Shown: positions 1 through 64,000 of the stretch, one piece after another | Layout of the letters: the number at the start of each line of letters is the position of its first letter | Position numbering within the stretch: position 1 is the stretch's first letter | NCBI RefSeq assembly: GCF_000214355.1 | Contig: NC_015577.1 | Span: forward strand, 2,533,389 to 2,597,388 | Reading direction: 5' to 3' | Origin: Leadbettera azotonutricia ZAS-9 | GTDB taxonomy: Bacteria > Spirochaetota > Spirochaetia > Treponematales > Breznakiellaceae | Length of the DNA: 64,000 nucleotides | The notes under the pieces: model-generated | The model's database searches: none | What the model saw: the letters and a program-made list of their open reading frames with translations, nothing else | Told to the model about the DNA's origin: nothing | Made by a program: the position numbers and the translations under genes

Positions 1-8
1 GCGGCTTT

Positions 9-3000
9 CTAAACCAGAGCCGCCAGTTTTTCTCGAATGAATTCGCTCTTTTCTTTAAGGCCTATATTCCCTGCCGCAAAAACAATCACATTAGGCTGCT
101 TGGGGTCAAGCTTCACCTTGCCGCCCGATTCCTTTATAAGCCGCACCAGCCTGTCCGCTTTCACCTTTGAAACCTTGGAGAATTCGGCCTTTACCATGCC
201 GCTCCTGTCCTTCAGGGACGCCACGGATAATTCCCTGCAAATGATGCGTATCTCCGCAAGCGAAAGGAGCGAAGCAGCTTCGTCCGGCAGGGGACCGAAA
301 CGGTCGAGGAGTTCAGCATAAACCCGCTCGAGTTCCTCCTTGGTCCTGATGGAAGCAATCTTCTTGTAGACTTCCATTTTTTCCTGGGCTCCGTCTATAT
401 AGGAATCGGGGATAAATCCCGAATACTCAAGCTCCAGCAGCGTTTCTGTTTCTTCTTCAAAAGAAGAATCTTCAAGGCGCCGCACTGCTTCATCCAGAAG
501 GCGGAGGTAGAGATCAAAACCGACAGAATAAATATCCCCGGACTGTTCCCTGCCAAGAAGGTTCCCGGCCCCCCGTATTTCCATATCCTTCATTGCGATC
601 TTGAAGCCCGAGCCCAATTCGGTAAAATCGGAAATCACCTGGAGCCGCTTCATGGCAACTTCACTAAGGGCTTTATCCTTCGGGTAGAAAAGGTAGGCAT
701 AGGCTACGCGATCCGAGCGGCCCACCCTGCCCCGGAGCTGGTAAAGCTGGGAAACGCCGTACATATCGGCCCTGTCGATGATGATGGTATTCACATTGGG
801 GATGTCTATGCCGTTCTCGATAATCGTGGTGGACACCAGCACATGGAAACCGCCGTGGATAAAGCGGTGCATCACGTCCTCAAGTTCCTGGGCGTCCATC
901 TGGCCGTGGGCGGTTTCCACAAGCATCTCGGGCACAAGCTTTTCAATTTTGATCCTCGTCTCGTTGAGGCTTTCCACCCTGTTGTGCAGAAAAAACACCT
1001 GCCCTCCCCGCTCGGCTTCACGGCGTATGGCGGCCGCCACTTTCTCCTCGTCCCATTCTTCGATGACAGTCTCAATGGGGTGGCGGTTTTGCGGCGGTGT
1101 CGCAAGCAAGCTCATATCCCGGATTTTGAGGAGGCTCATGTGAAGGGTACGGGGGATCGGCGTGGCGCTCAGAGTGAGGCAGTCGACATTGGTTTTAAGC
1201 TCCTTGAGCCGCTCCTTGTCCTTGACGCCGAAACGCTGTTCCTCGTCTATCACCATAAACCCGAGGTTTTTGAAATTCACGTCTTTTTGAATTATACGGT
1301 GAGTGCCAATGAGGAGATCCACTTCGCCGTTTTTTATGCCTTCCAGGGTTTTGCGAACCTGCCTGGGTTCCACAAACCGGGAAAGCATTGCAAGGCGCAC
1401 AGGGAATTTAGAAAACCGTTCCTGGAAATTTTCAAAATGCTGTTCCGCAAGGATGGTGGTAGGCGCGAGGAATGCTACCTGCTTCCCCCCCATGATGGCT
1501 TTGAAGCAGGCCCGCACCGCCACTTCGGTTTTGCCGTAACCCACATCGCCGCAGACCAGCCGGTCCATGGGGTGGGGGCTTTCCATGTCGGTTTTGATCT
1601 CCTCCACGCAGCGGAGCTGATCCTCGGTTTCTTCAAAAGGAAAGCTCGCCTCGAACATGGTCTGCCATTCAGAGTCCCGGGGGTACGCGTAGCCCATGGC
1701 CTGCTTGCGTTTTGAATAGAGCACGAGAAGACGTTCGGCAATATCCTCCACCGACTTCTTGACCCGGCCCTTGCGGTTCTCCCAGCTTTTGGAGCCCAGC
1801 ATATCCAGCCTGGGCGGGGAACCTTCATTGCCTATATAACGCTGAACCAGATTGACCTGTTCAATGGGGACAAAAACTGTTTCATCCCCCAGGTATTCAA
1901 CCTTGATATAATCCCGCTCATGGCCCATTGCCTTGACGCGCTCTATCCCCTTAAAAAGGCCGATGCCGTAATTCACATGGACCACATAGTCGCCGGGATT
2001 GAGTTCCACGAAGGTATCGATAGCGGCGCTGCGCACTGTCTTGAGGGACTTGGGCTGCCTCCGCCTCCTGCCGAAAATTTCGTTCTCCTGGACGAGCATG
2101 AACTTGATGTCAGGCAGGGCAAAGCCTGCCGAAAGAGGCGCCGCGATGACCGAAGCTTTTTCATCCTTAAGCAATTCCGAAATGCGGGCTGCCTGCACAT
2201 CGGACTCTGCGGCAACCACAAGATCCCAGCCTTGTTTTACCAGGGCGGCAAATTCTTCCTTTAAATAATCCACATTGCCAAAGAAACTGCGGGGCGGATC
2301 GCAGGCCGCGGTGACCCGTGCTGCTCCGGCCTCCCCTCCCCCTTTGAGGGTCATAAAGGAAACGCGCCGAGGGCAGCGTTTGGATTCTTCTTTAAAATTC
2401 AAAAGTATCCTTTCAGGCGGCGGGAGGCATTTGGCAAGGGGCATTTCTTTGATGGGGACACGCCGGGCATGGGCATAGAGGCTCTTGTATTCCCGATCAT
2501 AAATTTCCTGGGCCCCTTCAAGCCGCTCCCTGTCCAGGAAAAAGCAGAAGGCTTCCGGCGCAAGATAGTCCACAAGAGAGGCAGGCTGCGCAAAAGCCAG
2601 GGGGAAAAACATCTCCTCCCCAGGGACGCTCTTCCGCGCCATAAGTTCCTCAAGGAACCATTGGCCTTTGTCGCCCTCCTGAAATGCCAGGGCTTCAAGG
2701 TTTTTGCTCAAGACCTCAATGCGATCATCAGTCCAAACCACTTCTTTGAGGGGCCGTATGATGAGCTCGTTCACCTTTTCCTGCCCGCTTTGATCCACCG
2801 GGTTGAATCGCTTGATGGACTCGACCTTGTCAAAATCGAAAAGCACGCGGTAGGCTTCCTCGTCCCCGCCCATGAGTATATCCAGCACCTCGCCCCTAAG
2901 GGCAAATTCGCCATGAACCTGCACACGGGGCACACGGGTATAGCCATAGTCCGAGAGCTTTTCAGCCAGGACCGTAGTGTCGATAGCCCCTCCGGGCTTT

Positions 3001-3434
3001 AAGCTGAGGAGGAGGCTTTTGATGTATTCGGGAGGAGGTAGGGGAGTCAAAAAGGCCCGCTCAGGCACAATGAGTATGCCCGGTGAATTGGAGACCAGTG
3101 CCGACAGGATGCCCATGCGTTCCCCAAAAACCGCGGACAAAGGGGACATCTCCCTATAAGGCATGGTTCCCCACCAGGGCAGAATGGCTGCCTGGGCGCC
3201 CGCGGTTTCAAGATCCCGCGCAAGAAGGCCCGCCTCCACTTCCGAGGAGACCACCGCCAGGCAGATCCCCTTTTGGGCTTTGCAGAGAAGGGCCAGGAGG
3301 AGGGCAGTAAAAGCCCCCTCGCAGGCGTCGATCTCAAGAGGGAATTTCCCCTCCCTGCACAACTTGAGTATGTGGGCAGCCGGGCCTGAAGCCGTTATTC
3401 GTTTTTGCAATGCAGGAAAGGATAAGGTATTCAT
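9..3434 (-). CDS. mfd: Transcription-repair coupling factor Mfd
   Basis: Mfd releases RNA polymerase stalled at DNA lesions and recruits UvrA. The 1141-residue product is of normal family length. In order I see an N-terminal UvrB-like module, a CarD-like RNA-polymerase-binding domain (GDYVVHVNYGIGLFKGIE), and two helicase domains with Walker A GDVGYGKTE, the DEEQRFG box and SATPIPRT. These are followed by the HGQM...LVSTTIIENGIDIPN and QLRGRVGRS motifs and a TRCF C-terminal domain. I placed the start at the ATG at 3434. A longer in-frame reading adds 26 residues that do not resemble the family. No Shine-Dalgarno sequence precedes the ATG. The gene is divergent from the exported-protein gene at 3495. 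Confidence 0.97.
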   Translation of the reverse strand: MNTLSFPALQKRITASGPAAHILKLCREGKFPLEIDACEGAFTALLLALLCKAQKGICLAVVSSEVEAGLLARDLETAGAQAAILPWWGTMPYREMSPLSAVFGERMGILSALVSNSPGILIVPERAFLTPLPPPEYIKSLLLSLKPGGAIDTTVLAEKLSDYGYTRVPRVQVHGEFALRGEVLDILMGGDEEAYRVLFDFDKVESIKRFNPVDQSGQEKVNELIIRPLKEVVWTDDRIEVLSKNLEALAFQEGDKGQWFLEELMARKSVPGEEMFFPLAFAQPASLVDYLAPEAFCFFLDRERLEGAQEIYDREYKSLYAHARRVPIKEMPLAKCLPPPERILLNFKEESKRCPRRVSFMTLKGGGEAGAARVTAACDPPRSFFGNVDYLKEEFAALVKQGWDLVVAAESDVQAARISELLKDEKASVIAAPLSAGFALPDIKFMLVQENEIFGRRRRQPKSLKTVRSAAIDTFVELNPGDYVVHVNYGIGLFKGIERVKAMGHERDYIKVEYLGDETVFVPIEQVNLVQRYIGNEGSPPRLDMLGSKSWENRKGRVKKSVEDIAERLLVLYSKRKQAMGYAYPRDSEWQTMFEASFPFEETEDQLRCVEEIKTDMESPHPMDRLVCGDVGYGKTEVAVRACFKAIMGGKQVAFLAPTTILAEQHFENFQERFSKFPVRLAMLSRFVEPRQVRKTLEGIKNGEVDLLIGTHRIIQKDVNFKNLGFMVIDEEQRFGVKDKERLKELKTNVDCLTLSATPIPRTLHMSLLKIRDMSLLATPPQNRHPIETVIEEWDEEKVAAAIRREAERGGQVFFLHNRVESLNETRIKIEKLVPEMLVETAHGQMDAQELEDVMHRFIHGGFHVLVSTTIIENGIDIPNVNTIIIDRADMYGVSQLYQLRGRVGRSDRVAYAYLFYPKDKALSEVAMKRLQVISDFTELGSGFKIAMKDMEIRGAGNLLGREQSGDIYSVGFDLYLRLLDEAVRRLEDSSFEEETETLLELEYSGFIPDSYIDGAQEKMEVYKKIASIRTKEELERVYAELLDRFGPLPDEAASLLSLAEIRIICRELSVASLKDRSGMVKAEFSKVSKVKADRLVRLIKESGGKVKLDPKQPNVIVFAAGNIGLKEKSEFIREKLAALV

Positions 3435-3494
3435 GCTAAAGTACCGATTAATATAGTATATAAGAGGAAAAGGGTGATAAGGAATAGGCTTGGA

Positions 3495-4478
3495 ATGAAA
3501 CTGAAACTGCATAACTTGGCAATACTTTTGGCGCTGCTCTTTGCAGGGCTTGTGGCGGTGCAGGCTGCAGAACAGCCCCCTGCGGCAATCGGGATAAACA
3601 TCCGGTACTTTGACAAGCGGATTTACTATCTTGAAACCGGGCCCATATTGGTGCAGGTTACCCTCACCAACAATAGCCCCGGAACCTTCAGGTTCAAACT
3701 GGCGGACGAGCGGGTGTTTTCAGTTGATTTTGACGTGAAAACCACCACAAACCGCCCTGTGGAAGCCGCCGACATCCTGGTACGGAAGCGGAGCCAGAGC
3801 CAGCAGGTCTATTTCAGGGAAATTTCCGTTGAAGCGGGCGAATCCTTCTCCTTTGTGGAGGACATCAGGGATTTTGCCCTCCTCAACAAGGCAGGCTCCT
3901 ACGTGGTGCAGGCCCGCATCTACCCCGAACTCTACTACCCGAGCGCTGTTTCCGGCGATTCACAGCCCCTGGCATCCAACCGCCTGACCCTCAATATACG
4001 GCCGCCCCTCATACCAGGCCCGGATGGCGTGCCCCTTGCCCTGGATGTTGAAACCAACGCCGTCCTGGCAAGGGAGAGGCTCCCCCCCGACGAGGTGGTA
4101 AGCTATCTCCTCACTGCCCGGCAAAAGGAACAGTGGGAAAAGTTCTTCCTTTATCTCGATCTTGAAGCCATGCTCTCCCACAGCGCCCCCCGCCGCCGCC
4201 AGTGGCTTGCGGAAGGCGAAGAAGGCCGCCAGCGCATGCTGGCCCGATACCGCACGGAACTCCAGTCCGAAACCGTGGACGGCGATATCGCCACCATCCC
4301 CAAGGACTTCACGATTGAGCGCACTGTCTACGGCCAGGAAGAAGGAACCGTCACGGTACTGGAATATTTCAAGGTAGGAACCTATACTGAAAAGAAACGG
4401 TACACCTATTATCTGCGCCGCAGCAATGATATCTGGACTATCGTGGACTACTCGGTAGTGAACCTGGGAACACAATAA
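3495..4478 (+). CDS. Exported protein of unknown function
   Basis: I do not recognise a family. Starting at ATG 3495 the protein has 327 residues, beginning with a basic tip and hydrophobic core (MKLKLHNLAILLALLFAGL) and a likely signal-peptidase I site near VQA-AEQ. It is therefore probably periplasmic. The mature part looks beta-rich (residues about 30-190, with segments such as GPILVQVTLTN), followed by a mixed alpha/beta C-terminal half rich in charged residues. A GTG at 3474 in the same frame, with purine-rich sequence before it, is an alternative start that would bury the signal peptide by seven residues. It lies 8 bp upstream of the PilZ gene and is probably co-transcribed with it. Confidence 0.8.
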   Translation: MKLKLHNLAILLALLFAGLVAVQAAEQPPAAIGINIRYFDKRIYYLETGPILVQVTLTNNSPGTFRFKLADERVFSVDFDVKTTTNRPVEAADILVRKRSQSQQVYFREISVEAGESFSFVEDIRDFALLNKAGSYVVQARIYPELYYPSAVSGDSQPLASNRLTLNIRPPLIPGPDGVPLALDVETNAVLARERLPPDEVVSYLLTARQKEQWEKFFLYLDLEAMLSHSAPRRRQWLAEGEEGRQRMLARYRTELQSETVDGDIATIPKDFTIERTVYGQEEGTVTVLEYFKVGTYTEKKRYTYYLRRSNDIWTIVDYSVVNLGTQ

Positions 4479-4486
4479 GGGGCCTT

Positions 4487-5260
4487 ATGAAGCTGCTACT
4501 GGTGCTTGGTTCTGACGATACCTACAACCTTATCTCCCTCTATGTAAAACCTCTGGGCTTTGAACTCATACGCTACCACCATGTGCTCAAGGCCATGGAC
4601 AATATAGATGAAACAGACCCCGCAGGCATCATCATTTCCGCAAGGGACTTTCCCAGGCATTGGAAAACCATGGTCCAGTTTGTGCGGAGCGAAAGGCCCA
4701 AAGACGCCTGCCCCATCATCATATTGAAGGGCGACAACTTCCCCCTGGAAGAAACATCCAAAGCCTTCTTCCTCGGCGTAAGCGGCATCGTATCCGAAAC
4801 CCTGGACAACTCCTCCGAAGTGGACCGCCTCCAGGGCATACTGAGCCGCTATATGCCGGTAGATGAAAAACGCCGCACCCGCCGTTACCATGCGGAAAAC
4901 TGGCAGCGCTTCAACTTTATTTTCGCAAATCCCAGGGATCAAATCCTCATTACCGGCGAAGTCAAAACCATTTCATCAGGGGGCCTTTCTTTCCTGCCCG
5001 ACCATGCCAATCTGATGAAGGACGTCAACCTCAACACAGAGCTTACCGAATGCTCCCTCAGGGCGGGCAGCGTCATTCTCTCCCCGGTCTGCCGTCTTGC
5101 CCGCACGGGACGCATTGTCTCCATGGAATTTTTATCCTTTCAGGACAACGAACAGGACATACTGGACAAATACATCGAAAGCCTTCCCCTCAAGGAACTC
5201 AAGTACAAGGAACTGCCTACAGAAGTTGAACCGGTGGAAGAACCAGCAAGCTCGCCCTAA
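4487..5260 (+). CDS. PilZ-domain protein with receiver-like N-terminal domain
   Basis: Probable cyclic-di-GMP effector, cytoplasmic, 257 residues. Residues about 1-120 look like a degenerate response-regulator fold: a LLLVLGSDD first strand, an IIIS strand near 48-51, but no clear phospho-acceptor aspartate. The PilZ domain follows, with the arginine-rich motif RRTRR at 129-133 and TISSGG at 161-166. In the classical PilZ signature the first position of the second motif is Asp or Asn; here it is Thr, so binding is likely but not certain. The C-terminal tail is acidic and Pro-rich. A GGGG-containing ribosome site precedes the ATG. The gene follows the exported protein by 8 bp, suggesting a two-gene unit. 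Confidence 0.8.
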   Translation: MKLLLVLGSDDTYNLISLYVKPLGFELIRYHHVLKAMDNIDETDPAGIIISARDFPRHWKTMVQFVRSERPKDACPIIILKGDNFPLEETSKAFFLGVSGIVSETLDNSSEVDRLQGILSRYMPVDEKRRTRRYHAENWQRFNFIFANPRDQILITGEVKTISSGGLSFLPDHANLMKDVNLNTELTECSLRAGSVILSPVCRLARTGRIVSMEFLSFQDNEQDILDKYIESLPLKELKYKELPTEVEPVEEPASSP

Positions 5261-5387
5261 ACTTCGTGGTTAAATTCTTCCTCCTGCCTGTAGCGGGTCA
5301 GTTTAGCTGCCGCCCGGAGGTGCCAGTCGCTTATTCCAAAAAATATCCCGGCTTATCGCAGATTTTTTATTTTTTTTCAAAATATAC

Positions 5388-5416
5388 TTGGTAGTCGTAG
5401 TACTTTGATATACAAT
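5388..5416 (+). promoter_or_regulatory. Sigma-70-type promoter of the PadR gene
   Basis: TTGGTA at 5388-5393, a 17-base spacer, then TACAAT at 5411-5416 (4/6 and 5/6 matches to consensus). The expected start site near 5423 leaves a leader of about 34 bases that carries the GGGGAGG ribosome site at 5440-5446 of the padR-like gene. The spacer contains the short repetition GTAGTCGTAGTA, which could be part of a regulator site. PadR proteins usually bind near their own promoter; that part is inference. Confidence 0.6.
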
Positions 5417-5456
5417 TATATATGACAGATGAATATATTGGGGAGGCATATAAGGC

Positions 5457-5804
5457 ATGGAATCGGCAACAGGGCCGAAACTTTCTTCGGACTTACTGAG
5501 GGGCCATACGGACACCATTGTATTGGGGATACTGCACAAGGGCGATGCCTACGGCTTTGAAATCTACAATACGATTCTTGAACGTACCGGCGAGCAATAT
5601 GAATTAAAGGAGACTACCCTCTACTCCAGCTACAAAAGGCTGGAACAGGATAGGTGCATCAGCTCCTACTGGGGGGACGAAACCCAGGGGGCCAGGCGGC
5701 GGTATTACCACCTCACCGCCAGGGGCAGGGCGGTTTACCGGCAAAACATGGCGAATTGGGAATTTACCCAAAAAATTTTAGCGGACCTTATGGAGATCAG
5801 GTAA
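5457..5804 (+). CDS. PadR-family transcriptional regulator
   Basis: 115-residue winged-helix repressor. The N-terminal segment LLRGHTDTIVLGILHKGDAYG, the recognition region ETTLYSSYKRLEQDRCI and the wing GARRRYYHLTARGRAVY match the PadR pattern. The start ATG at 5457 is supported by the strong GGGGAGG ten bases upstream. PadR genes in Firmicutes and spirochaetes are commonly followed by a membrane protein with a DUF1700/permease-prefix domain. Here that partner follows after 10 bp but is broken, so the regulator may now control only itself or distant genes. The ligand is unknown. Confidence 0.9.
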   Translation: MESATGPKLSSDLLRGHTDTIVLGILHKGDAYGFEIYNTILERTGEQYELKETTLYSSYKRLEQDRCISSYWGDETQGARRRYYHLTARGRAVYRQNMANWEFTQKILADLMEIR

Positions 5805-5814
5805 AGGGGGAATC

Positions 5815-6619
5815 ATGAATATGAAAGAATACATAGCGTCGCTGTTCAGGGATTATGAGGCGACTGCACAGCTTAACGATTTTATGGAATAACTCCAGGG
5901 CAATCTTGACGAACGCATCGCAAGCCTTATAAAAAAAGGTTCCGGCGAGGATGAAGCTTTTGAAAAAGCAAGCGGTGAATTAGGCGATATATCCGCCCTG
6001 GCCGACGAGATAAGCCTAAAGCGCAGTATTATTGTTCGGCCTTATCGTAGCGGCCATAGCCTATTTTTCCATTGCCAACTTTACCACCCTTGCCGAAGCC
6101 CATGAAGGCGACATCAGGCTTATCCGCGTATTGGGAATTCTGCTTTTCTTTATCACCATTTCGGTTACAGGTTTTACCTTTTTGGGAGTTACCCAGGAAA
6201 CATCTTCCCATTATCCTATGTCCAAAAAACGGGCCTTGTGGTATGCAGGAGCAGCCGGTTCAGAAAGAGGCTTAATAGGCGCCCTGGGCGTTCTCATAGC
6301 CTTCGTACTTCCAAGTGCCGGTATCTTCACCTTCCTTGTACTCTCCGAAAAAGATCGCAGCAAAGAATGGGTTAAAAGACAACGTGAAGAAATGATAAAA
6401 ACTCAAAGCAAGATATGGAACGATCCTGTTACGGCCGCCCGTTTTGGCATGATTTCCGGCGCGATCTGGATAATGGCCGCCGGTATCTTTATTCTCCTCG
6501 GGTTTCTTATCGGCTTTAAATTCTCATGGCTCGTATTCATATTTGCAACAGCGATTCAGCTTTTAGTACAGGCTGTTATGGTTAAGCCTGAAGAACCCTG
6601 GAATCACGTCTCAGGCTGA
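5815..6619 (+). pseudogene. Broken PadR-partner membrane protein (DUF1700-like)
   Basis: The ATG at 5815 begins a typical PadR-partner sequence (MNMKEYIASLFRDYEAT), but an in-frame TAA at 5890-5892 interrupts it. The same frame then continues with clear family character (NLDERIASLIKKG, GELGDISALADEISLK) until about 6025. There the coding frame shifts and continues as a membrane domain of about 195 residues (GLIVAAIAYFSIANF and later transmembrane segments). The usual linker between the charged N-terminal domain and the first membrane helix seems missing, so a small deletion may have caused the frameshift. Two separate lesions argue for a decayed gene rather than recoding; a sequencing or assembly error remains possible. 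Confidence 0.75.
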
Positions 6620-6726
6620 ACGGCGACATCGCCTTTGCAGGGGGCATATTTTTTAACCGCAATTATTCCCGATACCGGGAAGACCGCGTCTTTACTGCCA
6701 CGCCCTATGTTGGAGTGGAGTTTTAG
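6589..6726 (+). pseudogene. Remnant of an outer-membrane beta-barrel gene (C-terminal end)
   Basis: In frame 1 a 45-codon open stretch ends with TAG at 6724 and reads as amphipathic strands (LNGDIAFAGGIFF, FTATPYVGVEF). The terminal phenylalanine with alternating hydrophobic residues is the usual outer-membrane sorting signal. No start codon or ribosome site is associated, and the stretch overlaps the end of the preceding broken gene and the last bases of thiD. I read it as the surviving 3' end of a deleted porin-like gene; it could also be a chance open frame. Confidence 0.35.
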
Positions 6727-7523
6727 GTTTTGAGCCCGTGCAGATACAGCTCGTAAAAGTGATTTGTAGGCCCATGCCCCTTCCCTATAGCCAGTGAATG
6801 TTCAATGGCAACGGTAACGTAACACTTCGCCCTTTCGACAGCCTCTGCCATGGAAAAACCAAGAGCCAGGTTTGAGGCAATTGCCGACGAAAGGGTGCAG
6901 CCTGTGCCGTGGGTGTTTTTGGTTGCGATACGGGGGGAGGCAAAGCGGCGGAATTCTTTGCCGTCAAAGAGTATATCCACCGCAGCCCCTTCGGAGTGCC
7001 CCCCTTTGATAAGTACCTGGGAACAGCCCATTTTGAGGATCAGCTCCGCTGCCTTTTCCATGTCTTTTTCGTTTTGGATTTTAATGCCTGCGATTTTTTC
7101 AGCTTCCGGGATATTGGGGGTAAGGAGATCGGCCAGGGGAACTATGTATTTTATGAGTGCGTCTGTAGCATCAGGATCCATCAGGGGAGCGCCGTTCTTC
7201 GCGTACATCACAGGGTCTATGACCACATTGGCGGGTTTGTATTCAGCAAGTTTCTGGGCTACCGTGCACATCAGGGTCTCTGTGGAAAGCATGCCGATTT
7301 TGACGGCGTCAGTGCCTATGTCCTCGTAGATGGCATCGATTTGCTTGGCTACCATATCGGGGCGTACATTTTCCACGTCTATGACGCGGCTTGTATTTTC
7401 GGCTACCACCGCCACGATCACGCTCATGCCGAACACCCCATGGGCCGAAAAAGTTTTTAAATCCGCCTGTATGCCCGCGCCTCCCGAACAGTCCGAACCT
7501 GCAATGGTCAGGGCTTTTTTCAT
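6723..7523 (-). CDS. thiD: Hydroxymethylpyrimidine/phosphomethylpyrimidine kinase
   Basis: Ribokinase-fold enzyme that phosphorylates HMP and then HMP-P for thiamine synthesis. It has 266 residues, the normal length. Seen: the N-terminal AGSDCSGGAGIQADLKTF motif, DPVMYAKNGAPLM, LIKGGHSEG and the anion-hole/catalytic KNTHGTGCTLSSAIAS segment. The start ATG overlaps the stop of the upstream TVP38 gene by 4 bp (ATGA), so translation is probably coupled. It is the last gene of the run queH-tatD-TVP38-thiD. No other thiamine gene or THI-box riboswitch was seen nearby, so this copy probably serves HMP salvage. Confidence 0.95.
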   Translation of the reverse strand: MKKALTIAGSDCSGGAGIQADLKTFSAHGVFGMSVIVAVVAENTSRVIDVENVRPDMVAKQIDAIYEDIGTDAVKIGMLSTETLMCTVAQKLAEYKPANVVIDPVMYAKNGAPLMDPDATDALIKYIVPLADLLTPNIPEAEKIAGIKIQNEKDMEKAAELILKMGCSQVLIKGGHSEGAAVDILFDGKEFRRFASPRIATKNTHGTGCTLSSAIASNLALGFSMAEAVERAKCYVTVAIEHSLAIGKGHGPTNHFYELYLHGLKT

Positions 7524-8221
7524 ATACTCCCCCTTGGTGAATTATCCCTGGAAATCTTCTTCACTATTTTGTCTTTGAACCACATGGCAAAAAAACCAGC
7601 CAAAGCAATAATAATAAAAATCACTAAAAACATAACCCAATTCCCCTGTATCATGGAATCCCCCATGATGGTGGTGCTTAAGATGGCGGGGAGCCTCGCA
7701 AAAACTGAAATCGCCACAAAGGCTTTGAGACTCAGGCCGCTCAAGGGAGCGAACCATGTGAGCATATCCTTTGGGGTTCCGGGGATCAAAAAAATGACGA
7801 ACACTACCCGGGCAGTTCTTTTGGAATTCTGCAGAAACTTCCAGGACTTGATGTTCTCCTCACCGAAAAATTTCACCACCAGGGGAAGGCCGAATTTCTT
7901 CACCACCAGGAACACTAAAGATGAAGCAATGACGCAGCCTGCAGCGCATATTGCGAGGCCGCAAAATGCACCGTAAGCTGCGCCCGCTATAAGTTCCACA
8001 GGGCCTCCGGGGATCACCGCCACAATTATTTGAAGTATTTGCAGACCCAGAAGCACTGCCACGCCGGTTATGCCCAATTCCTTGACCCATGCGCTGAAGC
8101 TTTCCCTGTAAACGGGATCGCCAAGCTGTTTGATGAACGGCCAGAAAATAATGGTGAGGGCTGCGGTCGCCAGGGCGAAGATGAGGATCAACAGTATAAG
8201 GGGGCGGCTCAGTTTAATCAT
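7520..8221 (-). CDS. TVP38/TMEM64-family membrane protein
   Basis: Integral membrane protein of the DedA/VTT superfamily, 233 residues with about five hydrophobic segments. Signature stretches are present: PGGPVELIAGAAYG in the first re-entrant region and FLIPGTPKDMLTWFAPLSG in the second. Members act as lipid scramblases or transporters, but the substrate is not predictable here. The C-terminus is basic (KDKIVKKISRDN) and probably cytoplasmic. It overlaps tatD by 8 bp upstream and thiD by 4 bp downstream, so it is embedded in an operon. Confidence 0.9.
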   Translation of the reverse strand: MIKLSRPLILLILIFALATAALTIIFWPFIKQLGDPVYRESFSAWVKELGITGVAVLLGLQILQIIVAVIPGGPVELIAGAAYGAFCGLAICAAGCVIASSLVFLVVKKFGLPLVVKFFGEENIKSWKFLQNSKRTARVVFVIFLIPGTPKDMLTWFAPLSGLSLKAFVAISVFARLPAILSTTIMGDSMIQGNWVMFLVIFIIIALAGFFAMWFKDKIVKKISRDNSPRGSI

Positions 8222-9014
8222 GGAATTGGAAGGCTCTCCTGAAATTCTTTTCTATTATTTCTTCCAATTCATCCGCGGACTTGCCAGGGCTGCCAGCATC
8301 ATTCCGCAGTTTTGCTGCTTTTTGAATAATTGCAGGCAGATCTTCCCAGGATGAGAAATCTTTCCCACGCAAGGGTTGATAGGGGGCATCGGTTTCAACA
8401 AGGAGGCGATCCAGGGGAAGGCTGGCACAGCACCTTTGGGCCTCATGGTGGTTATTGACAATGGCTGCCCCGAATGAGAAAAAGACATTCACACCCCTAT
8501 GCAGCAAGGACTCCCCTTCAACCAAAGTCCCCGGCCAGGAATGGAAAATCACCGAGGGAAGTTTCTTGAGCTCTTTCGAAAAGGGAAAGATTTTATGCAT
8601 GGCTTTGCGCCCATGGACAACCATGGGCAGATGGTGTTTCATCGCCGCTTCAAGATGGACAGCAAAAATTTCGTCCTGTATCTTTTCTGTCGTTTTGTAA
8701 GTTTCATCAAAAAGATCAAAACCTGCCTCCCCTACTGCCTCCAATCTGCCAGAAGCTGCCAGCTCTTCCAAGGTAGAATAATATTCATCCAAATTTAAAA
8801 CCGAAGCGGGAAGCTGGGGATGCACTGCATAGCAAAGCACCAGAGGCGGGGCATTATCAGCTTTGGCATTTTGGGCCAAGCCCTCGTGGAATTCAAACTG
8901 CCGGAGATTCCATGAACTTGCGGCACAGGCGGCATTGCGCGCGCGTCTGGCTTCTTCTGCATTGGGCATCTGCTCCCTGAGATCAAAGGGATGGCAATGG
9001 GCATCGGTTAGCAT
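8214..9014 (-). CDS. TatD-family metal-dependent hydrolase
   Basis: TIM-barrel hydrolase (266 residues) of the TatD DNase type. Metal-binding signatures are visible: DAHCHPFD at the N-terminus, VVHGRKAM, IFHSWPG and the C-terminal ETDAPYQPL. TatD proteins are 3'-5' exonucleases or DNA-repair enzymes, though the exact substrate of this member is uncertain. The region before the second metal motif (residues 55-110) is less conserved. The start codon lies at the last base of queH, so the two are translationally coupled. Confidence 0.88.
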   Translation of the reverse strand: MLTDAHCHPFDLREQMPNAEEARRARNAACAASSWNLRQFEFHEGLAQNAKADNAPPLVLCYAVHPQLPASVLNLDEYYSTLEELAASGRLEAVGEAGFDLFDETYKTTEKIQDEIFAVHLEAAMKHHLPMVVHGRKAMHKIFPFSKELKKLPSVIFHSWPGTLVEGESLLHRGVNVFFSFGAAIVNNHHEAQRCCASLPLDRLLVETDAPYQPLRGKDFSSWEDLPAIIQKAAKLRNDAGSPGKSADELEEIIEKNFRRAFQFHD

Positions 9015-9574
9015 CAGTTTTTTGCGTACCGTTCTTCTTCGCTAAAAACACAGCCGCAGTATTTCTGCATATAATACTCCCGTTCCCTTGCCAGCCTCTG
9101 GCCCTCACGAAAACGGGGGCGGAAATCGCGGTAGATGAATTCCAGGCGGTACTGGGCGGCAAATTTTTCGCCGTTTTCTTTAATGAGATCATGGTTCTGA
9201 TAGGGGCTGATAAGGAGGGTGGTGGAAAAAGCATCATAACCATTGGCAGCAGCATATGCGGCAGCCTTCCCGAGCCTCAATTTATAGCAAAACACGCAGC
9301 GGGCGGGGCTTTCCCAGGGATGGTTTGACGCGCCATCGCCGCCACAATAGAGGCCTGCCAAAAAAAGGCGGAGGCCATATTCATCTTCTTCAAAAAGATT
9401 TAAGCCTTCCTCCATGGCAAAGCGGGAAAGGGTATCCCGGCGGGAACGGTATTCCGTATAAGGATGGATATTGGGGTTATACCAAAAGAGGTCCGGGGTC
9501 AGGCCCTCTTCCTTAAAAGCCTGGACGCATTGGACAGAGCAGGGGGCGCAGCAGGCATGGAGCAGGAATTTCAT
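9014..9574 (-). CDS. queH: Epoxyqueuosine reductase QueH
   Basis: Last step of queuosine synthesis: reduction of epoxyqueuosine in tRNA by the non-QueG enzyme family. The 186-residue protein starts at ATG 9574 with the diagnostic LLHACCAPCS and later carries CVFCYKLR and YMQKYCGC, cysteines that bind the iron-sulfur cluster and second iron. The longer frame to 9610 would add 12 residues before the conserved N-terminus. A TATATT hexamer sits exactly six bases before this ATG and there is no ribosome site, which supports this start and predicts a leaderless message. It leads the queH-tatD-TVP38-thiD run. Confidence 0.94.
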   Translation of the reverse strand: MKFLLHACCAPCSVQCVQAFKEEGLTPDLFWYNPNIHPYTEYRSRRDTLSRFAMEEGLNLFEEDEYGLRLFLAGLYCGGDGASNHPWESPARCVFCYKLRLGKAAAYAAANGYDAFSTTLLISPYQNHDLIKENGEKFAAQYRLEFIYRDFRPRFREGQRLAREREYYMQKYCGCVFSEEERYAKN

Positions 9575-9580
9575 ATATCC

Positions 9581-9610
9581 AATATAACATAAAACAGTGG
9601 TTTTCGGCAA
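9581..9610 (-). promoter_or_regulatory. Promoter of queH, predicted leaderless
   Basis: Reading the minus strand: TTGCCG (plus-strand 9605-9610), an 18-base spacer, TATATT (9581-9586), six bases, then the ATG at 9574. The transcription start is therefore expected at or within a base of the start codon. No purine-rich ribosome site lies between. Confidence 0.6.
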
Positions 9611-9663
9611 AGATTTTGTTACGATATTAAATATTTATCATTATAACTTAAGCATATCCCTAG

Positions 9664-9693
9664 TTTACTATTTCTGCCCGAAACGTATATAAT
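9664..9693 (+). promoter_or_regulatory. Promoter of the 9747-12846 operon
   Basis: TTTACT (9664-9669), an 18-base spacer and a perfect TATAAT (9688-9693). The start site is expected near 9700, giving a leader of about 47 bases that contains a hairpin and a GGGG-type ribosome site before the ATG at 9747. Confidence 0.6.
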
Positions 9694-9704
9694 TAAAGAA
9701 ATGG

Positions 9705-9720
9705 TTCCGGTTTACCGGAA
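9705..9720 (+). promoter_or_regulatory. Perfect inverted repeat at the 5' end of the leader
   Basis: TTCCGG - TTTA - CCGGAA: six-base arms with a four-base loop, a few bases downstream of the predicted start site. It can form a small stable hairpin at the mRNA 5' end (stabiliser) or serve as a protein-binding operator. The sequence alone cannot separate these. Confidence 0.5.
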
Positions 9721-9746
9721 AATTCAGCCATTTTATAGGGGAAAAT

Positions 9747-10163
9747 ATGAACAAAAGTATCGGCGTTTTTGTGCTGAACATCGCAACAGCACTCTACCTT
9801 CTGGCCACGGGAATCATCGGCCTCGCCGGGAGAAGTTGGAAAAACATTGCAGGCGGAGAAATTCGCCAGGCGGTAGAAGGGATCTTCAAACGCGGCAATC
9901 TTCGTGAAATACTGATAGTTGTCCTGGCAATCGCCGCCATTGCCGCAGCGGCCTTCATTCTGTTGCGCCTTTTTGGCATCGAAGTTGCGATTACCGAACT
10001 CCTCCTCATCATCCTCATGATCGTTTGGTTAGTTTTCATTATCCTTATAGACATCATCCCCCTCTTTGACGGGAAAAACTTTGTGGATTTCCTCAGGAGC
10101 ATTGGCGCCCACCTCATGGTGCTGGGCGGAATGGCTCTTGCTACCGAGAAATTCGGGGGCTGA
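9747..10163 (+). CDS. Small integral membrane protein, unknown function
   Basis: 138 residues with four likely membrane segments: residues about 5-26, 51-75, 80-104 and 118-134. A basic cytoplasmic-type loop (GRSWKNIAGGEIRQ...KRGNLRE) lies between the first two. No recognisable enzyme or transport motif. The ATG is preceded by AGGGGAAAAT. Its TGA shares bases with the asnS start (TGATG), so it is probably co-expressed with asnS and the carboxypeptidase gene. Function unknown. Confidence 0.8.
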   Translation: MNKSIGVFVLNIATALYLLATGIIGLAGRSWKNIAGGEIRQAVEGIFKRGNLREILIVVLAIAAIAAAAFILLRLFGIEVAITELLLIILMIVWLVFIILIDIIPLFDGKNFVDFLRSIGAHLMVLGGMALATEKFGG

Positions 10164-11614
10164 TGCTCATGTTTCCCCTGATCAAGGAACTGCTTGCCGC
10201 TCCCCCTGACGGCCGGGACCTTCTGGTTCGGGGCTGGGTCAGGACCAAGCGGGAGATGAAGAACCTGATATTCGTGGAAGTCAACGATGGCTCCTGTTTT
10301 CAGGGCATCCAATGCACCTTTGATCGGGGAAGCTCCGGTTTCACAAAAGAAACAGAAGCTGCCCTGGAAAAACTCAACACCGGGGCAGCTGTAGAAATCA
10401 AGGGGAAGCTCGTCCCCTCCCCTGCCTCAGGGCAGGCGGTGGAAGCGGCTGCCGAGTCCATCACCGTAATCGGCGAAGCTCCGGCAGAGGCTGTACCCGG
10501 CGAGGGCAGCCTTCCCGACACCCCTCCCTACCCCCTTCAAAAGAAACGGCACTCCCTGGAATTTTTGCGGGAGATTGCCCACCTGAGGGCAAGGACAAAC
10601 ACCTTTGGCGCAGTCGCCAGGGTGAGGAACCGTCTGGCTTTTGCTATTCATGAATTTTTCCAGGCCCGGGGTTTTCAGTATGTCCACACACCTATTATCA
10701 CTGCCAGCGACGCGGAAGGCGCGGGGGCGATGTTCCAGGTTACGACCCTGGATTTGGAAGCCCTGGCAAAGTCCGGGAAGGCCCCCGACTATGCAAAGGA
10801 CTTTTTTGGCAAACGGAGCGGCCTTACTGTTTCTGGCCAGCTCGAAGCCGAGACCTATGCCGCCGCCCTCTCACGGGTCTATACCTTCGGCCCTACCTTC
10901 AGGGCAGAAAATTCCAACACCACCCGGCACCTTGCGGAATTCTGGATGGTAGAACCCGAAGTTGCCTTTGCCCACATCGAAGACAATATGGCCCTGGCCG
11001 AGGATTTCCTCAAAGCTCTCTTTACCACTGTGTTAAAGGATTGCTCTGAGGATTTGGCATTTTTTGATTCCCACATTGAAAAGGGGATTATCGAAACCCT
11101 CTCCTCTGTTGTCGCTTCCAAATTCACCCACATGACCTATACCGATGCAGTAAAAGAGCTTGAAAAAGCCATTGCCGCAAAAGCGGACCTTTTCGAATTC
11201 AAACCCTACTGGGGCTGCGATCTCCAGAGCGAGCATGAAAAATTCCTCACCGAGAAAATTGCAAACGGTCCGGTTATTGTTACCGATTACCCCAGGGAAA
11301 TCAAAGCGTTCTACATGAAGCAGAACAGTGACAGTAAAACTGTGAGGGCCATGGACGTGCTGGTTCCCCGGCTTGGGGAGATCATAGGCGGATCGGAAAG
11401 GGAAGAGAACCTTGGCAGGCTTGCCGCCCGCATGGCGGAACTTGGCATGAAGGCAGAGGATTATTCCTGGTATCTCGATCTCCGCCGTTACGGCTCCATT
11501 CCCCATTCGGGCTTCGGCCTCGGTTTCGAGAGGCTTATTCAATATGTTACAGGCATGGCCAACATACGGGACGTGATCCCTTATCCCAGGGCTGTAGGAC
11601 AAGCGGAATTCTAA
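10163..11614 (+). CDS. asnS: Asparaginyl-tRNA synthetase
   Basis: Class IIb synthetase, 483 residues. An N-terminal OB-fold anticodon-binding domain ([26 protein letters not shown]) leads to the catalytic core. Motif 2 is seen as [22 protein letters not shown] and motif 3 as [21 protein letters not shown]. These features separate it from AspRS: the HLAEF form and PYPR ending are typical of AsnRS. The start may be ATG 10163 or ATG 10169; both fit. It overlaps the preceding membrane-protein gene and is followed by the carboxypeptidase after 5 bp. Confidence 0.96.
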
Positions 11615-11619
11615 AATCC

Positions 11620-12846
11620 ATGAACCGCCGCATACTTTTACTCGCCTGTTTGTTTATATTAAGCGCAATGCTGCACGCCCAGGCAGATGATGCTCCGCTG
11701 ATAGTATCCAAAGCAGCCGTGCTTATGGATTCAAGTACCGGCACTCTTCTGTTTTATAAAAACCCGGACGAAGAAATCCCCCCTGCTTCATTAACCAAAC
11801 TTATGACCATGCACCTTGTGCTCCGCGAAGCCGAAGCAGGGAGGCTTTCGCTCAGCAAAAAAATATCCCCTCCTCGGCAAAGCTGGGCAAGGAACCAGCC
11901 TTCCCGTTCAAGCCTTATGCACCTGGCCGAGGGGCAAGAACTTACCATAAATGATCTTATGCTGGGCCTCGCCGTTCCATCAGGGAATGATGCCGCCGTT
12001 GCCGTGGCTCTTCAGCTTGCCCCTTCAGTAGACAGTTTTGTGGCAATGATGAACGAAGCCGCTTCCAAGCTGGGGCTTGAAAAAACCCATTTTGTCGAGC
12101 CTTCGGGCATCTCCGAATACAATATGACCACGGCCAGGGAATTCGCTTCCTTTTGTCGTTTCTATGTGGAAACATATCCCCAGGCTTTAAAGAATTACCA
12201 CTCAGTAGAAACATTTTCTTACCCAAGGGCAGAGAATGTGGCTGAAATTTTCCGTGAAAACCCCGGCACTATAACCCAGTCCAACCACAACAGCCTCCTT
12301 GTCGGGGGTCGTGATACAAACAATCGCTTCGTTGAAAAATTTGAAGGCGTAGACGGCCTTAAAACAGGCTACATCGACGAATCAGGCCCCAACATAGCCC
12401 TCACCGCCCTTCGCGACGGCACCCGCTTCATTGCCGTAATACTCGGCGCCCCTGCCGAATGGCGCGGCGACAGAATACGAGACGAGGACGGCCGCCGCCT
12501 TTTAGCCTGGGCTTTCAATCATTACAAAACAGTCCGCCCCCAATTGCCGGAACTGGAACAGGCCCGTGTCTGGAAAGGCAAAACCAACTTTGCAGGCCTT
12601 GCGCCCTCCCTGCCCCTGGATTTCACTTCATTAAAAGAGCGGGCAAACAGGCTCTACTGGAAAACCGAATTAATAGACCCCCTCATCGCCCCCCTCCCTT
12701 CGGGCAGCCCCGCAGGCGAACTGATACTCTCCGACGATCAGGGCGAGCTCCGCCGCATACCGCTTTTGACTACAGAAGACATTGAAAAGGGGAACTTTTT
12801 CAAACGACTTTGGGATTCGATAAGGCTGTTTTTCAGGAAAAAATGA
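11620..12846 (+). CDS. D-alanyl-D-alanine carboxypeptidase (DacA/PBP5 type)
   Basis: Exported low-molecular-weight penicillin-binding protein, 408 residues, that trims the terminal D-Ala of peptidoglycan stem peptides. It has a signal peptide (residues 1 to about 20, ending LHA-QAD). The three active-site motifs are present: S57-LTK60, S121-GN and K248-TG. A C-terminal domain (residues about 300-400) with a basic, hydrophobic end (FKRLWDSIRLFFRKK) looks like the amphipathic membrane anchor of this family. It sits 5 bp after asnS and convergent with the deacetylase-like gene. Confidence 0.94.
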   Translation: MNRRILLLACLFILSAMLHAQADDAPLIVSKAAVLMDSSTGTLLFYKNPDEEIPPASLTKLMTMHLVLREAEAGRLSLSKKISPPRQSWARNQPSRSSLMHLAEGQELTINDLMLGLAVPSGNDAAVAVALQLAPSVDSFVAMMNEAASKLGLEKTHFVEPSGISEYNMTTAREFASFCRFYVETYPQALKNYHSVETFSYPRAENVAEIFRENPGTITQSNHNSLLVGGRDTNNRFVEKFEGVDGLKTGYIDESGPNIALTALRDGTRFIAVILGAPAEWRGDRIRDEDGRRLLAWAFNHYKTVRPQLPELEQARVWKGKTNFAGLAPSLPLDFTSLKERANRLYWKTELIDPLIAPLPSGSPAGELILSDDQGELRRIPLLTTEDIEKGNFFKRLWDSIRLFFRKK

Positions 12847-12903
12847 AGAAAGATCCTCATGATGCATTGTACTCTGCATAACTAATTAAAAGCGAAAATT
12901 GTA

Positions 12904-15153
12904 TTACTCTTTCCCATGTTCCAGCAGGGTCGATACCTTCACTACCGTATACCCTTCCTGCATCAATGCGTCCAGCAGAACATTTAACCGGTTAAAGAGA
13001 TAGTCAACCCGGCCGCCCGGGAGCAGTCCTAAGCGTATTGGTACTAATGCGCCGGGCTTTTTGGCTTCCATGATGCGATCTACCATATCGGAGGCTGAAT
13101 ACTGGGGCAGGGAAAAGCGTATCTCGTCTTCGCGGCTTACCCAGTCCAGGGGATCTATGCTGCGGACGATGGTGGTATAGCCGGCCTGGGCTGCGGCGGA
13201 AGAGACTTCGGGGGAGGCGGCATAATAGGGGGGATGCCAGAGCAGGGCAAGCTCGGAGCCGGTAGCGCGATAGAATTCGTCTTCGTTGCGAGCCAGGCCC
13301 CGGGATATAAAATCGCTCCCTATGCGGTAGCGGGCGTCTGAAAGATCTATGGGCGCAAAGAAGAGGGAGGCGGTTTCGTGGCCTGAAGCAACAATGTCGG
13401 CTGCGGCTGCGGGATAGCGGCGTATGAATTCGCCGCCAAGGAAGAACGTAGCTTTAATGCCAAAACGGTTCAGGGCGTCCAGGGCTTCGGGGAGGCCTTC
13501 GGCGTCATCGTACAGGTCAAAGCAGAGGCCAAGCTCGCGGAGGCCGCCCTGGCGGTCTGTAACAGGGAGAAGAGAGGCTGTTCCCACGGAAGCAATGTTC
13601 CGTATCATGGGGAGGTTCTCGTAGGGGCCGCCGCTCTGCCTGTCGAGGTAGACGCGGTAGCGGGAAGAAACCTGGGAGACGGCCCTCAGCTGGGGGTTTG
13701 GAATTTCGGCCCAGGGGCTTCTGCAGTCGGTGGTGTACCAGCTGCTGCCATTTTGGGCAAGGATGCGGGGCTGGGCATCGCCGGAAACTTTATCCTCAAA
13801 ACCGAAACGGCTTATTTGGGAAAGGCAGATCAAGTCGCGGCGGGCAATACCGGCTGTAGAAGCAGAATTCCCTGAACCCAGGCGTATGCGCTCTATGCGC
13901 TGATCATCGCCTATTGCAAAATCATCGTTACCTATCCACACACAGGAATATGCAGGCCGAGTGCTTATGGTGTCAAGAATTTTCCAGTTGATATAATCGT
14001 AGAGGGCTATGCCGCCTGAGCCCCAGGCCAGGGCTTTGGTGCCGTCGGGCGAGAGGCTTGCGCTTGAGCCCAAAGGCGCTGAAAGGGGGACAAAGGCATG
14101 GCCCTGGAGCCGCCATGCAAGGGTCGGAGGCTCCCCTGTTTTCTGGGCAGGCAAGGAGGCCAGGATTGTTATGGCTCCGCCGCTTGGCCAAAGCACCTGC
14201 AGGCTAAGGCAGGCCCGGGGTACCGCAAGGTATGGAAGGGATGCATCGCCGCTTCCTTCATAATCATCAAAATCAAGGGGGATATAAAAAATATTCCTTC
14301 CCCCCTTCGACAAAATCAGGGAACGGGCATCGGGGGCAATCCAGAAGCTGTCAAAGCCGGGGCTGAATTCAAAAGGGATTTTTCCAGCCACTGTGCCGAT
14401 TTCCAAAAACCCGGCGTAGAGGGCGCGGGCAAAAAGTTCGGCTGCCCTCACCCGGTAGATCGTGGAAGCCCGGAGGTAGAAGAAATCGCCCCCCCTGCCC
14501 CAATACACAGAATTGACAGTTCCCTCGCCAATAAAGCGGAATTTCTCGTCCACAGGGGCTGAGGCAGGATTCACTGTGTAGTAATAAAGCTTGCCGCCGC
14601 GGGCATACACAAAGACCCTTGAATCGGGGCTCCAACTGGCAGGGAAGATGCGATCCGGCCTCTCCACATGGAGGGCAACCGTGATCTTGGCCCCGGAGCT
14701 TGCGTCCAGCATGACAAGGTTCCCGTAAGCGGCGCTTACGGGATCAATATAGAGCAGGAAGCGGCCGTCCGCCGAGACCGCCATGTCTTCCACCCTGCCG
14801 CTTGAGGCAGGGCTGCCTCCTGCAAAAGAGGGGAAGCCAGGAATCTGCCGGGGAAGGCCCCCTGATATGGGAAGCCGCGAACAGCCAAAAGCATTGCGTA
14901 TCTGGAGCATCCTGCCATTGTCTATAAGATCCATTTTTTCGGGAAAGGAGCTGAGCTGCTGAAGGGCGGGGTCAGGAAGGCGGGCAATAAAAAGGGCGCT
15001 TTGGGCCGCTGCCCCGCTGCCAGCCGAATTGGCCTTAAAAAGCAGGCGGTTATCAGCAGACAGATCGAGAGCGGAAAAATTCACCTTCCCCCAGAGGGGG
15101 AAGGACAAAATCAAAAAAGAAAGGAATAAGAGGGATTTAGGCCGGATTTTCAT
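12904..15153 (-). CDS. Exported beta-propeller protein with degenerate polysaccharide-deacetylase domain
   Basis: 749 residues from ATG 15153, beginning with a signal peptide (MKIRPKSLLFLSFLILSFPLWG). Residues about 25-520 consist of WD/TolB-like blades (DMAVSADGRFLLYID, ASWSPDSRVFVYARG, SLSPDGTKALAWGSG). The C-terminal quarter (about 545-740) has the layout of a carbohydrate esterase 4 domain, but motifs are altered. TFDDG becomes FDLYDD, the HxxxH metal site reads HETASLF with only the first His, and RxPY reads HPPY. It may be an inactive glycan-binding relative. A longer reading to 15294 only traverses the upstream gene. Its start overlaps the 67-residue gene by 17 bp. Confidence 0.82.
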   Translation of the reverse strand: MKIRPKSLLFLSFLILSFPLWGKVNFSALDLSADNRLLFKANSAGSGAAAQSALFIARLPDPALQQLSSFPEKMDLIDNGRMLQIRNAFGCSRLPISGGLPRQIPGFPSFAGGSPASSGRVEDMAVSADGRFLLYIDPVSAAYGNLVMLDASSGAKITVALHVERPDRIFPASWSPDSRVFVYARGGKLYYYTVNPASAPVDEKFRFIGEGTVNSVYWGRGGDFFYLRASTIYRVRAAELFARALYAGFLEIGTVAGKIPFEFSPGFDSFWIAPDARSLILSKGGRNIFYIPLDFDDYEGSGDASLPYLAVPRACLSLQVLWPSGGAITILASLPAQKTGEPPTLAWRLQGHAFVPLSAPLGSSASLSPDGTKALAWGSGGIALYDYINWKILDTISTRPAYSCVWIGNDDFAIGDDQRIERIRLGSGNSASTAGIARRDLICLSQISRFGFEDKVSGDAQPRILAQNGSSWYTTDCRSPWAEIPNPQLRAVSQVSSRYRVYLDRQSGGPYENLPMIRNIASVGTASLLPVTDRQGGLRELGLCFDLYDDAEGLPEALDALNRFGIKATFFLGGEFIRRYPAAAADIVASGHETASLFFAPIDLSDARYRIGSDFISRGLARNEDEFYRATGSELALLWHPPYYAASPEVSSAAAQAGYTTIVRSIDPLDWVSREDEIRFSLPQYSASDMVDRIMEAKKPGALVPIRLGLLPGGRVDYLFNRLNVLLDALMQEGYTVVKVSTLLEHGKE

Positions 15154-15340
15154 GGCAGGTGTCGCACTGAACGAGGCCGTCCAGTTCCTTCTCCAGAATT
15201 CCCAGTTGGGCGTCCATTTCCCGGAGCCGCCGTATGGCATACTCCGCCTGCTTGTCTTCAAGACGCTCACAAGCACTGTCCAGTACAGCTTCAAACAGGG
15301 AGTCTTCCGTCAGGGTAAGTTTGCCTTTTTCAGAAGTCAT
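15137..15340 (-). CDS. Small 67-residue protein with CxxCH end
   Basis: Mostly helical, charged protein (LFEAVLDSACERLEDKQAEYAIRRLREMDAQ) ending with C59-DTC-H. There is no signal peptide, so the CxxCH is unlikely to carry haem; a metal ligand is possible. No strong ribosome site precedes it. Instead its ATG overlaps the stop of the 41-codon upstream gene (ATGA), and its end overlaps the start of the beta-propeller gene by 17 bp. This dense chain of overlaps is the main evidence that it is real. Function unknown. Confidence 0.6.
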   Translation of the reverse strand: MTSEKGKLTLTEDSLFEAVLDSACERLEDKQAEYAIRRLREMDAQLGILEKELDGLVQCDTCHENPA

Positions 15341-15462
15341 GGTTTAAGGGTAGTGGAAATCCCCGGGGATATATTCATATCCAGATCCCCTGAATTATCA
15401 AAGGCCCGGATAAAGGTAACTACTGCTATAAAGGCAATGAGAATTATAACAAGCTTTCGCAT
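15337..15462 (-). CDS. 41-residue membrane-anchored microprotein
   Basis: ATG at 15462 with a textbook ribosome site (GGAGG, then TTTC) on the minus strand. The product begins MRKLVIILIAFIAVVTFIRAF, a basic tip plus a single hydrophobic helix, followed by about 20 polar residues. Its TGA overlaps the start of the 67-residue gene by 4 bp. I see no known family. It is probably the first gene of a three-gene unit with the 67-residue protein and the exported beta-propeller protein. Confidence 0.65.
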   Translation of the reverse strand: MRKLVIILIAFIAVVTFIRAFDNSGDLDMNISPGISTTLKP

Positions 15463-15499
15463 GAAACCTCCAAAACAGGTTATCGTTTATAACTATATA

Positions 15500-16795
15500 T
15501 TATGGGGCAAGAAAATCAAGGGGGTTAACCGCCCGCTCGTTCTTGAATATCGCAAAATGAAGGTGAGGGCCGGTACTGTAGCCGGTGTTGCCCACTTCCC
15601 CAATCTTCGTTCCCTGCTTCACCTGATCGCCCTGTTTTACCGAAACCACGTTGAGGTGGGCGTACATAGTCTGGAAGCTGTTTGCATGGCCCAGGACGAT
15701 GAACTTTCCAAAGGTTGAGTTGAACCCTACTGTAGAAACCTTGCCATCCGAGGCCGCTTTAACAAGGGTGCCTATTGGGGCAGCCAAATCCACTGCCGCA
15801 TGGTGCCGTCTTATCCCGGTTATGGGATCGTTGCGCCAGCCAAAGGCTGAAGACAGGCGGGCGCCTTTCAGGGGATAGATGAAAAGCTCGCCCAAGGCCA
15901 ATTTGAGATCCTCGGTCTTCATGCGGGCGCCGGGGACAAAAATAGTCTCCCCTTCCTTAATCACATCCTGCTGAATATCGTTGGCATCGAGTATGGCCTC
16001 GAGGGGCACCCCCATGGACTGGGAGATTTTCGAAAGGCTGTCGCCTTTCTTCACTTTATAGGGTATGCCGTCCATATTGGGAATGCGGATGACCTTCCCT
16101 TCCGGCAGGATGCGGGCATTGGGTATATCATTGGAAGCTATGATAGCATCCATGGAGATGGCCCGGGAAGCGGCGATTTTGGAAACCGAATCGCCCTTCT
16201 TCACTTTATAAGTTTCCCAGGCAAAAGTTTCTGCAAGATTCAGAGGGATGGCCTCGGCCTTGGGGGTTTCAGGAACCGCTAAGGGGGCTGCGGCCATTGC
16301 CATTACCCCGGCAGAGCCCGGGGGGATAACTTCGACAGAACCTGAAGCCGCCGGGTTTATCGCCACTCCGGTCTCGGGATTTATCCCTGCGTAGAGGGCC
16401 ATATCATAGGCCGGCTCTTCATCGCTTATAGGGTTTACAGACACTACGTCCTGGTGCATCCAGCTCAGGGAGGCTCCCTGGCGGTTGTTGATGACCAAAA
16501 CAGTCCCCAAAAGAAGCATGAAGAGACCCGCCGCAGGAAGCAGGGGCAAGGAAAGGGAAAAGCGGCGGGAGAAACGGGGCTTTTTCTCGCCTTCCGCATT
16601 GTCATAGCGGGCATGGGGGGCTTTTTGGGGCCTCTGCTTAACCTGCTGGAAAAAATCCCCATTCCGGTTGACGCGCGGAGGGTTCTTAAAGCTCATTGGC
16701 GCAGGCTTTCCCTCGTGCTTTTTCACCAGGGATTTGCGGCGCCTTACATGCTGGTTGGAAAGAAAATCATTCATAGTTACTTGGTTTATCGACAT
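15500..16795 (-). CDS. LysM/M23 peptidase family cell-wall protein
   Basis: 431 residues. A basic cytoplasmic N-terminus (1-80) precedes one membrane helix (81-103) and a linker. Two LysM glycan-binding repeats follow (about 195-238 and 244-288, each starting YKVKKGDS), then an M23 LytM-type endopeptidase domain. The zinc ligands are complete: H332-xxx-D336 and H411-L-H413, so it should be an active glycyl or D,D-endopeptidase or amidase activator on the periplasmic side. The ATG at 16795 lies inside the -35 region of divergent lepB. A second in-frame ATG at 16774 is an alternative start. No clear ribosome site is visible for either. Confidence 0.93.
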   Translation of the reverse strand: MSINQVTMNDFLSNQHVRRRKSLVKKHEGKPAPMSFKNPPRVNRNGDFFQQVKQRPQKAPHARYDNAEGEKKPRFSRRFSLSLPLLPAAGLFMLLLGTVLVINNRQGASLSWMHQDVVSVNPISDEEPAYDMALYAGINPETGVAINPAASGSVEVIPPGSAGVMAMAAAPLAVPETPKAEAIPLNLAETFAWETYKVKKGDSVSKIAASRAISMDAIIASNDIPNARILPEGKVIRIPNMDGIPYKVKKGDSLSKISQSMGVPLEAILDANDIQQDVIKEGETIFVPGARMKTEDLKLALGELFIYPLKGARLSSAFGWRNDPITGIRRHHAAVDLAAPIGTLVKAASDGKVSTVGFNSTFGKFIVLGHANSFQTMYAHLNVVSVKQGDQVKQGTKIGEVGNTGYSTGPHLHFAIFKNERAVNPLDFLAP

Positions 16796-16817
16796 TTTTT
16801 AGGTGAACGTTTATACT
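16789..16817 (+). promoter_or_regulatory. Promoter of lepB, predicted leaderless, overlapping the divergent M23 start
   Basis: TCGACA (16789-16794, 5/6), a 17-base spacer, TATACT (16812-16817, 5/6), then six bases and the ATG at 16824. The -35 hexamer overlaps the start codon of the divergent M23 gene, so polymerase binding here could compete with expression of that gene. No ribosome site precedes the ATG. Confidence 0.65.
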
Positions 16818-16823
16818 TTATCT

Positions 16824-17225
16824 ATGGGAAAGGTGAGGGGGAGCGGGGCCGTGGGGAAGGCTATACTGGGGGCGTTCATCGCAGCCATCCTCATGAAACT
16901 TTTCCTTTTTGATTTTATGATAGCCGAAGGCCATTCCATGGTCCCAGCCATAAATCCCGGGAAGATGCTGCTGGTCTGCAAGCTGTCCTATGGTTTGAGG
17001 ATTCCGGGTTCAGGGGCCTACCTTCTGCACTGGGGCCATCCCAAAAAGGGGGATATTGTGGTCTTCTACACCCCCCTGGGCGAGATTGCTGTCAAACGCT
17101 GCGGGGAAGTTTCGGGGGAGGATTTCTATGCCCTGGGGGACAACAGCCTCCAGTCCTACGATTCCCGCTCCTACGGCCCTGTTTTATCCGATAACATTAT
17201 AGGCAAGGTATTGGGAGTAAAATGA
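16824..17225 (+). CDS. lepB: Signal peptidase I
   Basis: 133-residue membrane serine protease that removes signal peptides. Catalytic S38 in GHSMVPAI, catalytic K91 in VAVKRC, and the box-E motif LGDNSLQSYDSR are all present, with one N-terminal membrane helix (about 12-33). The protein is near the minimum size for the family. I chose ATG 16824 over the GTG at 16803 because a near-consensus promoter points its start site at this ATG. The stop overlaps the next penicillin-binding protein gene by 4 bp. Confidence 0.92.
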   Translation: MGKVRGSGAVGKAILGAFIAAILMKLFLFDFMIAEGHSMVPAINPGKMLLVCKLSYGLRIPGSGAYLLHWGHPKKGDIVVFYTPLGEIAVKRCGEVSGEDFYALGDNSLQSYDSRSYGPVLSDNIIGKVLGVK

Positions 17226-19090
17226 GTGAACAGAACCGGTTTTCCGGCAAGCGGCGTCTTGTATTTTTCATAGTTCTTGGCGCCCTGGCCTTGTGCGTGC
17301 TTGGCCGTTATGCCTACCTCATGCTGGGCAAGGAGGAAGAAGGGGGAGGAGCGCGGACAGCAATCAACGCCGGGAGAGGCCCTATACTGGACAGGAACGG
17401 ACGGCTTCTTGCCTTCGAAACCCGGCTTGGCAACATCACCCTCTGGCGGCCGGAAATGAAAAATTCCGCAGAATTGAGCACCGAGCTTGCCCCCCTCCTT
17501 GAAACATCCCCCGTGGATATCAGGGAGCGTATCGAAAATTCACCTTCCGATTTTGTCTATCTTAAGAAGCGGGTCGAGGGCTCTACTTTAACCCTCATCG
17601 AAGATGCTATAGCCGAAAAAAAGCTTCAGGGTGTAGGCATAGAGCCCATAGTGGGCCGCATCTACCCGGAGCGGAATTTGGCAGCCCAGATTATAGGTTT
17701 TACAGGAGACGAGGGTATGGGCCTTGAGGGCATAGAGTTCGCTTTTGAAAATGAACTTGCGCCCTCTACAGGCGGGACAAGGCGCAGCGGCAATCAGGTT
17801 TTTCTTACTATTGATATTAATGTCCAGCACATACTCGAAAGCATAGCGGGCCAAATCATGAAGGACAGCCGCGCCGAGTCGGTGATGTTTTTGGCGATGG
17901 ACCCCCGCAGCGGGGATATACTCGGTTCGGCCTCCCTCCCGGGTTTCGACCCCAACGATTTCAGGAACTCCGGCGAAAATACCCGCAGGAATAATCCTGC
18001 CACCTGGCCCTATGAGCCGGGATCGGTATTCAAGGTCTTTTCGCTTTCCGCATTGATGGACTCGGGCGCTATTTCAGGAAATACCATCTTTACCTGCAAC
18101 GGGCATTACGAACGGGTTTCGAGCAGGGGCGAACGCACCATAATAAGATGCCTTGCCGCGCACGGCAGGGTAAGCGCCCGGGATATCATTGTCTACTCCT
18201 GCAACACCGGCGCTGCCTATGCAGCCGACCGCATTGGGACCGATCCCTTCTACGCCCTCCTCAAGGATTACGGTTTCGGAGCCCGCACCGGCATAGGGCT
18301 CCCGGGCGAAACCGCAGGCTTGCTTCGTTCTACGGAACGCTGGTCGGATCGCACCAAACCCACTATAGCCATGGGCCAGGAAATTGGCGTCTCGGCTTTG
18401 CAGATGCTTCAGGCCGCCTCGGCCGTAGCCAACGACGGCATCATGAAGCCCCCGCGTATCGTGTCCCGCATAGTCTCCGCAGATGGCAAAATATCGAGGG
18501 AGTATCCCTCAGGCGAAAGCCGCCGGGTGCTTAAAGCTGAAACTGCCCGGGCCATGAGAAGCTACATGACAGACGTTACATCCAGCATAGGCACAGGCTG
18601 GCGGGCCAATGTGGAAGATCTTTCCCTGGCGGTCAAAACCGGCACCGCCGAAATCATCGATCCCCAAACCGGCTCGTATTCTACCACGGACTTCATTGCC
18701 TCTTGCGTTGCGCTGCTCCCCGCCGAGGCGCCCTCGTTAATCCTCTACCTCGTGATAGTAAAACCCCAGGGCGAAATCCTGGGCGGCAGGATAGCGGCCC
18801 CCCAAATTCGGGAAGCTGCCGAAGCGCTCATCAACTACCTGGGCATACCCCGGGGGCGCAACCCCCAGATAGCCCATTCGGGGGCGGTTTCCATCCCGGC
18901 AGTCCCCTACCCCGCAGTGAACGAAACCGTGCCTGATTTTACCGGGATCTCAAAGCGGCAGCTTCTCCCCCTCCTCTTGAGGGACGACCTCACCTTCCAG
19001 ATCTCAGGCGACGGCTGGGTAGCCAGGCAAAGCCCCGCACCCGGAACGCCCCTCGCGGCGGACACAGTGATTGTATTGGAGTTTGAGTGA
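17222..19090 (+). CDS. Septal/elongation penicillin-binding protein (FtsI/PBP2-like) with PASTA domain
   Basis: Class B transpeptidase, 622 residues. A short cytoplasmic tail and one membrane helix (about 11-34) precede a dimerisation domain (NAGRGPILDRNGRLLA) and the transpeptidase domain. The domain carries S268-VFK, S326-CN and K472-TG, so the active site is complete. The last about 60 residues (VPDFTGISKRQLLPLL...) form one PASTA-like repeat, a feature of FtsI/SpoVD-type proteins. It overlaps lepB by 4 bp and is probably expressed with it. No fts or mra neighbours are present, so assignment to division rather than another wall process is tentative. Confidence 0.92.
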   Translation: MSEQNRFSGKRRLVFFIVLGALALCVLGRYAYLMLGKEEEGGGARTAINAGRGPILDRNGRLLAFETRLGNITLWRPEMKNSAELSTELAPLLETSPVDIRERIENSPSDFVYLKKRVEGSTLTLIEDAIAEKKLQGVGIEPIVGRIYPERNLAAQIIGFTGDEGMGLEGIEFAFENELAPSTGGTRRSGNQVFLTIDINVQHILESIAGQIMKDSRAESVMFLAMDPRSGDILGSASLPGFDPNDFRNSGENTRRNNPATWPYEPGSVFKVFSLSALMDSGAISGNTIFTCNGHYERVSSRGERTIIRCLAAHGRVSARDIIVYSCNTGAAYAADRIGTDPFYALLKDYGFGARTGIGLPGETAGLLRSTERWSDRTKPTIAMGQEIGVSALQMLQAASAVANDGIMKPPRIVSRIVSADGKISREYPSGESRRVLKAETARAMRSYMTDVTSSIGTGWRANVEDLSLAVKTGTAEIIDPQTGSYSTTDFIASCVALLPAEAPSLILYLVIVKPQGEILGGRIAAPQIREAAEALINYLGIPRGRNPQIAHSGAVSIPAVPYPAVNETVPDFTGISKRQLLPLLLRDDLTFQISGDGWVARQSPAPGTPLAADTVIVLEFE

Positions 19091-19104
19091 ATTGCCGGGA
19101 AGCC

Positions 19105-20163
19105 TTAATACTTCCCCACCCTCTTGACCGCTTCCACAATCTGCCTGTAATTATCCAGCGACACCGCATTGGGAATGGAATGATCCGATGAGAAAATATA
19201 GCCGCCGTTCTCTTTGACTATGGGAACCATCTCGTCAATATAGGGGAGGATCTGATCCATCTTGTCCAACAGCAATGCGTTTGCCCCGCCGTGAAAGACC
19301 AGCTTCGAGCCGTAATCCCTTTTAAGCGCCTTAAGATCCATACCTGCTTTTATCTCGATGGGGTTAAGCGCGTCCAGGCCAATATCCACAAGCTGTGGCA
19401 CACGGGTCATCACGTCGCCGCAGGAATGGAGGTGGGCCTTGATACCGTGGTTATGGGCCCAGTCAATTGCCTTTTTGTGCAGGGGCTGCAGCAAATCCGC
19501 GTACAGATCATTGGAGAAGAAGGTGCGGTTTTTGTACCCCATATCGTCATACCAGAAGATGCTGTCAAAATGATACCCCTCATCCCAGACCATGTCGTAA
19601 AGCGCAATAGTGTTATCAAGAAAAGTGCCAACCATGTCAGTAAACCACTCAGGTTCCTCGAGCATGGCGATAAGGACAGTCTCGGTTCCAACCATCCAGG
19701 AATGGAGCACATCGAAACCGAACCAGAAAAGCCCCTCGATCCACCGGCCCTCGGATTTCCATACAGGGTAATTCTTTTTGAGGAAATCCCAATCAATACG
19801 ATCCCGTGAAACAGTCATCCTTGCCTTGGCTTCGGCCCATCTTTCCGGGGTATTAACCTTGTATTCGAGGAACTCCGGAGTAGAATCGGGCACTTTGAAA
19901 TTCTTAAGGGTGATGCCGTATTCGGTAGTGGAAATAACATAATCGGCGGTTTCTTCAATCACCTTCTTTTCGTAACGGGGGCTTACATCCACACCGATGG
20001 TTTCGATTTTATCCACATCAAAGTAATCCCGCCAGTCTGCATCCGCAGGCATGCCCTCTTTCTTCCAACGGGCCAAAGTGCCCTGCCAGGGGCTGTCGGT
20101 GATGGGTACCCTGTCGGCATCCCTGTGCTCAAACATGCGCTTAATACGTTCATGTGATGTCAT
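19105..20163 (-). CDS. UroD-superfamily protein, probable corrinoid/methyl transferase
   Basis: 352 residues of the uroporphyrinogen decarboxylase fold. True HemE features are weak, while HLHSCGD (H246, C248) matches two zinc ligands of MtaA/MtbA-type methylcobamide:thiol methyltransferases. At the place of the third ligand the sequence reads SSDHSIP (D327-H328) instead of the expected cysteine. It has a good AGGAG ribosome site and lies 24 bp after the permease gene, as the last gene of a sugar-type ABC operon. It may process a methylated compound brought in by that transporter, but this is inference. No corrinoid protein gene is nearby. Confidence 0.75.
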   Translation of the reverse strand: MTSHERIKRMFEHRDADRVPITDSPWQGTLARWKKEGMPADADWRDYFDVDKIETIGVDVSPRYEKKVIEETADYVISTTEYGITLKNFKVPDSTPEFLEYKVNTPERWAEAKARMTVSRDRIDWDFLKKNYPVWKSEGRWIEGLFWFGFDVLHSWMVGTETVLIAMLEEPEWFTDMVGTFLDNTIALYDMVWDEGYHFDSIFWYDDMGYKNRTFFSNDLYADLLQPLHKKAIDWAHNHGIKAHLHSCGDVMTRVPQLVDIGLDALNPIEIKAGMDLKALKRDYGSKLVFHGGANALLLDKMDQILPYIDEMVPIVKENGGYIFSSDHSIPNAVSLDNYRQIVEAVKRVGKY

Positions 20164-20187
20164 AATGTACTCCTTAAGCCTGATAAT

Positions 20188-21027
20188 TTATCCCTTAACC
20201 GATCCTGCGGCAAGCCCCGAAACCACCTGTTTCTGCAGCAAGCTGTACACAATAATACTCGGCAATGATACTAACACTATTGCTGCGAACATGGCGCCAT
20301 AGTCACTGGCAAAGGCGCTCTTGAAATAATAGAGGGCCACAGGCAGGGTACGGGCATCATGCCCTGTCGTCAAAGTTAACGCAAACTGGAATTCGTTCCA
20401 GCAGAGCAGGAACTGCATGATGCCCGCAGTGGCAAAGGCCGGACGCGCCAGGGGCAGGATAATGATTGCAAAGGTTTTAAGAAAGCCTGCCCCGTCTATA
20501 TAGGCCGACTCCTCCATTTCCTTTGGGATAGTCAAAAAATAGCTGGACATGATAAAGACCGAAACCGGGATGCCGAAAGCGGTATAGACAACTATGAGAC
20601 CCCAAACATTATTGTAAAGGCCCACAGCTTTGATCGAAGTGTAAAGAGGCAGCAACAGCGCCGCGCCGGGGATAAGCAGCCCCATGGCGAAAAACGCGCG
20701 GATAAAATTCCTTAAACGGAAGCTGAAACGGGACAGCACATAGGCTGCCATGCTCATAACGGTGAGGTTGAGCAGCACCCCCATGATGGTTATAAATACG
20801 CTGTTCTGGAAGTAGCGCACAATGGGGGCGATCTTGAAAGCGTTGACATAATTCTGCCAATGGACCCCGTTGGTAAACCGGAAACTAAAGGTGAGGATCT
20901 CACGGTTAGTTTTAACCGACGACAAGAGGACCCAGAGGAAGGGGCCTATGGAGATGAGGATTATCAGTACCAGGAAAATTCCCGCCGGTATGAGCAGCAG
21001 GGAGGCCGGGCTTTTCTTTGTTTTCAT
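20188..21027 (-). CDS. ABC importer permease (MalG/CUT1 type)
   Basis: 279 residues, six predicted membrane helices. The EAA loop that contacts the ATPase is present as EESAYIDGAGFLKTFAIIILP. It is preceded by AAGGGGG and follows the partner permease by 9 bp. Carbohydrate-uptake family 1 by overall pattern; the substrate is unknown. No ATPase gene lies in the operon, so it probably uses a shared MsmK/UgpC-type ATPase encoded elsewhere. Confidence 0.93.
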   Translation of the reverse strand: MKTKKSPASLLLIPAGIFLVLIILISIGPFLWVLLSSVKTNREILTFSFRFTNGVHWQNYVNAFKIAPIVRYFQNSVFITIMGVLLNLTVMSMAAYVLSRFSFRLRNFIRAFFAMGLLIPGAALLLPLYTSIKAVGLYNNVWGLIVVYTAFGIPVSVFIMSSYFLTIPKEMEESAYIDGAGFLKTFAIIILPLARPAFATAGIMQFLLCWNEFQFALTLTTGHDARTLPVALYYFKSAFASDYGAMFAAIVLVSLPSIIVYSLLQKQVVSGLAAGSVKG

Positions 21028-21036
21028 GCTTCCCCC

Positions 21037-21903
21037 TTATACCGTTTCGTTCATCCGGTAGATTTTGTTGATGATGCCGATGGAAGCAAGCCCGATAAGT
21101 ATCAGGATTACCCCGCATGCGTTGGCAAGGCCGAAATTATTATCCTGCATGGCGGTAAGGTATATAAGCAGGGGGAGGTTCATGGTCTGGTTCCCCGGAC
21201 CGCCGTTGCTGGTCATGATAAGTATATCCATTTTCTGGAGCATGGAAGTGGCGGCCAGGATGGTCCCGGTGCCGATGGCGTTTTTCAGCAGCGGGAGCTT
21301 GATCCGCCAGTTAATCTGAAACTCGCTGGCGCCGTCTATAACAGCGGCCTCAAAAATATCATCGGAAATTGCTGCCAGTTCCGCAGCTGCCAAAATGGCA
21401 ATTATAGCGGCAAAGGGCAGCCAAGTCATGGTTACCGCAAAAAAGGCGGTATCCGCGTTGGCATACCAGTTCACATTGAAATTCTTGTTGCCAAAGAACT
21501 GGATTATTTTATTCACCGGGCCGTACATAGGGTTAAAAACATTATAGAAGAGCATCCCCAATGCGGCGCTGGAAAGTATATTGGGCAGCATAAAAACAGT
21601 TTTGCTGAATGTGGAATACCATTTTTTGCGGGATGTAATCAGGGCAAAAACAATGCCGATAGCGACATGGACTGTGGATTGGAGAATGATCCAGATAAGG
21701 CTGTTGCCCAGGGCCTTCTGGAATTTGTCGGAAACAAAAAGGGTAAAATAATTCCCGACGCCGTTAAAACTGATGGCCTGGGTTATCCTCCAGGTGGTGA
21801 AGGAAGTGCCGAAAACATTGACAATCGACGCAAGATAGACAAAGGAAAACAGCAGGATTCCGGGGAAAAGGAATATAACAATCCACCTCTTTTTTATCGT
21901 CAT
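21037..21903 (-). CDS. ABC importer permease (MalF/CUT1 type)
   Basis: 288 residues with six membrane helices and the EAA-loop sequence DDIFEAAVIDGASEFQINWRIKLP. It begins MTIKKRWIVIFLFPGILLFSF, a typical CUT1 N-terminus. The gene follows the binding protein after 85 bp that contain a strong hairpin, and precedes the MalG-type permease by 9 bp. Confidence 0.93.
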   Translation of the reverse strand: MTIKKRWIVIFLFPGILLFSFVYLASIVNVFGTSFTTWRITQAISFNGVGNYFTLFVSDKFQKALGNSLIWIILQSTVHVAIGIVFALITSRKKWYSTFSKTVFMLPNILSSAALGMLFYNVFNPMYGPVNKIIQFFGNKNFNVNWYANADTAFFAVTMTWLPFAAIIAILAAAELAAISDDIFEAAVIDGASEFQINWRIKLPLLKNAIGTGTILAATSMLQKMDILIMTSNGGPGNQTMNLPLLIYLTAMQDNNFGLANACGVILILIGLASIGIINKIYRMNETV

Positions 21904-21930
21904 TCTTTTAGATCCTTAATCCATAAAAAT

Positions 21931-21959
21931 ACAGGATGCCCATAAAATGGGTATCCTGT
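21931..21959 (-). terminator. Intra-operon hairpin (attenuator or mRNA stabiliser)
   Basis: ACAGGATGCCCAT - AAA - ATGGGTATCCTGT: 13-base arms with a single non-Watson-Crick position (A.C in plus-strand RNA, G.U in the minus-strand transcript) and a three-base loop. It lies between the binding-protein gene and the first permease gene. In the transcript it is followed by only a short T-rich stretch. It probably lets the binding protein be made in excess of the permeases, by partial termination or 3'-end protection, as in mal operons. Confidence 0.75.
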
Positions 21960-21988
21960 TGATTGATTTGCCCTAAAGCGAGAAAACC

Positions 21989-23287
21989 TTAGTTTGCCGC
22001 CGCGGCAGCCTGGTCAAGCCGGACAGCCATAGCCGCAGGAGTCAGGGTTCCTGCCGCCAATTCGGGGTAATACCGCCCAAAGGCATCTACCACGCTGGCG
22101 TAGGACACTACGTCAAAGGTATCGCCATGGTATTTCATCTGGCTCACCGAATTGGCGTGTTCCACTACCAGGGGCATCGACTGCCTTACGTCTTCGGGTA
22201 TCTCCAGGTCAACCGCTGTGGGAAGTCCTCCCTGAAGCCGAAGGGCATCCAGCTGGTATTCCCGTGAACATAGTTCCTTAAGGAGGATCCAGCCTGCTTC
22301 TACCCGATCCGGGGGGCTGCAGAGCACCTGGCCTTCGGGGTAGCTGGTAACGAGTCCGTCGCCGGGAAACATAGACCAGCCGACTCTTTTGTCAAATCCG
22401 GGAGCGGTCTTTTCCAGATTGGAAAAGTCCCCGATCATCCAGGGGCCATTGGCAATAATTGCCGCCTGTTCCATAAGGAAATTGTTGGCGGCGTTAGCGT
22501 ACAGGGCGCCCAGCGCGTCGGGGGTGGTGTACTTTTGCAGACAGCGCTGTATGTCCCCCAGAGCGGCGATCACTTCCGGTGTCTGGTAGGTTTTCGGATA
22601 TTTGGTGTTCATAAAGGCCTGGCCCGCACTGCCCCTGCTCGAAACCATGGCGGAGAGGATCAGATTGGTAGTCCAGGAATTTTCCCCGGTCATCAGGGCC
22701 AGGGGCGCAACTCCTGAAGCTTTAAGTTTGTCACAGTTGCTGAACCATTCATCCCAAGTTCGCGCAGGCTGTATGCCTGCCTTCTGGAACATTTCCTTGT
22801 TGTAATAATAGCCGATGATCTGGCTGCCGGAAACTACGGAGTAGATCTTGCCGTCCGGCTCGGTATTGGCGGCAAGAGCAGCAGGGCCTATGACCTTATC
22901 CCTGAAATCAGGATCCTGATCAAGGAAGGGCTTTAAATTCACTGCCTGTCCGTTCTGGATTGCCAGGGCTTTGAGACCGTTTTTCCCGTCCACAACATCG
23001 GGCAGTTCCTTGGAAGCTGCCAGAACCTTCATCTTGTCATTGTAGACCGTGTCGCTGGGGAGTTCTTCAATCTTGAGAGTGATTTTTCCGTTGTACTTTT
23101 CGGTAAACCGTTTGTAAAAAGCTTCAAATGTGGTCCTGCCCAGGTGGGTTCCCACAGCGTAATGGGGGTAGTTGAGTACTACGCTCCCGTCAGAAGCCTG
23201 TCCGACTTGTTTTTTACTGCAGCTTACAAAACCGGCAGCAACACCAAGGATAAGCAGTATGCTTACCATCACTAAAATGCGTTTCAT
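21989..23287 (-). CDS. Extracellular solute-binding lipoprotein of an ABC importer
   Basis: 432 residues, family 1 (maltose-type) solute-binding protein. It starts at ATG 23287 after GGAGG, with a lipoprotein signal peptide whose lipobox reads FVSC (Cys23). The mature protein shows family stretches such as TFEAFYKRFTEKYNGKITLKIEELPSD and EMFQKAGIQPARTWDEW. A longer reading to 23386 lacks a ribosome site and would destroy the signal peptide. It leads the operon with two permeases and the UroD-type gene. The ligand is not predictable from sequence. Confidence 0.93.
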   Translation of the reverse strand: MKRILVMVSILLILGVAAGFVSCSKKQVGQASDGSVVLNYPHYAVGTHLGRTTFEAFYKRFTEKYNGKITLKIEELPSDTVYNDKMKVLAASKELPDVVDGKNGLKALAIQNGQAVNLKPFLDQDPDFRDKVIGPAALAANTEPDGKIYSVVSGSQIIGYYYNKEMFQKAGIQPARTWDEWFSNCDKLKASGVAPLALMTGENSWTTNLILSAMVSSRGSAGQAFMNTKYPKTYQTPEVIAALGDIQRCLQKYTTPDALGALYANAANNFLMEQAAIIANGPWMIGDFSNLEKTAPGFDKRVGWSMFPGDGLVTSYPEGQVLCSPPDRVEAGWILLKELCSREYQLDALRLQGGLPTAVDLEIPEDVRQSMPLVVEHANSVSQMKYHGDTFDVVSYASVVDAFGRYYPELAAGTLTPAAMAVRLDQAAAAAN

Positions 23288-23315
23288 TTTTTCCTCCAAA
23301 AAAGGTATAATTATT

Positions 23316-23344
23316 ATCTTAAGGGCATTTCCCATATTTGTCAA
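23316..23344 (-). promoter_or_regulatory. Promoter of the ABC importer operon
   Basis: Minus strand: perfect TTGACA (plus 23339-23344), a 17-base spacer, TAAGAT (23316-23321). The start site near 23309 gives a leader of about 22 bases carrying the GGAGG ribosome site of the binding protein. The spacer holds the small palindrome GGGAAATGCCC, a possible operator. Confidence 0.65.
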
Positions 23345-23452
23345 ATTAAAACCGCGTCCATTAAAACCGCTGCCCCAAACACACATGAGCCTGTTCCTGG
23401 TACCGGGTATTCATACTATTTGCATACCGTTATATTTACCAATGTGGCAGTT

Positions 23453-25342
23453 ATGGAGTCCAGGGCTTTCTGGGAAAGCAATATCGCTATAATCCGCGAA
23501 AAATACCCCGGCCTTGCCGAAACCCTCGAAGCCGGCCCTGAGTCTGGTGAAACTCCGGCGGGGTTTCATATCGAAAACGCCAGTTCAGGCATACCGACCC
23601 TGGTTATCGGCTCTCTTCATGTCCATTCCCCCAGAGACCCTGTAAGGGAAGCCAGCCGGCTTGCTGAAGCGGCTTTGACAGAGGGAGTACGCGCTCCCGT
23701 CATCATCCTGGGTTTTGGATTGGGCTATGCTGCGGAGGCGGCAGCGCGAATCGCCCCAGGCAGGGCTCTCATTATTGTGGAAAAACACAAAGAGGTTTTG
23801 CGGGCTGCCCTTGAAACCCGCGATCTAGGAGAACTCCTCTCGCGTAACCAAATCATCTTTGTATTGGGGAAAGACGGCTATGGCGTAAGCGCAGCCCTCG
23901 CCCTGTTTGAAAAACCTGGTGAAAAAACAGCCCCGGACATTATTCGCAACCGCGCCCTCATGAACCTGGACGAAGACTGGTATACAGGGGTGGAGGCAAA
24001 CATACGCACATGGCTTTCCAAGGACGACGTGAACAGGGCAACCCTCAAACGCTTTGGGAAGCGCTGGGTGAGGAACCTTTCGAGGAATCTTTCGGCCATA
24101 CGGGATATACCGGGGATTTCCCATCTGGCGGGCATGCTGGGCGGAGGCGAAACCGGCGGCATGGACATCCCCGCGTTTCTCGCTGCCGCGGGCCCTACCC
24201 TGGACAAGACAGGCCCCTTCCTCAGTGAAATCGCCGAACGCTGCGTTGTGATTGCGGTGGATACCAGCCTGCGCTTCCTCCTCTCCCAGGGGGTTGAGCC
24301 GGATTTCGTAGTTTCTGTGGATCCCCAGTACTGGAATTTCCGCCACCTTGACCGGGTCCTCTCGCCCAACGCATACCTTGTGGCTGAGTCGGCAGTTTAT
24401 CCACCCTGCCTGAGGCAAAACTTTAAGGGCGCCTTCCTCTGCGGCTCCCTCTTCCCCCTGGGGCGCTTTATCGAGGATCGCCTTGATCCCAAGGGCAGCC
24501 TCGGGGCGGGGGGCTCCGTTGCCACCACTGCCTGGGATTTTGCCCGGGTTCTGGGCGCCTCTTCTATCTGGATAGCCGGCCTGGATCTCTCCTTTCCGGA
24601 ACTGAAAACCCACTTTAAAGGCGCCCTTTTCGAGACCAGGGCCCACGCCGAATCCACCCGCTTTGTCCCAGGCGAAACCTGGTCCGTGCGCGCCCTGCGG
24701 GACGGCCACCCCTTCAATGCCAAGAACAGCCTGGGCTTTCCAGTGCTTACAGACAAGCGCCTTTCCCTCTATGCAGCCTGGTTTGAAAACCGCTTCCGCC
24801 TATACCCCAAGCTCCGGAACCTGAGCCTCTCAGGGGAAGGCATAGCCATCAAAGGCCTGGAAATTTCCTCTGTCGAAGATTTGCTGGCTCTCCCACCCCG
24901 CAGGGAAGAGATAAAAAGACGGCTGGAGAGTGTGCTCGCAAACCTGAATAATGGCTTTTTTTCCTCTGAATCGGAAAAAGTCCGCTCTTCCCACTATGAA
25001 GGAGCCCTAAAAACCCTGATAGAAGGTCTAAACAGCATCAGTACCCTTGCCAAGGACGCCGCAAACACGGCCAAAACCGCATTCCACCGCTCCAGACAAG
25101 GCCGCCTCTTGCCCATAGATGAAGAAAGGGCCCTGAAAAAGCTTGACGATGCTAATAAATCCCTCTCCACAAGCAAAGTTAAAGAGGTGGCCGGCTTCCT
25201 TTTCCCCGAAATAGACGAATTGGAAGCCCAAAGAAGCCCTGCTGCCCTCACACCTATCCAAAACCACCTGGAATTCTCCTCCCGCTTCTACAACGCCCTG
25301 GCAGAGGCCGCAGGCTATAACCTGGCTATATTGAACAAATAA
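23453..25342 (+). CDS. DUF115 / MptE-like protein, possible flagellin-glycosylation (Maf-type) factor
   Basis: 629 residues, probably cytoplasmic. The first about 200 residues are a Rossmann-like domain (VIILGFGLGYAAEAAARIAPG). The central part (about 225-420) matches the DUF115 pattern: FLAAAGPTLDKTGPFL, VVIAVDTSLRFLLSQGVEPDFVVSVDPQ, SLGAGGSVATTAWDFARVLG, IWIAGLDLSFPE. DUF115 proteins include archaeal 6-hydroxymethylpterin diphosphokinase and bacterial motility accessory factors that glycosylate flagellin with nonulosonic acids. In a spirochaete the latter is attractive but unproven. The C-terminal third is helical. Start uncertain: ATG 23453 or GTG 23444. No ribosome site. Confidence 0.8.
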   Translation: MESRAFWESNIAIIREKYPGLAETLEAGPESGETPAGFHIENASSGIPTLVIGSLHVHSPRDPVREASRLAEAALTEGVRAPVIILGFGLGYAAEAAARIAPGRALIIVEKHKEVLRAALETRDLGELLSRNQIIFVLGKDGYGVSAALALFEKPGEKTAPDIIRNRALMNLDEDWYTGVEANIRTWLSKDDVNRATLKRFGKRWVRNLSRNLSAIRDIPGISHLAGMLGGGETGGMDIPAFLAAAGPTLDKTGPFLSEIAERCVVIAVDTSLRFLLSQGVEPDFVVSVDPQYWNFRHLDRVLSPNAYLVAESAVYPPCLRQNFKGAFLCGSLFPLGRFIEDRLDPKGSLGAGGSVATTAWDFARVLGASSIWIAGLDLSFPELKTHFKGALFETRAHAESTRFVPGETWSVRALRDGHPFNAKNSLGFPVLTDKRLSLYAAWFENRFRLYPKLRNLSLSGEGIAIKGLEISSVEDLLALPPRREEIKRRLESVLANLNNGFFSSESEKVRSSHYEGALKTLIEGLNSISTLAKDAANTAKTAFHRSRQGRLLPIDEERALKKLDDANKSLSTSKVKEVAGFLFPEIDELEAQRSPAALTPIQNHLEFSSRFYNALAEAAGYNLAILNK

Positions 25343-25418
25343 TGCAATAGATTTCTAAAGTTCCGAAACCGCTGACCGATAATAAATTATACGGGAGGGA
25401 AACCCCCCTTAATACATA

Positions 25419-25457
25419 GGCGGTGCGCAATCGACGTCCAGGCGCATCGCCTTTTTT
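25419..25457 (+). terminator. Rho-independent terminator
   Basis: GGCGGTGCGC (25419-25428) pairs with GCGCATCGCC (25442-25451) through ten base pairs including one G.U, with a 13-base loop, followed by six T. It is placed correctly to end the DUF115 transcript before the convergent aminotransferase gene. Confidence 0.8.
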
Positions 25458-25478
25458 ATGCCCTAGCCTTGTAATTTC

Positions 25479-26696
25479 CTACTTCTGCCGATAGGTTTCC
25501 AGAAATTTCCCCAGCCTCCTCATGGCGTCGGTCAAGGTTTCTTTGTCCGGCAGGAAGACGATGCGGAAATGATCCGGATCTTTCCAGTTAAAGCCCGTGC
25601 CATGGACCAAAAGCAGATGCTGATCCTGCAGAAGATCCATAACGAATTTCTCGTCATCGGTAATATTGAACCGCTTGATGTCCAGTTTGGGGAAACAGTA
25701 GAGGGCCCCGTGAGGCATGACCACCGAAAGGCCGGGGATATCATTGACCATATTAATCGCGGTATCCCGCTGTTCCTTAAGGCGGCCCCCGGGGAGCAGA
25801 AAATCGTTGATGCTCTGGTAGCCGCCCAGGGCTGTCTGTATGCCGAACTGGGAGGGCATGTTGGCGCAGAGCCTCATATTGGAAAGCATCTCAAGGCCGT
25901 CGTAATAATCGACAGCGGACTTCTTGTTCCCCGACAGAACCATCCAGGCAGCCCTGAAGCCGGCAGCACGCCAGGCTTTTGAAAGGCCGTCAAAGCTGAT
26001 GGTGAGTATGTCCGGCGCAATGGTGGCCATGGGGATATGCTTTGCCCCGTCGTAGGTGATGCGGCTGTAGATTTCGTCGGCGTAGACAATGAGGCTGTTT
26101 TCCCGGGCGATTCCGGCTATGCCTTCGAGGATGGCCTTGTCATACACCGCCCCGGTGGGGTTATTGGGATTGATGATCACGACAGCCTTGGTTCGCGGGC
26201 TAAGCTTGGACTTGATGTCGTCAAGGTCGGGGTTCCAGCCCGCGGATTCGTCGCAGAGGTAGTGGACGGCCCTGCCCCCCGCAAGGGTGACGGCCGCAGT
26301 CCAGAGGGGATAATCGGGCATGGGGACAAGGACTTCGTCACCCGAATCCAAAAGACCCTGCATGGCGATCATGATAAGTTCGCTCACGCCGTTGCCGATG
26401 AAGATATCGTCCATTTCCACGTCCAGCACGCCCTTGGACTGGAAGTCCTGCATCACCGCCTTGCGGGCCGAAAAGAGGCCGTGGGAATCCCCGTAGCCCT
26501 GGGCATTCTGGAGGTTGGTGATAATATCGTGGAGTATCTCGTCAGGGGCGTTGAAGCCAAAAGCCGCCGGGTTGCCTATATTGAGCTTGATGACCCTGAA
26601 ACCTTCGGATTCAAGGCGTTTGGCTTCTTTTAATACCGGCCCCCGTATATCATAACAAACATCGTTCAGTTTTGATGATTTAGGAAAATTTCTCAT
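25479..26696 (-). CDS. Class I/II PLP aminotransferase (AlaA/AlaT-like)
   Basis: 405 residues. Seen: KLNIGNPAAFGFNAPD near the N-terminus, NPNNPTGA, YADEIYSR and the PLP-lysine region SFDGLSKAWRAAGFRAAWM, all typical of the glutamate-pyruvate (alanine-forming) subgroup. It would convert pyruvate and glutamate to alanine and 2-oxoglutarate, or accept aromatic 2-oxoacids, which would connect to the ior/paaK genes in this window (inference). AGAGGATAAC precedes the ATG. The upstream unknown membrane-protein gene ends 14 bp before it, so the two may be co-transcribed. Confidence 0.92.
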   Translation of the reverse strand: MRNFPKSSKLNDVCYDIRGPVLKEAKRLESEGFRVIKLNIGNPAAFGFNAPDEILHDIITNLQNAQGYGDSHGLFSARKAVMQDFQSKGVLDVEMDDIFIGNGVSELIMIAMQGLLDSGDEVLVPMPDYPLWTAAVTLAGGRAVHYLCDESAGWNPDLDDIKSKLSPRTKAVVIINPNNPTGAVYDKAILEGIAGIARENSLIVYADEIYSRITYDGAKHIPMATIAPDILTISFDGLSKAWRAAGFRAAWMVLSGNKKSAVDYYDGLEMLSNMRLCANMPSQFGIQTALGGYQSINDFLLPGGRLKEQRDTAINMVNDIPGLSVVMPHGALYCFPKLDIKRFNITDDEKFVMDLLQDQHLLLVHGTGFNWKDPDHFRIVFLPDKETLTDAMRRLGKFLETYRQK

Positions 26697-26710
26697 GTTA
26701 TCCTCTATAA

Positions 26711-27532
26711 TTACGCGCTATAAAGCCAAGCCCCGGCCTCATCCAAATATTTGGAAAGGGCAGCGGCGTGAATCTCGGTGCATATCCTGGTGGTATCCCT
26801 GGCCCAGTCCCGCAGCTGGGGCATGGTTTTGCGGACACGTTCTTTTCCTTCCCCTGCAGCGGCCTTAAGATCTTCCGCCTGATCCGGCAAAGCTTTGGCA
26901 AGGGTATCGTTAAGGAAAAAAGCTGCCAGGCCTGTGGTTACCCCGTCGCTGCCTGAGCGGGCCAGAAGGGAAAATTCTTCGGCTGATTTTTCATACTGCT
27001 TGTTGAGGAGCAGGGAAAAACCATAGTACCAGCGCACCCATTGCCGCTGGGCAGGCTTGGTGCTTGCGACCCTGGTTTCAAAAAAGCGGACTGCCCCGGG
27101 TATATCGCGGCCCAAAATACGGGCAGCCCCGAAGATAAGGGCGTTATTCTCCACCAGGGAGGGCCTGGCAATGGCGGCCTTGTTTTCAAGGCTCATCACC
27201 GAGGGGGAATCCGAAAGCACCAGGTAGGTATTTGCCAAAAGCCGCACCAGGTTGGGGCTGTACTTGCCCTGACGCACCACCCTGTCCTCAAGGTAATGGA
27301 CCAGGGCGGGCCAGTCCTCTTTTTCGAGGAGGGCATAGAGCTGGCGGTTCAGGATGAAATAGCTGTCAAAACCCATAAGGATGGCGGCCAGAATCAGCAC
27401 CAAAAACCAGTTGGATCGCCAAAAAGCCGAAGCAAAGGCAGTGCCAAGAAGAAAGGTCGGGGTCAGGCAGAGCACGGCCAGAAAAATGATCAAAACTACG
27501 TTGAACAGGATGAAGATGGATTTGAATTTCAA
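26711..27532 (-). CDS. Membrane-anchored protein, unknown function, helical-repeat tail
   Basis: 273 residues starting with TTG at 27532; AAGGAG lies about ten bases upstream and no ATG fits. Two hydrophobic helices (about 4-33 and 40-62) are followed by a soluble alpha-helical domain with TPR-like spacing (NLVRLLANTYLVLSDS, ARILGRDIPGAVRFFETR, WYYGFSLLLNKQYEKSAEEFSLLARSG). I cannot name a family. It looks like an inner-membrane scaffold with a helical-repeat domain, a common form in treponemes. Confidence 0.75.
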   Translation of the reverse strand: MKFKSIFILFNVVLIIFLAVLCLTPTFLLGTAFASAFWRSNWFLVLILAAILMGFDSYFILNRQLYALLEKEDWPALVHYLEDRVVRQGKYSPNLVRLLANTYLVLSDSPSVMSLENKAAIARPSLVENNALIFGAARILGRDIPGAVRFFETRVASTKPAQRQWVRWYYGFSLLLNKQYEKSAEEFSLLARSGSDGVTTGLAAFFLNDTLAKALPDQAEDLKAAAGEGKERVRKTMPQLRDWARDTTRICTEIHAAALSKYLDEAGAWLYSA

Positions 27533-27577
27533 GCTATGGTTCTCCTTGCGGATATTCTCAAATTATGATAGCTTAAC

Positions 27578-28792
27578 ATGATAGTAAAGAAATCGGGAAT
27601 TGGCAAGGCAATCATAGAGGAGAAGCAGCGTTTGAGCGATGAGAAGCAGGTGAAAGTCAAAAATTATCCTGTGGCGGAAATACCGGCAGGGAGTTTTTTC
27701 TCGGAAACCGCATACCTGGACAGCCAGTTTGTTTTGGCTGCCCCTGAAATGCCCTTCACCGAAAAACTCATCAAGGCCCTCCGGAATTGGGAATTCAAGG
27801 AGATATTCAGCGCCGGCGAACCCCTCGAGGATTATGCCGCCGACAAGGCCAAGGCCAGCGAGGAGACCGAACTTACCGAGGCTACCCTCCTCTCCGACAG
27901 CGACAAGATCATCAGGGCCGAGAATTTTTATTCAGCCTTCCAAAAATATGTGGAGAATCTCTTTACCCAGGTGGCCATCAGGAACGAGCTTACCTATAAG
28001 TCTGTGGCGGAAAAGATCATTGCTGCCTGCGACATAGTAAGGGAAGACAGGCGTTTCATTTTACGGGTGCAGAAAAACAATCCCCCAAACGACAATTATC
28101 TGGCTTCCCATGCGGTAAAATCGACTATCATTGCCATCATCATTGGGTCTTACCTCAAGCTTCCCAATCACAGGCTTATCGAATTGGGGGTAGCCGCATT
28201 GCTCCACGAAATCGGCATGATTAAGCTCCCCCCCCAGGTATATCTTTCCAAGCGGTCCCTCCAACCCCAGGAACGCAAGGCAATCCTGACCCATCCTGTT
28301 TTAGGCTATAACATCCTTAAGTCCTTTGACTTCCCCCTCACCGTGAACCTTGCCGCCCTTGAGCACCACGAAAGGGAAAACGGCGCGGGCTATCCGCAGA
28401 AACTTACGGGGGACAAGATCAGCCTCTACGCAAAAATTATCGCCGTTGCCTGCTCTTACGAAGCCCTTTCCACCCAGCGGCCCCACAAGGAAGCCAAGGA
28501 CGGTTATACGGGCATGCTGGAACTCCTTAAAAACGAGGGGAAGCAATACGACGAGACCATAGTGCGGGCCCTGGTTTTCTCCCTTTCGATTTACCCCATA
28601 GGCCTTTATGTGCTGCTCTCCAGCGGAAGGAAAGGGCAGGTAGTGGATGTGAACCCCGAAAACCCCCGCTTCCCCATAGTGCAGATCTTTGGAGAGCTTA
28701 ACCCTGACGGAAAAAACAAGATACTCGAAACTTCCCAGGACGGGGTTTCTATTGTGCGCCCCCTGGCCAGGGAAGAAATCGGATCAGCCTGA
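27578..28792 (+). CDS. HD-GYP domain protein with altered catalytic residues
   Basis: 404 residues. Residues about 170-350 form an HD-GYP domain, the family that hydrolyses cyclic-di-GMP. The HD pair is H210-E211 (LLHEIGM instead of HDIGK), and the GYP motif is HHERENGAGYP (262-273) with Asn268 where Asp is usual. HPVLGYNIL is normal. It may be a binding protein rather than an enzyme, or have weak activity. The N-terminal about 165 residues are unassigned. No ribosome site is seen. A TATGAT hexamer lies eight bases before the ATG, so a near-leaderless message is possible. Followed by the CorC-type gene after 4 bp. Confidence 0.85.
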   Translation: MIVKKSGIGKAIIEEKQRLSDEKQVKVKNYPVAEIPAGSFFSETAYLDSQFVLAAPEMPFTEKLIKALRNWEFKEIFSAGEPLEDYAADKAKASEETELTEATLLSDSDKIIRAENFYSAFQKYVENLFTQVAIRNELTYKSVAEKIIAACDIVREDRRFILRVQKNNPPNDNYLASHAVKSTIIAIIIGSYLKLPNHRLIELGVAALLHEIGMIKLPPQVYLSKRSLQPQERKAILTHPVLGYNILKSFDFPLTVNLAALEHHERENGAGYPQKLTGDKISLYAKIIAVACSYEALSTQRPHKEAKDGYTGMLELLKNEGKQYDETIVRALVFSLSIYPIGLYVLLSSGRKGQVVDVNPENPRFPIVQIFGELNPDGKNKILETSQDGVSIVRPLAREEIGSA

Positions 28793-28796
28793 GCAA

Positions 28797-30131
28797 ATGC
28801 CTATGGAGTATCCCCCGGATAGCGGTGTTTTGCCTTATATTTTTATTATACTCGCCGTCATATTTGCGGGCGGGTTCTTATCCCTCCTCAAGACAGCCCT
28901 CGCCTGCGCTCGCACTCCCCGGCTCCACTCCTTGGCAGAGGGAGGGAAAAAAAGCTATGCCGGGGTTTTGAAGCTCTCTGAAAAGTCAGGCCCTTATCAG
29001 GCTTCCCTGCGCATAGGCATCATCTTCCTCGAAATACTCTCAGGCATCATGGGGGGCATTTGGCTTTCAAAACCATTAACAGTATTACTATCAAACAACA
29101 CTGTACCGCTAGCAGAATTACTGTCAGTGCTAGTAGTAACACTGTTAACGGTGACTGCCTTTTTCATACTGGGCGAAGTGATCCCCAGGCAGATTGCCAT
29201 CGCGGCCCCGGAAGCCATAAGCGCCGCCTTTCTCCCTTTTATAAAAGTCATCTCCATCCCCGGCTTTCCCCTGCTTATGGCAAACTCGGGTATTTCCGGC
29301 CTCTTTCACAAGATGCTGTCTGCCCATGCTTCTTCCCACGGCATGACCGAAGACGAATTCCGCATAGCCCTTCTTGAAGGCGAGAAATCAGGCATTGTGG
29401 AGAGCGAAGAGCGCACCATGGTGGAGGGCGTCTTCTATTTGGGGGACAGGCCCGTGGGGACTTTTATGACCCACCGCTCGGAAGTGCAATGGCTCGACAT
29501 TGATGCAGGCCCTGAAGAAGCTCGCAAGGCAGCCGAAAGCGGCGGAGATCAGCGGTACTTTCCTGTGGCCGACGGCGATTTGGACGAGGTCAGCGGAGCC
29601 GTATCGGTGCAGGATATATTGCAGGCCCTGCTCAACGGCCCATGGCCCGGATTAAAAGCATTGATGCGAACCCCCTATTTTGTCCCCGAAACCATGTCGG
29701 CCCTCAAAGCCTTTGAAGCATTCAAAAAAGCGGAAGCCAACTATCTTTTTGTAATGGACGAATACGGCGGCTTCGCCGGCATACTCACGGTGCGCAACCT
29801 TATCGAGGAAATCGTAGGCCAGCTCTCGGGCGCTGCCTCCGACGAGGAAGGAATTTTAAAACAGGAAGACGGCACCTGGCTTGCCGACGGTGCAGCCAAC
29901 ATCGACGATATGGCCCGCGCCCTCTCCCTCAGCACCCTGGCGGACGGCCATGCCGAATACCATACCCTGGCAGGTTTCATACTCGATCTTGCAGGCGAGA
30001 TACCCCGCACGGGCGCGTTCTTTGACTACAACGGCTACCGCTTCAAGATTGTGGATATGGATGGGAACAGGATCGACAAGGTGATGATTGCAAAACTTGA
30101 GAGCGATGATGGAAAAGAGCGTCATAATTAA
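28797..30131 (+). CDS. HlyC/CorC-family protein (DUF21-CBS-CorC)
   Basis: 444 residues from ATG 28797; a longer frame runs back into the HD-GYP gene and is not used. Order: DUF21 membrane domain (about 10-180, four helices, with FILGEVIPRQIAIAAPEA), a linker with MTEDEFRIALLEGEKSGIVESEERTMVEGV, two CBS domains (about 220-345, VMDEYGGFAGILTVRNLIEEIVG) and a C-terminal CorC domain (YHTLAGFILDLAGEIPRTG). Members act in Mg2+/Co2+ efflux or ion homeostasis. A patch near residues 92-119 uses TTA, CTA and GTA codons unlike the rest of the gene and can fold into a hairpin. Confidence 0.93.
   Translation: MPMEYPPDSGVLPYIFIILAVIFAGGFLSLLKTALACARTPRLHSLAEGGKKSYAGVLKLSEKSGPYQASLRIGIIFLEILSGIMGGIWLSKPLTVLLSNNTVPLAELLSVLVVTLLTVTAFFILGEVIPRQIAIAAPEAISAAFLPFIKVISIPGFPLLMANSGISGLFHKMLSAHASSHGMTEDEFRIALLEGEKSGIVESEERTMVEGVFYLGDRPVGTFMTHRSEVQWLDIDAGPEEARKAAESGGDQRYFPVADGDLDEVSGAVSVQDILQALLNGPWPGLKALMRTPYFVPETMSALKAFEAFKKAEANYLFVMDEYGGFAGILTVRNLIEEIVGQLSGAASDEEGILKQEDGTWLADGAANIDDMARALSLSTLADGHAEYHTLAGFILDLAGEIPRTGAFFDYNGYRFKIVDMDGNRIDKVMIAKLESDDGKERHN
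29072..29152. repeat. Imperfect inverted repeat inside the CorC-type gene
   Basis: Left arm 29072-29090 and right arm 29131-29152 pair over about 17 of 19 positions, with three extra bases in the right arm. The two mismatches become G.U pairs in minus-strand RNA. Nested inside is CTAGCA...TGCTAG. It encodes part of a membrane helix with AT-rich codons that contrast with the GC-rich surroundings. Confidence 0.6.
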
Positions 30132-30155
30132 TCAGGTACAAGCGGTTTGGTGCAG

Positions 30156-30176
30156 GGGAGAAGCTACTCTTCTCCC
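30156..30176. terminator. Weak bidirectional hairpin between convergent genes
   Basis: GGGAGAAG - CTACT - CTTCTCCC, eight perfect base pairs, spanning the junction of the CorC-type gene and the end of the helicase gene. There is no T-run on either side, so termination is plausible but unproven; part of the arm is helicase coding sequence. Confidence 0.35.
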
Positions 30177-31399
30177 TCTTCCATAGGCAGGGGCGCTTCT
30201 ATCTTCCCCATGTAAAGCTCTTTGGGGTACACCGTGATGCCCAATTTTTTTTCCAGCTTGGCAAGGCGGTGCATTTCTTCTTCATCGCCAATGGTAACCA
30301 TAATGCCCTTTTTTCCTGCCCTGGCAGTGCGGCCCGCGCGGTGTATGTAGGAATCCTTGTCCTCGCTGATATCCAGGGCAATCACATGGCTTATGCCGCT
30401 TATGTCGAGGCCCCGGGCAGCGAGGTCGCTGGTAACAAGCAGGCGGACACTGCCGGAGCGGAAATCGTCCAGTGCCTGCTTGCGGTCTTTTTTGTCCATG
30501 TCCCCCCAAAGGCCCAGGGCTGCAAGCTTGTGGTGCTGGAGTTGGGCGACTATGGTTCCCACATCCCTCCCCCTGCCCGTGAAGATCAGGGCTTTGAAAG
30601 TTTTCTTTTTGCCCCCAGGATCGGCTGCTGCTATAAATGAACGGAGGGCATTAACTTTGCGGCGGGATTCGCTATAGATAGCCCAGTGTTCCACTTTTTC
30701 TTTGAGCACGTCTTCGTTATTGGCTTCTTCAGACTGGGCTTCGCCCATGAGGGAGAGAAGACGTTCGCGGCTTTTGGCGGAAAAAGTAGCGGAACAGACA
30801 ATGGTTTGGAGCTTGGTTTCGCGGTTCAATTCTTCATGAACGAGAGCCACAAAGGTTTTTGTTTCTTCAAATAGTTCGTCAGCTACCAGGCGATCGCCCT
30901 CGTCAAGAACAAGGAATTCCAGATCCCTGAATTTCAATTTTCCCATTTGGGCAAGGATGAGCAGCCTCCCGGGGTTCCCCACTATTACCTGGGGCCGGTC
31001 TTTCTTAAGGCCGTCTATCTGGCGGCCCATGGCTGCGGAACCTATGACAAGGTTGGTTTTAATCCCTGTATTGAGAAGCAGAAAATCCGCCTCCTGCTTG
31101 ATCTGGGAACAGAGCTCGTAAGTCGGGGCGCAGACAAGGAGAGCAGGCCCCACAGCGTTTCTTCCCAGGGTGGAACCTGGGGTTCCATCCCACCTTCCCA
31201 GAAGTTTTTCCAAAAGGGGAAGAAGATAGGCGAAGGTTTTGCCTGTGCCCGTAGCCGAACGGAAAATGAGGCTCCCGCCTGATGCCAGGCGGGGTATAAC
31301 CTTTGACTGAATTTCCATGGGGGCGTTAATTCCTCGTTCCCCAAGGCGTTCGATAAAAAGAGGGGAAACCCCCAAATCAGTAAAAGTGTTAGTCTGCAA
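30164..31399 (-). CDS. DEAD-box family RNA helicase
   Basis: 411 residues, an ATP-dependent RNA helicase core without long extensions. Seen: Q-motif region (FTDLGVSPLFIERLGERGINAPMEIQ), motif I ATGTGKT (50-55), PTYEL (Ia), motif II as DEGD rather than DEAD, SAT, RGLD and HRAGRTARAGK. The C-terminal tail is acidic. Its start overlaps the glycosyltransferase stop by 11 bp, so the pair is probably one transcript. Role likely in ribosome assembly or RNA decay; the exact member cannot be named. Confidence 0.92.
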   Translation of the reverse strand: MQTNTFTDLGVSPLFIERLGERGINAPMEIQSKVIPRLASGGSLIFRSATGTGKTFAYLLPLLEKLLGRWDGTPGSTLGRNAVGPALLVCAPTYELCSQIKQEADFLLLNTGIKTNLVIGSAAMGRQIDGLKKDRPQVIVGNPGRLLILAQMGKLKFRDLEFLVLDEGDRLVADELFEETKTFVALVHEELNRETKLQTIVCSATFSAKSRERLLSLMGEAQSEEANNEDVLKEKVEHWAIYSESRRKVNALRSFIAAADPGGKKKTFKALIFTGRGRDVGTIVAQLQHHKLAALGLWGDMDKKDRKQALDDFRSGSVRLLVTSDLAARGLDISGISHVIALDISEDKDSYIHRAGRTARAGKKGIMVTIGDEEEMHRLAKLEKKLGITVYPKELYMGKIEAPLPMEEGEE

Positions 31400-32747
31400 A
31401 AGGCCCTCTGTTTGCCAAATTCATAAAAAATTCACGCCATTTCCGGTTGGTCTTTTTCCGGAATATCTTGTTGTTCACTTTCCACCAGCGTTTGTCCATG
31501 AGCATTTCCCACATGGGTGTACGGGATTCTCCGTATTCGGCCTTGTACGTATCTATAACAGTTTGATAAATACCCACAAGCTTTTTGGCAATTTCATTAA
31601 TCGACCAGGACTTGGCATGGGCTTTGGCTTCGACGGCTTTTCTCTTATAAAGCTCAGGATCGCCCAACAGATCCAAAACCCTGGCGGTAAATTCTGCCGG
31701 GTCGTTCTTCACCATGAAGCCGCCGTTATCCCCCCCCATGACCATAAGGGTACCCAGTGCGCCAATGGCAACCACAGGCTTATCCGAAAGCATAGCCTCC
31801 AGGGTAACAAGGCCCTGGGTGTCGGTAAGGGACGGGAATACAAAAATTTCAGACACCGCGTAAACCAGGGCAAGATCCTGCCTTTCCATATAATCCGTAA
31901 AAACGCAAAGTTTTTCCACCCCGGTACTCACCGCTTCTTCCCTGAAGTAATCAAGGTCCGGCCCGTTGCCTACTATGAGGAGTATCACATCGGGAAATTT
32001 CGCAGCTATGTCAGGAATTATTTTAAGAAGGAAACTGATATTCTTTTCCCGCACCACCCTGCCGGCAAAGAGAAGTATACGCTTCCCTTTTAAGGCAGGG
32101 TAACGGTCTTCAAGCTTTTCCCTGAACACCTCAATTTCGGCCTTTTCATGGTGAAAGAGTTCGGGCTCTATCCCGGTAGGGAGGAGGAAGGTTTCGGTTT
32201 TCGGCTTGTATTTATGCACCACTTCTTCAATCTGGGGGGTGGGGACTATCACCTTGTATGAACGGGTCAGGATGTTTTTGAGTATCCCCCGGGTTACGAA
32301 CCTGACCAGGAAAGGCGGGAACATGGGAAAGTAATTGGGGCTGTAATCTTCCCACATGGTATGGAAGGTATAGATAGCAGGCACGTTATGCGCCCTGGCA
32401 TACTGGAAGCCAAACTCGGCAATCATGAATTCAGTGTTGATATGAATGATTTGGGGGTTAAAAAGCTCCACCTGCTTAAAGACCCAGTACCATTTGTGGA
32501 ATTTCGCTATCCTATCTTCCTTGGTAATCAAGGCAGGCATGGAGGGGACCCTGACTATCTTGGGATCATCCTCCCTGGCCTCGCCCTGCACCAGGGATAC
32601 CGGGGCATCATAGGACTCGGGGTAGGAGGAGCAGATAATCAGTACCTGGTGGCCTTCCTTGATGAGGGCTCTGGAGAAGGAGTCCACCGACACGGTAACG
32701 CCGTTAACCCTTGGCCAATAGGCATCGGTAAACATGACAATTTTCAT
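31389..32747 (-). CDS. GT4-family glycosyltransferase
   Basis: 452 residues from ATG 32747; the frame extends to 32909 but the conserved N-terminus MKIVMFTDAYWPRVNGV begins here. Two Rossmann-like domains. Features include NTEFMIAEFGFQYARAHNVPAIYTFHTMW, PTGIEPELF, the nucleotide-sugar site FAGRVVREKNIS, GNGPDLDYF and PSLTDTQGLVTLEAMLS. The pattern resembles diacylglycerol glucosyltransferases and PimB-like lipid glycosyltransferases, so a role in glycolipid synthesis is likely. No clear ribosome site (AGAG only). Upstream of the helicase gene and overlapping it. Confidence 0.9.
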   Translation of the reverse strand: MKIVMFTDAYWPRVNGVTVSVDSFSRALIKEGHQVLIICSSYPESYDAPVSLVQGEAREDDPKIVRVPSMPALITKEDRIAKFHKWYWVFKQVELFNPQIIHINTEFMIAEFGFQYARAHNVPAIYTFHTMWEDYSPNYFPMFPPFLVRFVTRGILKNILTRSYKVIVPTPQIEEVVHKYKPKTETFLLPTGIEPELFHHEKAEIEVFREKLEDRYPALKGKRILLFAGRVVREKNISFLLKIIPDIAAKFPDVILLIVGNGPDLDYFREEAVSTGVEKLCVFTDYMERQDLALVYAVSEIFVFPSLTDTQGLVTLEAMLSDKPVVAIGALGTLMVMGGDNGGFMVKNDPAEFTARVLDLLGDPELYKRKAVEAKAHAKSWSINEIAKKLVGIYQTVIDTYKAEYGESRTPMWEMLMDKRWWKVNNKIFRKKTNRKWREFFMNLANRGPFAD

Positions 32748-32789
32748 ATAATTCTCTAACCCTATACTATCATAGAAACAAGTTTTATG

Positions 32790-32813
32790 ATACTTATATA
32801 CAATACTTATATA
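32790..32813. repeat. Direct repeat in the divergent promoter region
   Basis: ATACTTATATA occurs at 32790-32800 and again at 32803-32813, thirteen bases apart, in the AT-rich 82-bp gap between the glycosyltransferase and symporter starts. It could be -10 elements or paired binding sites of a regulator. I could not settle on a single promoter for either gene. Confidence 0.45.
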
Positions 32814-32829
32814 TAAAAGGATGGAATCA

Positions 32830-34296
32830 ATGAGTATCGGCATTGTCTTTCTGGTATTGTTCCTGGCCCTCATGACGGGCATAGGCATCTGGGGCATGAA
32901 GAAAACCAAAACCCTGGGGGACTTTTTCCTGGGTGGCAGAACCCTGGGGCCCTGGGTCTCGGCGGTGGCTTACGGTACTTCATATTTTTCTGCGGTGATT
33001 TTCATCGGCTTTGCAGGCACCCAGGGCTGGCAATTCGGCCTTAACGCCCTGTGGATAGCCATAGGCAACGCGGTCATAGGTGCGGGAGCGGCATGGCTTG
33101 TTTTGGCCCGGCGCACAAGGCGCATGACCCAGAACCTGGACACCATGACCATGCCGGCATTCCTCCAGGAACGCTACGGCGCAAAACACCTCAAGCCCCT
33201 GGCGGCCAGCATTATCTTCTTCTTCCTTCTCCCCTATTCAGCTTCGGTCTTTAAGGGCCTGGGCCACCTCTTCGAAAAAGTATTCGGTATACCTTACGAT
33301 GTTGCCCTCTTGGTCATGATAGCCTTTACCGGGATCTACCTTATACTCGGCGGTTACTTTGCTATTGCCATAACCGACTTTATCCAGGGCATCATCATGT
33401 TCGTCGGAGCGGCGGTCATGGTGCTGGTACTCTCGGGCAAGGGCGGCGGTTACTTTGAGATGATCGGGAAGGTCGCGGAAAATTACAATGCCCACATACC
33501 CCCCGCAAGTCAGCCGTCTGCGCTGACGGTCATATCCCTGGTGTTTATGACAAGCTTTGGTACCTGGGGCCTTCCCCAGATGACCCAAAAGTTTTACGCC
33601 ATTAAAAACGAAAAGGTCATTTCCAAGGCTGCCATAGTCACCACGGTCTTTGCATTGATGATAGGTTTTTCAGCCTATTCAACAGGGGCTTTTTCCCATT
33701 TCTTCTTTGATCTTTCAACCCTGCCCAGAAGTGAAAGCGGCGCAATCCTTTACGATCTCATTGTGCCGACCCTGCTTACCGAACACCTGCCCGAGACCCT
33801 GATGGCCCTGATTATGCTTCTGGTGCTGTCGGCCTCCATGTCCACCCTCTCGTCATTGGTGCTGGTTTCGTCCTCGTCGATAGCCATAGACCTCTACCCC
33901 GCAAAGGTAGATGCAAAAACCGGCAAGGATCGTTCCGTGGCCATGATGCGTTTCCTTTCGGCCATTTTCATTGTGATTTCTTATTTTATTTCGCGCTTCC
34001 AGATCAGCATCATTGTATATCTCATGTCGCTGAGCTGGGGTGTAGTTTCAGGCGCCTTCGCCGCGCCGTATATTTTGGGCCTCTATTCCAAAAAGGTTAC
34101 CAAAGCCGGGGCCTATGCGGGACTCCTCACAGGAACGGTGGTTATGGTAGCCCTCTTCTTTATTTTGGGATCAAGCAGATCGCCTTTGGCAGCTTCAATT
34201 TCCATTATTGTGCCATTTCTTGTGGTACCCGTAGTATCGATCTTTACCCAGCCCCCTGAAAAGGTGCTGCTGGACAAGGCATTCGAGGGAGTGTAA
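32830..34296 (+). CDS. Sodium:solute symporter family protein
   Basis: 488 residues and about 13 membrane helices, matching the SSS (LeuT-fold) family. Typical stretches: LGDFFLGGRTLGPWVSAVAYGTSYFSAVIFIGFAG, FTGIYLILGGYFAIAITDFIQGIIM and LSASMSTLSSLVLVSSSSIAIDLY. I prefer ATG 32830 to ATG 32821 because AAAGG lies at the right distance only for the former. Substrate (sugar, amino acid, proline or organic acid) not predictable. A glutathione peroxidase follows after 12 bp. Confidence 0.92.
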   Translation: MSIGIVFLVLFLALMTGIGIWGMKKTKTLGDFFLGGRTLGPWVSAVAYGTSYFSAVIFIGFAGTQGWQFGLNALWIAIGNAVIGAGAAWLVLARRTRRMTQNLDTMTMPAFLQERYGAKHLKPLAASIIFFFLLPYSASVFKGLGHLFEKVFGIPYDVALLVMIAFTGIYLILGGYFAIAITDFIQGIIMFVGAAVMVLVLSGKGGGYFEMIGKVAENYNAHIPPASQPSALTVISLVFMTSFGTWGLPQMTQKFYAIKNEKVISKAAIVTTVFALMIGFSAYSTGAFSHFFFDLSTLPRSESGAILYDLIVPTLLTEHLPETLMALIMLLVLSASMSTLSSLVLVSSSSIAIDLYPAKVDAKTGKDRSVAMMRFLSAIFIVISYFISRFQISIIVYLMSLSWGVVSGAFAAPYILGLYSKKVTKAGAYAGLLTGTVVMVALFFILGSSRSPLAASISIIVPFLVVPVVSIFTQPPEKVLLDKAFEGV

Positions 34297-34308
34297 AGGA
34301 ATTCAAGC

Positions 34309-34788
34309 ATGAATTTGTATGACTTTACCGTAAACGATCGTGAAGAAAATCCGGTTTCTCTTGTCTGCTGCAAGGGTAAAGTAATTTTAATTGTGAACAG
34401 CGCTACACATTGCGGATTTACACCGCAATATGCAGGGCTGCAAAAATTGTACGAAGAATTTCATGATAAAGGTCTTGAAATTCTTGACTTCCCCTGTAAT
34501 CAATTCGGGAAGCAAGCCCCGGGGACTGCGGCGGAAATATGCGAATTCCGCGTTTCTCATTATCACACGACTTTTCCGCAGTTCGCTAAAATAGAGGTAA
34601 ACGGCGCCAACGCCTCGCCCCTGTATGTGTATTTAAAACAACAGCTTAAAGGCATTTGCGGCTCAAACATCAAATGGAATTTCACCAAATTTCTTATTGA
34701 TAAAAACGGAAACGCCGTAAAACGCTACGGGCCGAATAAAACACCCCAGGCGATCGCCAAGGATGTGGAAGCATTTTTGAACCGGTAG
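34309..34788 (+). CDS. Glutathione peroxidase-family thiol peroxidase (Cys form)
   Basis: 159 residues. The peroxidatic residue is C35 in NSATHCGFTPQY, encoded by TGC, so this is not a selenoprotein as in some treponemes. The second conserved block FPCNQFGKQ (C63 possible resolving Cys) and the WNFTKFLID tryptophan motif are present. It reduces peroxides, probably with thioredoxin as donor. The ribosome site is AAGGAATTC. Base composition is more AT-rich than the symporter upstream, marking the left edge of an AT-richer stretch running to about 39.2 kb. Confidence 0.92.
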   Translation: MNLYDFTVNDREENPVSLVCCKGKVILIVNSATHCGFTPQYAGLQKLYEEFHDKGLEILDFPCNQFGKQAPGTAAEICEFRVSHYHTTFPQFAKIEVNGANASPLYVYLKQQLKGICGSNIKWNFTKFLIDKNGNAVKRYGPNKTPQAIAKDVEAFLNR

Positions 34789-34845
34789 CATAAATAGAGG
34801 GTATCAAGCGGAGTTTCTCCGGACATGGTTACGCTGCCGGTTATT

Positions 34846-34983
34846 TTAGTCTATGATCTCCATAGGCTTCCCGCAGCAGAGGGGAATGGGTTCGCCCTTT
34901 TTAAGCTCAATAGTTTTATTGCAGGTACTGCAATAAACGGTACAGTCCTCCTGGACAATCTCAGGTTCGTATTTGCCGGGCAT
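34846..34983 (-). CDS. Desulforedoxin-like small iron/zinc protein
   Basis: 45 residues, ATG at 34983 with an excellent AGGAGG six bases upstream. The cysteine pattern C18-ST-C21...L-C36-C37-GKPM is that of desulforedoxin and of the N-terminal domain of desulfoferrodoxin, which bind one iron through four Cys. An extra Cys14 is present. It lies next to the glutathione peroxidase on the opposite strand, so a role in oxygen or redox stress of an anaerobe fits. It fills most of the gap between the peroxidase and the DUF4062 gene. Confidence 0.8.
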   Translation of the reverse strand: MPGKYEPEIVQEDCTVYCSTCNKTIELKKGEPIPLCCGKPMEIID

Positions 34984-35052
34984 GTTTTGCCTCCTATGCT
35001 TGCTTAATTCTAATCCGTAGATGGCTGGAGGTCAAGGATATTTAACTATGCC

Positions 35053-35081
35053 TTGTAAATTTATCCCCCGAAAATTAAAAT
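35053..35081 (+). promoter_or_regulatory. Promoter of the DUF4062-NTPase-TPR gene, predicted leaderless
   Basis: TTGTAA (35053-35058), a 17-base spacer, TAAAAT (35076-35081), six bases, ATG at 35088. No ribosome site. The predicted start site falls on the start codon. Confidence 0.55.
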
Positions 35082-35087
35082 ACCCCC

Positions 35088-38000
35088 ATGGAAACCAACC
35101 AGCCAACTTCCGTCCTCATCGAAAATCGTCAAATCCGCATATTTATCTCGTCAACATTCCGGGATATGATGGACGAGCGGGATTACCTCGTAACCAAGGT
35201 CTTCCCTTCCCTGCGCCGTTATTGTGAAGAGCGGGATGTCACTCTCTTTGAATTGGACCTCCGCTGGGGAATCAGCGAAGAAGAATCGAAGCAAGGCAAA
35301 GTCGTGGACATTTGTCTTAAAGAAATCCAGAATACTCGCCCCTTTTTCATTGGCCTTTTAGGGGAGCGCTATGGTTGGGTGCCTTCGGAAGATGAACAGA
35401 AAACTATAAGCCAAAACACCAACGTCCTTGAAGATTATCCCTGGGTACGGGCTGAATTAGAAATAGGTACAAGCATCACGGAGATTGAAATTCAGGAAGG
35501 GGTACTGAAGTCCGAAAAGAAAGTGAATGCCTATTTTTACCTCAGGTCTCCAGAAATGGAAGTTCCGGCTGAATTTAGAGAAAATGCCGGAAGCCCAGCT
35601 GCGCGAAAATTGCAAAATCTGAAAAACAGAATCAGGGGACAAAAAGAGTACTCGGTAAAAGACTATAATTCTATTGAAGAACTGGGACAATTTGTTGAGA
35701 AGGACTTTAAGGAACTAGTGGATTCCCTCTTTCCAGAAGGCGCTCTTTCGGAACTGGAAAAAGAACGGCTTGAACAGCAGAATTTTCTTAAAAGCAAAAC
35801 CAGCGTATATATTCCAATCCCCGGTTACGAAAATAAACTTGATGATTTTATTAGAGGAAAAGAAAGAACTTTGGTTATCACCGCTCCAAGCGGCATAGGG
35901 AAAAGCGCATTTCTAGCGGACTGGATTGCAAAGCGGCAAAAAAATCCCATGGAAGGTGTAACCATTATATTTCATTTTATCGGTACTTCCCAGTCCGAAG
36001 GTGATCGTCATAAAATTATCCAAAGGCTAATTAACGAAGTTAGGGATATATATGGGATTAAAAATGAAGCTGATGAGGCAGATATACCTAGTGCTACAAA
36101 TTCAGGTGAAAACAAAGTTGAAGATACACAGAAAAAAATATTGCGAAATCTTTTATTTGCGATTCCGCCAGAACAAAAACTAGTCGTTATTCTTGACGGT
36201 GCCGATAAATTGGATGGCGATAATGGACTTTTAAAAAATAATATCAACTTGTTAAGTTGTTTTGACACATATCCTGAAAACGTTAAATTAATTTTTTCAG
36301 CCTTAGAAACAGGCTCTGTTATGACCTTCTCTAAAAGAAGAGAATATCCCCTCATTGCTATTACATCCCTTGATATCGAATGCCGCAGACGCCTAATCGC
36401 GGATTATCTCTTGTCTTTTGGCAAAAAACTCAGTTCAGTCCAGGTTGAACGGATTGCCCAAGACAATGAAAGCGGAAATCCACTGGTCCTCCGCGCCCTG
36501 CTTGACGAAATCCGTCTTTTTGGCGTTTTTGAAAAGCTTGATGCAGAAATTGACCGTTATCTTGCAGCCCCTGACATACCCGCTTTTTTTACCCTGATAC
36601 TCGGCAGGATGGAAAATGCTTTTAAGAGCAAAAAAAACATTGCCAAGGAAATTCTTTCTCTTATATGCGTTTCCCGCAACGGCCTTAGTGAACAGGAGAT
36701 CCTAGATCTGAGCGGAGCAGCGCCCCTTTACTGGTCCCAGATGTATAATGCGCTGAGCGGCCATGTCTCAGTACAAAACGGTCTAGTAACTCTTACGCAT
36801 CCTTTTATGCAGGATGCGATAAAACGTGAATGGCTTAAGACTAAAGAAGCCGAAGAATCATACCGTAAAAAAATCGCTGCATATATGAAAATGGAAGAAG
36901 TTCCGCCTGATCGGCGAAACCGGGAATACCCTTTTCAGCTCTATGAATTAAAAGACTGGGACAATCTGTATGCCTTCCTGCTTAATCTTGAAGTGTTTCA
37001 GTACCGGTATGAAATGGACAGACACGAACTGGAAAAGTATTGGCAATCCCTGAGGGGAGCGGATGGTAATAAATATGCTTTCGAAAAATATCTTGATATT
37101 GATACCGCAGATAAGGACAAAGAGACTTTGTGCATTGTATATAACAAGCTTGGAATTTTTTCAAGAGATATACTTTCCGATCTGAAATTATCACTGAAAT
37201 TTTATCAAAAGGCTTTAAATATTCGGGAAAAAGTTCTCGGGAAAAATAACCCCAATACTATCACTAACTATAACGACCTTGGTGATATTTATAGCAAAAT
37301 GAGTGATTATCCAAAAGCACTGGAATTTTTTCAAAAAGCTTTGGCTATCCGGGAAGAAGTTCTCGTGAAGAATCATCCTGATACTGCCTTTTGGTATAAC
37401 AGAATTGGATCGGTTTATATCAATATGGGGAACTATCTAAAAGCACTGGAATTTTTTCAAAAGGCTTTGGCTATCTGTGAAGAAGCTCTCGTGAAAAACG
37501 ATCATCTTACTTCCATTATTTGTGACAATATTGGCTGGGTTTATGACAAGACGGGTGATTACCCAAAAGCGCTGGAATTCTATCAAAAGGCTTTGGCTAT
37601 TGAGGGGGAAGTTGTCGGAAAAAATAATTTTAGTACTGCCCATATCTATAATAATATTGGTAGTTGTTATAACAATATGGGGAATTATCCAAAAGCGCTG
37701 GAATTTCATCAAAAGGCTTTAGCAATCCAGGAAAAGATTCTTTTGAAATATCATCCTGATACCGCCGATAGCTATTTCATGATTGGCGATATTTATAACA
37801 ATATGCACGATTATCCAAAAGCGTTGAAATTTCATCAAAAGGCCTTAGCTATCCGGGAAGAAGGTCTTGTGAATAATCATCCTAGTACTGCCAATAGCTA
37901 TGACAAGATTGGCTGGGTTTATGATAAAATGAGTGATTATCCAAAAGCGCTGGAATTCTATCAAAAGGCTTTGGCTGTCAGTGAAAAAGTTCTCGGGAAA

Positions 38001-38681
38001 AACCATAGTAGTACTGCCATTACCTATGAAAACATTGGCTGGGTTTATGACAAGATGGGTGATTATCCCAAAGTGCTGGAATTTTATCAAAAAGCTTTAA
38101 TTATTCGTGAGGTTCTCGGGAAAAGTCATCCTGATACTGCCTTTAGCTATAACAACATTGGCCTTGTTTATAATAATTTGTGCGATTATCCAAAAGCTTT
38201 GGAATTTTATCAAAAGGCATTGGCTATCTGTAAAGAAATTCTCGAAAAAAATGATAATCGTACTGCCGCTTGCTGCAATAACATTGGCAATGCTTATCAT
38301 GATATGAGCGATTATCCAAAAGCGCTAGAATTTCATCAAGAAGCTTTAGCTATCCGTGAAGAAGTTCTTGGGAAAAATAGTCCTGATACTGCCTTTAGCT
38401 ATAACAAAATCAGCGATGATTATACAAAGCTCGGCAATAAGGAAAAAGCGGATGAATTCCGCCTCAAAGCACTCCACATCGATGGTCTTCTTATTAAGAA
38501 CATTCCTCCCGAAGAGCAAATCGGTGAACTTGCCGAAACTGCGGTCAAGCAAAATGGTTTAGCCCTGGAGTTTGTTGCAGACAAGACTCTTCCCATTTGC
38601 ACGGAAGCGGTTAAACAAAATTCGGGGGCGCTTAAATTTGCGCCTGAAGCATTCAGGGCGCTGCTGGAAGCAGGGATATAA
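35088..38681 (+). CDS. DUF4062 - NTPase - TPR protein (STAND-like)
   Basis: 1197 residues, no signal peptide. Residues about 14-115 are a DUF4062 domain (RIFISSTFRDMMDERDYL, LFELDLRWGISEEE, IGLLGERYGWVP). A STAND/NACHT-like ATPase follows, with Walker A APSGIGKS (K272) and Walker B LVVILDGAD (D370). After a helical region, about ten kinesin-light-chain-type TPRs (about 700-1120) repeat as YPKALEFYQKALAI. The architecture resembles nephrocystin-3-like proteins and bacterial STAND sensors, several of which are anti-phage; the defence role is inference. AT-rich, with a leaderless-type promoter and a decayed copy downstream. Function experimentally unknown to me. Confidence 0.9.
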   Translation: METNQPTSVLIENRQIRIFISSTFRDMMDERDYLVTKVFPSLRRYCEERDVTLFELDLRWGISEEESKQGKVVDICLKEIQNTRPFFIGLLGERYGWVPSEDEQKTISQNTNVLEDYPWVRAELEIGTSITEIEIQEGVLKSEKKVNAYFYLRSPEMEVPAEFRENAGSPAARKLQNLKNRIRGQKEYSVKDYNSIEELGQFVEKDFKELVDSLFPEGALSELEKERLEQQNFLKSKTSVYIPIPGYENKLDDFIRGKERTLVITAPSGIGKSAFLADWIAKRQKNPMEGVTIIFHFIGTSQSEGDRHKIIQRLINEVRDIYGIKNEADEADIPSATNSGENKVEDTQKKILRNLLFAIPPEQKLVVILDGADKLDGDNGLLKNNINLLSCFDTYPENVKLIFSALETGSVMTFSKRREYPLIAITSLDIECRRRLIADYLLSFGKKLSSVQVERIAQDNESGNPLVLRALLDEIRLFGVFEKLDAEIDRYLAAPDIPAFFTLILGRMENAFKSKKNIAKEILSLICVSRNGLSEQEILDLSGAAPLYWSQMYNALSGHVSVQNGLVTLTHPFMQDAIKREWLKTKEAEESYRKKIAAYMKMEEVPPDRRNREYPFQLYELKDWDNLYAFLLNLEVFQYRYEMDRHELEKYWQSLRGADGNKYAFEKYLDIDTADKDKETLCIVYNKLGIFSRDILSDLKLSLKFYQKALNIREKVLGKNNPNTITNYNDLGDIYSKMSDYPKALEFFQKALAIREEVLVKNHPDTAFWYNRIGSVYINMGNYLKALEFFQKALAICEEALVKNDHLTSIICDNIGWVYDKTGDYPKALEFYQKALAIEGEVVGKNNFSTAHIYNNIGSCYNNMGNYPKALEFHQKALAIQEKILLKYHPDTADSYFMIGDIYNNMHDYPKALKFHQKALAIREEGLVNNHPSTANSYDKIGWVYDKMSDYPKALEFYQKALAVSEKVLGKNHSSTAITYENIGWVYDKMGDYPKVLEFYQKALIIREVLGKSHPDTAFSYNNIGLVYNNLCDYPKALEFYQKALAICKEILEKNDNRTAACCNNIGNAYHDMSDYPKALEFHQEALAIREEVLGKNSPDTAFSYNKISDDYTKLGNKEKADEFRLKALHIDGLLIKNIPPEEQIGELAETAVKQNGLALEFVADKTLPICTEAVKQNSGALKFAPEAFRALLEAGI
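37186..38440 (+). repeat. 126-bp tandem coding repeats (TPR array)
   Basis: The unit marked by CCAAAAGCNCTGGAATTT recurs at about 37311, 37437, 37563, 37689, 37815, 37941, 38067, 38190 and 38316. The period is 126 bp throughout, except one 123-bp unit where a codon is lost. Units are similar enough at DNA level for unequal recombination to change repeat number. They encode the 42-residue TPRs of the DUF4062 protein. Confidence 0.9.
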
Positions 38682-38739
38682 TGGCATATTTTAGTTGAAA
38701 ACATAGGGTTTTTTAGTGTTAAAGAGAAAACGGAGTATT

Positions 38740-39160
38740 ATGCCCCCTCATGCAAATGCTCCCATCAAAAAACTTCAAATCCGCATATTTATATTGTCAA
38801 CATTTCGGGACATGATGGACGAACGGGATTACCTCGCAACCAGGGTCTTCCCTTCCCTGCGCTGTTATTGCGAAGAATTGGGTGTCATTCTTTTTGAATT
38901 AGACCTCCGCTGGGGAATCAACGAAAAAGGATTGAAGCAGGGCAAAGTCGTGGGCATCTGCCTTAAAAAAAATCCAGAAGTCCCGGTAATAAGAAGCCCT
39001 TGATGTCGAATGTCGCAGCTACCTTATCACAGATTATTTCTTGTCCTTTGACAAGAAGCCCAGTTCTGTAGTCGCTGGAATTCTTCCAAAAGTTTTGGGT
39101 TGGCTATAGAATCGGAAAAATTATCCCGACACTTTCTCAAGAAAGAGCATGCAGGTGGTG
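38740..39160 (+). pseudogene. Collapsed second copy of the DUF4062-NTPase-TPR gene
   Basis: ATG 38740 (GGAG upstream) starts a DUF4062 domain nearly identical to the intact gene (RIFILSTFRDMMDERDYLATRV). An eight-A run near 38965-38975 has one extra base relative to the intact gene and shifts the frame, so translation stops at 39003. Two further homologous blocks follow in order: about 39000-39070 matches the NTPase region around 36369-36440 (LDVECRSYLITDYFLSF), and about 39074-39107 matches a TPR unit. About 1 kb and a further block of at least 0.7 kb are missing between them. It is a paralogue that decayed by deletion and frameshift. Confidence 0.85.
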
Positions 39161-39174
39161 CTTAAAGCGGTATC

Positions 39175-39203
39175 TGGAAAACACCCACGCCTTTTGATAT
39201 ACT
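39175..39203 (+). promoter_or_regulatory. Promoter of the iorA operon
   Basis: TGGAAA (39175-39180, 4/6), a 17-base spacer, TATACT (39198-39203, 5/6), nine bases, ATG at 39213. The leader would be about three bases long and no ribosome site is present. Confidence 0.5.
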
Positions 39204-39212
39204 TTTTCCATA

Positions 39213-40910
39213 ATGAGCAGTACCAAAGAGACCCAAGCCCTATTGGGTGATGAAGCGGTTGCCCTGGGGGCAATCCATGCAGGCCTGAGCGCAGCTTACG
39301 GCTATCCCGGCACCCCTTCCACGGAAATTCTGGAATATCTTATCGAGAAAAGTTCTGGCGGCGGCTTCAAGGCTGCCTGGTGTACGAACGAGAAAACCGC
39401 CATGGAGGCGGCCCTGGGAACTTCCTTTGCCGGCAGACGGGCCATGGTAACCATGAAGCATGTGGGCCTCAATGTAGCCGCCGACCCCTTTATCAACGGC
39501 GCCCTTTTGGGGATCTCAGGCGGCCTCGTGATCGCGGTTGCGGATGATCCCGGGATGCACAGTTCCCAAAACGAGCAGGATTCCCGCTTCTACGCCAGTT
39601 TTGCGGGCATACCCTGCCTGGAACCGCGGAACCAGCAGGAAGCCTACACTATGACCAGAGATGCCTTTGAGGTTTCGGAAAAATTTCATGTCCCTGTTTT
39701 GCTCCGCCTGACTACCCGCCTTTCTCATGCCAGGGCTGCGGTTTCAAGCTCTGCCCAGGCAAACCAAAAGCCTGTTTCAAAAAGCAAAGACAAGACCCGG
39801 TGGATGCTTCTCCCCGCCTATGCCCGGCGCAACTACGCCAGCCTCATCGAAAAGCAGAGCAACTTCTTTGCCTGGTCAGAAGATTACGCAGCCAATAAAC
39901 TCGAGATGGATGATCCAAATCAGGATCTGGCTTTTGCGGTGATCACCTCCGGCCTCGGAGGAAATTACTATGAAGAAAACCTTGAGGATCTCATTGCCCA
40001 TAGAGGAGGGAAAATACCCGCCCGCCTCCACATCGGAGCCTATCCCTTCCCGGTTGGAAAAATCAGAAAACTCTGCGAGAAGGCAAAGGAGCTCCTCATA
40101 ATCGAAGAAGGCCAGCCCTTCATTGAAGAAAGGCTCCGAGGCTTGCTGCCCAACGCCATCCCTGTCTCCGGAAAACTCGACCCCTGGGATAGGGGAGGCG
40201 CAGGCGTAGTAAACCGCACAGGTGAACTCGATCCCGATAATGTAAGAATCAGCCTGGGCCTGGACCCAAAGCCGTCTGTTTTGACAGGCGCTGACGGGAG
40301 CCCTGCCGTAAAGCTCCCACCTCTTCCGGGAAGGCCCCCCCAGCTCTGCCAGGGCTGTCCCCATGGCGACAGTTATGAAACCATCAAAAAGGTCGTGGCC
40401 GAGCTGGACCCTGCCGAGGATCATCCCACGGTTGCCATTGCTTCCGACATAGGCTGCTATTCTCTGGGTGCATCCCCGCCCTACTCGGTGCCCGAATCCA
40501 TTGTCTGCATGGGCGCTTCCATAGGCATGGCCCGGGGCGCCAGCGAGGCAGGAATAAAATACGCCGCTGCGGTTATCGGGGATTCAACCTTCCTCCATTC
40601 GGGGATCACGGGCCTCATCGACGCGGTAAGCGTTGATGCGCCCATGACAGTGATCATTCTGGACAATTCCATCGTGGCCATGACGGGCTGCCAGGAAACC
40701 ATAGTTCCTTCCGCAAGGCTGAAAGACCTCATATTGGGATGCGGCGTTAAAGTTGAACATCTTGTGGAACTGGAAGCGAAAAAACAATTCCTTGATGAAA
40801 ACGCAATAAAACTCAAAGCTGAATTTGAACACCCCGGTTTATCAGTGGTGATATTCAGGCGTGAATGTCTTGAAGCCTTCAGGAAAAGGCAAAAAAAAGG
40901 CAAAGAATGA
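39213..40910 (+). CDS. iorA: Indolepyruvate:ferredoxin oxidoreductase alpha subunit without ferredoxin domain
   Basis: 565 residues. IorAB interconverts aryl-2-oxoacids plus CoA and aryl-acetyl-CoA plus CO2 with ferredoxin. Seen: LLGDEAVALGAIHAGLSAAYGYPGTPSTEI, MTMKHVGLNVAADP, SSQNEQDSR, the TPP-domain CQGCPHGDSYE and GDSTFLHSGITGLIDAV. The C-terminus ends at RRECLEAFRKRQKKGKE, just where known IorA proteins continue into a domain with two 4Fe-4S clusters. That domain is absent, so electrons must leave by another route. First gene of an overlapping run with pyk, iorB and paaK. Confidence 0.93.
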   Translation: MSSTKETQALLGDEAVALGAIHAGLSAAYGYPGTPSTEILEYLIEKSSGGGFKAAWCTNEKTAMEAALGTSFAGRRAMVTMKHVGLNVAADPFINGALLGISGGLVIAVADDPGMHSSQNEQDSRFYASFAGIPCLEPRNQQEAYTMTRDAFEVSEKFHVPVLLRLTTRLSHARAAVSSSAQANQKPVSKSKDKTRWMLLPAYARRNYASLIEKQSNFFAWSEDYAANKLEMDDPNQDLAFAVITSGLGGNYYEENLEDLIAHRGGKIPARLHIGAYPFPVGKIRKLCEKAKELLIIEEGQPFIEERLRGLLPNAIPVSGKLDPWDRGGAGVVNRTGELDPDNVRISLGLDPKPSVLTGADGSPAVKLPPLPGRPPQLCQGCPHGDSYETIKKVVAELDPAEDHPTVAIASDIGCYSLGASPPYSVPESIVCMGASIGMARGASEAGIKYAAAVIGDSTFLHSGITGLIDAVSVDAPMTVIILDNSIVAMTGCQETIVPSARLKDLILGCGVKVEHLVELEAKKQFLDENAIKLKAEFEHPGLSVVIFRRECLEAFRKRQKKGKE

Positions 40911-42742
40911 AATCCATCAGAAACACCCGCATAGTCTGCACCATGGGGCCTGCCATAAAAACAATGGAAATGACCCGTTCCCTGATTCGCAAGGGCATGA
41001 ACATAGCGCGCTTCAATTTTTCCCACGGCAGCCACGAGGAACACGCCATGCGGATTGTCATGGTGAGGGAAGCCGCAAAGGCAGAGGGTGTTCCCGTTGC
41101 CTTGATTCTGGATACCAAGGGACCTGAAATACGCACCGGTGTTATTAAGGACGATGGAGCAATAGACCTCAAAACCGGGACTCTCATTGACATAATTGCC
41201 GAGGAGGACGCGGCAAAACTTTCCGGTGCCGATGGCGCCTATTCTACTACCAAGTGTATTACTGTCAGCTACAAGCTCCTTGCAGAGGATATTTTAAGTA
41301 TTGACAGCAATACTGCCAATGGAGATAAAAAAAAGAGCGTAAAAATACTGATTGCCGACGGTCTTATCGGCCTTGATGTATTGAATGTGGAAGGCAGAAT
41401 AATTCACTGCAATGTTTCCAACGGCGGGGAACTGGGAAGCAGAAAGAATGTCAATGTCATAGGCGTACATACGAGGCTGCCCGCCATGTCCGAGAGGGAC
41501 CAGGCCGACCTCCTTTTCGGGCACCAGCAGGGCATGGATTTTGTAGCCGCTTCTTTTATACGCAAGGGCCAGGATGTCATCTCCATTAAAAAATATTTGA
41601 CCTCCATAGGGTCTGATATGCCGGTGATCTCCAAAATCGAAGACGAGGAAGGGCTGGACAATATCGAAGAAATCATCCGCGTGTCGGACGGCATCATGGT
41701 AGCCCGGGGGGACATGGGCGTGCAGATCCCCCCTGAGAGGGTGCCTTTGGAACAGAAGCGTATCATAAGCCTCTGCAACAGTGAGGGAAAACCCGTCATA
41801 ACCGCTACCCAGATGCTGGATTCCATGATTCACAACCCCAGGCCCACAAGGGCCGAAGCGGGAGATGTAGCGAACGCCATCCTCGACGGCACCGACTGTG
41901 TCATGCTTTCGGGAGAAACTTCCGCAGGGGCCTATCCTGAATTGGCAGTAGAAGTAATGGATCGTATTGCGAGAACCACGGAAAATTCCGAAGCCTGCGG
42001 AGAAAGCCTTGACAGCCACCGCATATTCCCCAGGCATGGCTGCGACCTGGGCGAAGTGATCGCAAATTCAGCCAGCGAAACTGCCGACAGCATTAACGCC
42101 GCCTGCATTATTGTCCCTACCCTGTCAGGCCACAGCGCCCAGCTCATAAGCCGCTTCAAGCCCCGCAGGCCCATAGTGGCCGCCGCGAGCAATGATTCTG
42201 TTGCCCGCCGACTCCTCCTTTACCGGGGCATAGTTCCCGTGGGGGTACAAAAAGTGGACGATTCCGAAGCCATGATACAGGGCGCTATTACGGCGGCGAT
42301 TAGAGAGGGTTTCGCGGGTCTTGCGGACAAAGTAGTTGTGGCGGCAGGGCTCCCGGTCAATTCGCCCTTTACCTGCAACAGCATACGCATCCATGTGATA
42401 GGCAATATTTTGGGCCACGGACGCCGAGGTTTCGGCGGACGCTGTACCGGAAGGATTTTCAAGGCTGACACCCTTACGGCCGCATCCCTGCTGCTGCATA
42501 AAAACCGCGCCGAGATACTCCTCACCCATACCCTGGATGAATCATTTATTCCCATTATACGCATAGTGGACGGCATAATCCTTGAGGGTATGTCCGAACT
42601 TTCCCAAAAGCAGCTTGAACTTATCAACCCTAAACTGGTTTACGTGGGCCAGGTTCCTGATGCGATAAAACACTTTGAAGACAATATCACCGTAACCCTG
42701 GATGGGGCTGAACGGACAATTTACGAGGGCAGTTTGTCCTGA
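40907..42742 (+). CDS. pyk: Pyruvate kinase with C-terminal PEP-utilising-type domain
   Basis: 611 residues, longer than the basic approx. 470-residue enzyme because it carries the extra C-terminal domain seen in some bacilli (about 520-605, with ADTLTAASLLL and IIRIVDGIILEG). Core motifs: NFSHGSHEEH, LDTKGPEIRTG, SKIEDEEGLDN, MVARGDMGVQIPPERVP, ATQMLDSMI and VMLSGETSAG. The region before residue 160 has an insertion (GDKKKSVK). Its start overlaps the iorA stop by 4 bp (ATGA), so it is translationally tied to the oxidoreductase, an unusual placement for a glycolytic gene. Confidence 0.95.
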   Translation: MKSIRNTRIVCTMGPAIKTMEMTRSLIRKGMNIARFNFSHGSHEEHAMRIVMVREAAKAEGVPVALILDTKGPEIRTGVIKDDGAIDLKTGTLIDIIAEEDAAKLSGADGAYSTTKCITVSYKLLAEDILSIDSNTANGDKKKSVKILIADGLIGLDVLNVEGRIIHCNVSNGGELGSRKNVNVIGVHTRLPAMSERDQADLLFGHQQGMDFVAASFIRKGQDVISIKKYLTSIGSDMPVISKIEDEEGLDNIEEIIRVSDGIMVARGDMGVQIPPERVPLEQKRIISLCNSEGKPVITATQMLDSMIHNPRPTRAEAGDVANAILDGTDCVMLSGETSAGAYPELAVEVMDRIARTTENSEACGESLDSHRIFPRHGCDLGEVIANSASETADSINAACIIVPTLSGHSAQLISRFKPRRPIVAAASNDSVARRLLLYRGIVPVGVQKVDDSEAMIQGAITAAIREGFAGLADKVVVAAGLPVNSPFTCNSIRIHVIGNILGHGRRGFGGRCTGRIFKADTLTAASLLLHKNRAEILLTHTLDESFIPIIRIVDGIILEGMSELSQKQLELINPKLVYVGQVPDAIKHFEDNITVTLDGAERTIYEGSLS

Positions 42743-42768
42743 TTCAATAGAACCTATAAGGAAACAGA

Positions 42769-43341
42769 ATGAAAACAGATATAATCCTTGCAGGCGTGGG
42801 CGGACAGGGCGTGCTTTCCATAGCCGCCATCATAGCCCAGGCGGCGGTTAAAGAAGGGCTCATAGTGCGCCAAAGCGAAGTTCACGGCATGGCCCAGCGG
42901 GGCGGAGCGGTTCTGGCCCACCTCCGCATATCCGACACAACCATTTATTCCGATCTGGTGCCTCGGGGCATGGCGGATATGATCATTTCCATGGAGCCTT
43001 TGGAAAGCCTCCGCTATACCGCGTGGCTTGCCCCCCAGGGGACATTGGTCACTGCGGCGGAACCTTTCATCAATATTCCCAATTATCCTGAATTAAGCGA
43101 AATCATCAAAACCATCAAAGCCTTCCCTGCCGCCCATGTTGTGGAGGCCGCCGCTCTTGCAAAAGAGGCGGGTTCCCAGCGGTCGGTAAACATGGTCATG
43201 GTGGGGGCGTCTTCTCCCTTCCTCCCCATTAAAGAAGGGACCATGGAAGAAACCATAGCCGCCATGTTCGCCTCCAAGGGCGCGGAGATTGGGGAAACAA
43301 ACCAAAAAGCCTTTCGCCTGGGGAGGAACGCGGCAAAATGA
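42769..43341 (+). CDS. iorB: Indolepyruvate:ferredoxin oxidoreductase beta subunit
   Basis: 190 residues, the gamma-type domain of 2-oxoacid oxidoreductases. ILAGVGGQGVLSIAAIIAQAA and RQSEVHGMAQRGGAVLAHLRI are characteristic. AAGGAAACAGA precedes the ATG. It lies 26 bp after pyk and overlaps paaK by 4 bp. Partner of IorA in this operon. Confidence 0.95.
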   Translation: MKTDIILAGVGGQGVLSIAAIIAQAAVKEGLIVRQSEVHGMAQRGGAVLAHLRISDTTIYSDLVPRGMADMIISMEPLESLRYTAWLAPQGTLVTAAEPFINIPNYPELSEIIKTIKAFPAAHVVEAAALAKEAGSQRSVNMVMVGASSPFLPIKEGTMEETIAAMFASKGAEIGETNQKAFRLGRNAAK

Positions 43342-44651
43342 ATTTCCAGTACTGGAACAGTGAAATCGAAAAAATGCCCCGACAGGACCTTGAAGCCCTG
43401 CAGGTAAAGAAACTAAAGGCGGCAGTGGATCAGGCCCTGAAAACTCCCTTTTATAAAGAACGGCTCACCGGGGCGGGGATCAAAAGCGGGGACGACATTA
43501 AAACCCTCTCGGACTTGAGGAAGATCCCCTACACCACCAAGCACGATTTGCGCGACGGCTTCCCCTACGGATTCCTGAGCATTCCCAAAGAAGAAGTAGT
43601 GCGCCTCCACGCATCAAGCGGCACAACCGGCGCCCCTACCACGATTTATTTTAACGCCGGCGACATCAAGCGCTGGACAGGCTATGTGGCCCGCTGCATT
43701 TACGGCACCGGCTGCAACAAGACCGATGTGTTCCAGAACATGATCACCTACGGCCTTTTTACCGGGGGCCTGGGTTTTCACCAGGGCGGCGAGGAAGTAG
43801 GCATGCTGGTGATTCCTTCCGGTTCGGGAAACACGACACGGCAGTTCCGCCTTATGCAGGACTTCGGCACAACCGTGGTTCACGCCACACCCAGTTTTCT
43901 CCTCCATGTCGAATCAAAAATGAAGGAAGAAGGCGTCAGTAGGGATTCCATAAAGCTGCGCAAGGCTTTTGCCGGGGCCGAGCCCTATTCGGAAGACACC
44001 CGGCGGCGCATAGAAGAACTCCTCAAAATCGATGTGTACAATTCCTACGGCCTTTCCGAAATGAACGGCCCCGGCGTGGCGTTTGAGTGCCAGTGCAAAA
44101 GCGGTCTCCACCTTTGGGAAGACGGCTACATCGGCGAAATCATCGACCCCGATACCTTGGAGCCCCTTCCGGACGGTCAGACAGGGGAGCTTGTCCTTAC
44201 CTGCCTTTGCAGGGAAGCAACGCCAATACTGCGTTACCGTACGCGGGACCTTTCAAGCTTCTATACCGATGCCTGCGCCTGCGGCAGAACCCACCGCCGT
44301 CTCCGCCGTATCACGGGCCGCACCGACGACATGCTCATCATCAACGGCGTTAATGTGTTCCCCAGCCAAATCGAAGAAGTGGTTATGGCCATGAAGGAAG
44401 TAGGAAACAATTACCTCATCGTGCTTGAAAAAGAAGGGGTTTTGGACCGGCTCATTGTCAAGGTTGAAGTAGGCGCCAATGTCTTTATGGACGACTCCAG
44501 GCTCCTCAACGCGTTAAAAGAAAAGATACGCAAAACCCTTCAGGCCATGATCACCATCAACCCGAAAGTGGAACTCCACGAATCAGGGGCACTGCCCGTA
44601 AGCGAAGGCAAAGCCAAGCGAGTCCAGGATAACCGGCCCAAGGACGTGTAA
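43338..44651 (+). CDS. paaK: Phenylacetate-CoA ligase, copy 1
   Basis: 437-residue adenylate-forming enzyme. LHASSGTTGAPTTIYF (P-loop), NSYGLSEMNGPGVAFECQ, YRTRDLSSF and GRTDDMLIINGVNVFPSQIEEV are PaaK signatures. Cys-rich C-A-C-G near residue 315 is typical. With IorAB it can activate an aryl acid to its CoA ester for reductive carboxylation to the aryl-pyruvate, or run the reverse direction in fermentation. Overlaps iorB by 4 bp. A second copy lies at 53273-54574. Confidence 0.95.
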   Translation: MNFQYWNSEIEKMPRQDLEALQVKKLKAAVDQALKTPFYKERLTGAGIKSGDDIKTLSDLRKIPYTTKHDLRDGFPYGFLSIPKEEVVRLHASSGTTGAPTTIYFNAGDIKRWTGYVARCIYGTGCNKTDVFQNMITYGLFTGGLGFHQGGEEVGMLVIPSGSGNTTRQFRLMQDFGTTVVHATPSFLLHVESKMKEEGVSRDSIKLRKAFAGAEPYSEDTRRRIEELLKIDVYNSYGLSEMNGPGVAFECQCKSGLHLWEDGYIGEIIDPDTLEPLPDGQTGELVLTCLCREATPILRYRTRDLSSFYTDACACGRTHRRLRRITGRTDDMLIINGVNVFPSQIEEVVMAMKEVGNNYLIVLEKEGVLDRLIVKVEVGANVFMDDSRLLNALKEKIRKTLQAMITINPKVELHESGALPVSEGKAKRVQDNRPKDV

Positions 44652-44652
44652 A

Positions 44653-44677
44653 GGCGGCGTTTCATAACAGCGCCGTC
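44653..44677. terminator. Hairpin between convergent paaK and the DUF4384 gene
   Basis: GGCGGCG - 11-base loop - CGCCGTC, seven pairs with one G.T. It covers the 24-bp gap and the first base or two of the DUF4384 stop codon. No T-run, so terminator activity is uncertain. Confidence 0.4.
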
Positions 44678-45266
44678 AATGATTTATCACTATGGACTTA
44701 AAATACTTTTCCGCGCCCGAATAGGCAACCCCTTCCAGATCCTGATTAAAACCACGGAAAGCGCCCCCCATTTGAACAGGCCGTTCAGGCGCTTCCTTCA
44801 GCGCAGAGATACTGCGCCTGAAATCCAGGGCGGCGTTTGCCACGTTCCGGCCGTCCCTGAAAGCGCCGCTTTTGCGGAACATCTCGATACGGCTTTCCAG
44901 AGCCGGATCTTTTTCGCGGCTTACAATGAGATGAAAAGTTTCCGTACCGGCGGGGGCGATAATCTGGACCGGGTCCGATTCCAAAACCTGGCCTGCAGGC
45001 AGGGGGCCGCTGTAAACAACCGTAACATTGCGGTCCGCATCCTGGGCAATAATATAGACATGGCAATCCGCCGCAGTGGAAATCAAAAAACTCACCGTGT
45101 CGCCGTTCCGCATGGACACCGGACGGGAAACAGGCAGCGCAGCGCTTCGCTTTTTATCCACTGCGGCAAGAGACCATTCAAAAGCCTGCGCAAAAAGAGA
45201 TGGCCCCAAAAGAAACAGCCATACATACAGTGCCGCAGCAAAAGCGGCGGATAAAAATCTTTTCAT
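44676..45266 (-). CDS. Exported DUF4384-type protein, partner of the caspase-fold protease
   Basis: 196 residues with a signal peptide (about 1-26, ending SLFA-QAF). The mature part begins with a beta-sandwich of the DUF4384 kind (MRNGDTVSFLISTAADCHVYIIAQDADRNVTVVYSG, followed by an extracellular-type ETFHLIVS strand) and ends in a helical tail. DUF4384 domains are repeatedly found fused to or beside caspase-like peptidases. Here the start overlaps the caspase gene stop by 4 bp. A strong GGGAGGG site precedes the ATG. Probably periplasmic. Confidence 0.75.
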   Translation of the reverse strand: MKRFLSAAFAAALYVWLFLLGPSLFAQAFEWSLAAVDKKRSAALPVSRPVSMRNGDTVSFLISTAADCHVYIIAQDADRNVTVVYSGPLPAGQVLESDPVQIIAPAGTETFHLIVSREKDPALESRIEMFRKSGAFRDGRNVANAALDFRRSISALKEAPERPVQMGGAFRGFNQDLEGVAYSGAEKYFKSIVINH

Positions 45267-46666
45267 AAAACCCTCCCTTGCTTTTTGCCGTAGGGAAGGG
45301 TTACGCTAAGCCCCAGAGTTCCCTGCAGGAAATTCAGACTATATGAGCCGCTGCCCTGCACAGGGTAAGGCCCCTGCACGTCAAGATAATACCCAAGGTT
45401 CAGCTCTACCGCCAAAAGGGGAGTAAACCTGAAAGCCGCCCCGCCGTGGAAGCCAATCATAGGTTCCACGAAAAAATCATCAACCTCGGTAAAACCCGGA
45501 TCGTTGTACGAATAATGTATGGAACCCAAAAACACATTGGCAGAAAGACCCGCGCTGAGGAAGAAACGCTGATTTGCATCAGGGCGGAATTTCCAGAGAG
45601 CCCCCGCGCCGGGCATATAGTTATAAAACGAGTCCCCGTTGTCCGCAAACTTGTTAAGCCCCGCCTGAAAACTGACAAAAAAAGCGTTGGGAGCGATAAA
45701 CAAAGCGCCCCGGCTTAAAAACCGTTCCAGAAAGGTATAGTTCACGGCCGCCCCCGGATGAAGAGCGTCAAAACCCGTATTGGGATTGGCGGCAAAAGAA
45801 AAGGACAGCGCCCATGCGCCGGTGTTGTCCAGCGAATACTGCCCCCTTCCGGCGGCAGAAGCCCGAGGAGCGCCTACAGAAGGAACTACAGAACGGGTGA
45901 TTTCGATTAAGCCATCCGAAGGATAGAGGGAATAATCCTTTACATAGAGGATATTGTCGGAAATATAAGGCCGCTGGTTGGTGCGGGTAATGGCGATGGT
46001 TTCGCGGGAGATTTCCTTTGCAACGCTTTCCAGTATGGCGGGAGTTGCGATATGCTTAAGAAACGCCTGGGTAAAGGGACTGTTCCGCGCGCCCGGAGTA
46101 CCGTCGTCGGCAGTCGCCCCCGTGGCAGTAGAAAACATGATAAACGTATCCTGCACCTGGGGCGCCGCGGCAAGGCCCCGGCTTAAACTGCGGCTTTCGC
46201 CCGGCAGGGGGTTGTTCCTGCATGCGTCCAGGATGACCACGTTGACCAGGTTGCGGGCGTTCTCCAGTTCGCGGAGGAGATCCCCCAGGGAGTAGGACAT
46301 ACGCCTTACCTGGCTTATGCGTTCCGCCCGTATGTCCACAGGGAGGAGGTAGTTCTCCCCCTCGGCCTGCACCCCGTGCCCCGCATACCAGAAGAAGCCC
46401 TCGTTTTCGCGGTCCGTACCCAGAGCAGCGGAAAAACGGTAGATCGCCTCTTCCATCTCGTCGATCCCCGCGTCAAGGCGCAGGTCTACCTTGAAGCCCA
46501 GGCTTGCCAGAGCCGCCGCTATGTCTTCCGCATCATTCCGTGGCGTACCCAGGGACTCAATGTCAACATAGCGCGCATTACCGATAACCAGCGCATACCG
46601 CTCCCCTGCCCAAAGCATGGGGAAAGCGAGAAGAACAAAGAACAGAACGATGACGGGTTTTTTCAT
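45263..46666 (-). CDS. Exported caspase-fold peptidase fused to a beta-barrel-like domain
   Basis: 467 residues. Signal peptide 1-20 (ends LWA-GER). Residues about 22-245 are a peptidase C14 (metacaspase/paracaspase) domain: YALVIGNARYVD, catalytic H97 in WYAGHG and C149 in LDACRNNP, then FIMFSTATGATADDG. Residues about 270-467 show repeated amphipathic strands with aromatic ends (GALFIAPNAFFVSFQAGL, FFLSAGLSANVFLGSIHY, LLAVELNLGYYLDV, LQGTLGLSVTLPYG) like a small outer-membrane barrel. Unlike a typical barrel it ends in KKQGRVL rather than Phe. Protease on the envelope is inferred; no known substrate. Confidence 0.85.
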   Translation of the reverse strand: MKKPVIVLFFVLLAFPMLWAGERYALVIGNARYVDIESLGTPRNDAEDIAAALASLGFKVDLRLDAGIDEMEEAIYRFSAALGTDRENEGFFWYAGHGVQAEGENYLLPVDIRAERISQVRRMSYSLGDLLRELENARNLVNVVILDACRNNPLPGESRSLSRGLAAAPQVQDTFIMFSTATGATADDGTPGARNSPFTQAFLKHIATPAILESVAKEISRETIAITRTNQRPYISDNILYVKDYSLYPSDGLIEITRSVVPSVGAPRASAAGRGQYSLDNTGAWALSFSFAANPNTGFDALHPGAAVNYTFLERFLSRGALFIAPNAFFVSFQAGLNKFADNGDSFYNYMPGAGALWKFRPDANQRFFLSAGLSANVFLGSIHYSYNDPGFTEVDDFFVEPMIGFHGGAAFRFTPLLAVELNLGYYLDVQGPYPVQGSGSYSLNFLQGTLGLSVTLPYGKKQGRVL

Positions 46667-46680
46667 GGGCTGTTTCCTTT

Positions 46681-49680
46681 TTATGGGATGGGTTGAATAA
46701 TATCAACACTGCTAATGCCTGAACTTGCCAGGGCTATTTTGTAATCATCAACAGAATCGGCGGGGACGTAGATGGCGGTAACGGGACTTCCGGAGAACAA
46801 ATTGCCCATAATATCGATGCTAGGCGGGGTTATGCCGTTAAAGATAATGCTGGTTAGACTGCTGCAATTCATAAAAGCTTCATTGGTTATCAAAATAAGT
46901 TCAGCAGGTAAGGTGATGCTGGTTAGACTGCTGCAGCCTCTAAAAGCCCTCCTTCCTATCAAAATAAGTCCATCAGGTAAGGCGATGCTGGTTAGACCGC
47001 TGCAACCATAAAAAGCATTGCTTCCTATCGAAGTAAGTCCGTCAGGTAAAGTAATGCTGGTTAGACCGCTGCAACCATTAAAAGCAAAGTCTCCTGTCGA
47101 GGTAACTCCATCAGGCAAGATGATGCTGGTTAGACCGCTGCAACCATTAAAAGCATTGCTTCCTATCGAAGTAAGTCCATCGGGCAAGATGATGCTGGTT
47201 AGACCGCTGCAACCATTAAAAGCATTGCTTCCTATCGAAGTAAGTTCATCAGGCAAGGGCATGCTGGTTAGACCAGTGCAACCACTAAAAGCACCGTCTC
47301 CTATCGAAGTAAGCCCAGTCGGTAATGTTACACCGGTTAAAGTTTGGCAGCCGCGCAATCCTGCGCCAGCTTCAGGTGCATCCGGTATTTCTGTAAAACC
47401 GCATGCGCTCAAATCCAGGTACACAAACGCATCGCCAATAGCCTGTTTAAGGTTTTCCAGATCTGTATTCTCCACCGTACTTATGCCCTTGAGGCTTATA
47501 TCATAGGGATTTGTTTCGCTGTTTGATCCAAGATAGTCCAAAAGCCCTGCCAGATCGGTAAAATCGTTGCCGATGATGGTGAGGAATAATCCAGGTTTGA
47601 TAATATCAACACTATTAGCAAAGAACGTCTTGTAAGCGTCAACAGATGCGAAGGGGACGTAGATGGCGGTAAGGGGGCTGTCGGAGAACACTAAGGCGCT
47701 CATACTGGTCGGCGGGGTTATACCGTTAAAGGTGATGCTGGTTAGACTGATGCACTCTCTAAAAGAACGCGTTTCTACTGTAGTAAGTCCAGCAGGAAAA
47801 GTGATACTGGTTAGACTGCTACAGCCGCCAAAAGCATCGCTTCTTATCGTAGTAACCCCAGCAGGTAAGGTGATGCTGGTTAGACTTCTGCACCCGGAAA
47901 AAACCTTGGAACTTATCGTAGTAACCCCAGCAGGTAAGGCGATGCTGGTTAGACTGCTGCACCCGGTAAAAGCAGTGTTTAATATCGAAGTAAGTCCATC
48001 AGGTAAGGCGATGCTGGTTAGACCACTGCAACCATAAAAAGCATGGCCCTCTATCGTAGTAACCCCAGCAGGTAAGGCGATGCTGGTTAGACCGCTGCAA
48101 CCATAAAAAGCATTGCTTCCTATCGAAGTAAGCCCGGTCGGTAATGCTACACCGATTAAAGTTTGGCAACCGCTCAATCCTGTTCCGGAACTACCCGAGG
48201 GTATTTCTGTAAAACCGCATGCGCTCAAATCCAGGTACACACACGTACCGCCAATAGCCTGTTTAAGGTTTTCCAGATCTGTATTATCAGCCGTACTTAT
48301 ACCGGTAAGCCGTACCGGATAGGGGGTTTCAGCAGAGCTTCCCGGAACAACGCCGCTCATAAGGTCCTCAAGATCGCTAAAGCTGTTATTGGTTATTTCA
48401 AATAGACAGCCCCATTCGATTTCCGCATCAAGGGTAACATCCCCCAAGGGCATGTTCCAATTGACGGAAGGGACTGTTCCACCGATGGTATAGGCAAGGT
48501 CTTCTGTCCCCCGTTTAAGGCTAACGGCATCGTCCCTTATCCGGTAATAGCTTCCTATACTATTATAGCTTGCGGTAACCTGTTCGCCGCCAAAAGCGGA
48601 CGCTGGAACGGAAAGATCGCCTTCCCCCGAGGCGTTTACCGTAATGGTGTACTTGCGCACCGCCGGGGTAGTGATGCCGCTTTTCCCTTCAGGTGGAATA
48701 TTGGTAAGCGCTGCGGCCTCGCCGTAACATTTGTCGCTTGTACTTGTGGCAAATTCAGGCCGCAGGTACAGGGTTCCCCCTGTTTTGGCCGCATCCACAG
48801 CAAGGGCAAAGGAAGCCCCCGGCTGGGTTGGGACAGAAGCCGCCAAAGGGTCGCCGATACACTCCGCATTATCATAGACTGCCGCCCAAAGGGCGATAAT
48901 CCCTTCGGCGTCGTCCAGCGGTACTGTTCCCGCCAAGTATATTCCCGCGGTAAAGTCCCCATCAGCCAAATCAACGGCGGGCAGCTCTTGAGCATAGGCT
49001 GGGTAAATGTGGACTATCTCGCTGCGGGTAAAAAAGCGGTTGCCGTCTATGCGGATCATTATTTCCACAGAATAAAAACCTGCCGGAAGTTCCTCGCTTC
49101 CCACAGGTTCAGCCTCAAGGTTCTTTGTTGCTAAAAGAGACCCGCCGGAAACGGATTTGATGGTAAGCTCGGCAGAACTTACAGCGTCCTGCAATTCAGG
49201 GTCCAAGGACGAAAAATTCACATCCCAGCTTAGAGCTCCGGGAACCGACCCCTCGGTATAAGGGGCAATGCGGACGGTTATGAGCGGGTTTGGGCCGGAA
49301 ACAACGGCTTTTTCAATAGAGCCTGTTCCCGCAAGGATTTCGCCCCTGTAGGCGTTCACGGTGATTTTCCAGCTTCCCGGTGGGATTTCCAGGAATCCTT
49401 CTTCGTTTATAGGCTGTTCGGGAATAAGGGTTCCGGCGGGCACGCTTTCGATAACGGCCTTATAGGCAAAGGCAGAGACTGGCGGAAGCAGGGTACGGCC
49501 CTTGCCCTCAGTTCCAGCAATGCGGATCTCCACCAATGCGGGAGAAGCAGGAGCAAAAGAGTTTGCAACCGGTACCTGAACCGGAGGTTCAAGCAGATTC
49601 GTACACCCTGCAAAGACTATTCCCGCTAGGAACACTGCTATTAGCGGGTATCGAATGTTTGTCAGCTTCTTTCTTTTCAT
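46681..49680 (-). CDS. BspA-type leucine-rich-repeat surface lipoprotein
   Basis: 999 residues. Lipoprotein signal with VFAGC (Cys26). Residues about 45-420 are beta-rich, with possible Ig-like segments. Two modules follow, each opening with a related segment (NTDLENLKQAIG...VYLDLSACGFTEIP) and then 23-residue TpLRR/LRR_5 repeats (LTSIALPDGLTSIGSNAFYGCSG): about seven repeats at 507-650 and eight at 783-943. Each array ends with FNGITPP...AIYVP. BspA-like proteins mediate adhesion to host or bacterial surfaces. AAGGAACAGAAG precedes the ATG. Middle gene of the four-gene (-) block, 14 bp before the caspase gene. Confidence 0.93.
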   Translation of the reverse strand: MKRKKLTNIRYPLIAVFLAGIVFAGCTNLLEPPVQVPVANSFAPASPALVEIRIAGTEGKGRTLLPPVSAFAYKAVIESVPAGTLIPEQPINEEGFLEIPPGSWKITVNAYRGEILAGTGSIEKAVVSGPNPLITVRIAPYTEGSVPGALSWDVNFSSLDPELQDAVSSAELTIKSVSGGSLLATKNLEAEPVGSEELPAGFYSVEIMIRIDGNRFFTRSEIVHIYPAYAQELPAVDLADGDFTAGIYLAGTVPLDDAEGIIALWAAVYDNAECIGDPLAASVPTQPGASFALAVDAAKTGGTLYLRPEFATSTSDKCYGEAAALTNIPPEGKSGITTPAVRKYTITVNASGEGDLSVPASAFGGEQVTASYNSIGSYYRIRDDAVSLKRGTEDLAYTIGGTVPSVNWNMPLGDVTLDAEIEWGCLFEITNNSFSDLEDLMSGVVPGSSAETPYPVRLTGISTADNTDLENLKQAIGGTCVYLDLSACGFTEIPSGSSGTGLSGCQTLIGVALPTGLTSIGSNAFYGCSGLTSIALPAGVTTIEGHAFYGCSGLTSIALPDGLTSILNTAFTGCSSLTSIALPAGVTTISSKVFSGCRSLTSITLPAGVTTIRSDAFGGCSSLTSITFPAGLTTVETRSFRECISLTSITFNGITPPTSMSALVFSDSPLTAIYVPFASVDAYKTFFANSVDIIKPGLFLTIIGNDFTDLAGLLDYLGSNSETNPYDISLKGISTVENTDLENLKQAIGDAFVYLDLSACGFTEIPDAPEAGAGLRGCQTLTGVTLPTGLTSIGDGAFSGCTGLTSMPLPDELTSIGSNAFNGCSGLTSIILPDGLTSIGSNAFNGCSGLTSIILPDGVTSTGDFAFNGCSGLTSITLPDGLTSIGSNAFYGCSGLTSIALPDGLILIGRRAFRGCSSLTSITLPAELILITNEAFMNCSSLTSIIFNGITPPSIDIMGNLFSGSPVTAIYVPADSVDDYKIALASSGISSVDIIQPIP
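46840..47340 (-). repeat. 69-bp tandem LRR-coding repeats, array 2
   Basis: About eight units of 69 bp. Two neighbouring units (around 47100-47260) are nearly identical over their whole length. The array is the C-terminal one of the LRR lipoprotein, and its period explains the spurious long open frames on the opposite strand. Confidence 0.85.
47720..48170 (-). repeat. 69-bp tandem LRR-coding repeats, array 1
   Basis: About seven 69-bp units, related to array 2 at an offset of roughly 0.82 kb, because the whole module (pre-LRR segment plus repeats plus cap) is duplicated within the gene. Identity between modules is highest at the conserved TGTAAAACCGCATGCGCTC segment and in the repeats. Confidence 0.85.
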
Positions 49681-49699
49681 CTTCTGTTCCTTTTCCTAC

Positions 49700-51637
49700 C
49701 TATAAAACCACGTTGAAATAGAGGGCTGTCGTATAGGGTATGCCATCCCGCACAACCTGTACTGTCAGTTCATGGCCGTTCCTTATGCTGTAATCCGCAG
49801 CGTCAAGGGTTATAGTCCAGACGCCCACCGCAAAAACTGCCGAAAGAGGAGGAGGATCGTTGCCATTAACCTTATACCCAACCGACGTATAAAGACCGGA
49901 TGGGGCGCGAACCTTCACAAGGGCTGTCTTTACCGCGCCCGTTTTGGACAGCGTCAAGGTCTGCCCTGAAGACGGCGGGGGATCAATTTCAATCTGTATG
50001 TCTTCGTCTCCGGGGCCTACAGAAATACTGCCCCACTGCGTTACCGTAAGGGTATAGGTTTTGTGGTTTTCTCCGTCTTCCGACGTAACAATAACAGTGG
50101 CGGACGCAGAACCTAAGGCCAGGCTCAGGGTTCCCGAAGCGGAAGCAGCGTCCGAAGCAACGACAATACCCTCTGTACTGCTGCTTATCCGTGCGTTGCT
50201 CCCGCTTGTTACCAATGCGTTTAGCGTGACCGATCCAACAGAGGAGGGTACTTCAAGGGTATAATCCCTGCCGGAACTATCCGGAATAAATGGGGGGGTC
50301 AGGGGGTAACCAGCCGCCCCAAAGGCCCCAAGGGTTGCTGTATTGTTCAGTACCGTAACATTAAAACTGGTAGAAAGGGCGGCGGGAATGGGGCTTCCCT
50401 TCCCTCTTACGGTTACCGGTATTGCCGTCCCTGCTGCGCTGCTGTCAAAGGCATAATTAAAATTGCCAGAATCAAGGATTACGGGCGTTTCCGTGGTGTC
50501 GGTTCCGGTTATTTCGATACCGGCGGTGTTCAGATTTTCGCCTATCTTGTATGCCGTCCTATCGGGGTTCTTTGTAACGGCGATGCTGGCCAGCGCGGCG
50601 TTTGTTACCGTAACCTGATACGGAATTTGAGCATTATCAAGGCCGGTCAGAACCAAGGTACGGGATGTTGTAAAATCCATCTGGCTTGTCGGGCTGTATC
50701 CATTCCCCACATATTCCACCACCGGCGCCGGCAGACCGGAAAGATCGGCGCCGTAGGGTACAGTTACCTGAATGGTCTTTGGGGACGGGGCGTTGTTTAT
50801 CATACCGTAATAGGTCCTTCCGTTAATGATAAACTTGAATATCTCTATTCCCGAACCGCCTGAAATAGCGCTTTTCCGTATTACGCTAAGGGTATAGGTT
50901 TCGAGATTTTCTCCGTCTTCCGAGATAACGGTAACAGCAGCGTATGCGGAACCGGAGGCCATGCTCAGGGTTCCCGAAGCGGAAGCGGCGTCCGAAGCAA
51001 CGACAATGCCCTCTGTACTGCTGCTTATCCGCGCATTGCTCCCGCTTGTTACCGACGCGTTTAGCGCAACCGACTCGACAGACGAGGACACTTCAAGGGA
51101 ATAATTCCTGACTGCGCTTTCCGGGACAAATGCGGGGTTCAGGGAAAAACCGGAAACCACAAAGGCCCCCAGGGTTGCTGTATCGTTCAGTTCCGTAACG
51201 TTGACAAGCTTCCATTCGCCCGCATTGCGGTTGCCGGACTTATCCAGGGTAACAAGACGGAAAAAATAGACCGTGTCGGGCGAAATGGTAAGAGCCAAGG
51301 TATAGGCCCCTTGTTCGCCGGGGAGCAGGCCGTTTAGCAGGATAGGCGCCAGGGCTTCGCCGTCCATGGGGGTCGGGGGCGCCTCCCCGTCCCCGGCTGC
51401 CGGGGCTATGACGATTTCGATTTCCATGGCGGTAAAATCAGGATCATCGGGATTAATCCAGTGAAGGTCAAAACCGGCGGGTATTTTATTGACTTGCGTA
51501 ATATCCACTGCCCCGGGGGCCTGCGTATCGGGGTTTACCGTCAAAAAACCGCCCCGGCAGGCGCCAAAAAGAGCGAGAACCAGCCCCAGAACGCAAACCA
51601 GGGGCGAAAAGTACTTTGGGATGAAATACTTTTTCAT
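49700..51637 (-). CDS. Cadherin-like/Ig-like domain surface lipoprotein
   Basis: 645 residues from ATG 51637, with lipobox LFGAC (Cys27). After a fibronectin-like first domain (LHWINPDDPDFTAMEIEI), two cadherin-like beta-sandwich domains occur (FVPESAVRNYSLEVSSSV and FIPDSSGRDYTLEVPSSV). Between them lie a DUF5018-like stretch and a bacterial Ig-like segment (NPDRTAYKIGENLNTAGIEITG). A C-terminal beta domain closes it. Start alternatives at 51655 and 51682 exist; 51655 has TATATT five bases before it. Likely a surface adhesin or glycan-binding scaffold, first gene of the block, 19 bp before the LRR gene. Confidence 0.85.
   Translation of the reverse strand: MKKYFIPKYFSPLVCVLGLVLALFGACRGGFLTVNPDTQAPGAVDITQVNKIPAGFDLHWINPDDPDFTAMEIEIVIAPAAGDGEAPPTPMDGEALAPILLNGLLPGEQGAYTLALTISPDTVYFFRLVTLDKSGNRNAGEWKLVNVTELNDTATLGAFVVSGFSLNPAFVPESAVRNYSLEVSSSVESVALNASVTSGSNARISSSTEGIVVASDAASASGTLSMASGSAYAAVTVISEDGENLETYTLSVIRKSAISGGSGIEIFKFIINGRTYYGMINNAPSPKTIQVTVPYGADLSGLPAPVVEYVGNGYSPTSQMDFTTSRTLVLTGLDNAQIPYQVTVTNAALASIAVTKNPDRTAYKIGENLNTAGIEITGTDTTETPVILDSGNFNYAFDSSAAGTAIPVTVRGKGSPIPAALSTSFNVTVLNNTATLGAFGAAGYPLTPPFIPDSSGRDYTLEVPSSVGSVTLNALVTSGSNARISSSTEGIVVASDAASASGTLSLALGSASATVIVTSEDGENHKTYTLTVTQWGSISVGPGDEDIQIEIDPPPSSGQTLTLSKTGAVKTALVKVRAPSGLYTSVGYKVNGNDPPPLSAVFAVGVWTITLDAADYSIRNGHELTVQVVRDGIPYTTALYFNVVL
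50041..50350 (-). repeat. Duplicated cadherin-like module, copy B
   Basis: 310 bp that match 50881-51190 at a constant offset of exactly 840 bp without gaps in my reading. The central part (SGSNARISSSTEGIVVASDA) is almost identical in both, which points to a recent duplication or gene conversion inside one gene. Confidence 0.85.
50881..51190 (-). repeat. Duplicated cadherin-like module, copy A
   Basis: Partner of 50041-50350; same length and register. It encodes the first cadherin-like domain of the lipoprotein. Confidence 0.85.
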
Positions 51638-51747
51638 TCTATAATAGTCCTTCATTATACAATATATCACGCTTTTTTGCATAAATCACGTATTTCTTGA
51701 TAGTATTTCTTGAATCTTATTTCAACAAAGCCGAAAAGGGCCCTGCT

Positions 51748-53145
51748 TTACAGGGCTTCTGTTTCTTTTTTGGCGATAAAGCGGTACAGGATGCCCAGGC
51801 TGAAAAGCAGGAGGCCCGCAATTACCATGATGAACTGCTTGTTTCCAATCGAAAAGCTGAAAACTTCCAGTTTTAACGAACCAGTACCGGCAACAAAGAC
51901 AGAACCGCAAAAAAGCCCCAGCATGGCCATAAAGCTGTTAAAGCCCGCGTAAAAAGCAAGGAAATCCGTCCTCCCCTCTTCGGGCAGCTTGTAAAAAGGC
52001 AGATTGGAAGTAACGATGCTCACCCCGGGAATAATCGAGAAATAGTAGATCATCGCCGCTGTATAAAGGTAGACATAATTATCCCTGCTCACAAAGGGCA
52101 GCATAAAATAATGGAAAGAAACCAAAAGCAGGGAGAGCGAAATCGTTTTGAACCAGGAGCTGTTCCTGATTATATGGTTCCATACAGGAATGGCAAAAAG
52201 CATGATAGGTACCGAAAGGAAATTGACTACACCCAGGTAAGAGAAAGGGGCCACAACATCGTTTACCAGGTAGGAGCTATAGTACATGCCCGGGATATTG
52301 GCAAAGAAACTGTAGAGCCCTGTAAGCAATGTGCATATCATAAACTCCTTGTTCCTTAAAGGGAGGAAGATATTAATGCGCGGATGGGGATCGCCGCCGG
52401 GCTCTTCGGAACCAGGCTCGTCGAATTCATGGACATGGCAGTGGGCGTAAATCTCAAGGGCAGCAAAGAAGAGGCCGATGATACGCACCGCCGTAATCCC
52501 CGCGAAGAGGCTTCCGCTGCTCCTGAAAAAATCCACCACATAGCCGCCAATCAGTATAAACACATAGATACAGATATTTATCAGCAGATTGAGGACCGAA
52601 AAAAAGTCCGCCCTGGATTCCTCGGGGATGGAGCGTATGTGCAGCACCGAATAGCCAGGCGCTGCCAGGGCGTTTATCAGATTCGCAAAGACCGTTGCCG
52701 CAAGGAGCAAGCCTACCCTAAAACCATCTTCCCCCGGCACAAGGGGGATAAGCCCTATGACAACAATAAAAAACGTGTAATAGACGATCCGTGTCGCCAG
52801 GAGCACGAGCTTTTTGCGCTTAAAGCGGTTCAGGAGGAGGGGGCTTAAAATCTGGAAAATATTGCAGAATTGTATAAGGGTGGTGAGTACGCCCAGGAGC
52901 ACATCGCTTACATGGATAATCGCATAGAGGCCAACCAGGAAGTTGCCCCCCGCCATGTTCCCCGCGATATTGGCCGCGCCGTTCCACACAAGTATGTACT
53001 TCCGGGAATCCGCTTCAACAGAGCCGCCCGAAACAAGCCGCCTTACCCAGCGTGTTTTGCCGTTTAAGAGCTTGAACAGATTTTCCAGAGGGCGGCGGCG
53101 TTTTGTAAGCCATACGGGCCAAAAAGCCCCAGTTCTCATACTCAT
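51748..53145 (-). CDS. MFS-like multi-pass transporter
   Basis: 465 residues, about 12 membrane helices, with basic loops such as NRFKRKKLVLLATR after the second or third helix and a charged central loop (HVHEFDEPGSEEPGGDPHPR). The overall layout is that of the major facilitator superfamily, possibly the less-studied group seen in spirochaetes and clostridia; the substrate is unknown. The N-terminal about 45 residues are basic and hydrophilic. Two in-frame ATGs (53145, 53139) have no ribosome site. Divergent from paaK copy 2 across a 127-bp AT-rich gap in which TAAACTCTA occurs twice. Confidence 0.82.
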   Translation of the reverse strand: MSMRTGAFWPVWLTKRRRPLENLFKLLNGKTRWVRRLVSGGSVEADSRKYILVWNGAANIAGNMAGGNFLVGLYAIIHVSDVLLGVLTTLIQFCNIFQILSPLLLNRFKRKKLVLLATRIVYYTFFIVVIGLIPLVPGEDGFRVGLLLAATVFANLINALAAPGYSVLHIRSIPEESRADFFSVLNLLINICIYVFILIGGYVVDFFRSSGSLFAGITAVRIIGLFFAALEIYAHCHVHEFDEPGSEEPGGDPHPRINIFLPLRNKEFMICTLLTGLYSFFANIPGMYYSSYLVNDVVAPFSYLGVVNFLSVPIMLFAIPVWNHIIRNSSWFKTISLSLLLVSFHYFMLPFVSRDNYVYLYTAAMIYYFSIIPGVSIVTSNLPFYKLPEEGRTDFLAFYAGFNSFMAMLGLFCGSVFVAGTGSLKLEVFSFSIGNKQFIMVIAGLLLFSLGILYRFIAKKETEAL

Positions 53146-53272
53146 AAGATGCGCATTGCTTCTCGATAAACTCTAGCAAGCCTTATAATTAATGTCTAGT
53201 TAAAAAGCCCGGTTTATGTTAAACTCTATTCTGATTTTTTGAATTTACTTACACTTTAATAAGGAAGTTGTC

Positions 53273-54574
53273 ATGATCTTCAATCCAGCGCAAGAATGTA
53301 TGGACAATGAAGCCAGAAAAAAACTCCAGCTGGCTAACCTCAAAAACCTGGTGGAAATGCTCTACACCAGCGTGCCTTTCTACAAAAATAAGATGGATAG
53401 CCTGGGCGTAAAGCCCACGGACATCCACAGCCTCAAGGACATCGAAAGACTGCCCTTCACCACCAAAGACGATCTCCGGGAAAATTATCCCCACGGCCTG
53501 CGGGCCTGTCCCAAAGACCGCATCGTGGAAGTCCACATGAGTTCGGGCACCACCGGCAAACCCGTGGTGGATGAATACACCATGAAGGATATAGACATCT
53601 GGCGGGAATCCATGTCCCGCACCATGGCCGCAGGGGGCTGTACCAAGGACGACATAGTCCAGAACTGCTACGGTTACGGCCTTTTTACCGGCGGGCCCGG
53701 CGCCCACTACGGCGCCCTCAATATCGGCGCTACGGTTCTCCCCATGTCATCGGGCAACACCGCCAGGCAGCTTATGGTCATGCAGGATTTTGACACTACC
53801 ATGCTCACCTGCACCCCCTCCTACGCCCTCTACATGGCGGAGGAAGCAGCCGACGCCGGCATAGACCTCCACAAGCTTCCCATCTCCAAAGGCTGCTTCG
53901 GCGCAGAGCCCTGGAGCGAGAACATGAGGAAGGAAATCGAAAAACGCTACGGCATGAAGGCCTACGACATTTACGGCCTCACCGAGATAATAGGCCCCGG
54001 AGTTTCCTTCGAGTGCGAAGCCCAGGACGGCCTCCACGTCAACGAAGATTTCTTCTACCCCGAAATCATCGATCCCCAGACCGGGAAGGTCCTGCCCGAC
54101 GGCGAAAAAGGCGAACTCGTGTTCACCACCCTTACCAAGGAAGGCACTCCCCTGCTCCGCTACAGAACCCGGGACATCACCTTCTTCCAGAGGGAATCCT
54201 GTTCCTGCGGCAGAACCACAGTCCGCATGCACCGCCTGTTCGGCCGTACCGACGACATGCTCATCATCAGGGGGGTTAACGTGTTCCCCAGCCAAATCGA
54301 GCAGGCCCTCATCGAAATCGAAGGCACCGAACCCCAGTACCTCATCATCGTTAACCGCGGCGAGTCCCACCTTGACGACGTGGAGCTTCAGGTTGAGGTC
54401 AAGAAGGAATTCTTCACCGACGAGACCAGGGGCCTCGAAGCCCTGAGGGCAAAAATCGAGGGGGTCATGAAGAGCAAGCTCCAGATTGGGGTTAAGGTAA
54501 AGCTCGTGGAGCCCAAAACCATAGAAAGATCCATAGGAAAAGCCAAAAGGGTTATTGATAACCGGAAAATATAG
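53273..54574 (+). CDS. Phenylacetate-CoA ligase, copy 2
   Basis: 433 residues, same family as the 43338-44651 copy but clearly diverged. Signatures: MSSGTTGKPVVDEYT, DIYGLTEIIGPGVSFECEAQDGLHVNEDFF, YRTRDITFF, CSCGRT and GRTDDMLIIRGVNVFPSQIEQ. AAGGAAGTTGTC precedes the ATG. It is followed by a tandem-ACT protein, a pairing seen in many anaerobes that handle aromatic acids. Different substrate from copy 1 (for example indole-acetate or hydroxyphenylacetate) is possible. Confidence 0.94.
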   Translation: MIFNPAQECMDNEARKKLQLANLKNLVEMLYTSVPFYKNKMDSLGVKPTDIHSLKDIERLPFTTKDDLRENYPHGLRACPKDRIVEVHMSSGTTGKPVVDEYTMKDIDIWRESMSRTMAAGGCTKDDIVQNCYGYGLFTGGPGAHYGALNIGATVLPMSSGNTARQLMVMQDFDTTMLTCTPSYALYMAEEAADAGIDLHKLPISKGCFGAEPWSENMRKEIEKRYGMKAYDIYGLTEIIGPGVSFECEAQDGLHVNEDFFYPEIIDPQTGKVLPDGEKGELVFTTLTKEGTPLLRYRTRDITFFQRESCSCGRTTVRMHRLFGRTDDMLIIRGVNVFPSQIEQALIEIEGTEPQYLIIVNRGESHLDDVELQVEVKKEFFTDETRGLEALRAKIEGVMKSKLQIGVKVKLVEPKTIERSIGKAKRVIDNRKI

Positions 54575-54582
54575 TTTATAAT

Positions 54583-54641
54583 AGGAGAAAGGTCATGCGA
54601 AACTTCGTTTCGCTTCGATTATCGTAGCGGCTAACGCCGCT
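54583..54641 (+). promoter_or_regulatory. Possible leader peptide and paired hairpins before the ACT gene
   Basis: AGGAGAAAGG (54583-54592) is followed by a ten-codon frame, ATG 54595 to TAG 54627, reading MRNFVSLRLS. A perfect hairpin GCGAAAC-TTC-GTTTCGC (54597-54613) lies inside it. A second perfect one, AGCGGC-TAAC-GCCGCT (54626-54641), begins at its stop codon and ends five bases before the ribosome site of the ACT gene. This layout could couple translation of the short frame to the ACT and glgA genes. Alternatively the block is a small repetitive element. Confidence 0.4.
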
Positions 54642-54656
54642 TATAAAGAGGTTATT

Positions 54657-55073
54657 ATGGAAATAAAGCAGATTTCTGTTTTTCTTGAGAATAAAGCGGG
54701 CCGTCTCGGCGAAGTCACCAAAACCCTGGCCGATGCGGGCATCAACATCAGGGCCATTTCCCTGGCCGACACGGCAGACTTCGGCATACTGCGCCTCATC
54801 GTCAACAAGAACGACGAAGCCGTCAAAGCCCTGAATGCCGCAGGCTTTACCACGAGGATTTTGGAAGTGGTGGCTGTGGAGGTCGAAGACAGCCCCGGCA
54901 GCCTCGCCCGCGTAATGGAGCTTTTCCAGAAATCCAAAGTGAACATCGAATACCTCTATGCCTCCCTCGAAGGCAAAGCCGGAAAGGCCGTGGTCATTTT
55001 CAAGCTTGAGGATCATGCCAAGGGTCTTGAGCTCATCAAGCAAAACGGCCTCTCCATGGCCGAGGCCTTCTAG
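54657..55073 (+). CDS. Tandem ACT-domain protein
   Basis: 138 residues with two ACT domains (about 1-66 and 70-138; ISVFLENKAGRLGEVTKTLADAGINIRAIS and VAVEVEDSPGSLARVMELFQKSKVNIEYLY). Both carry the Gly-rich turn that binds amino acids. Such proteins next to PaaK are thought to sense amino acids. No catalytic domain. AGAGG precedes the ATG. glgA starts one base after its stop. Confidence 0.92.
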   Translation: MEIKQISVFLENKAGRLGEVTKTLADAGINIRAISLADTADFGILRLIVNKNDEAVKALNAAGFTTRILEVVAVEVEDSPGSLARVMELFQKSKVNIEYLYASLEGKAGKAVVIFKLEDHAKGLELIKQNGLSMAEAF

Positions 55074-55074
55074 G

Positions 55075-56562
55075 ATGAAGATCCTCATGGCCGCAAGCGA
55101 GGCGGTTCCTTTCGCCAAGACAGGCGGCCTTGCGGACGTGGTTTCCGCCCTTGCCCTTGCCCTTGCGAAGCAGGGCCATGAGATACGGATAATCATTCCC
55201 CGCTACTACAGCGTGGACAGAACCAGGCTCACGGCCCTGGAAGGCGCCCTCGGCGTTCCCATGGGCGGGGGGGAGGAATGGTGCGAAGTGCTCACCGCCA
55301 CCCTCCCCGGCAGCCCAAAGAACAATCCCATTGAGGTCTACTTCATCGATCACGAAAAGTATTTCGGCAGGGACGGCATTTACGGCATCCCCTCGGAGCC
55401 TGATTTCCTCGACAACCCAAGGCGTTTTACATTCTTTTCAAGGGCAGTTTTTCAGGTTTGCAGAAAGACAGGCTGGTTCCCCGATGTGGTCCACGCCCAC
55501 GACTGGCCCGCCGCTTTGGTTCCGGTCTTCCTCAAATACGCGGAACGCAAGGGAGGTTTCGAGAAAACCGTCTCGGTCCTGACCATTCACAATCTGGGCT
55601 ATCAGGGCATATACCACAAAGACAATTATAACCACACCGGTATGGGCTGGGAGATCTTTTACAATGCGGGCTTCGACGACTGGAACATGATGAACCTCCT
55701 CAAAGCGGGCCTTTGTTCAGCCGACACCATCAACACTGTCTCGCCCCACTATGCGGAAGAAACAAAAACCCAGCATTACGGCTTCAGGCTGGACGGCATA
55801 CTCCGCTACCGGGCCGAAGATTACCGGGGCATACTCAACGGCATAGACACGGACCTTTGGAACCCCAGGACAGACAAGCTCATCCCCCAAACCTACAGCG
55901 AAAAAGATATGGCTGGAAAACTCAAGGCCAAGGAAGCCCTTCAAAAAGCCTATGATCTCCCCCCTGATCCCAAAGTCCCCATCATAGGACTCATCTCCCG
56001 CCTCACAGGCCAAAAAGGGGTGGGCGAGCTTTTCGGCCCCTCCTTCGGTTCAGCCTATTCCTTCTGCAGGGACATGAACCTCCAGTTTGCCATACTTGGC
56101 ACAGGCGAAGCCTGGTGCGAAAACGAACTCCGCAGCCTGTCTTCAAGGCTTTCCAATTTGAAGGCGAAAATCGGCTATGACGAAAGCATGAGCCACCTTG
56201 TCGAAGCAGGAAGCGACTTCTTCCTCATGCCCAGCCGTTACGAGCCTTCGGGCCTCAACCAGATGTACTCCCTCAACTACGGCACCATCCCCATAGTGCG
56301 CAACACCGGCGGCCTCACGGACACGATAGAAAACTTCAACCAGGAAACAGGCGCCGGTACGGGCTTCATGTTCGACGATCCCACCCCCAATGCCATCTAC
56401 AACACCGTAGGCTGGGCCGTCTGGGCCTGGTACAACCGCCGTCCCCAGATCGAAGCCATGCGCATACGCGGCATGTCCCAGGACTTCTCCTGGGCTAAAT
56501 CCGCCAAACAATATATCGAAATGTACGAATGGACCCGGAAGAAGCAGGGGATAACAAAATAG
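55075..56562 (+). CDS. glgA: Glycogen synthase
   Basis: 495 residues, GT5 family, ADP-glucose (or UDP-glucose) dependent. N-terminal KILMAASEAVPFAKTGGLADVV contains the KTGGL substrate motif. HAHDWPAALVPVFLKY, LTIHNLGYQG, the PLIGLISRLTGQKG-type region (PIIGLISRLTGQKG) and PSRYEPSGLNQMYSLNYGTIPIVRNTGGLTDT are all present. The frame extends upstream into the ACT gene, but ATG 55075 (GGATG after the ACT stop) is the family start. Coupling to ACT/paaK is unusual and may reflect operon convenience. Confidence 0.96.
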   Translation: MKILMAASEAVPFAKTGGLADVVSALALALAKQGHEIRIIIPRYYSVDRTRLTALEGALGVPMGGGEEWCEVLTATLPGSPKNNPIEVYFIDHEKYFGRDGIYGIPSEPDFLDNPRRFTFFSRAVFQVCRKTGWFPDVVHAHDWPAALVPVFLKYAERKGGFEKTVSVLTIHNLGYQGIYHKDNYNHTGMGWEIFYNAGFDDWNMMNLLKAGLCSADTINTVSPHYAEETKTQHYGFRLDGILRYRAEDYRGILNGIDTDLWNPRTDKLIPQTYSEKDMAGKLKAKEALQKAYDLPPDPKVPIIGLISRLTGQKGVGELFGPSFGSAYSFCRDMNLQFAILGTGEAWCENELRSLSSRLSNLKAKIGYDESMSHLVEAGSDFFLMPSRYEPSGLNQMYSLNYGTIPIVRNTGGLTDTIENFNQETGAGTGFMFDDPTPNAIYNTVGWAVWAWYNRRPQIEAMRIRGMSQDFSWAKSAKQYIEMYEWTRKKQGITK

Positions 56563-56566
56563 ACTA

Positions 56567-58120
56567 TTAAGGCGTCACTCCGCCTGTAACGGTCAGCCTT
56601 CCATCCAATGCGGGGCTTATGGTTCCGCCTTCGGATTTAATGTATTCCCCGACCACATACGAAAGAAGCAGGCTCGTGTTGAAGGGGTCTACGGCTTTCT
56701 TCATGACTTCGTAACCATCGCCGCCCCCCAGAATATAGTCGTTGGTACAGAAACGATACGTCCTGTTGGGATCAACAGGCTGTCCGCCTATGGTGAGGTT
56801 TTTTATTACACCATCGCCTACGGTTTTATCGATGGTGAAGCGCACTTCTTTGGAAAATTGGGGGAAGCCGCCTGCGCCCTGGGGGATAGTGGCGATAAAG
56901 TTGAAGAGTTCGAGAATCTCCTGGCCTTTAAGGCTTGCAATAAAGAGATAATTTTCAAAGGGGAGTATGGTGAGGATCAGTTCCTGAGTGATAGGACCTT
57001 TGGGGAGTTCGGCCCTGATGTTGCCGCCGTTGTGGAAGGTAAAGTCCACCGTTTGATTGTACACGGTTTTGAAGTACCAGGAGTTGGCATCGGTGATCAT
57101 GTTCCCAAGGGCAGTCTCCTGGTAGCGGGTAAGACGGTTCCCGAAGATGAAGGTATCCGCCGCCTGGCCCACCACTTCCTTGAGGCTCTTGCTGGCCTGT
57201 TCAATGTAGGGAGCGAGCATCTTGGCAACTTCGGCGTCAGGGGCGATCTCGATGGGCTTCCAGGCGAAATTGGCGAGCTTGCCGTTCTGAACGGTGAGCT
57301 TGCCATGGCCTACATATTTTCCCCATTCATTGGCTGAAACGATATAAGTGGAACCTGCTTTGATGGGGGCTTCCATATACGTATGGGAATGGCCGTCCAC
57401 GATGATGTCGATGCCGGGAATCGCCGCGGCAAGTTCGGGGGAAATGATATGATCCGGCGCTTCCTTTACATTTCCGATGTGGGAAACCCCGATAACGATA
57501 TCCACCTTCTCCCGGTTGCGCAGGATGTTTACCACTTCACGGGCAGCGTCAATCTCATTGATAAAGCTAAGGCTCTTGTCGGGGCTGGCGATGATCTTGG
57601 TTCGCAGGGTAGTGATACCAAAGATACCCACGGTAAAGCCGTCGTACTTCTTTACGAGGTACTGGTTGCCCCCCAGGTACTTGCCGTCGGAAGTTTTAAT
57701 ATTGGACGAGACAAAGGGGAATTTGGCCTGCCCGATTTGCTTGACCAGTTTTGCCTGATTGCCGTCGAATTCATGATTGCCGAAGATCCCCGCGTCATAA
57801 CCCATGATATTGTAGCCAAAAATATCAGGTTCCGCGGCAAACATATTGGAAAGGGCGCTGCCTGTATTAATGTCTCCGGCGTCCAGAAGGAGCACCTGGG
57901 GATTGGTTGCCTTTACCGCTTTGATGTAGGCTGCGACTTCAGCCAGCCCGCCTTTGCCGCCATTGGGCAGTAAGGCCCCGTGGTGATCGTTGGTGTGGAG
58001 CAGCACAAGTTCGTAGCTTTTGGCTGCGCCGGGCGCTTCACGGGCAGGTTCGGCAAAAAGCGGAAAGGTCAGCAGCGCTGCCAACGCCGCAATGGCAATC
58101 AACTTAAAAACACTTTTCAT
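56567..58120 (-). CDS. 5'-nucleotidase / UshA-family exported phosphoesterase
   Basis: 517 residues with a signal peptide (about 1-23, FPLFA-EPA). Metallophosphatase motifs: LLHTNDHHGALLPN, LLDAGDINTGSALS, GIFGNHEFDGN and VDGHSHTYM. The C-terminal substrate-binding domain has FTFHNGGNIRAELPKGPIT and ANDY-like region RFCTNDYILGGGDGY. It hydrolyses extracellular or periplasmic nucleotides or UDP-sugars for salvage. AGGAGG precedes the ATG. Convergent with glgA (4 bp gap). Confidence 0.95.
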   Translation of the reverse strand: MKSVFKLIAIAALAALLTFPLFAEPAREAPGAAKSYELVLLHTNDHHGALLPNGGKGGLAEVAAYIKAVKATNPQVLLLDAGDINTGSALSNMFAAEPDIFGYNIMGYDAGIFGNHEFDGNQAKLVKQIGQAKFPFVSSNIKTSDGKYLGGNQYLVKKYDGFTVGIFGITTLRTKIIASPDKSLSFINEIDAAREVVNILRNREKVDIVIGVSHIGNVKEAPDHIISPELAAAIPGIDIIVDGHSHTYMEAPIKAGSTYIVSANEWGKYVGHGKLTVQNGKLANFAWKPIEIAPDAEVAKMLAPYIEQASKSLKEVVGQAADTFIFGNRLTRYQETALGNMITDANSWYFKTVYNQTVDFTFHNGGNIRAELPKGPITQELILTILPFENYLFIASLKGQEILELFNFIATIPQGAGGFPQFSKEVRFTIDKTVGDGVIKNLTIGGQPVDPNRTYRFCTNDYILGGGDGYEVMKKAVDPFNTSLLLSYVVGEYIKSEGGTISPALDGRLTVTGGVTP

Positions 58121-58172
58121 TATTTCCTCCTGAATGAAAATTAGTGAATGGATTCAACTTGAGTATATAAAT

Positions 58173-58658
58173 TTACATCTTTGATGTCTCTACCGTAAGA
58201 TCCGCGGCGGCGGCGGCGGTAAATTTTAGAAAATCTCCCGGCGCAAGGAAAATCTGACAGCCCCGTATACCGGCGCTGATTCCTATATAATCAAAGAGTT
58301 CGGCAGTCTCTTCGATAAAGGTGGGGAAAGTTTTCTTCATGCCTATGGGGGAACAGCCGCCCCGCACATAACCGGTGAGGGGCTGAAGCTCTTTGATGGG
58401 TATGAGATCGATCTTCTTCTCCCCGCTGAGACGGGCTGCTTTTTTAAGATCCAGTTCTTCCGCTGCGGGTATGCAAAAAACAAAATGATTTCCCGACACT
58501 CCCCGGAGCACCAGGGTTTTGAATATCTGTTCCCCGGGCATGCCTAAAAGTTCCACCGCATGTACAGCGGAAAGATCGCTTTCATCAACTTCATATTCTT
58601 TTACAGTGTATTGAATTCCTGCGGCGTCAAGAAGCCGCATGGCATTGGTCTTTTGCAT
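58173..58658 (-). CDS. ybaK: YbaK/EbsC-family Cys-tRNA(Pro) deacylase
   Basis: 161 residues. The family pattern is clear: QIFKTLVLRGV, VIPA-like region FCIPAAEELDLKKAARLSGEKK, GYVRGGCSPIGMKK and FIEET. It clears cysteine mischarged on tRNA-Pro. GGAG precedes the ATG. A DUF362 gene ends 41 bp upstream, so the two may share a transcript. Confidence 0.93.
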   Translation of the reverse strand: MQKTNAMRLLDAAGIQYTVKEYEVDESDLSAVHAVELLGMPGEQIFKTLVLRGVSGNHFVFCIPAAEELDLKKAARLSGEKKIDLIPIKELQPLTGYVRGGCSPIGMKKTFPTFIEETAELFDYIGISAGIRGCQIFLAPGDFLKFTAAAAADLTVETSKM

Positions 58659-58699
58659 AAACGCTCCAATAATTTACATCATATAGTTGTTTTATTTGT

Positions 58700-59812
58700 T
58701 TAATCGCTCAGGCGAAGAAATTTGAGGATGTCCGCTCCGCTGGGGGGACAACCCGGACAGGACGCGGTAAAACTTTTAGTGCAGCGGCCTACTCCGATCT
58801 TTCCCTGTTTGTTTTGAAAACCCTGGCCTATGGCTATGGGTTCTTTAAAGCTGCTGAGTTCGCTTCGGTTCAGGCGGGAAAGGGCAAACACCAGCGCCGC
58901 ATAACAGGCGCTGCATGCGCTGTCTTCGTGTATGTATGACGCGAGCTGCTTTACTTTGCCACCGGGCCTGCTTGTTCCGGCAGTACTGCTGCCTGCGGAA
59001 GATGAATGTTCCGAGGGCGGAGTCAATTCACGAATCGCTGCTTTTGTAATATCTGCCGTTCCTACTCCCAACTTTTCGACCAGGCCTATGTAGGGTATAT
59101 CCCTCGTATCAAGGCCCATGAGGTTTGCGGCCCAGGCGTCGCAAAGTACCGGGTCCAGGGCGGCAAACATACGGCCTGCAAAGACAGGATTTCCCCCTTC
59201 TTCAAAATCGAGATCCCCGCAGATGCCGTCTACTACAATGAAGTCATTCCGGGCCACAGTATTGAGATGGGCGATGGGCTTGTGGAGGCCTTCGCTATGG
59301 AAGCGGCGCTTTTCTCTGTCGGGCATAATGCCCTTGTTGTTCTTCAGGGCGCAGGTGAGGAGAGTCTGGCAATGGCCTTTCATCACCGGGAGGTTAATCA
59401 TAAAGTCCACTGCCCTGGCGCTGTCGCAAATTTCAATTTTCATGCCCTTGCAGTCGTAAACCCTGGCCTTATCGGTCTGGGTGTCTATGAGTTCTACCCC
59501 GGCGTCTTTGGCGAGCTTTCGGTACCCACAGACTGAAAAGGCATCGCTTGTGGAATCGCCTACCCAGGAACCTTCGAGGATGACCAAATTGTTAAACCCG
59601 TTTTTCTTGAGATAGGCGATGAGTCCTGCCGCTATCTCAGGGTGGGTTGTGGCCCCCTCATTGGCGGGTCGGGAAACCACGAGGTTAGGTTTAAGCCCTA
59701 TACGTTTGTTTTTATCTCCGACAAGGGCGGCTAAATTCGCCGCTTCCGCGAGCTTTTCCGCCATATCAGAGGGATCGCTGCCATATATCACCAGAATTTC
59801 GTTCTTTTCCAT
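58700..59812 (-). CDS. DUF362-family protein, possible iron-sulfur protein
   Basis: 370 residues. DUF362 core: GLKPNLVVSRPANEGATTHPEIAAGLIAYLKKNG, VILEGSWVGDST, FMINLPVMKGHCQTLLTCALKNNKGIMP and VVDGICGDLDFEEGG. The C-terminal part has cysteines (CSACYAA, CTKSFTASCPGCPP) that could bind a metal cluster, without a full ferredoxin motif. Function of the family is unknown; some are reported as iron-sulfur proteins. ATG 59812 has TATAAT exactly six bases before it and no ribosome site. A TTG 18 bases upstream would include the promoter. Confidence 0.85.
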   Translation of the reverse strand: MEKNEILVIYGSDPSDMAEKLAEAANLAALVGDKNKRIGLKPNLVVSRPANEGATTHPEIAAGLIAYLKKNGFNNLVILEGSWVGDSTSDAFSVCGYRKLAKDAGVELIDTQTDKARVYDCKGMKIEICDSARAVDFMINLPVMKGHCQTLLTCALKNNKGIMPDREKRRFHSEGLHKPIAHLNTVARNDFIVVDGICGDLDFEEGGNPVFAGRMFAALDPVLCDAWAANLMGLDTRDIPYIGLVEKLGVGTADITKAAIRELTPPSEHSSSAGSSTAGTSRPGGKVKQLASYIHEDSACSACYAALVFALSRLNRSELSSFKEPIAIGQGFQNKQGKIGVGRCTKSFTASCPGCPPSGADILKFLRLSD

Positions 59813-59818
59813 AGTTGC

Positions 59819-59848
59819 ATTATAGCCCAATTCATAAACTATTTACAA
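59819..59848 (-). promoter_or_regulatory. Promoter of the DUF362 gene, predicted leaderless
   Basis: Minus strand: TTGTAA (plus 59843-59848), an 18-base spacer, perfect TATAAT (59819-59824), six bases, ATG at 59812. The same -35 hexamer is used before the DUF4062 gene at 35053. Confidence 0.7.
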
Positions 59849-59931
59849 ATAACTCTTTTCACTGTATACCATATATCAATGTTAGGGATTATTCTGGTTT
59901 CTATAAGTACTTTATAAAAAATGGAGATATT

Positions 59932-61695
59932 ATGTTACGAAACATTTCTATTGGCGTCAGGATAGTTGCGATTATTGTCATATTGCTTTTATCAATAGTT
60001 GCATTGATAGGAACCATATTTTTGACTGCCGAAAATGTCAAAAATTCAGGAATTGCCGACGCCCAACAGGTAATGTTAGAGGGGCAGCAGGAAAAGCTCA
60101 AGCTGGGCACCCAGTCCATGGCGGTTGCCCTGGGAAAGGCCCTGGAAGGGGTAACAGACCGGCAGGAACAGCATGATATTATCAGCGCCGCCATCAAGGA
60201 TTACCGGTTTGAAGAAGATCAGTCGGGCTACTATTTTACCTACATCGGTACGGTCATCTTTATGCACCCCACCCTTCCCCAGCGGGAAGGAGACGATCTG
60301 GCCCAGACTGCCGATGCCAATGGCGTTTATTACGTGCGGGAGCTCTACGCAAATGCCCAAAAAGGCGGGGGTTTCGTCAACTTTGCCTTTCCAAAACCTC
60401 CCTCTATGGATATTGCCCCTAAACTTGCCTATGTAGAATACATTCCCGGGACGGATATCTGGATTTCCACGGGTATTTATATTGATAACATTGATATCTA
60501 CAAGGCGGCTATGGAACAGCGTATGTCCGAGGCCCTAAACAAACGTATGGCGTTTATCATCGGATGCGTCGCAGCCCTGATGATCCTGATTCTGGGGCCC
60601 CTCTGCGTATTCACCCTCCGATCCATCCTTAAGCCCCTAAAGGCGACTGTGAAGGCCGCGGAGCAGCTGGCGTCGGGCAACCTGAACCTGTCAATTTCCG
60701 CTTCCGGCCATGACGAAATTACGGTACTGGAAAATTCCTTCCTGCGGATGGCCCAAAATCTCCAAACCAGCTTTGCCGCAGTACAGGCCAAGGAGGCTGA
60801 AGCCCGCGCCAAGGCTGAGGAAGCCCAAAGGGCGGCCTCCAAGATCATGGACATTGCGGCACAGGTGGAAAATGCCGCCCACGACATGGAAACCACTGTA
60901 AGCACTGTTTCCCGCAATGCCGATGGGGTAAAAGCCGGAGGCAATACCCAGACCGACCGTATCAACGAAATCCTTTCCTCCATGGAACAGCTTAGTTCCG
61001 GGGTACTGCGGATCACCGACAGCGCCGGCACTGCGGCGGAAAAGTCCGAAGAATCCAATAAAAAAGTCGAAGCCGGCGTATCCATGGCGGAAGAGTCAGG
61101 CAAGGCTATGAAGGAACTGTATACCATAACCGGCAGCCTGACAGAAAATATCAATAAATTGGGCCAGCAATCGGATACCATAGGCAGCATTATGAATGTC
61201 ATCGCCGACATCGCCGATCAGATCAACCTGCTGGCCATGAACGCCTCCATCGAAGCCGCCCATGCCGGTGAGGCGGGGCGGGGCTTCGCGGTGGTTGCCG
61301 GGGAAGTCCGCAAGCTGGCGGAAAAAACCCGGTCCGCGGCCAGGGAAGTAGACAGTTCCATCTCGGAAATGCAGAAGCTTACCAAGGTAAATATAACCGG
61401 CATGGATAATGCGGTATCCTCAATATCCCACGTGACGGATCTTTCCCAGAAAACAGCGGCATCCTTAATCGAAGCCCAAATCACAGTCAAGGATGCTATG
61501 ATCCAGGTCCAGTCCATTGCGGCCTCGGTGGAACAGCAGTCCGATTCAAGCAAAGCCATCACTTCCCTGGTCAACGATGTAAGCGGCATCGCTACAGACA
61601 ACAATACCCTGGTAACCCAGGTTGACCAGGAACTAAAAGGTTTGCTTCGGAAATCTGCGGAATTGCTGGAACTGGTTTCTGAACTGAGGAAATAA
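59932..61695 (+). CDS. Methyl-accepting chemotaxis protein with Cache sensor
   Basis: 587 residues from ATG 59932 (GGAG upstream; a longer frame is not supported). Membrane helix about 8-31, periplasmic sCache_2-type ligand domain (about 40-200, [18 protein letters not shown] and [11 protein letters not shown]), second helix near 210-235, HAMP, then the signalling coiled coil. The hairpin tip is seen as [36 protein letters not shown]. Cache domains often bind small organic or amino acids. Convergent with the histidine kinase gene. Confidence 0.95.
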
Positions 61696-61732
61696 GTCCA
61701 AAACATTACCGAGTTATATTGTTAATCAACTG

Positions 61733-64000
61733 TCAGGAACTCTCAAGACTGTTGACAAGATCGGCAATACGATCCGCCGCCAGCTCATGATCAAAGGAAT
61801 CAACCAGATCGTGAATTATCTTGATGGCGGTGTCAGTCTCGTTGTCATAGCTTAGCCCTTTCAGTTCAGCGGCGGCTTCTTCAATTTCGGACACCAGGGA
61901 TCTTTTGCAGGCGGCGGCCAGGATACGGAGCTTTTCAATGATGGTCTCTTTATCGACCTTTCGTTTTTCGATTTCTTCTTCCGCCGTCATAAGCCCCGTG
62001 GCCAGCAGTTTTTCCCTGATGCTCAGGACTGCTTCGGTGAAGGGGAGAGTTTCTTCGCGGCAGACAGCGGCGTTTCCGTCCCTGCCGGCGATTTCCAGTT
62101 TATAGGCCCATTCTCCAAGTTCAGGAGCGCCCAGGGTACGCAGGACGCTTTTAATGCCGTGGGCCTTAATGCCCAGGGATTTCCAGTCTTCTTTTTCCAG
62201 GCCCTCCCGAAGTATGCGGATGCTCTCATCAAGGCCGCCGCAGAACTGCCGCAGGAGTTTAAGATAGCCTTCATGCTGCCCGCCTGACAGGGAAATGCCG
62301 GTGTCCACGTTAAGACTTTTTATTTCCCGGAGTTTCAGGAACAGATCGCTGTCTTTTGCATCAATTTTTGCGGGGGCCGCTATTTCCGATGAAATCTTGT
62401 CCTTGGGCAGCCATTTGGACAGAATCGTATCCAGCCTGCGGACTTCAATAGGTTTGGGGAGAAGATCCTGCATGCCTACGGCAAGAACAGTCTGCAAAGC
62501 TTCGTTTACCACATTGGCGGTCAGAGCGATGATGGGTACTGAAGCTGTCCCGTTGCCAGCTTCAGTATTTCCGTTCTCTTTTTCCCATTCCCGCATAAGC
62601 TTTGTAGTTTCAAGGCCGTCCATGTCGGGCATCATATAATCCATAAAGACAAGGTCATAATGCCTATTGCGGAACATGTGTATCGCTTCCGACCCGCTTG
62701 CGCAGGTTTCCACAATAAAATGACGGAGTTCCAGAAAACCCCTGGCGACAGTGAGATTCTCGGGGGTATCGTCCACCACAAGTATCTTTACATCCCCTTT
62801 GGCGCTTACCATGGAATCAATGGTATTTTCAATTTGAAGGGTATCCCCGGGTATCAGAGGAATGTACGCGGTAAAACATGAGCCTTTGCCGTATTCGCTT
62901 TCTACTTCGATAAAACCGCCCATCAGGTCAAGGAGCCTATGGGTAATCGCCAGCCCCAGACCCGTACCGGCGATGCCTCGGTTCTTCCTCACATCAAGCT
63001 GCTGAAAGGAATCGAACAGTTTCGGAATATCTTCTTTTCTGAGGCCGATGCCTGAGTCTTCCACAGCGATTGCAAGATAATCTATTTTATTTTTGGTCAC
63101 CCGGTTGAGCTTGCAGCTGACAAAGCCCCTGTGGGTATATTTGACGGCGTTGTTTGCTATATTGACCAGGATCTGGCGGACCCTGGATTCGTCGCCGAAG
63201 AGAACCATCGGAATATCCTGGTCCAGATCGGATTGCCATTGCAGCCCCTTGCCCTCGGCAATGAACTGGCACATAGAACAAACTTCGGCAAAAAGGCTCC
63301 TGATATTGTAATGCACCGGAATGACATCCAATTTTCCAGCTTCGATTTTGGAAAAATCAAGAATGTCGTTAATAATGGAGAGGAGAGACCGGGACATTCT
63401 TTTAATATCCACAAAATATTTAATCTGCTGCTCGTCGAGGTTGTCGGTGCGCATAAGATCGCTCATGCCGACAATGGCGTTCATGGGGGTCCGGATTTCG
63501 TGGCTCATGTTCGCAAGGAATTCGTTCTTGGTAAGGCTTGCGGCCTTTGCTTCCAGGGATGCCTGAACCAGTTCCGTAATGTCCGTGATATTGAGGAAAC
63601 GTCCCTTTGTTTCTCCCGTGAGGTTATCGGAAATGATTCTGAAATAACGGGATTCCCCGTCCAGATTTATCTCGGCGGTGTGTTCCACAAAACCCCGGGT
63701 TTTGAGAATTTCGCCGATCATCATCTTGACATTCATATCGCCGAACAAATCCAGAATGGACCTGCCTATGGGCAGCGAGGGGTCCTTGATATTGGCAAAG
63801 GCTGCCATTTTATCGCTGATATAGGTTATACAATTCAGTTCGTCAACCATGGCCATCATATCCGGGGTTGTAGTCATCAGGGTCGAAAAAGTATTCTCCG
63901 CCGCGATGGATTTACTGTTTTTGTCCGCTGCGAAAAGGATAATCAGAAACTGCAGCACTGTTTCAGCGAGCATCAGCACCCCGTTTACCATAAGTTCAGA
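61733..64000 (-). CDS. Hybrid sensor histidine kinase (PAS-HisKA-HATPase-REC-Hpt), cut by the window end
   Basis: The frame is open to base 64000, so the N-terminus is missing; the first ATG inside the window is at 63991. Numbered from that Met: a hydrophobic segment about 5-22 (probably the last membrane helix), PAS about 35-140, HisKA with H164 in [10 protein letters not shown], HATPase boxes [17 protein letters not shown] and GTGLGLAIT, a receiver with D451 in [12 protein letters not shown], and an Hpt domain with H611 in [10 protein letters not shown]. All phospho-relay residues are present. A coiled, charged C-terminal tail follows. No dedicated response regulator lies nearby in the window. 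Confidence 0.93.

Follow-up and report, generated by a model that had tools for sequence, protein, structure and literature searches.

A secreted caspase-fold protein with a predicted outer-membrane barrel tail in a spirochaete

A protein encoded within the stretch of DNA analysed here, termed the window (64,000 nucleotides, C1:2533389-2597388; the genome is one contig of 3,855,671 bases from what we take to be a termite-gut-type spirochaete), appears to join a caspase-fold peptidase to a small C-terminal outer-membrane barrel. Such an architecture, a periplasmic caspase carried on an outer-membrane barrel, is given a probability of about 0.8. In bacteria, caspases are mostly treated as cytoplasmic proteases of death or stress. 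A recurrent outer-membrane-anchored caspase, with a linked periplasmic partner and a cyclase, would give them a role other than death that is concrete and can be tested, and might be a way for the state of the outer membrane to reach the cyclic nucleotide signalling of spirochaetes. Neither the partner genes nor the other treponemal caspase-barrel proteins, both dealt with below, were part of the original prediction for this DNA.

Gene and neighbourhood

The caspase-barrel gene is a 467-aa ORF at 45263..46666 (minus strand, as are all features located below within the window unless otherwise indicated), which starts with ATG and whose product ends ...LPYGKKQGRVL. The protein would be secreted via an N-terminal signal peptide, residues ~1-20 (MKKPVIVLFFVLLAFPMLWA; 46607..46666), that is clear by eye. 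Separated from it by 14 bp on the upstream side is the gene for a BspA-type leucine-rich-repeat protein with a lipobox, FAGC (46681..49680; ORF list and Pfam), which is probably co-transcribed with the caspase-barrel gene, though its role is uncertain; no such gene was seen beside the caspase-barrel relative at locus L078, considered below. Together with a cadherin-like/Big_3 lipoprotein-like gene, this BspA-type, lipoprotein-like gene occupies 46681-51682 directly upstream (gaps of 14 and 19 bp), possibly as one operon of surface proteins. The whole minus-strand block that contains the caspase-barrel gene, 44676-53145, is flanked by two plus-strand genes for PaaK-like AMP-binding ligases, 43338-44651 and 53273-54574.

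A MALT1-like peptidase domain

Residues 23-238 (45953..46600) match Peptidase_C14 (PF00656) at 9.7e-30, with 104.4 bits against a cut-off of 21.4, and the caspase-fold peptidase that had been read from this ORF is thus borne out, the ORF limits being exact; the rest of the 467-aa protein has no Pfam match even at E<=1. By sequence the nearest solved structure is MALT1 (phmmer, 2e-10). The domain was predicted by AlphaFold2 with pLDDT mostly 84-98, and the predicted fold aligns with the MALT1 caspase domain 3v4o at 23% identity, TMt 0.81 and rmsd 4.1 Å (Foldseek). His97 (46376..46378), which aligns with the YAGHG motif of MALT1, and Cys149 (46220..46222, in LDACR) are the catalytic residues, and both are invariant in an alignment of 28 caspase relatives, as are Asp45 and Asp147. 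With the catalytic His and Cys present, the peptidase is probably active. Since paracaspases and metacaspases recognise Arg or Lys (PMC4357240), a basic P1 is expected here, and the alignment of Asp45 and Asp147 with acidic residues of MALT1 suggests cleavage after Arg or Lys.

Related caspases are present in 99 of 294 genomes of the order, with tails that vary (SUMF1/FGE-like, TPR or none). The same genome also encodes a second caspase of 673 aa (C1:877887-879908, L169:7888-9909; PF00656 1.8e-10), the tail of which has an LA_2272 surface repeat (31.6 bits, cut-off 25) plus a strand-rich end; it is perhaps another envelope-linked caspase.

Strands, turns and loops of the tail

The original prediction pointed to residues 250-467 as the part to model. 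The barrel proper is ~285-459 (~175 residues; 45290..45814), identified from the AlphaFold2 model, amphipathicity, turn/loop spacing and homologues; residues 250-284 (45815..45919) are a low-confidence linker, pLDDT ~28-45. Given an alignment with two tail sequences only, AlphaFold2 placed exactly eight strands in the tail at moderate confidence (pLDDT ~46-80), and a soluble sandwich or propeller was not obtained; on the tail alone as a single sequence, pLDDT was 32. The predicted strands are WALSFSFAA (residues 285-293; 45788..45814), the region HPGAAVNYTFLERF (303-316; 45719..45760, widened by alignment from 305-311), a region similarly widened from 328-339 (321-339; 45650..45706), and then 346-360 (45587..45631), 368-385 (45512..45565), 400-413 (45428..45469), 419-431 (45374..45412) and 443-459 (45290..45340), the last being followed by the extension GKKQGRVL. 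That the ending KKQGRVL is atypical is real, yet it is not exceptional among homologous tails, which end ...LSVSFWFPK, ...LGFSRWWVN and ...LTLWFPYRSRGQR (the last also given as WFPYRSRGQR). The last strand is accordingly taken to end at about Tyr459, what remains being a short extension.

Repeated amphipathic strands after the peptidase, also proposed earlier, are confirmed when the scores of the eight top amphipathic windows of 10 residues are added up, using a coarse table made for this analysis: over composition-preserving shuffles the tail has z=3.67 versus 0.47 for its own caspase domain, and three homologous tails have z 3.3-3.4. Fisher combination over the four-member family yields p 1.3e-8, a value that is indicative as homologues are not independent, and eight control segments (caspase domains and other tails) yield p 0.79. 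A fixed-threshold count of amphipathic windows was weak (p 0.05), the top-eight sum having been chosen afterwards. Aromatic content is 18% in the tail versus 8% in the caspase domain, and the tail has no hydrophobic helix (max KD19 1.11).

In four homologues the mid-to-mid distances across turns are 21/21/20/19 (T1), 23/23/23/22 (T2) and 19/19/19/19 (T3), and across loops 20/23/25/18 (L1), 23/38/34/24 (L2), 30/30/33/29 (L3) and 26/38/26/44 (L4), L2 and L4 of the homologous tails having large insertions. Near-constant T1-T3 alternating with variable L1-L4 is an outer-membrane signature, by which the caspase would lie in the periplasm. When the number of strands is even, the two ends of a barrel are on the periplasmic side, and for that reason also the caspase would be periplasmic. 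All told, the tail is very probably an eight-stranded outer-membrane barrel. The small barrel foreseen in the C-terminal half gains support from the predicted strands, their amphipathicity, the contrast of short near-invariant turns with long variable loops, and the presence of homologous tails on other secreted proteins. Barrel and periplasmic orientation of the caspase taken jointly are likely too, and the signal peptide, read by eye, and the predicted topology are in keeping with the earlier view of a protease held at the outer membrane facing the periplasm.

As neither Pfam (E<=1) nor the PDB provides a match for the tail, the best E of its profile search against the PDB being only 1.2, no membership in a named barrel family is claimed. 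Foldseek against the PDB with the whole predicted fold listed only caspases, the caspase domain dominating. The tail profile also has weak neighbours (L189-L203); Pfam identifies several of them as outer-membrane barrels (L189, L203) and others are unrelated short matches, which is a hint only.

Recurrence of caspase-barrel fusions

Searched with the tail alone, 294 genomes of the order gave no relative at E<=1e-3. In 200 genomes of the family one clear relative (4.9e-8) was found, at L065 in Treponema sp. isolate Emb289P4bin7, on the same contig as L078; the L078 protein is a fusion of signal peptide, caspase and tail with 39% identity to the window protein overall and 32% in the tail. A two-tail profile adds L171 (5.3e-11) and L172 (1.5e-4), where the tail lies behind other secreted N-terminal parts, LIC11435-like in the case of L171. 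Occurrence on different secreted N-terminal parts marks the tail as a small mobile module. A contig search with a single query sequence returned no match, and with the two-sequence alignment as query 33 loci; a search of viral contigs returned no match.

A second treponemal C-terminal strand-rich module, of ~140 aa and typically ending YRF, is present in 35 of the 200 genomes of the family. Its carriers include at least six further treponemal caspases (L011/L082, L035, L039, L040 and, by coordinates, G083:C26 and G267:C53) as well as LpoB/CsgG-like proteins, and in some cases it follows nothing but a signal peptide. By the same top-eight statistic its amphipathicity has an equally indicative p of 1e-11, and its members have weak OMP_b-brl matches (0.0014 in L033). 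Profile-profile comparison did not detect homology between it and the window tail. At L032-L061 this mobile, barrel-like module of 140 aa with the YRF ending, lacking a strong Pfam match, is to be seen on caspases, LpoB/CsgG-like proteins and Fn3-like proteins.

In the caspase tree, some branches of which are long, the carriers of either barrel type are not monophyletic: the window protein stands apart from L078, and the second module is split. Repeated fusion, or tail exchange, is therefore likely, caspases and barrels having apparently been joined on more than one occasion; a single origin was considered, and the same two separations in the tree count against it.

A secreted partner and a CHASE2-cyclase

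The stop of the caspase gene overlaps, as ATGA, the start of a gene for a secreted DUF4384-like protein of 196 aa (44676..45266; from the ORF list), for which the Pfam DUF4384 match, 1.2e-5 and 25.7 bits, is just below the cut-off of 27. At L078 a partner of 36% identity follows the caspase-barrel gene and is itself followed by a gene for a CHASE2-cyclase. Profile search finds the partner in 27 of 394 genomes, and at 28 of the 29 other loci inspected a CHASE2-cyclase homologue is directly downstream of it (<=600 bp, usually overlapping), with CHASE2 and Guanylate_cyc domains confirmed by Pfam in L155. At 11 of the 29 there is a caspase gene no more than 600 bp from the partner, a papain-type protease is upstream at one further locus (L159), and one partner locus has a caspase fragment at the contig end (L161). 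Most of the caspases beside the partner carry other tails, so that the barrel is not essential to the module. Over L140-L167 the DUF4384-like gene and the CHASE2-cyclase gene are a nearly fixed pair in treponemes, with upstream proteases that vary: caspase, WD40-caspase (L163-L165) or papain-type (L159).

At the window locus a convergent gene, instead of a cyclase gene, comes directly after the partner. The genome keeps one clear CHASE2-cyclase orthologue (619 bits versus 171 for the next), alone at C1:2033949-2035868, 540 kb away. It also has a broken second copy of the partner, C1:1742892-1743178 (L168, ~7.9-8.2 kb). For cyanobacteria, DUF4384 and CHASE2 are mentioned only as domains fused to caspases (PMC7475262). 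The literature searched, which was incomplete, contained no paper joining CHASE2, adenylate cyclase and Treponema, and no description of a DUF4384/CHASE2-cyclase/caspase cassette.

Proposed role and competing explanations

Following export directed by its signal peptide, the protein would insert its last 175 residues in the outer membrane as the predicted eight-stranded barrel, and the caspase domain would hang into the periplasm on a flexible linker. The most likely role is that of a sensor or transducer of an envelope signal: so tethered, the caspase may act on, or with, the co-encoded secreted DUF4384-like protein, and the latter may regulate a nucleotide cyclase of the inner membrane through the cyclase's periplasmic CHASE2 domain. 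Relatives encode the DUF4384-like protein and the cyclase as a single cassette, frequently preceded by a caspase gene; the cyclase gene of the window genome is unlinked. A signalling role of the caspase-barrel protein with these two components is a serious candidate at a little under even odds. More tentative is the wider proposal that treponemes and relatives have repeatedly docked caspases onto the inner face of the outer membrane by small barrels that are unrelated to one another. The docked protease would be the outer arm of a transenvelope relay, and together with a periplasmic DUF4384-like protein it would control a nucleotide cyclase of the CHASE2 type.

Given that the caspase domain is MALT1-like, the tail might be an Ig-like soluble beta-sandwich, as in MALT1 where Ig3 follows the caspase, and serve to regulate a periplasmic protease; the best Foldseek rows are indeed MALT1 caspase-Ig3 chains in alignments of ~450 columns, and the confidence of AlphaFold2 in the tail is moderate. 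However, the tail fails to superpose, since those long alignments have rmsd 17-26 Å and the caspase domain by itself has 4.1 Å, and eight strands of 7-18 residues over 175 aa are more than a single Ig domain contains. A barrel also fits the strict alternation of turns with loops and the two-fold amphipathicity, which leaves the sandwich unlikely. A barrel of a different kind, an autotransporter-like translocator, would place the caspase on the cell surface, where clan CD proteases, e.g. gingipains, do exist; the linker could thread a pore, and one weak profile neighbour of the tail (L203) is an autotransporter-type barrel. Classical translocators, however, are built of 12 strands around a helix that occupies the pore, compared with which eight strands are too narrow, and a partner and a CHASE2 sensor domain that are presumably periplasmic fit a periplasmic protease. 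Surface display is accordingly very improbable.

The remaining competitor accepts the periplasmic caspase on its barrel and disputes only the purpose, the caspase then being for programmed death or defence and not for cyclase signalling. Cell death is a frequent theme in discussions of bacterial caspases (PMC3501461), and the PADLOC matches include a caspase model (8.3e-12) and, for the cyclase domain of the relatives, PycC models. These PADLOC matches fall on ubiquitous catalytic domains, though, and anti-phage defence was rejected as unsupported; moreover, an export signal and pairing with CHASE2 are unlike abortive-infection systems of the cytoplasm, and beside the caspase/partner pair there was no further defence gene to be seen. 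Death or defence is accordingly a rather unlikely purpose, and an envelope-signalling function of the barrel-borne caspase is preferred to it.

Comparison with known systems

Architectures known for bacterial caspases include WD40, TPR, Sel1, FGE-sulfatase, NACHT and a few receptor domains (PMC3501461, PMC7475262), and in these surveys an outer-membrane barrel tail such as that of the window protein was not found described. With bacterial metacaspases/orthocaspases and paracaspases (Peptidase_C14, MEROPS C14B; MALT1 being the nearest solved structure) the window protein has in common the caspase fold, the His/Cys dyad and conserved Asp consistent with a basic P1. The second treponemal barrel module (~140 aa, fused to caspases, LpoB-like domains or just a signal peptide) is like the window tail in being C-terminal, strand-rich and amphipathic, and differs in showing no homology to it in the profile-profile comparison. 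The treponemal pairing of DUF4384 and CHASE2-cyclase genes is shared to the extent that a secreted DUF4384-like gene is beside a protease gene, but the cyclase gene that is next door in relatives has its orthologue elsewhere in the window genome. To eight-stranded outer-membrane barrels of the OmpA-N/OmpW/OmpX kind (Pfam OMP_b-brl), the window tail is similar in predicted strand number, amphipathic strands, short turns and variable loops. In OmpA, however, the barrel comes first, whereas in the window protein the order is reversed and the barrel is C-terminal to the protease.
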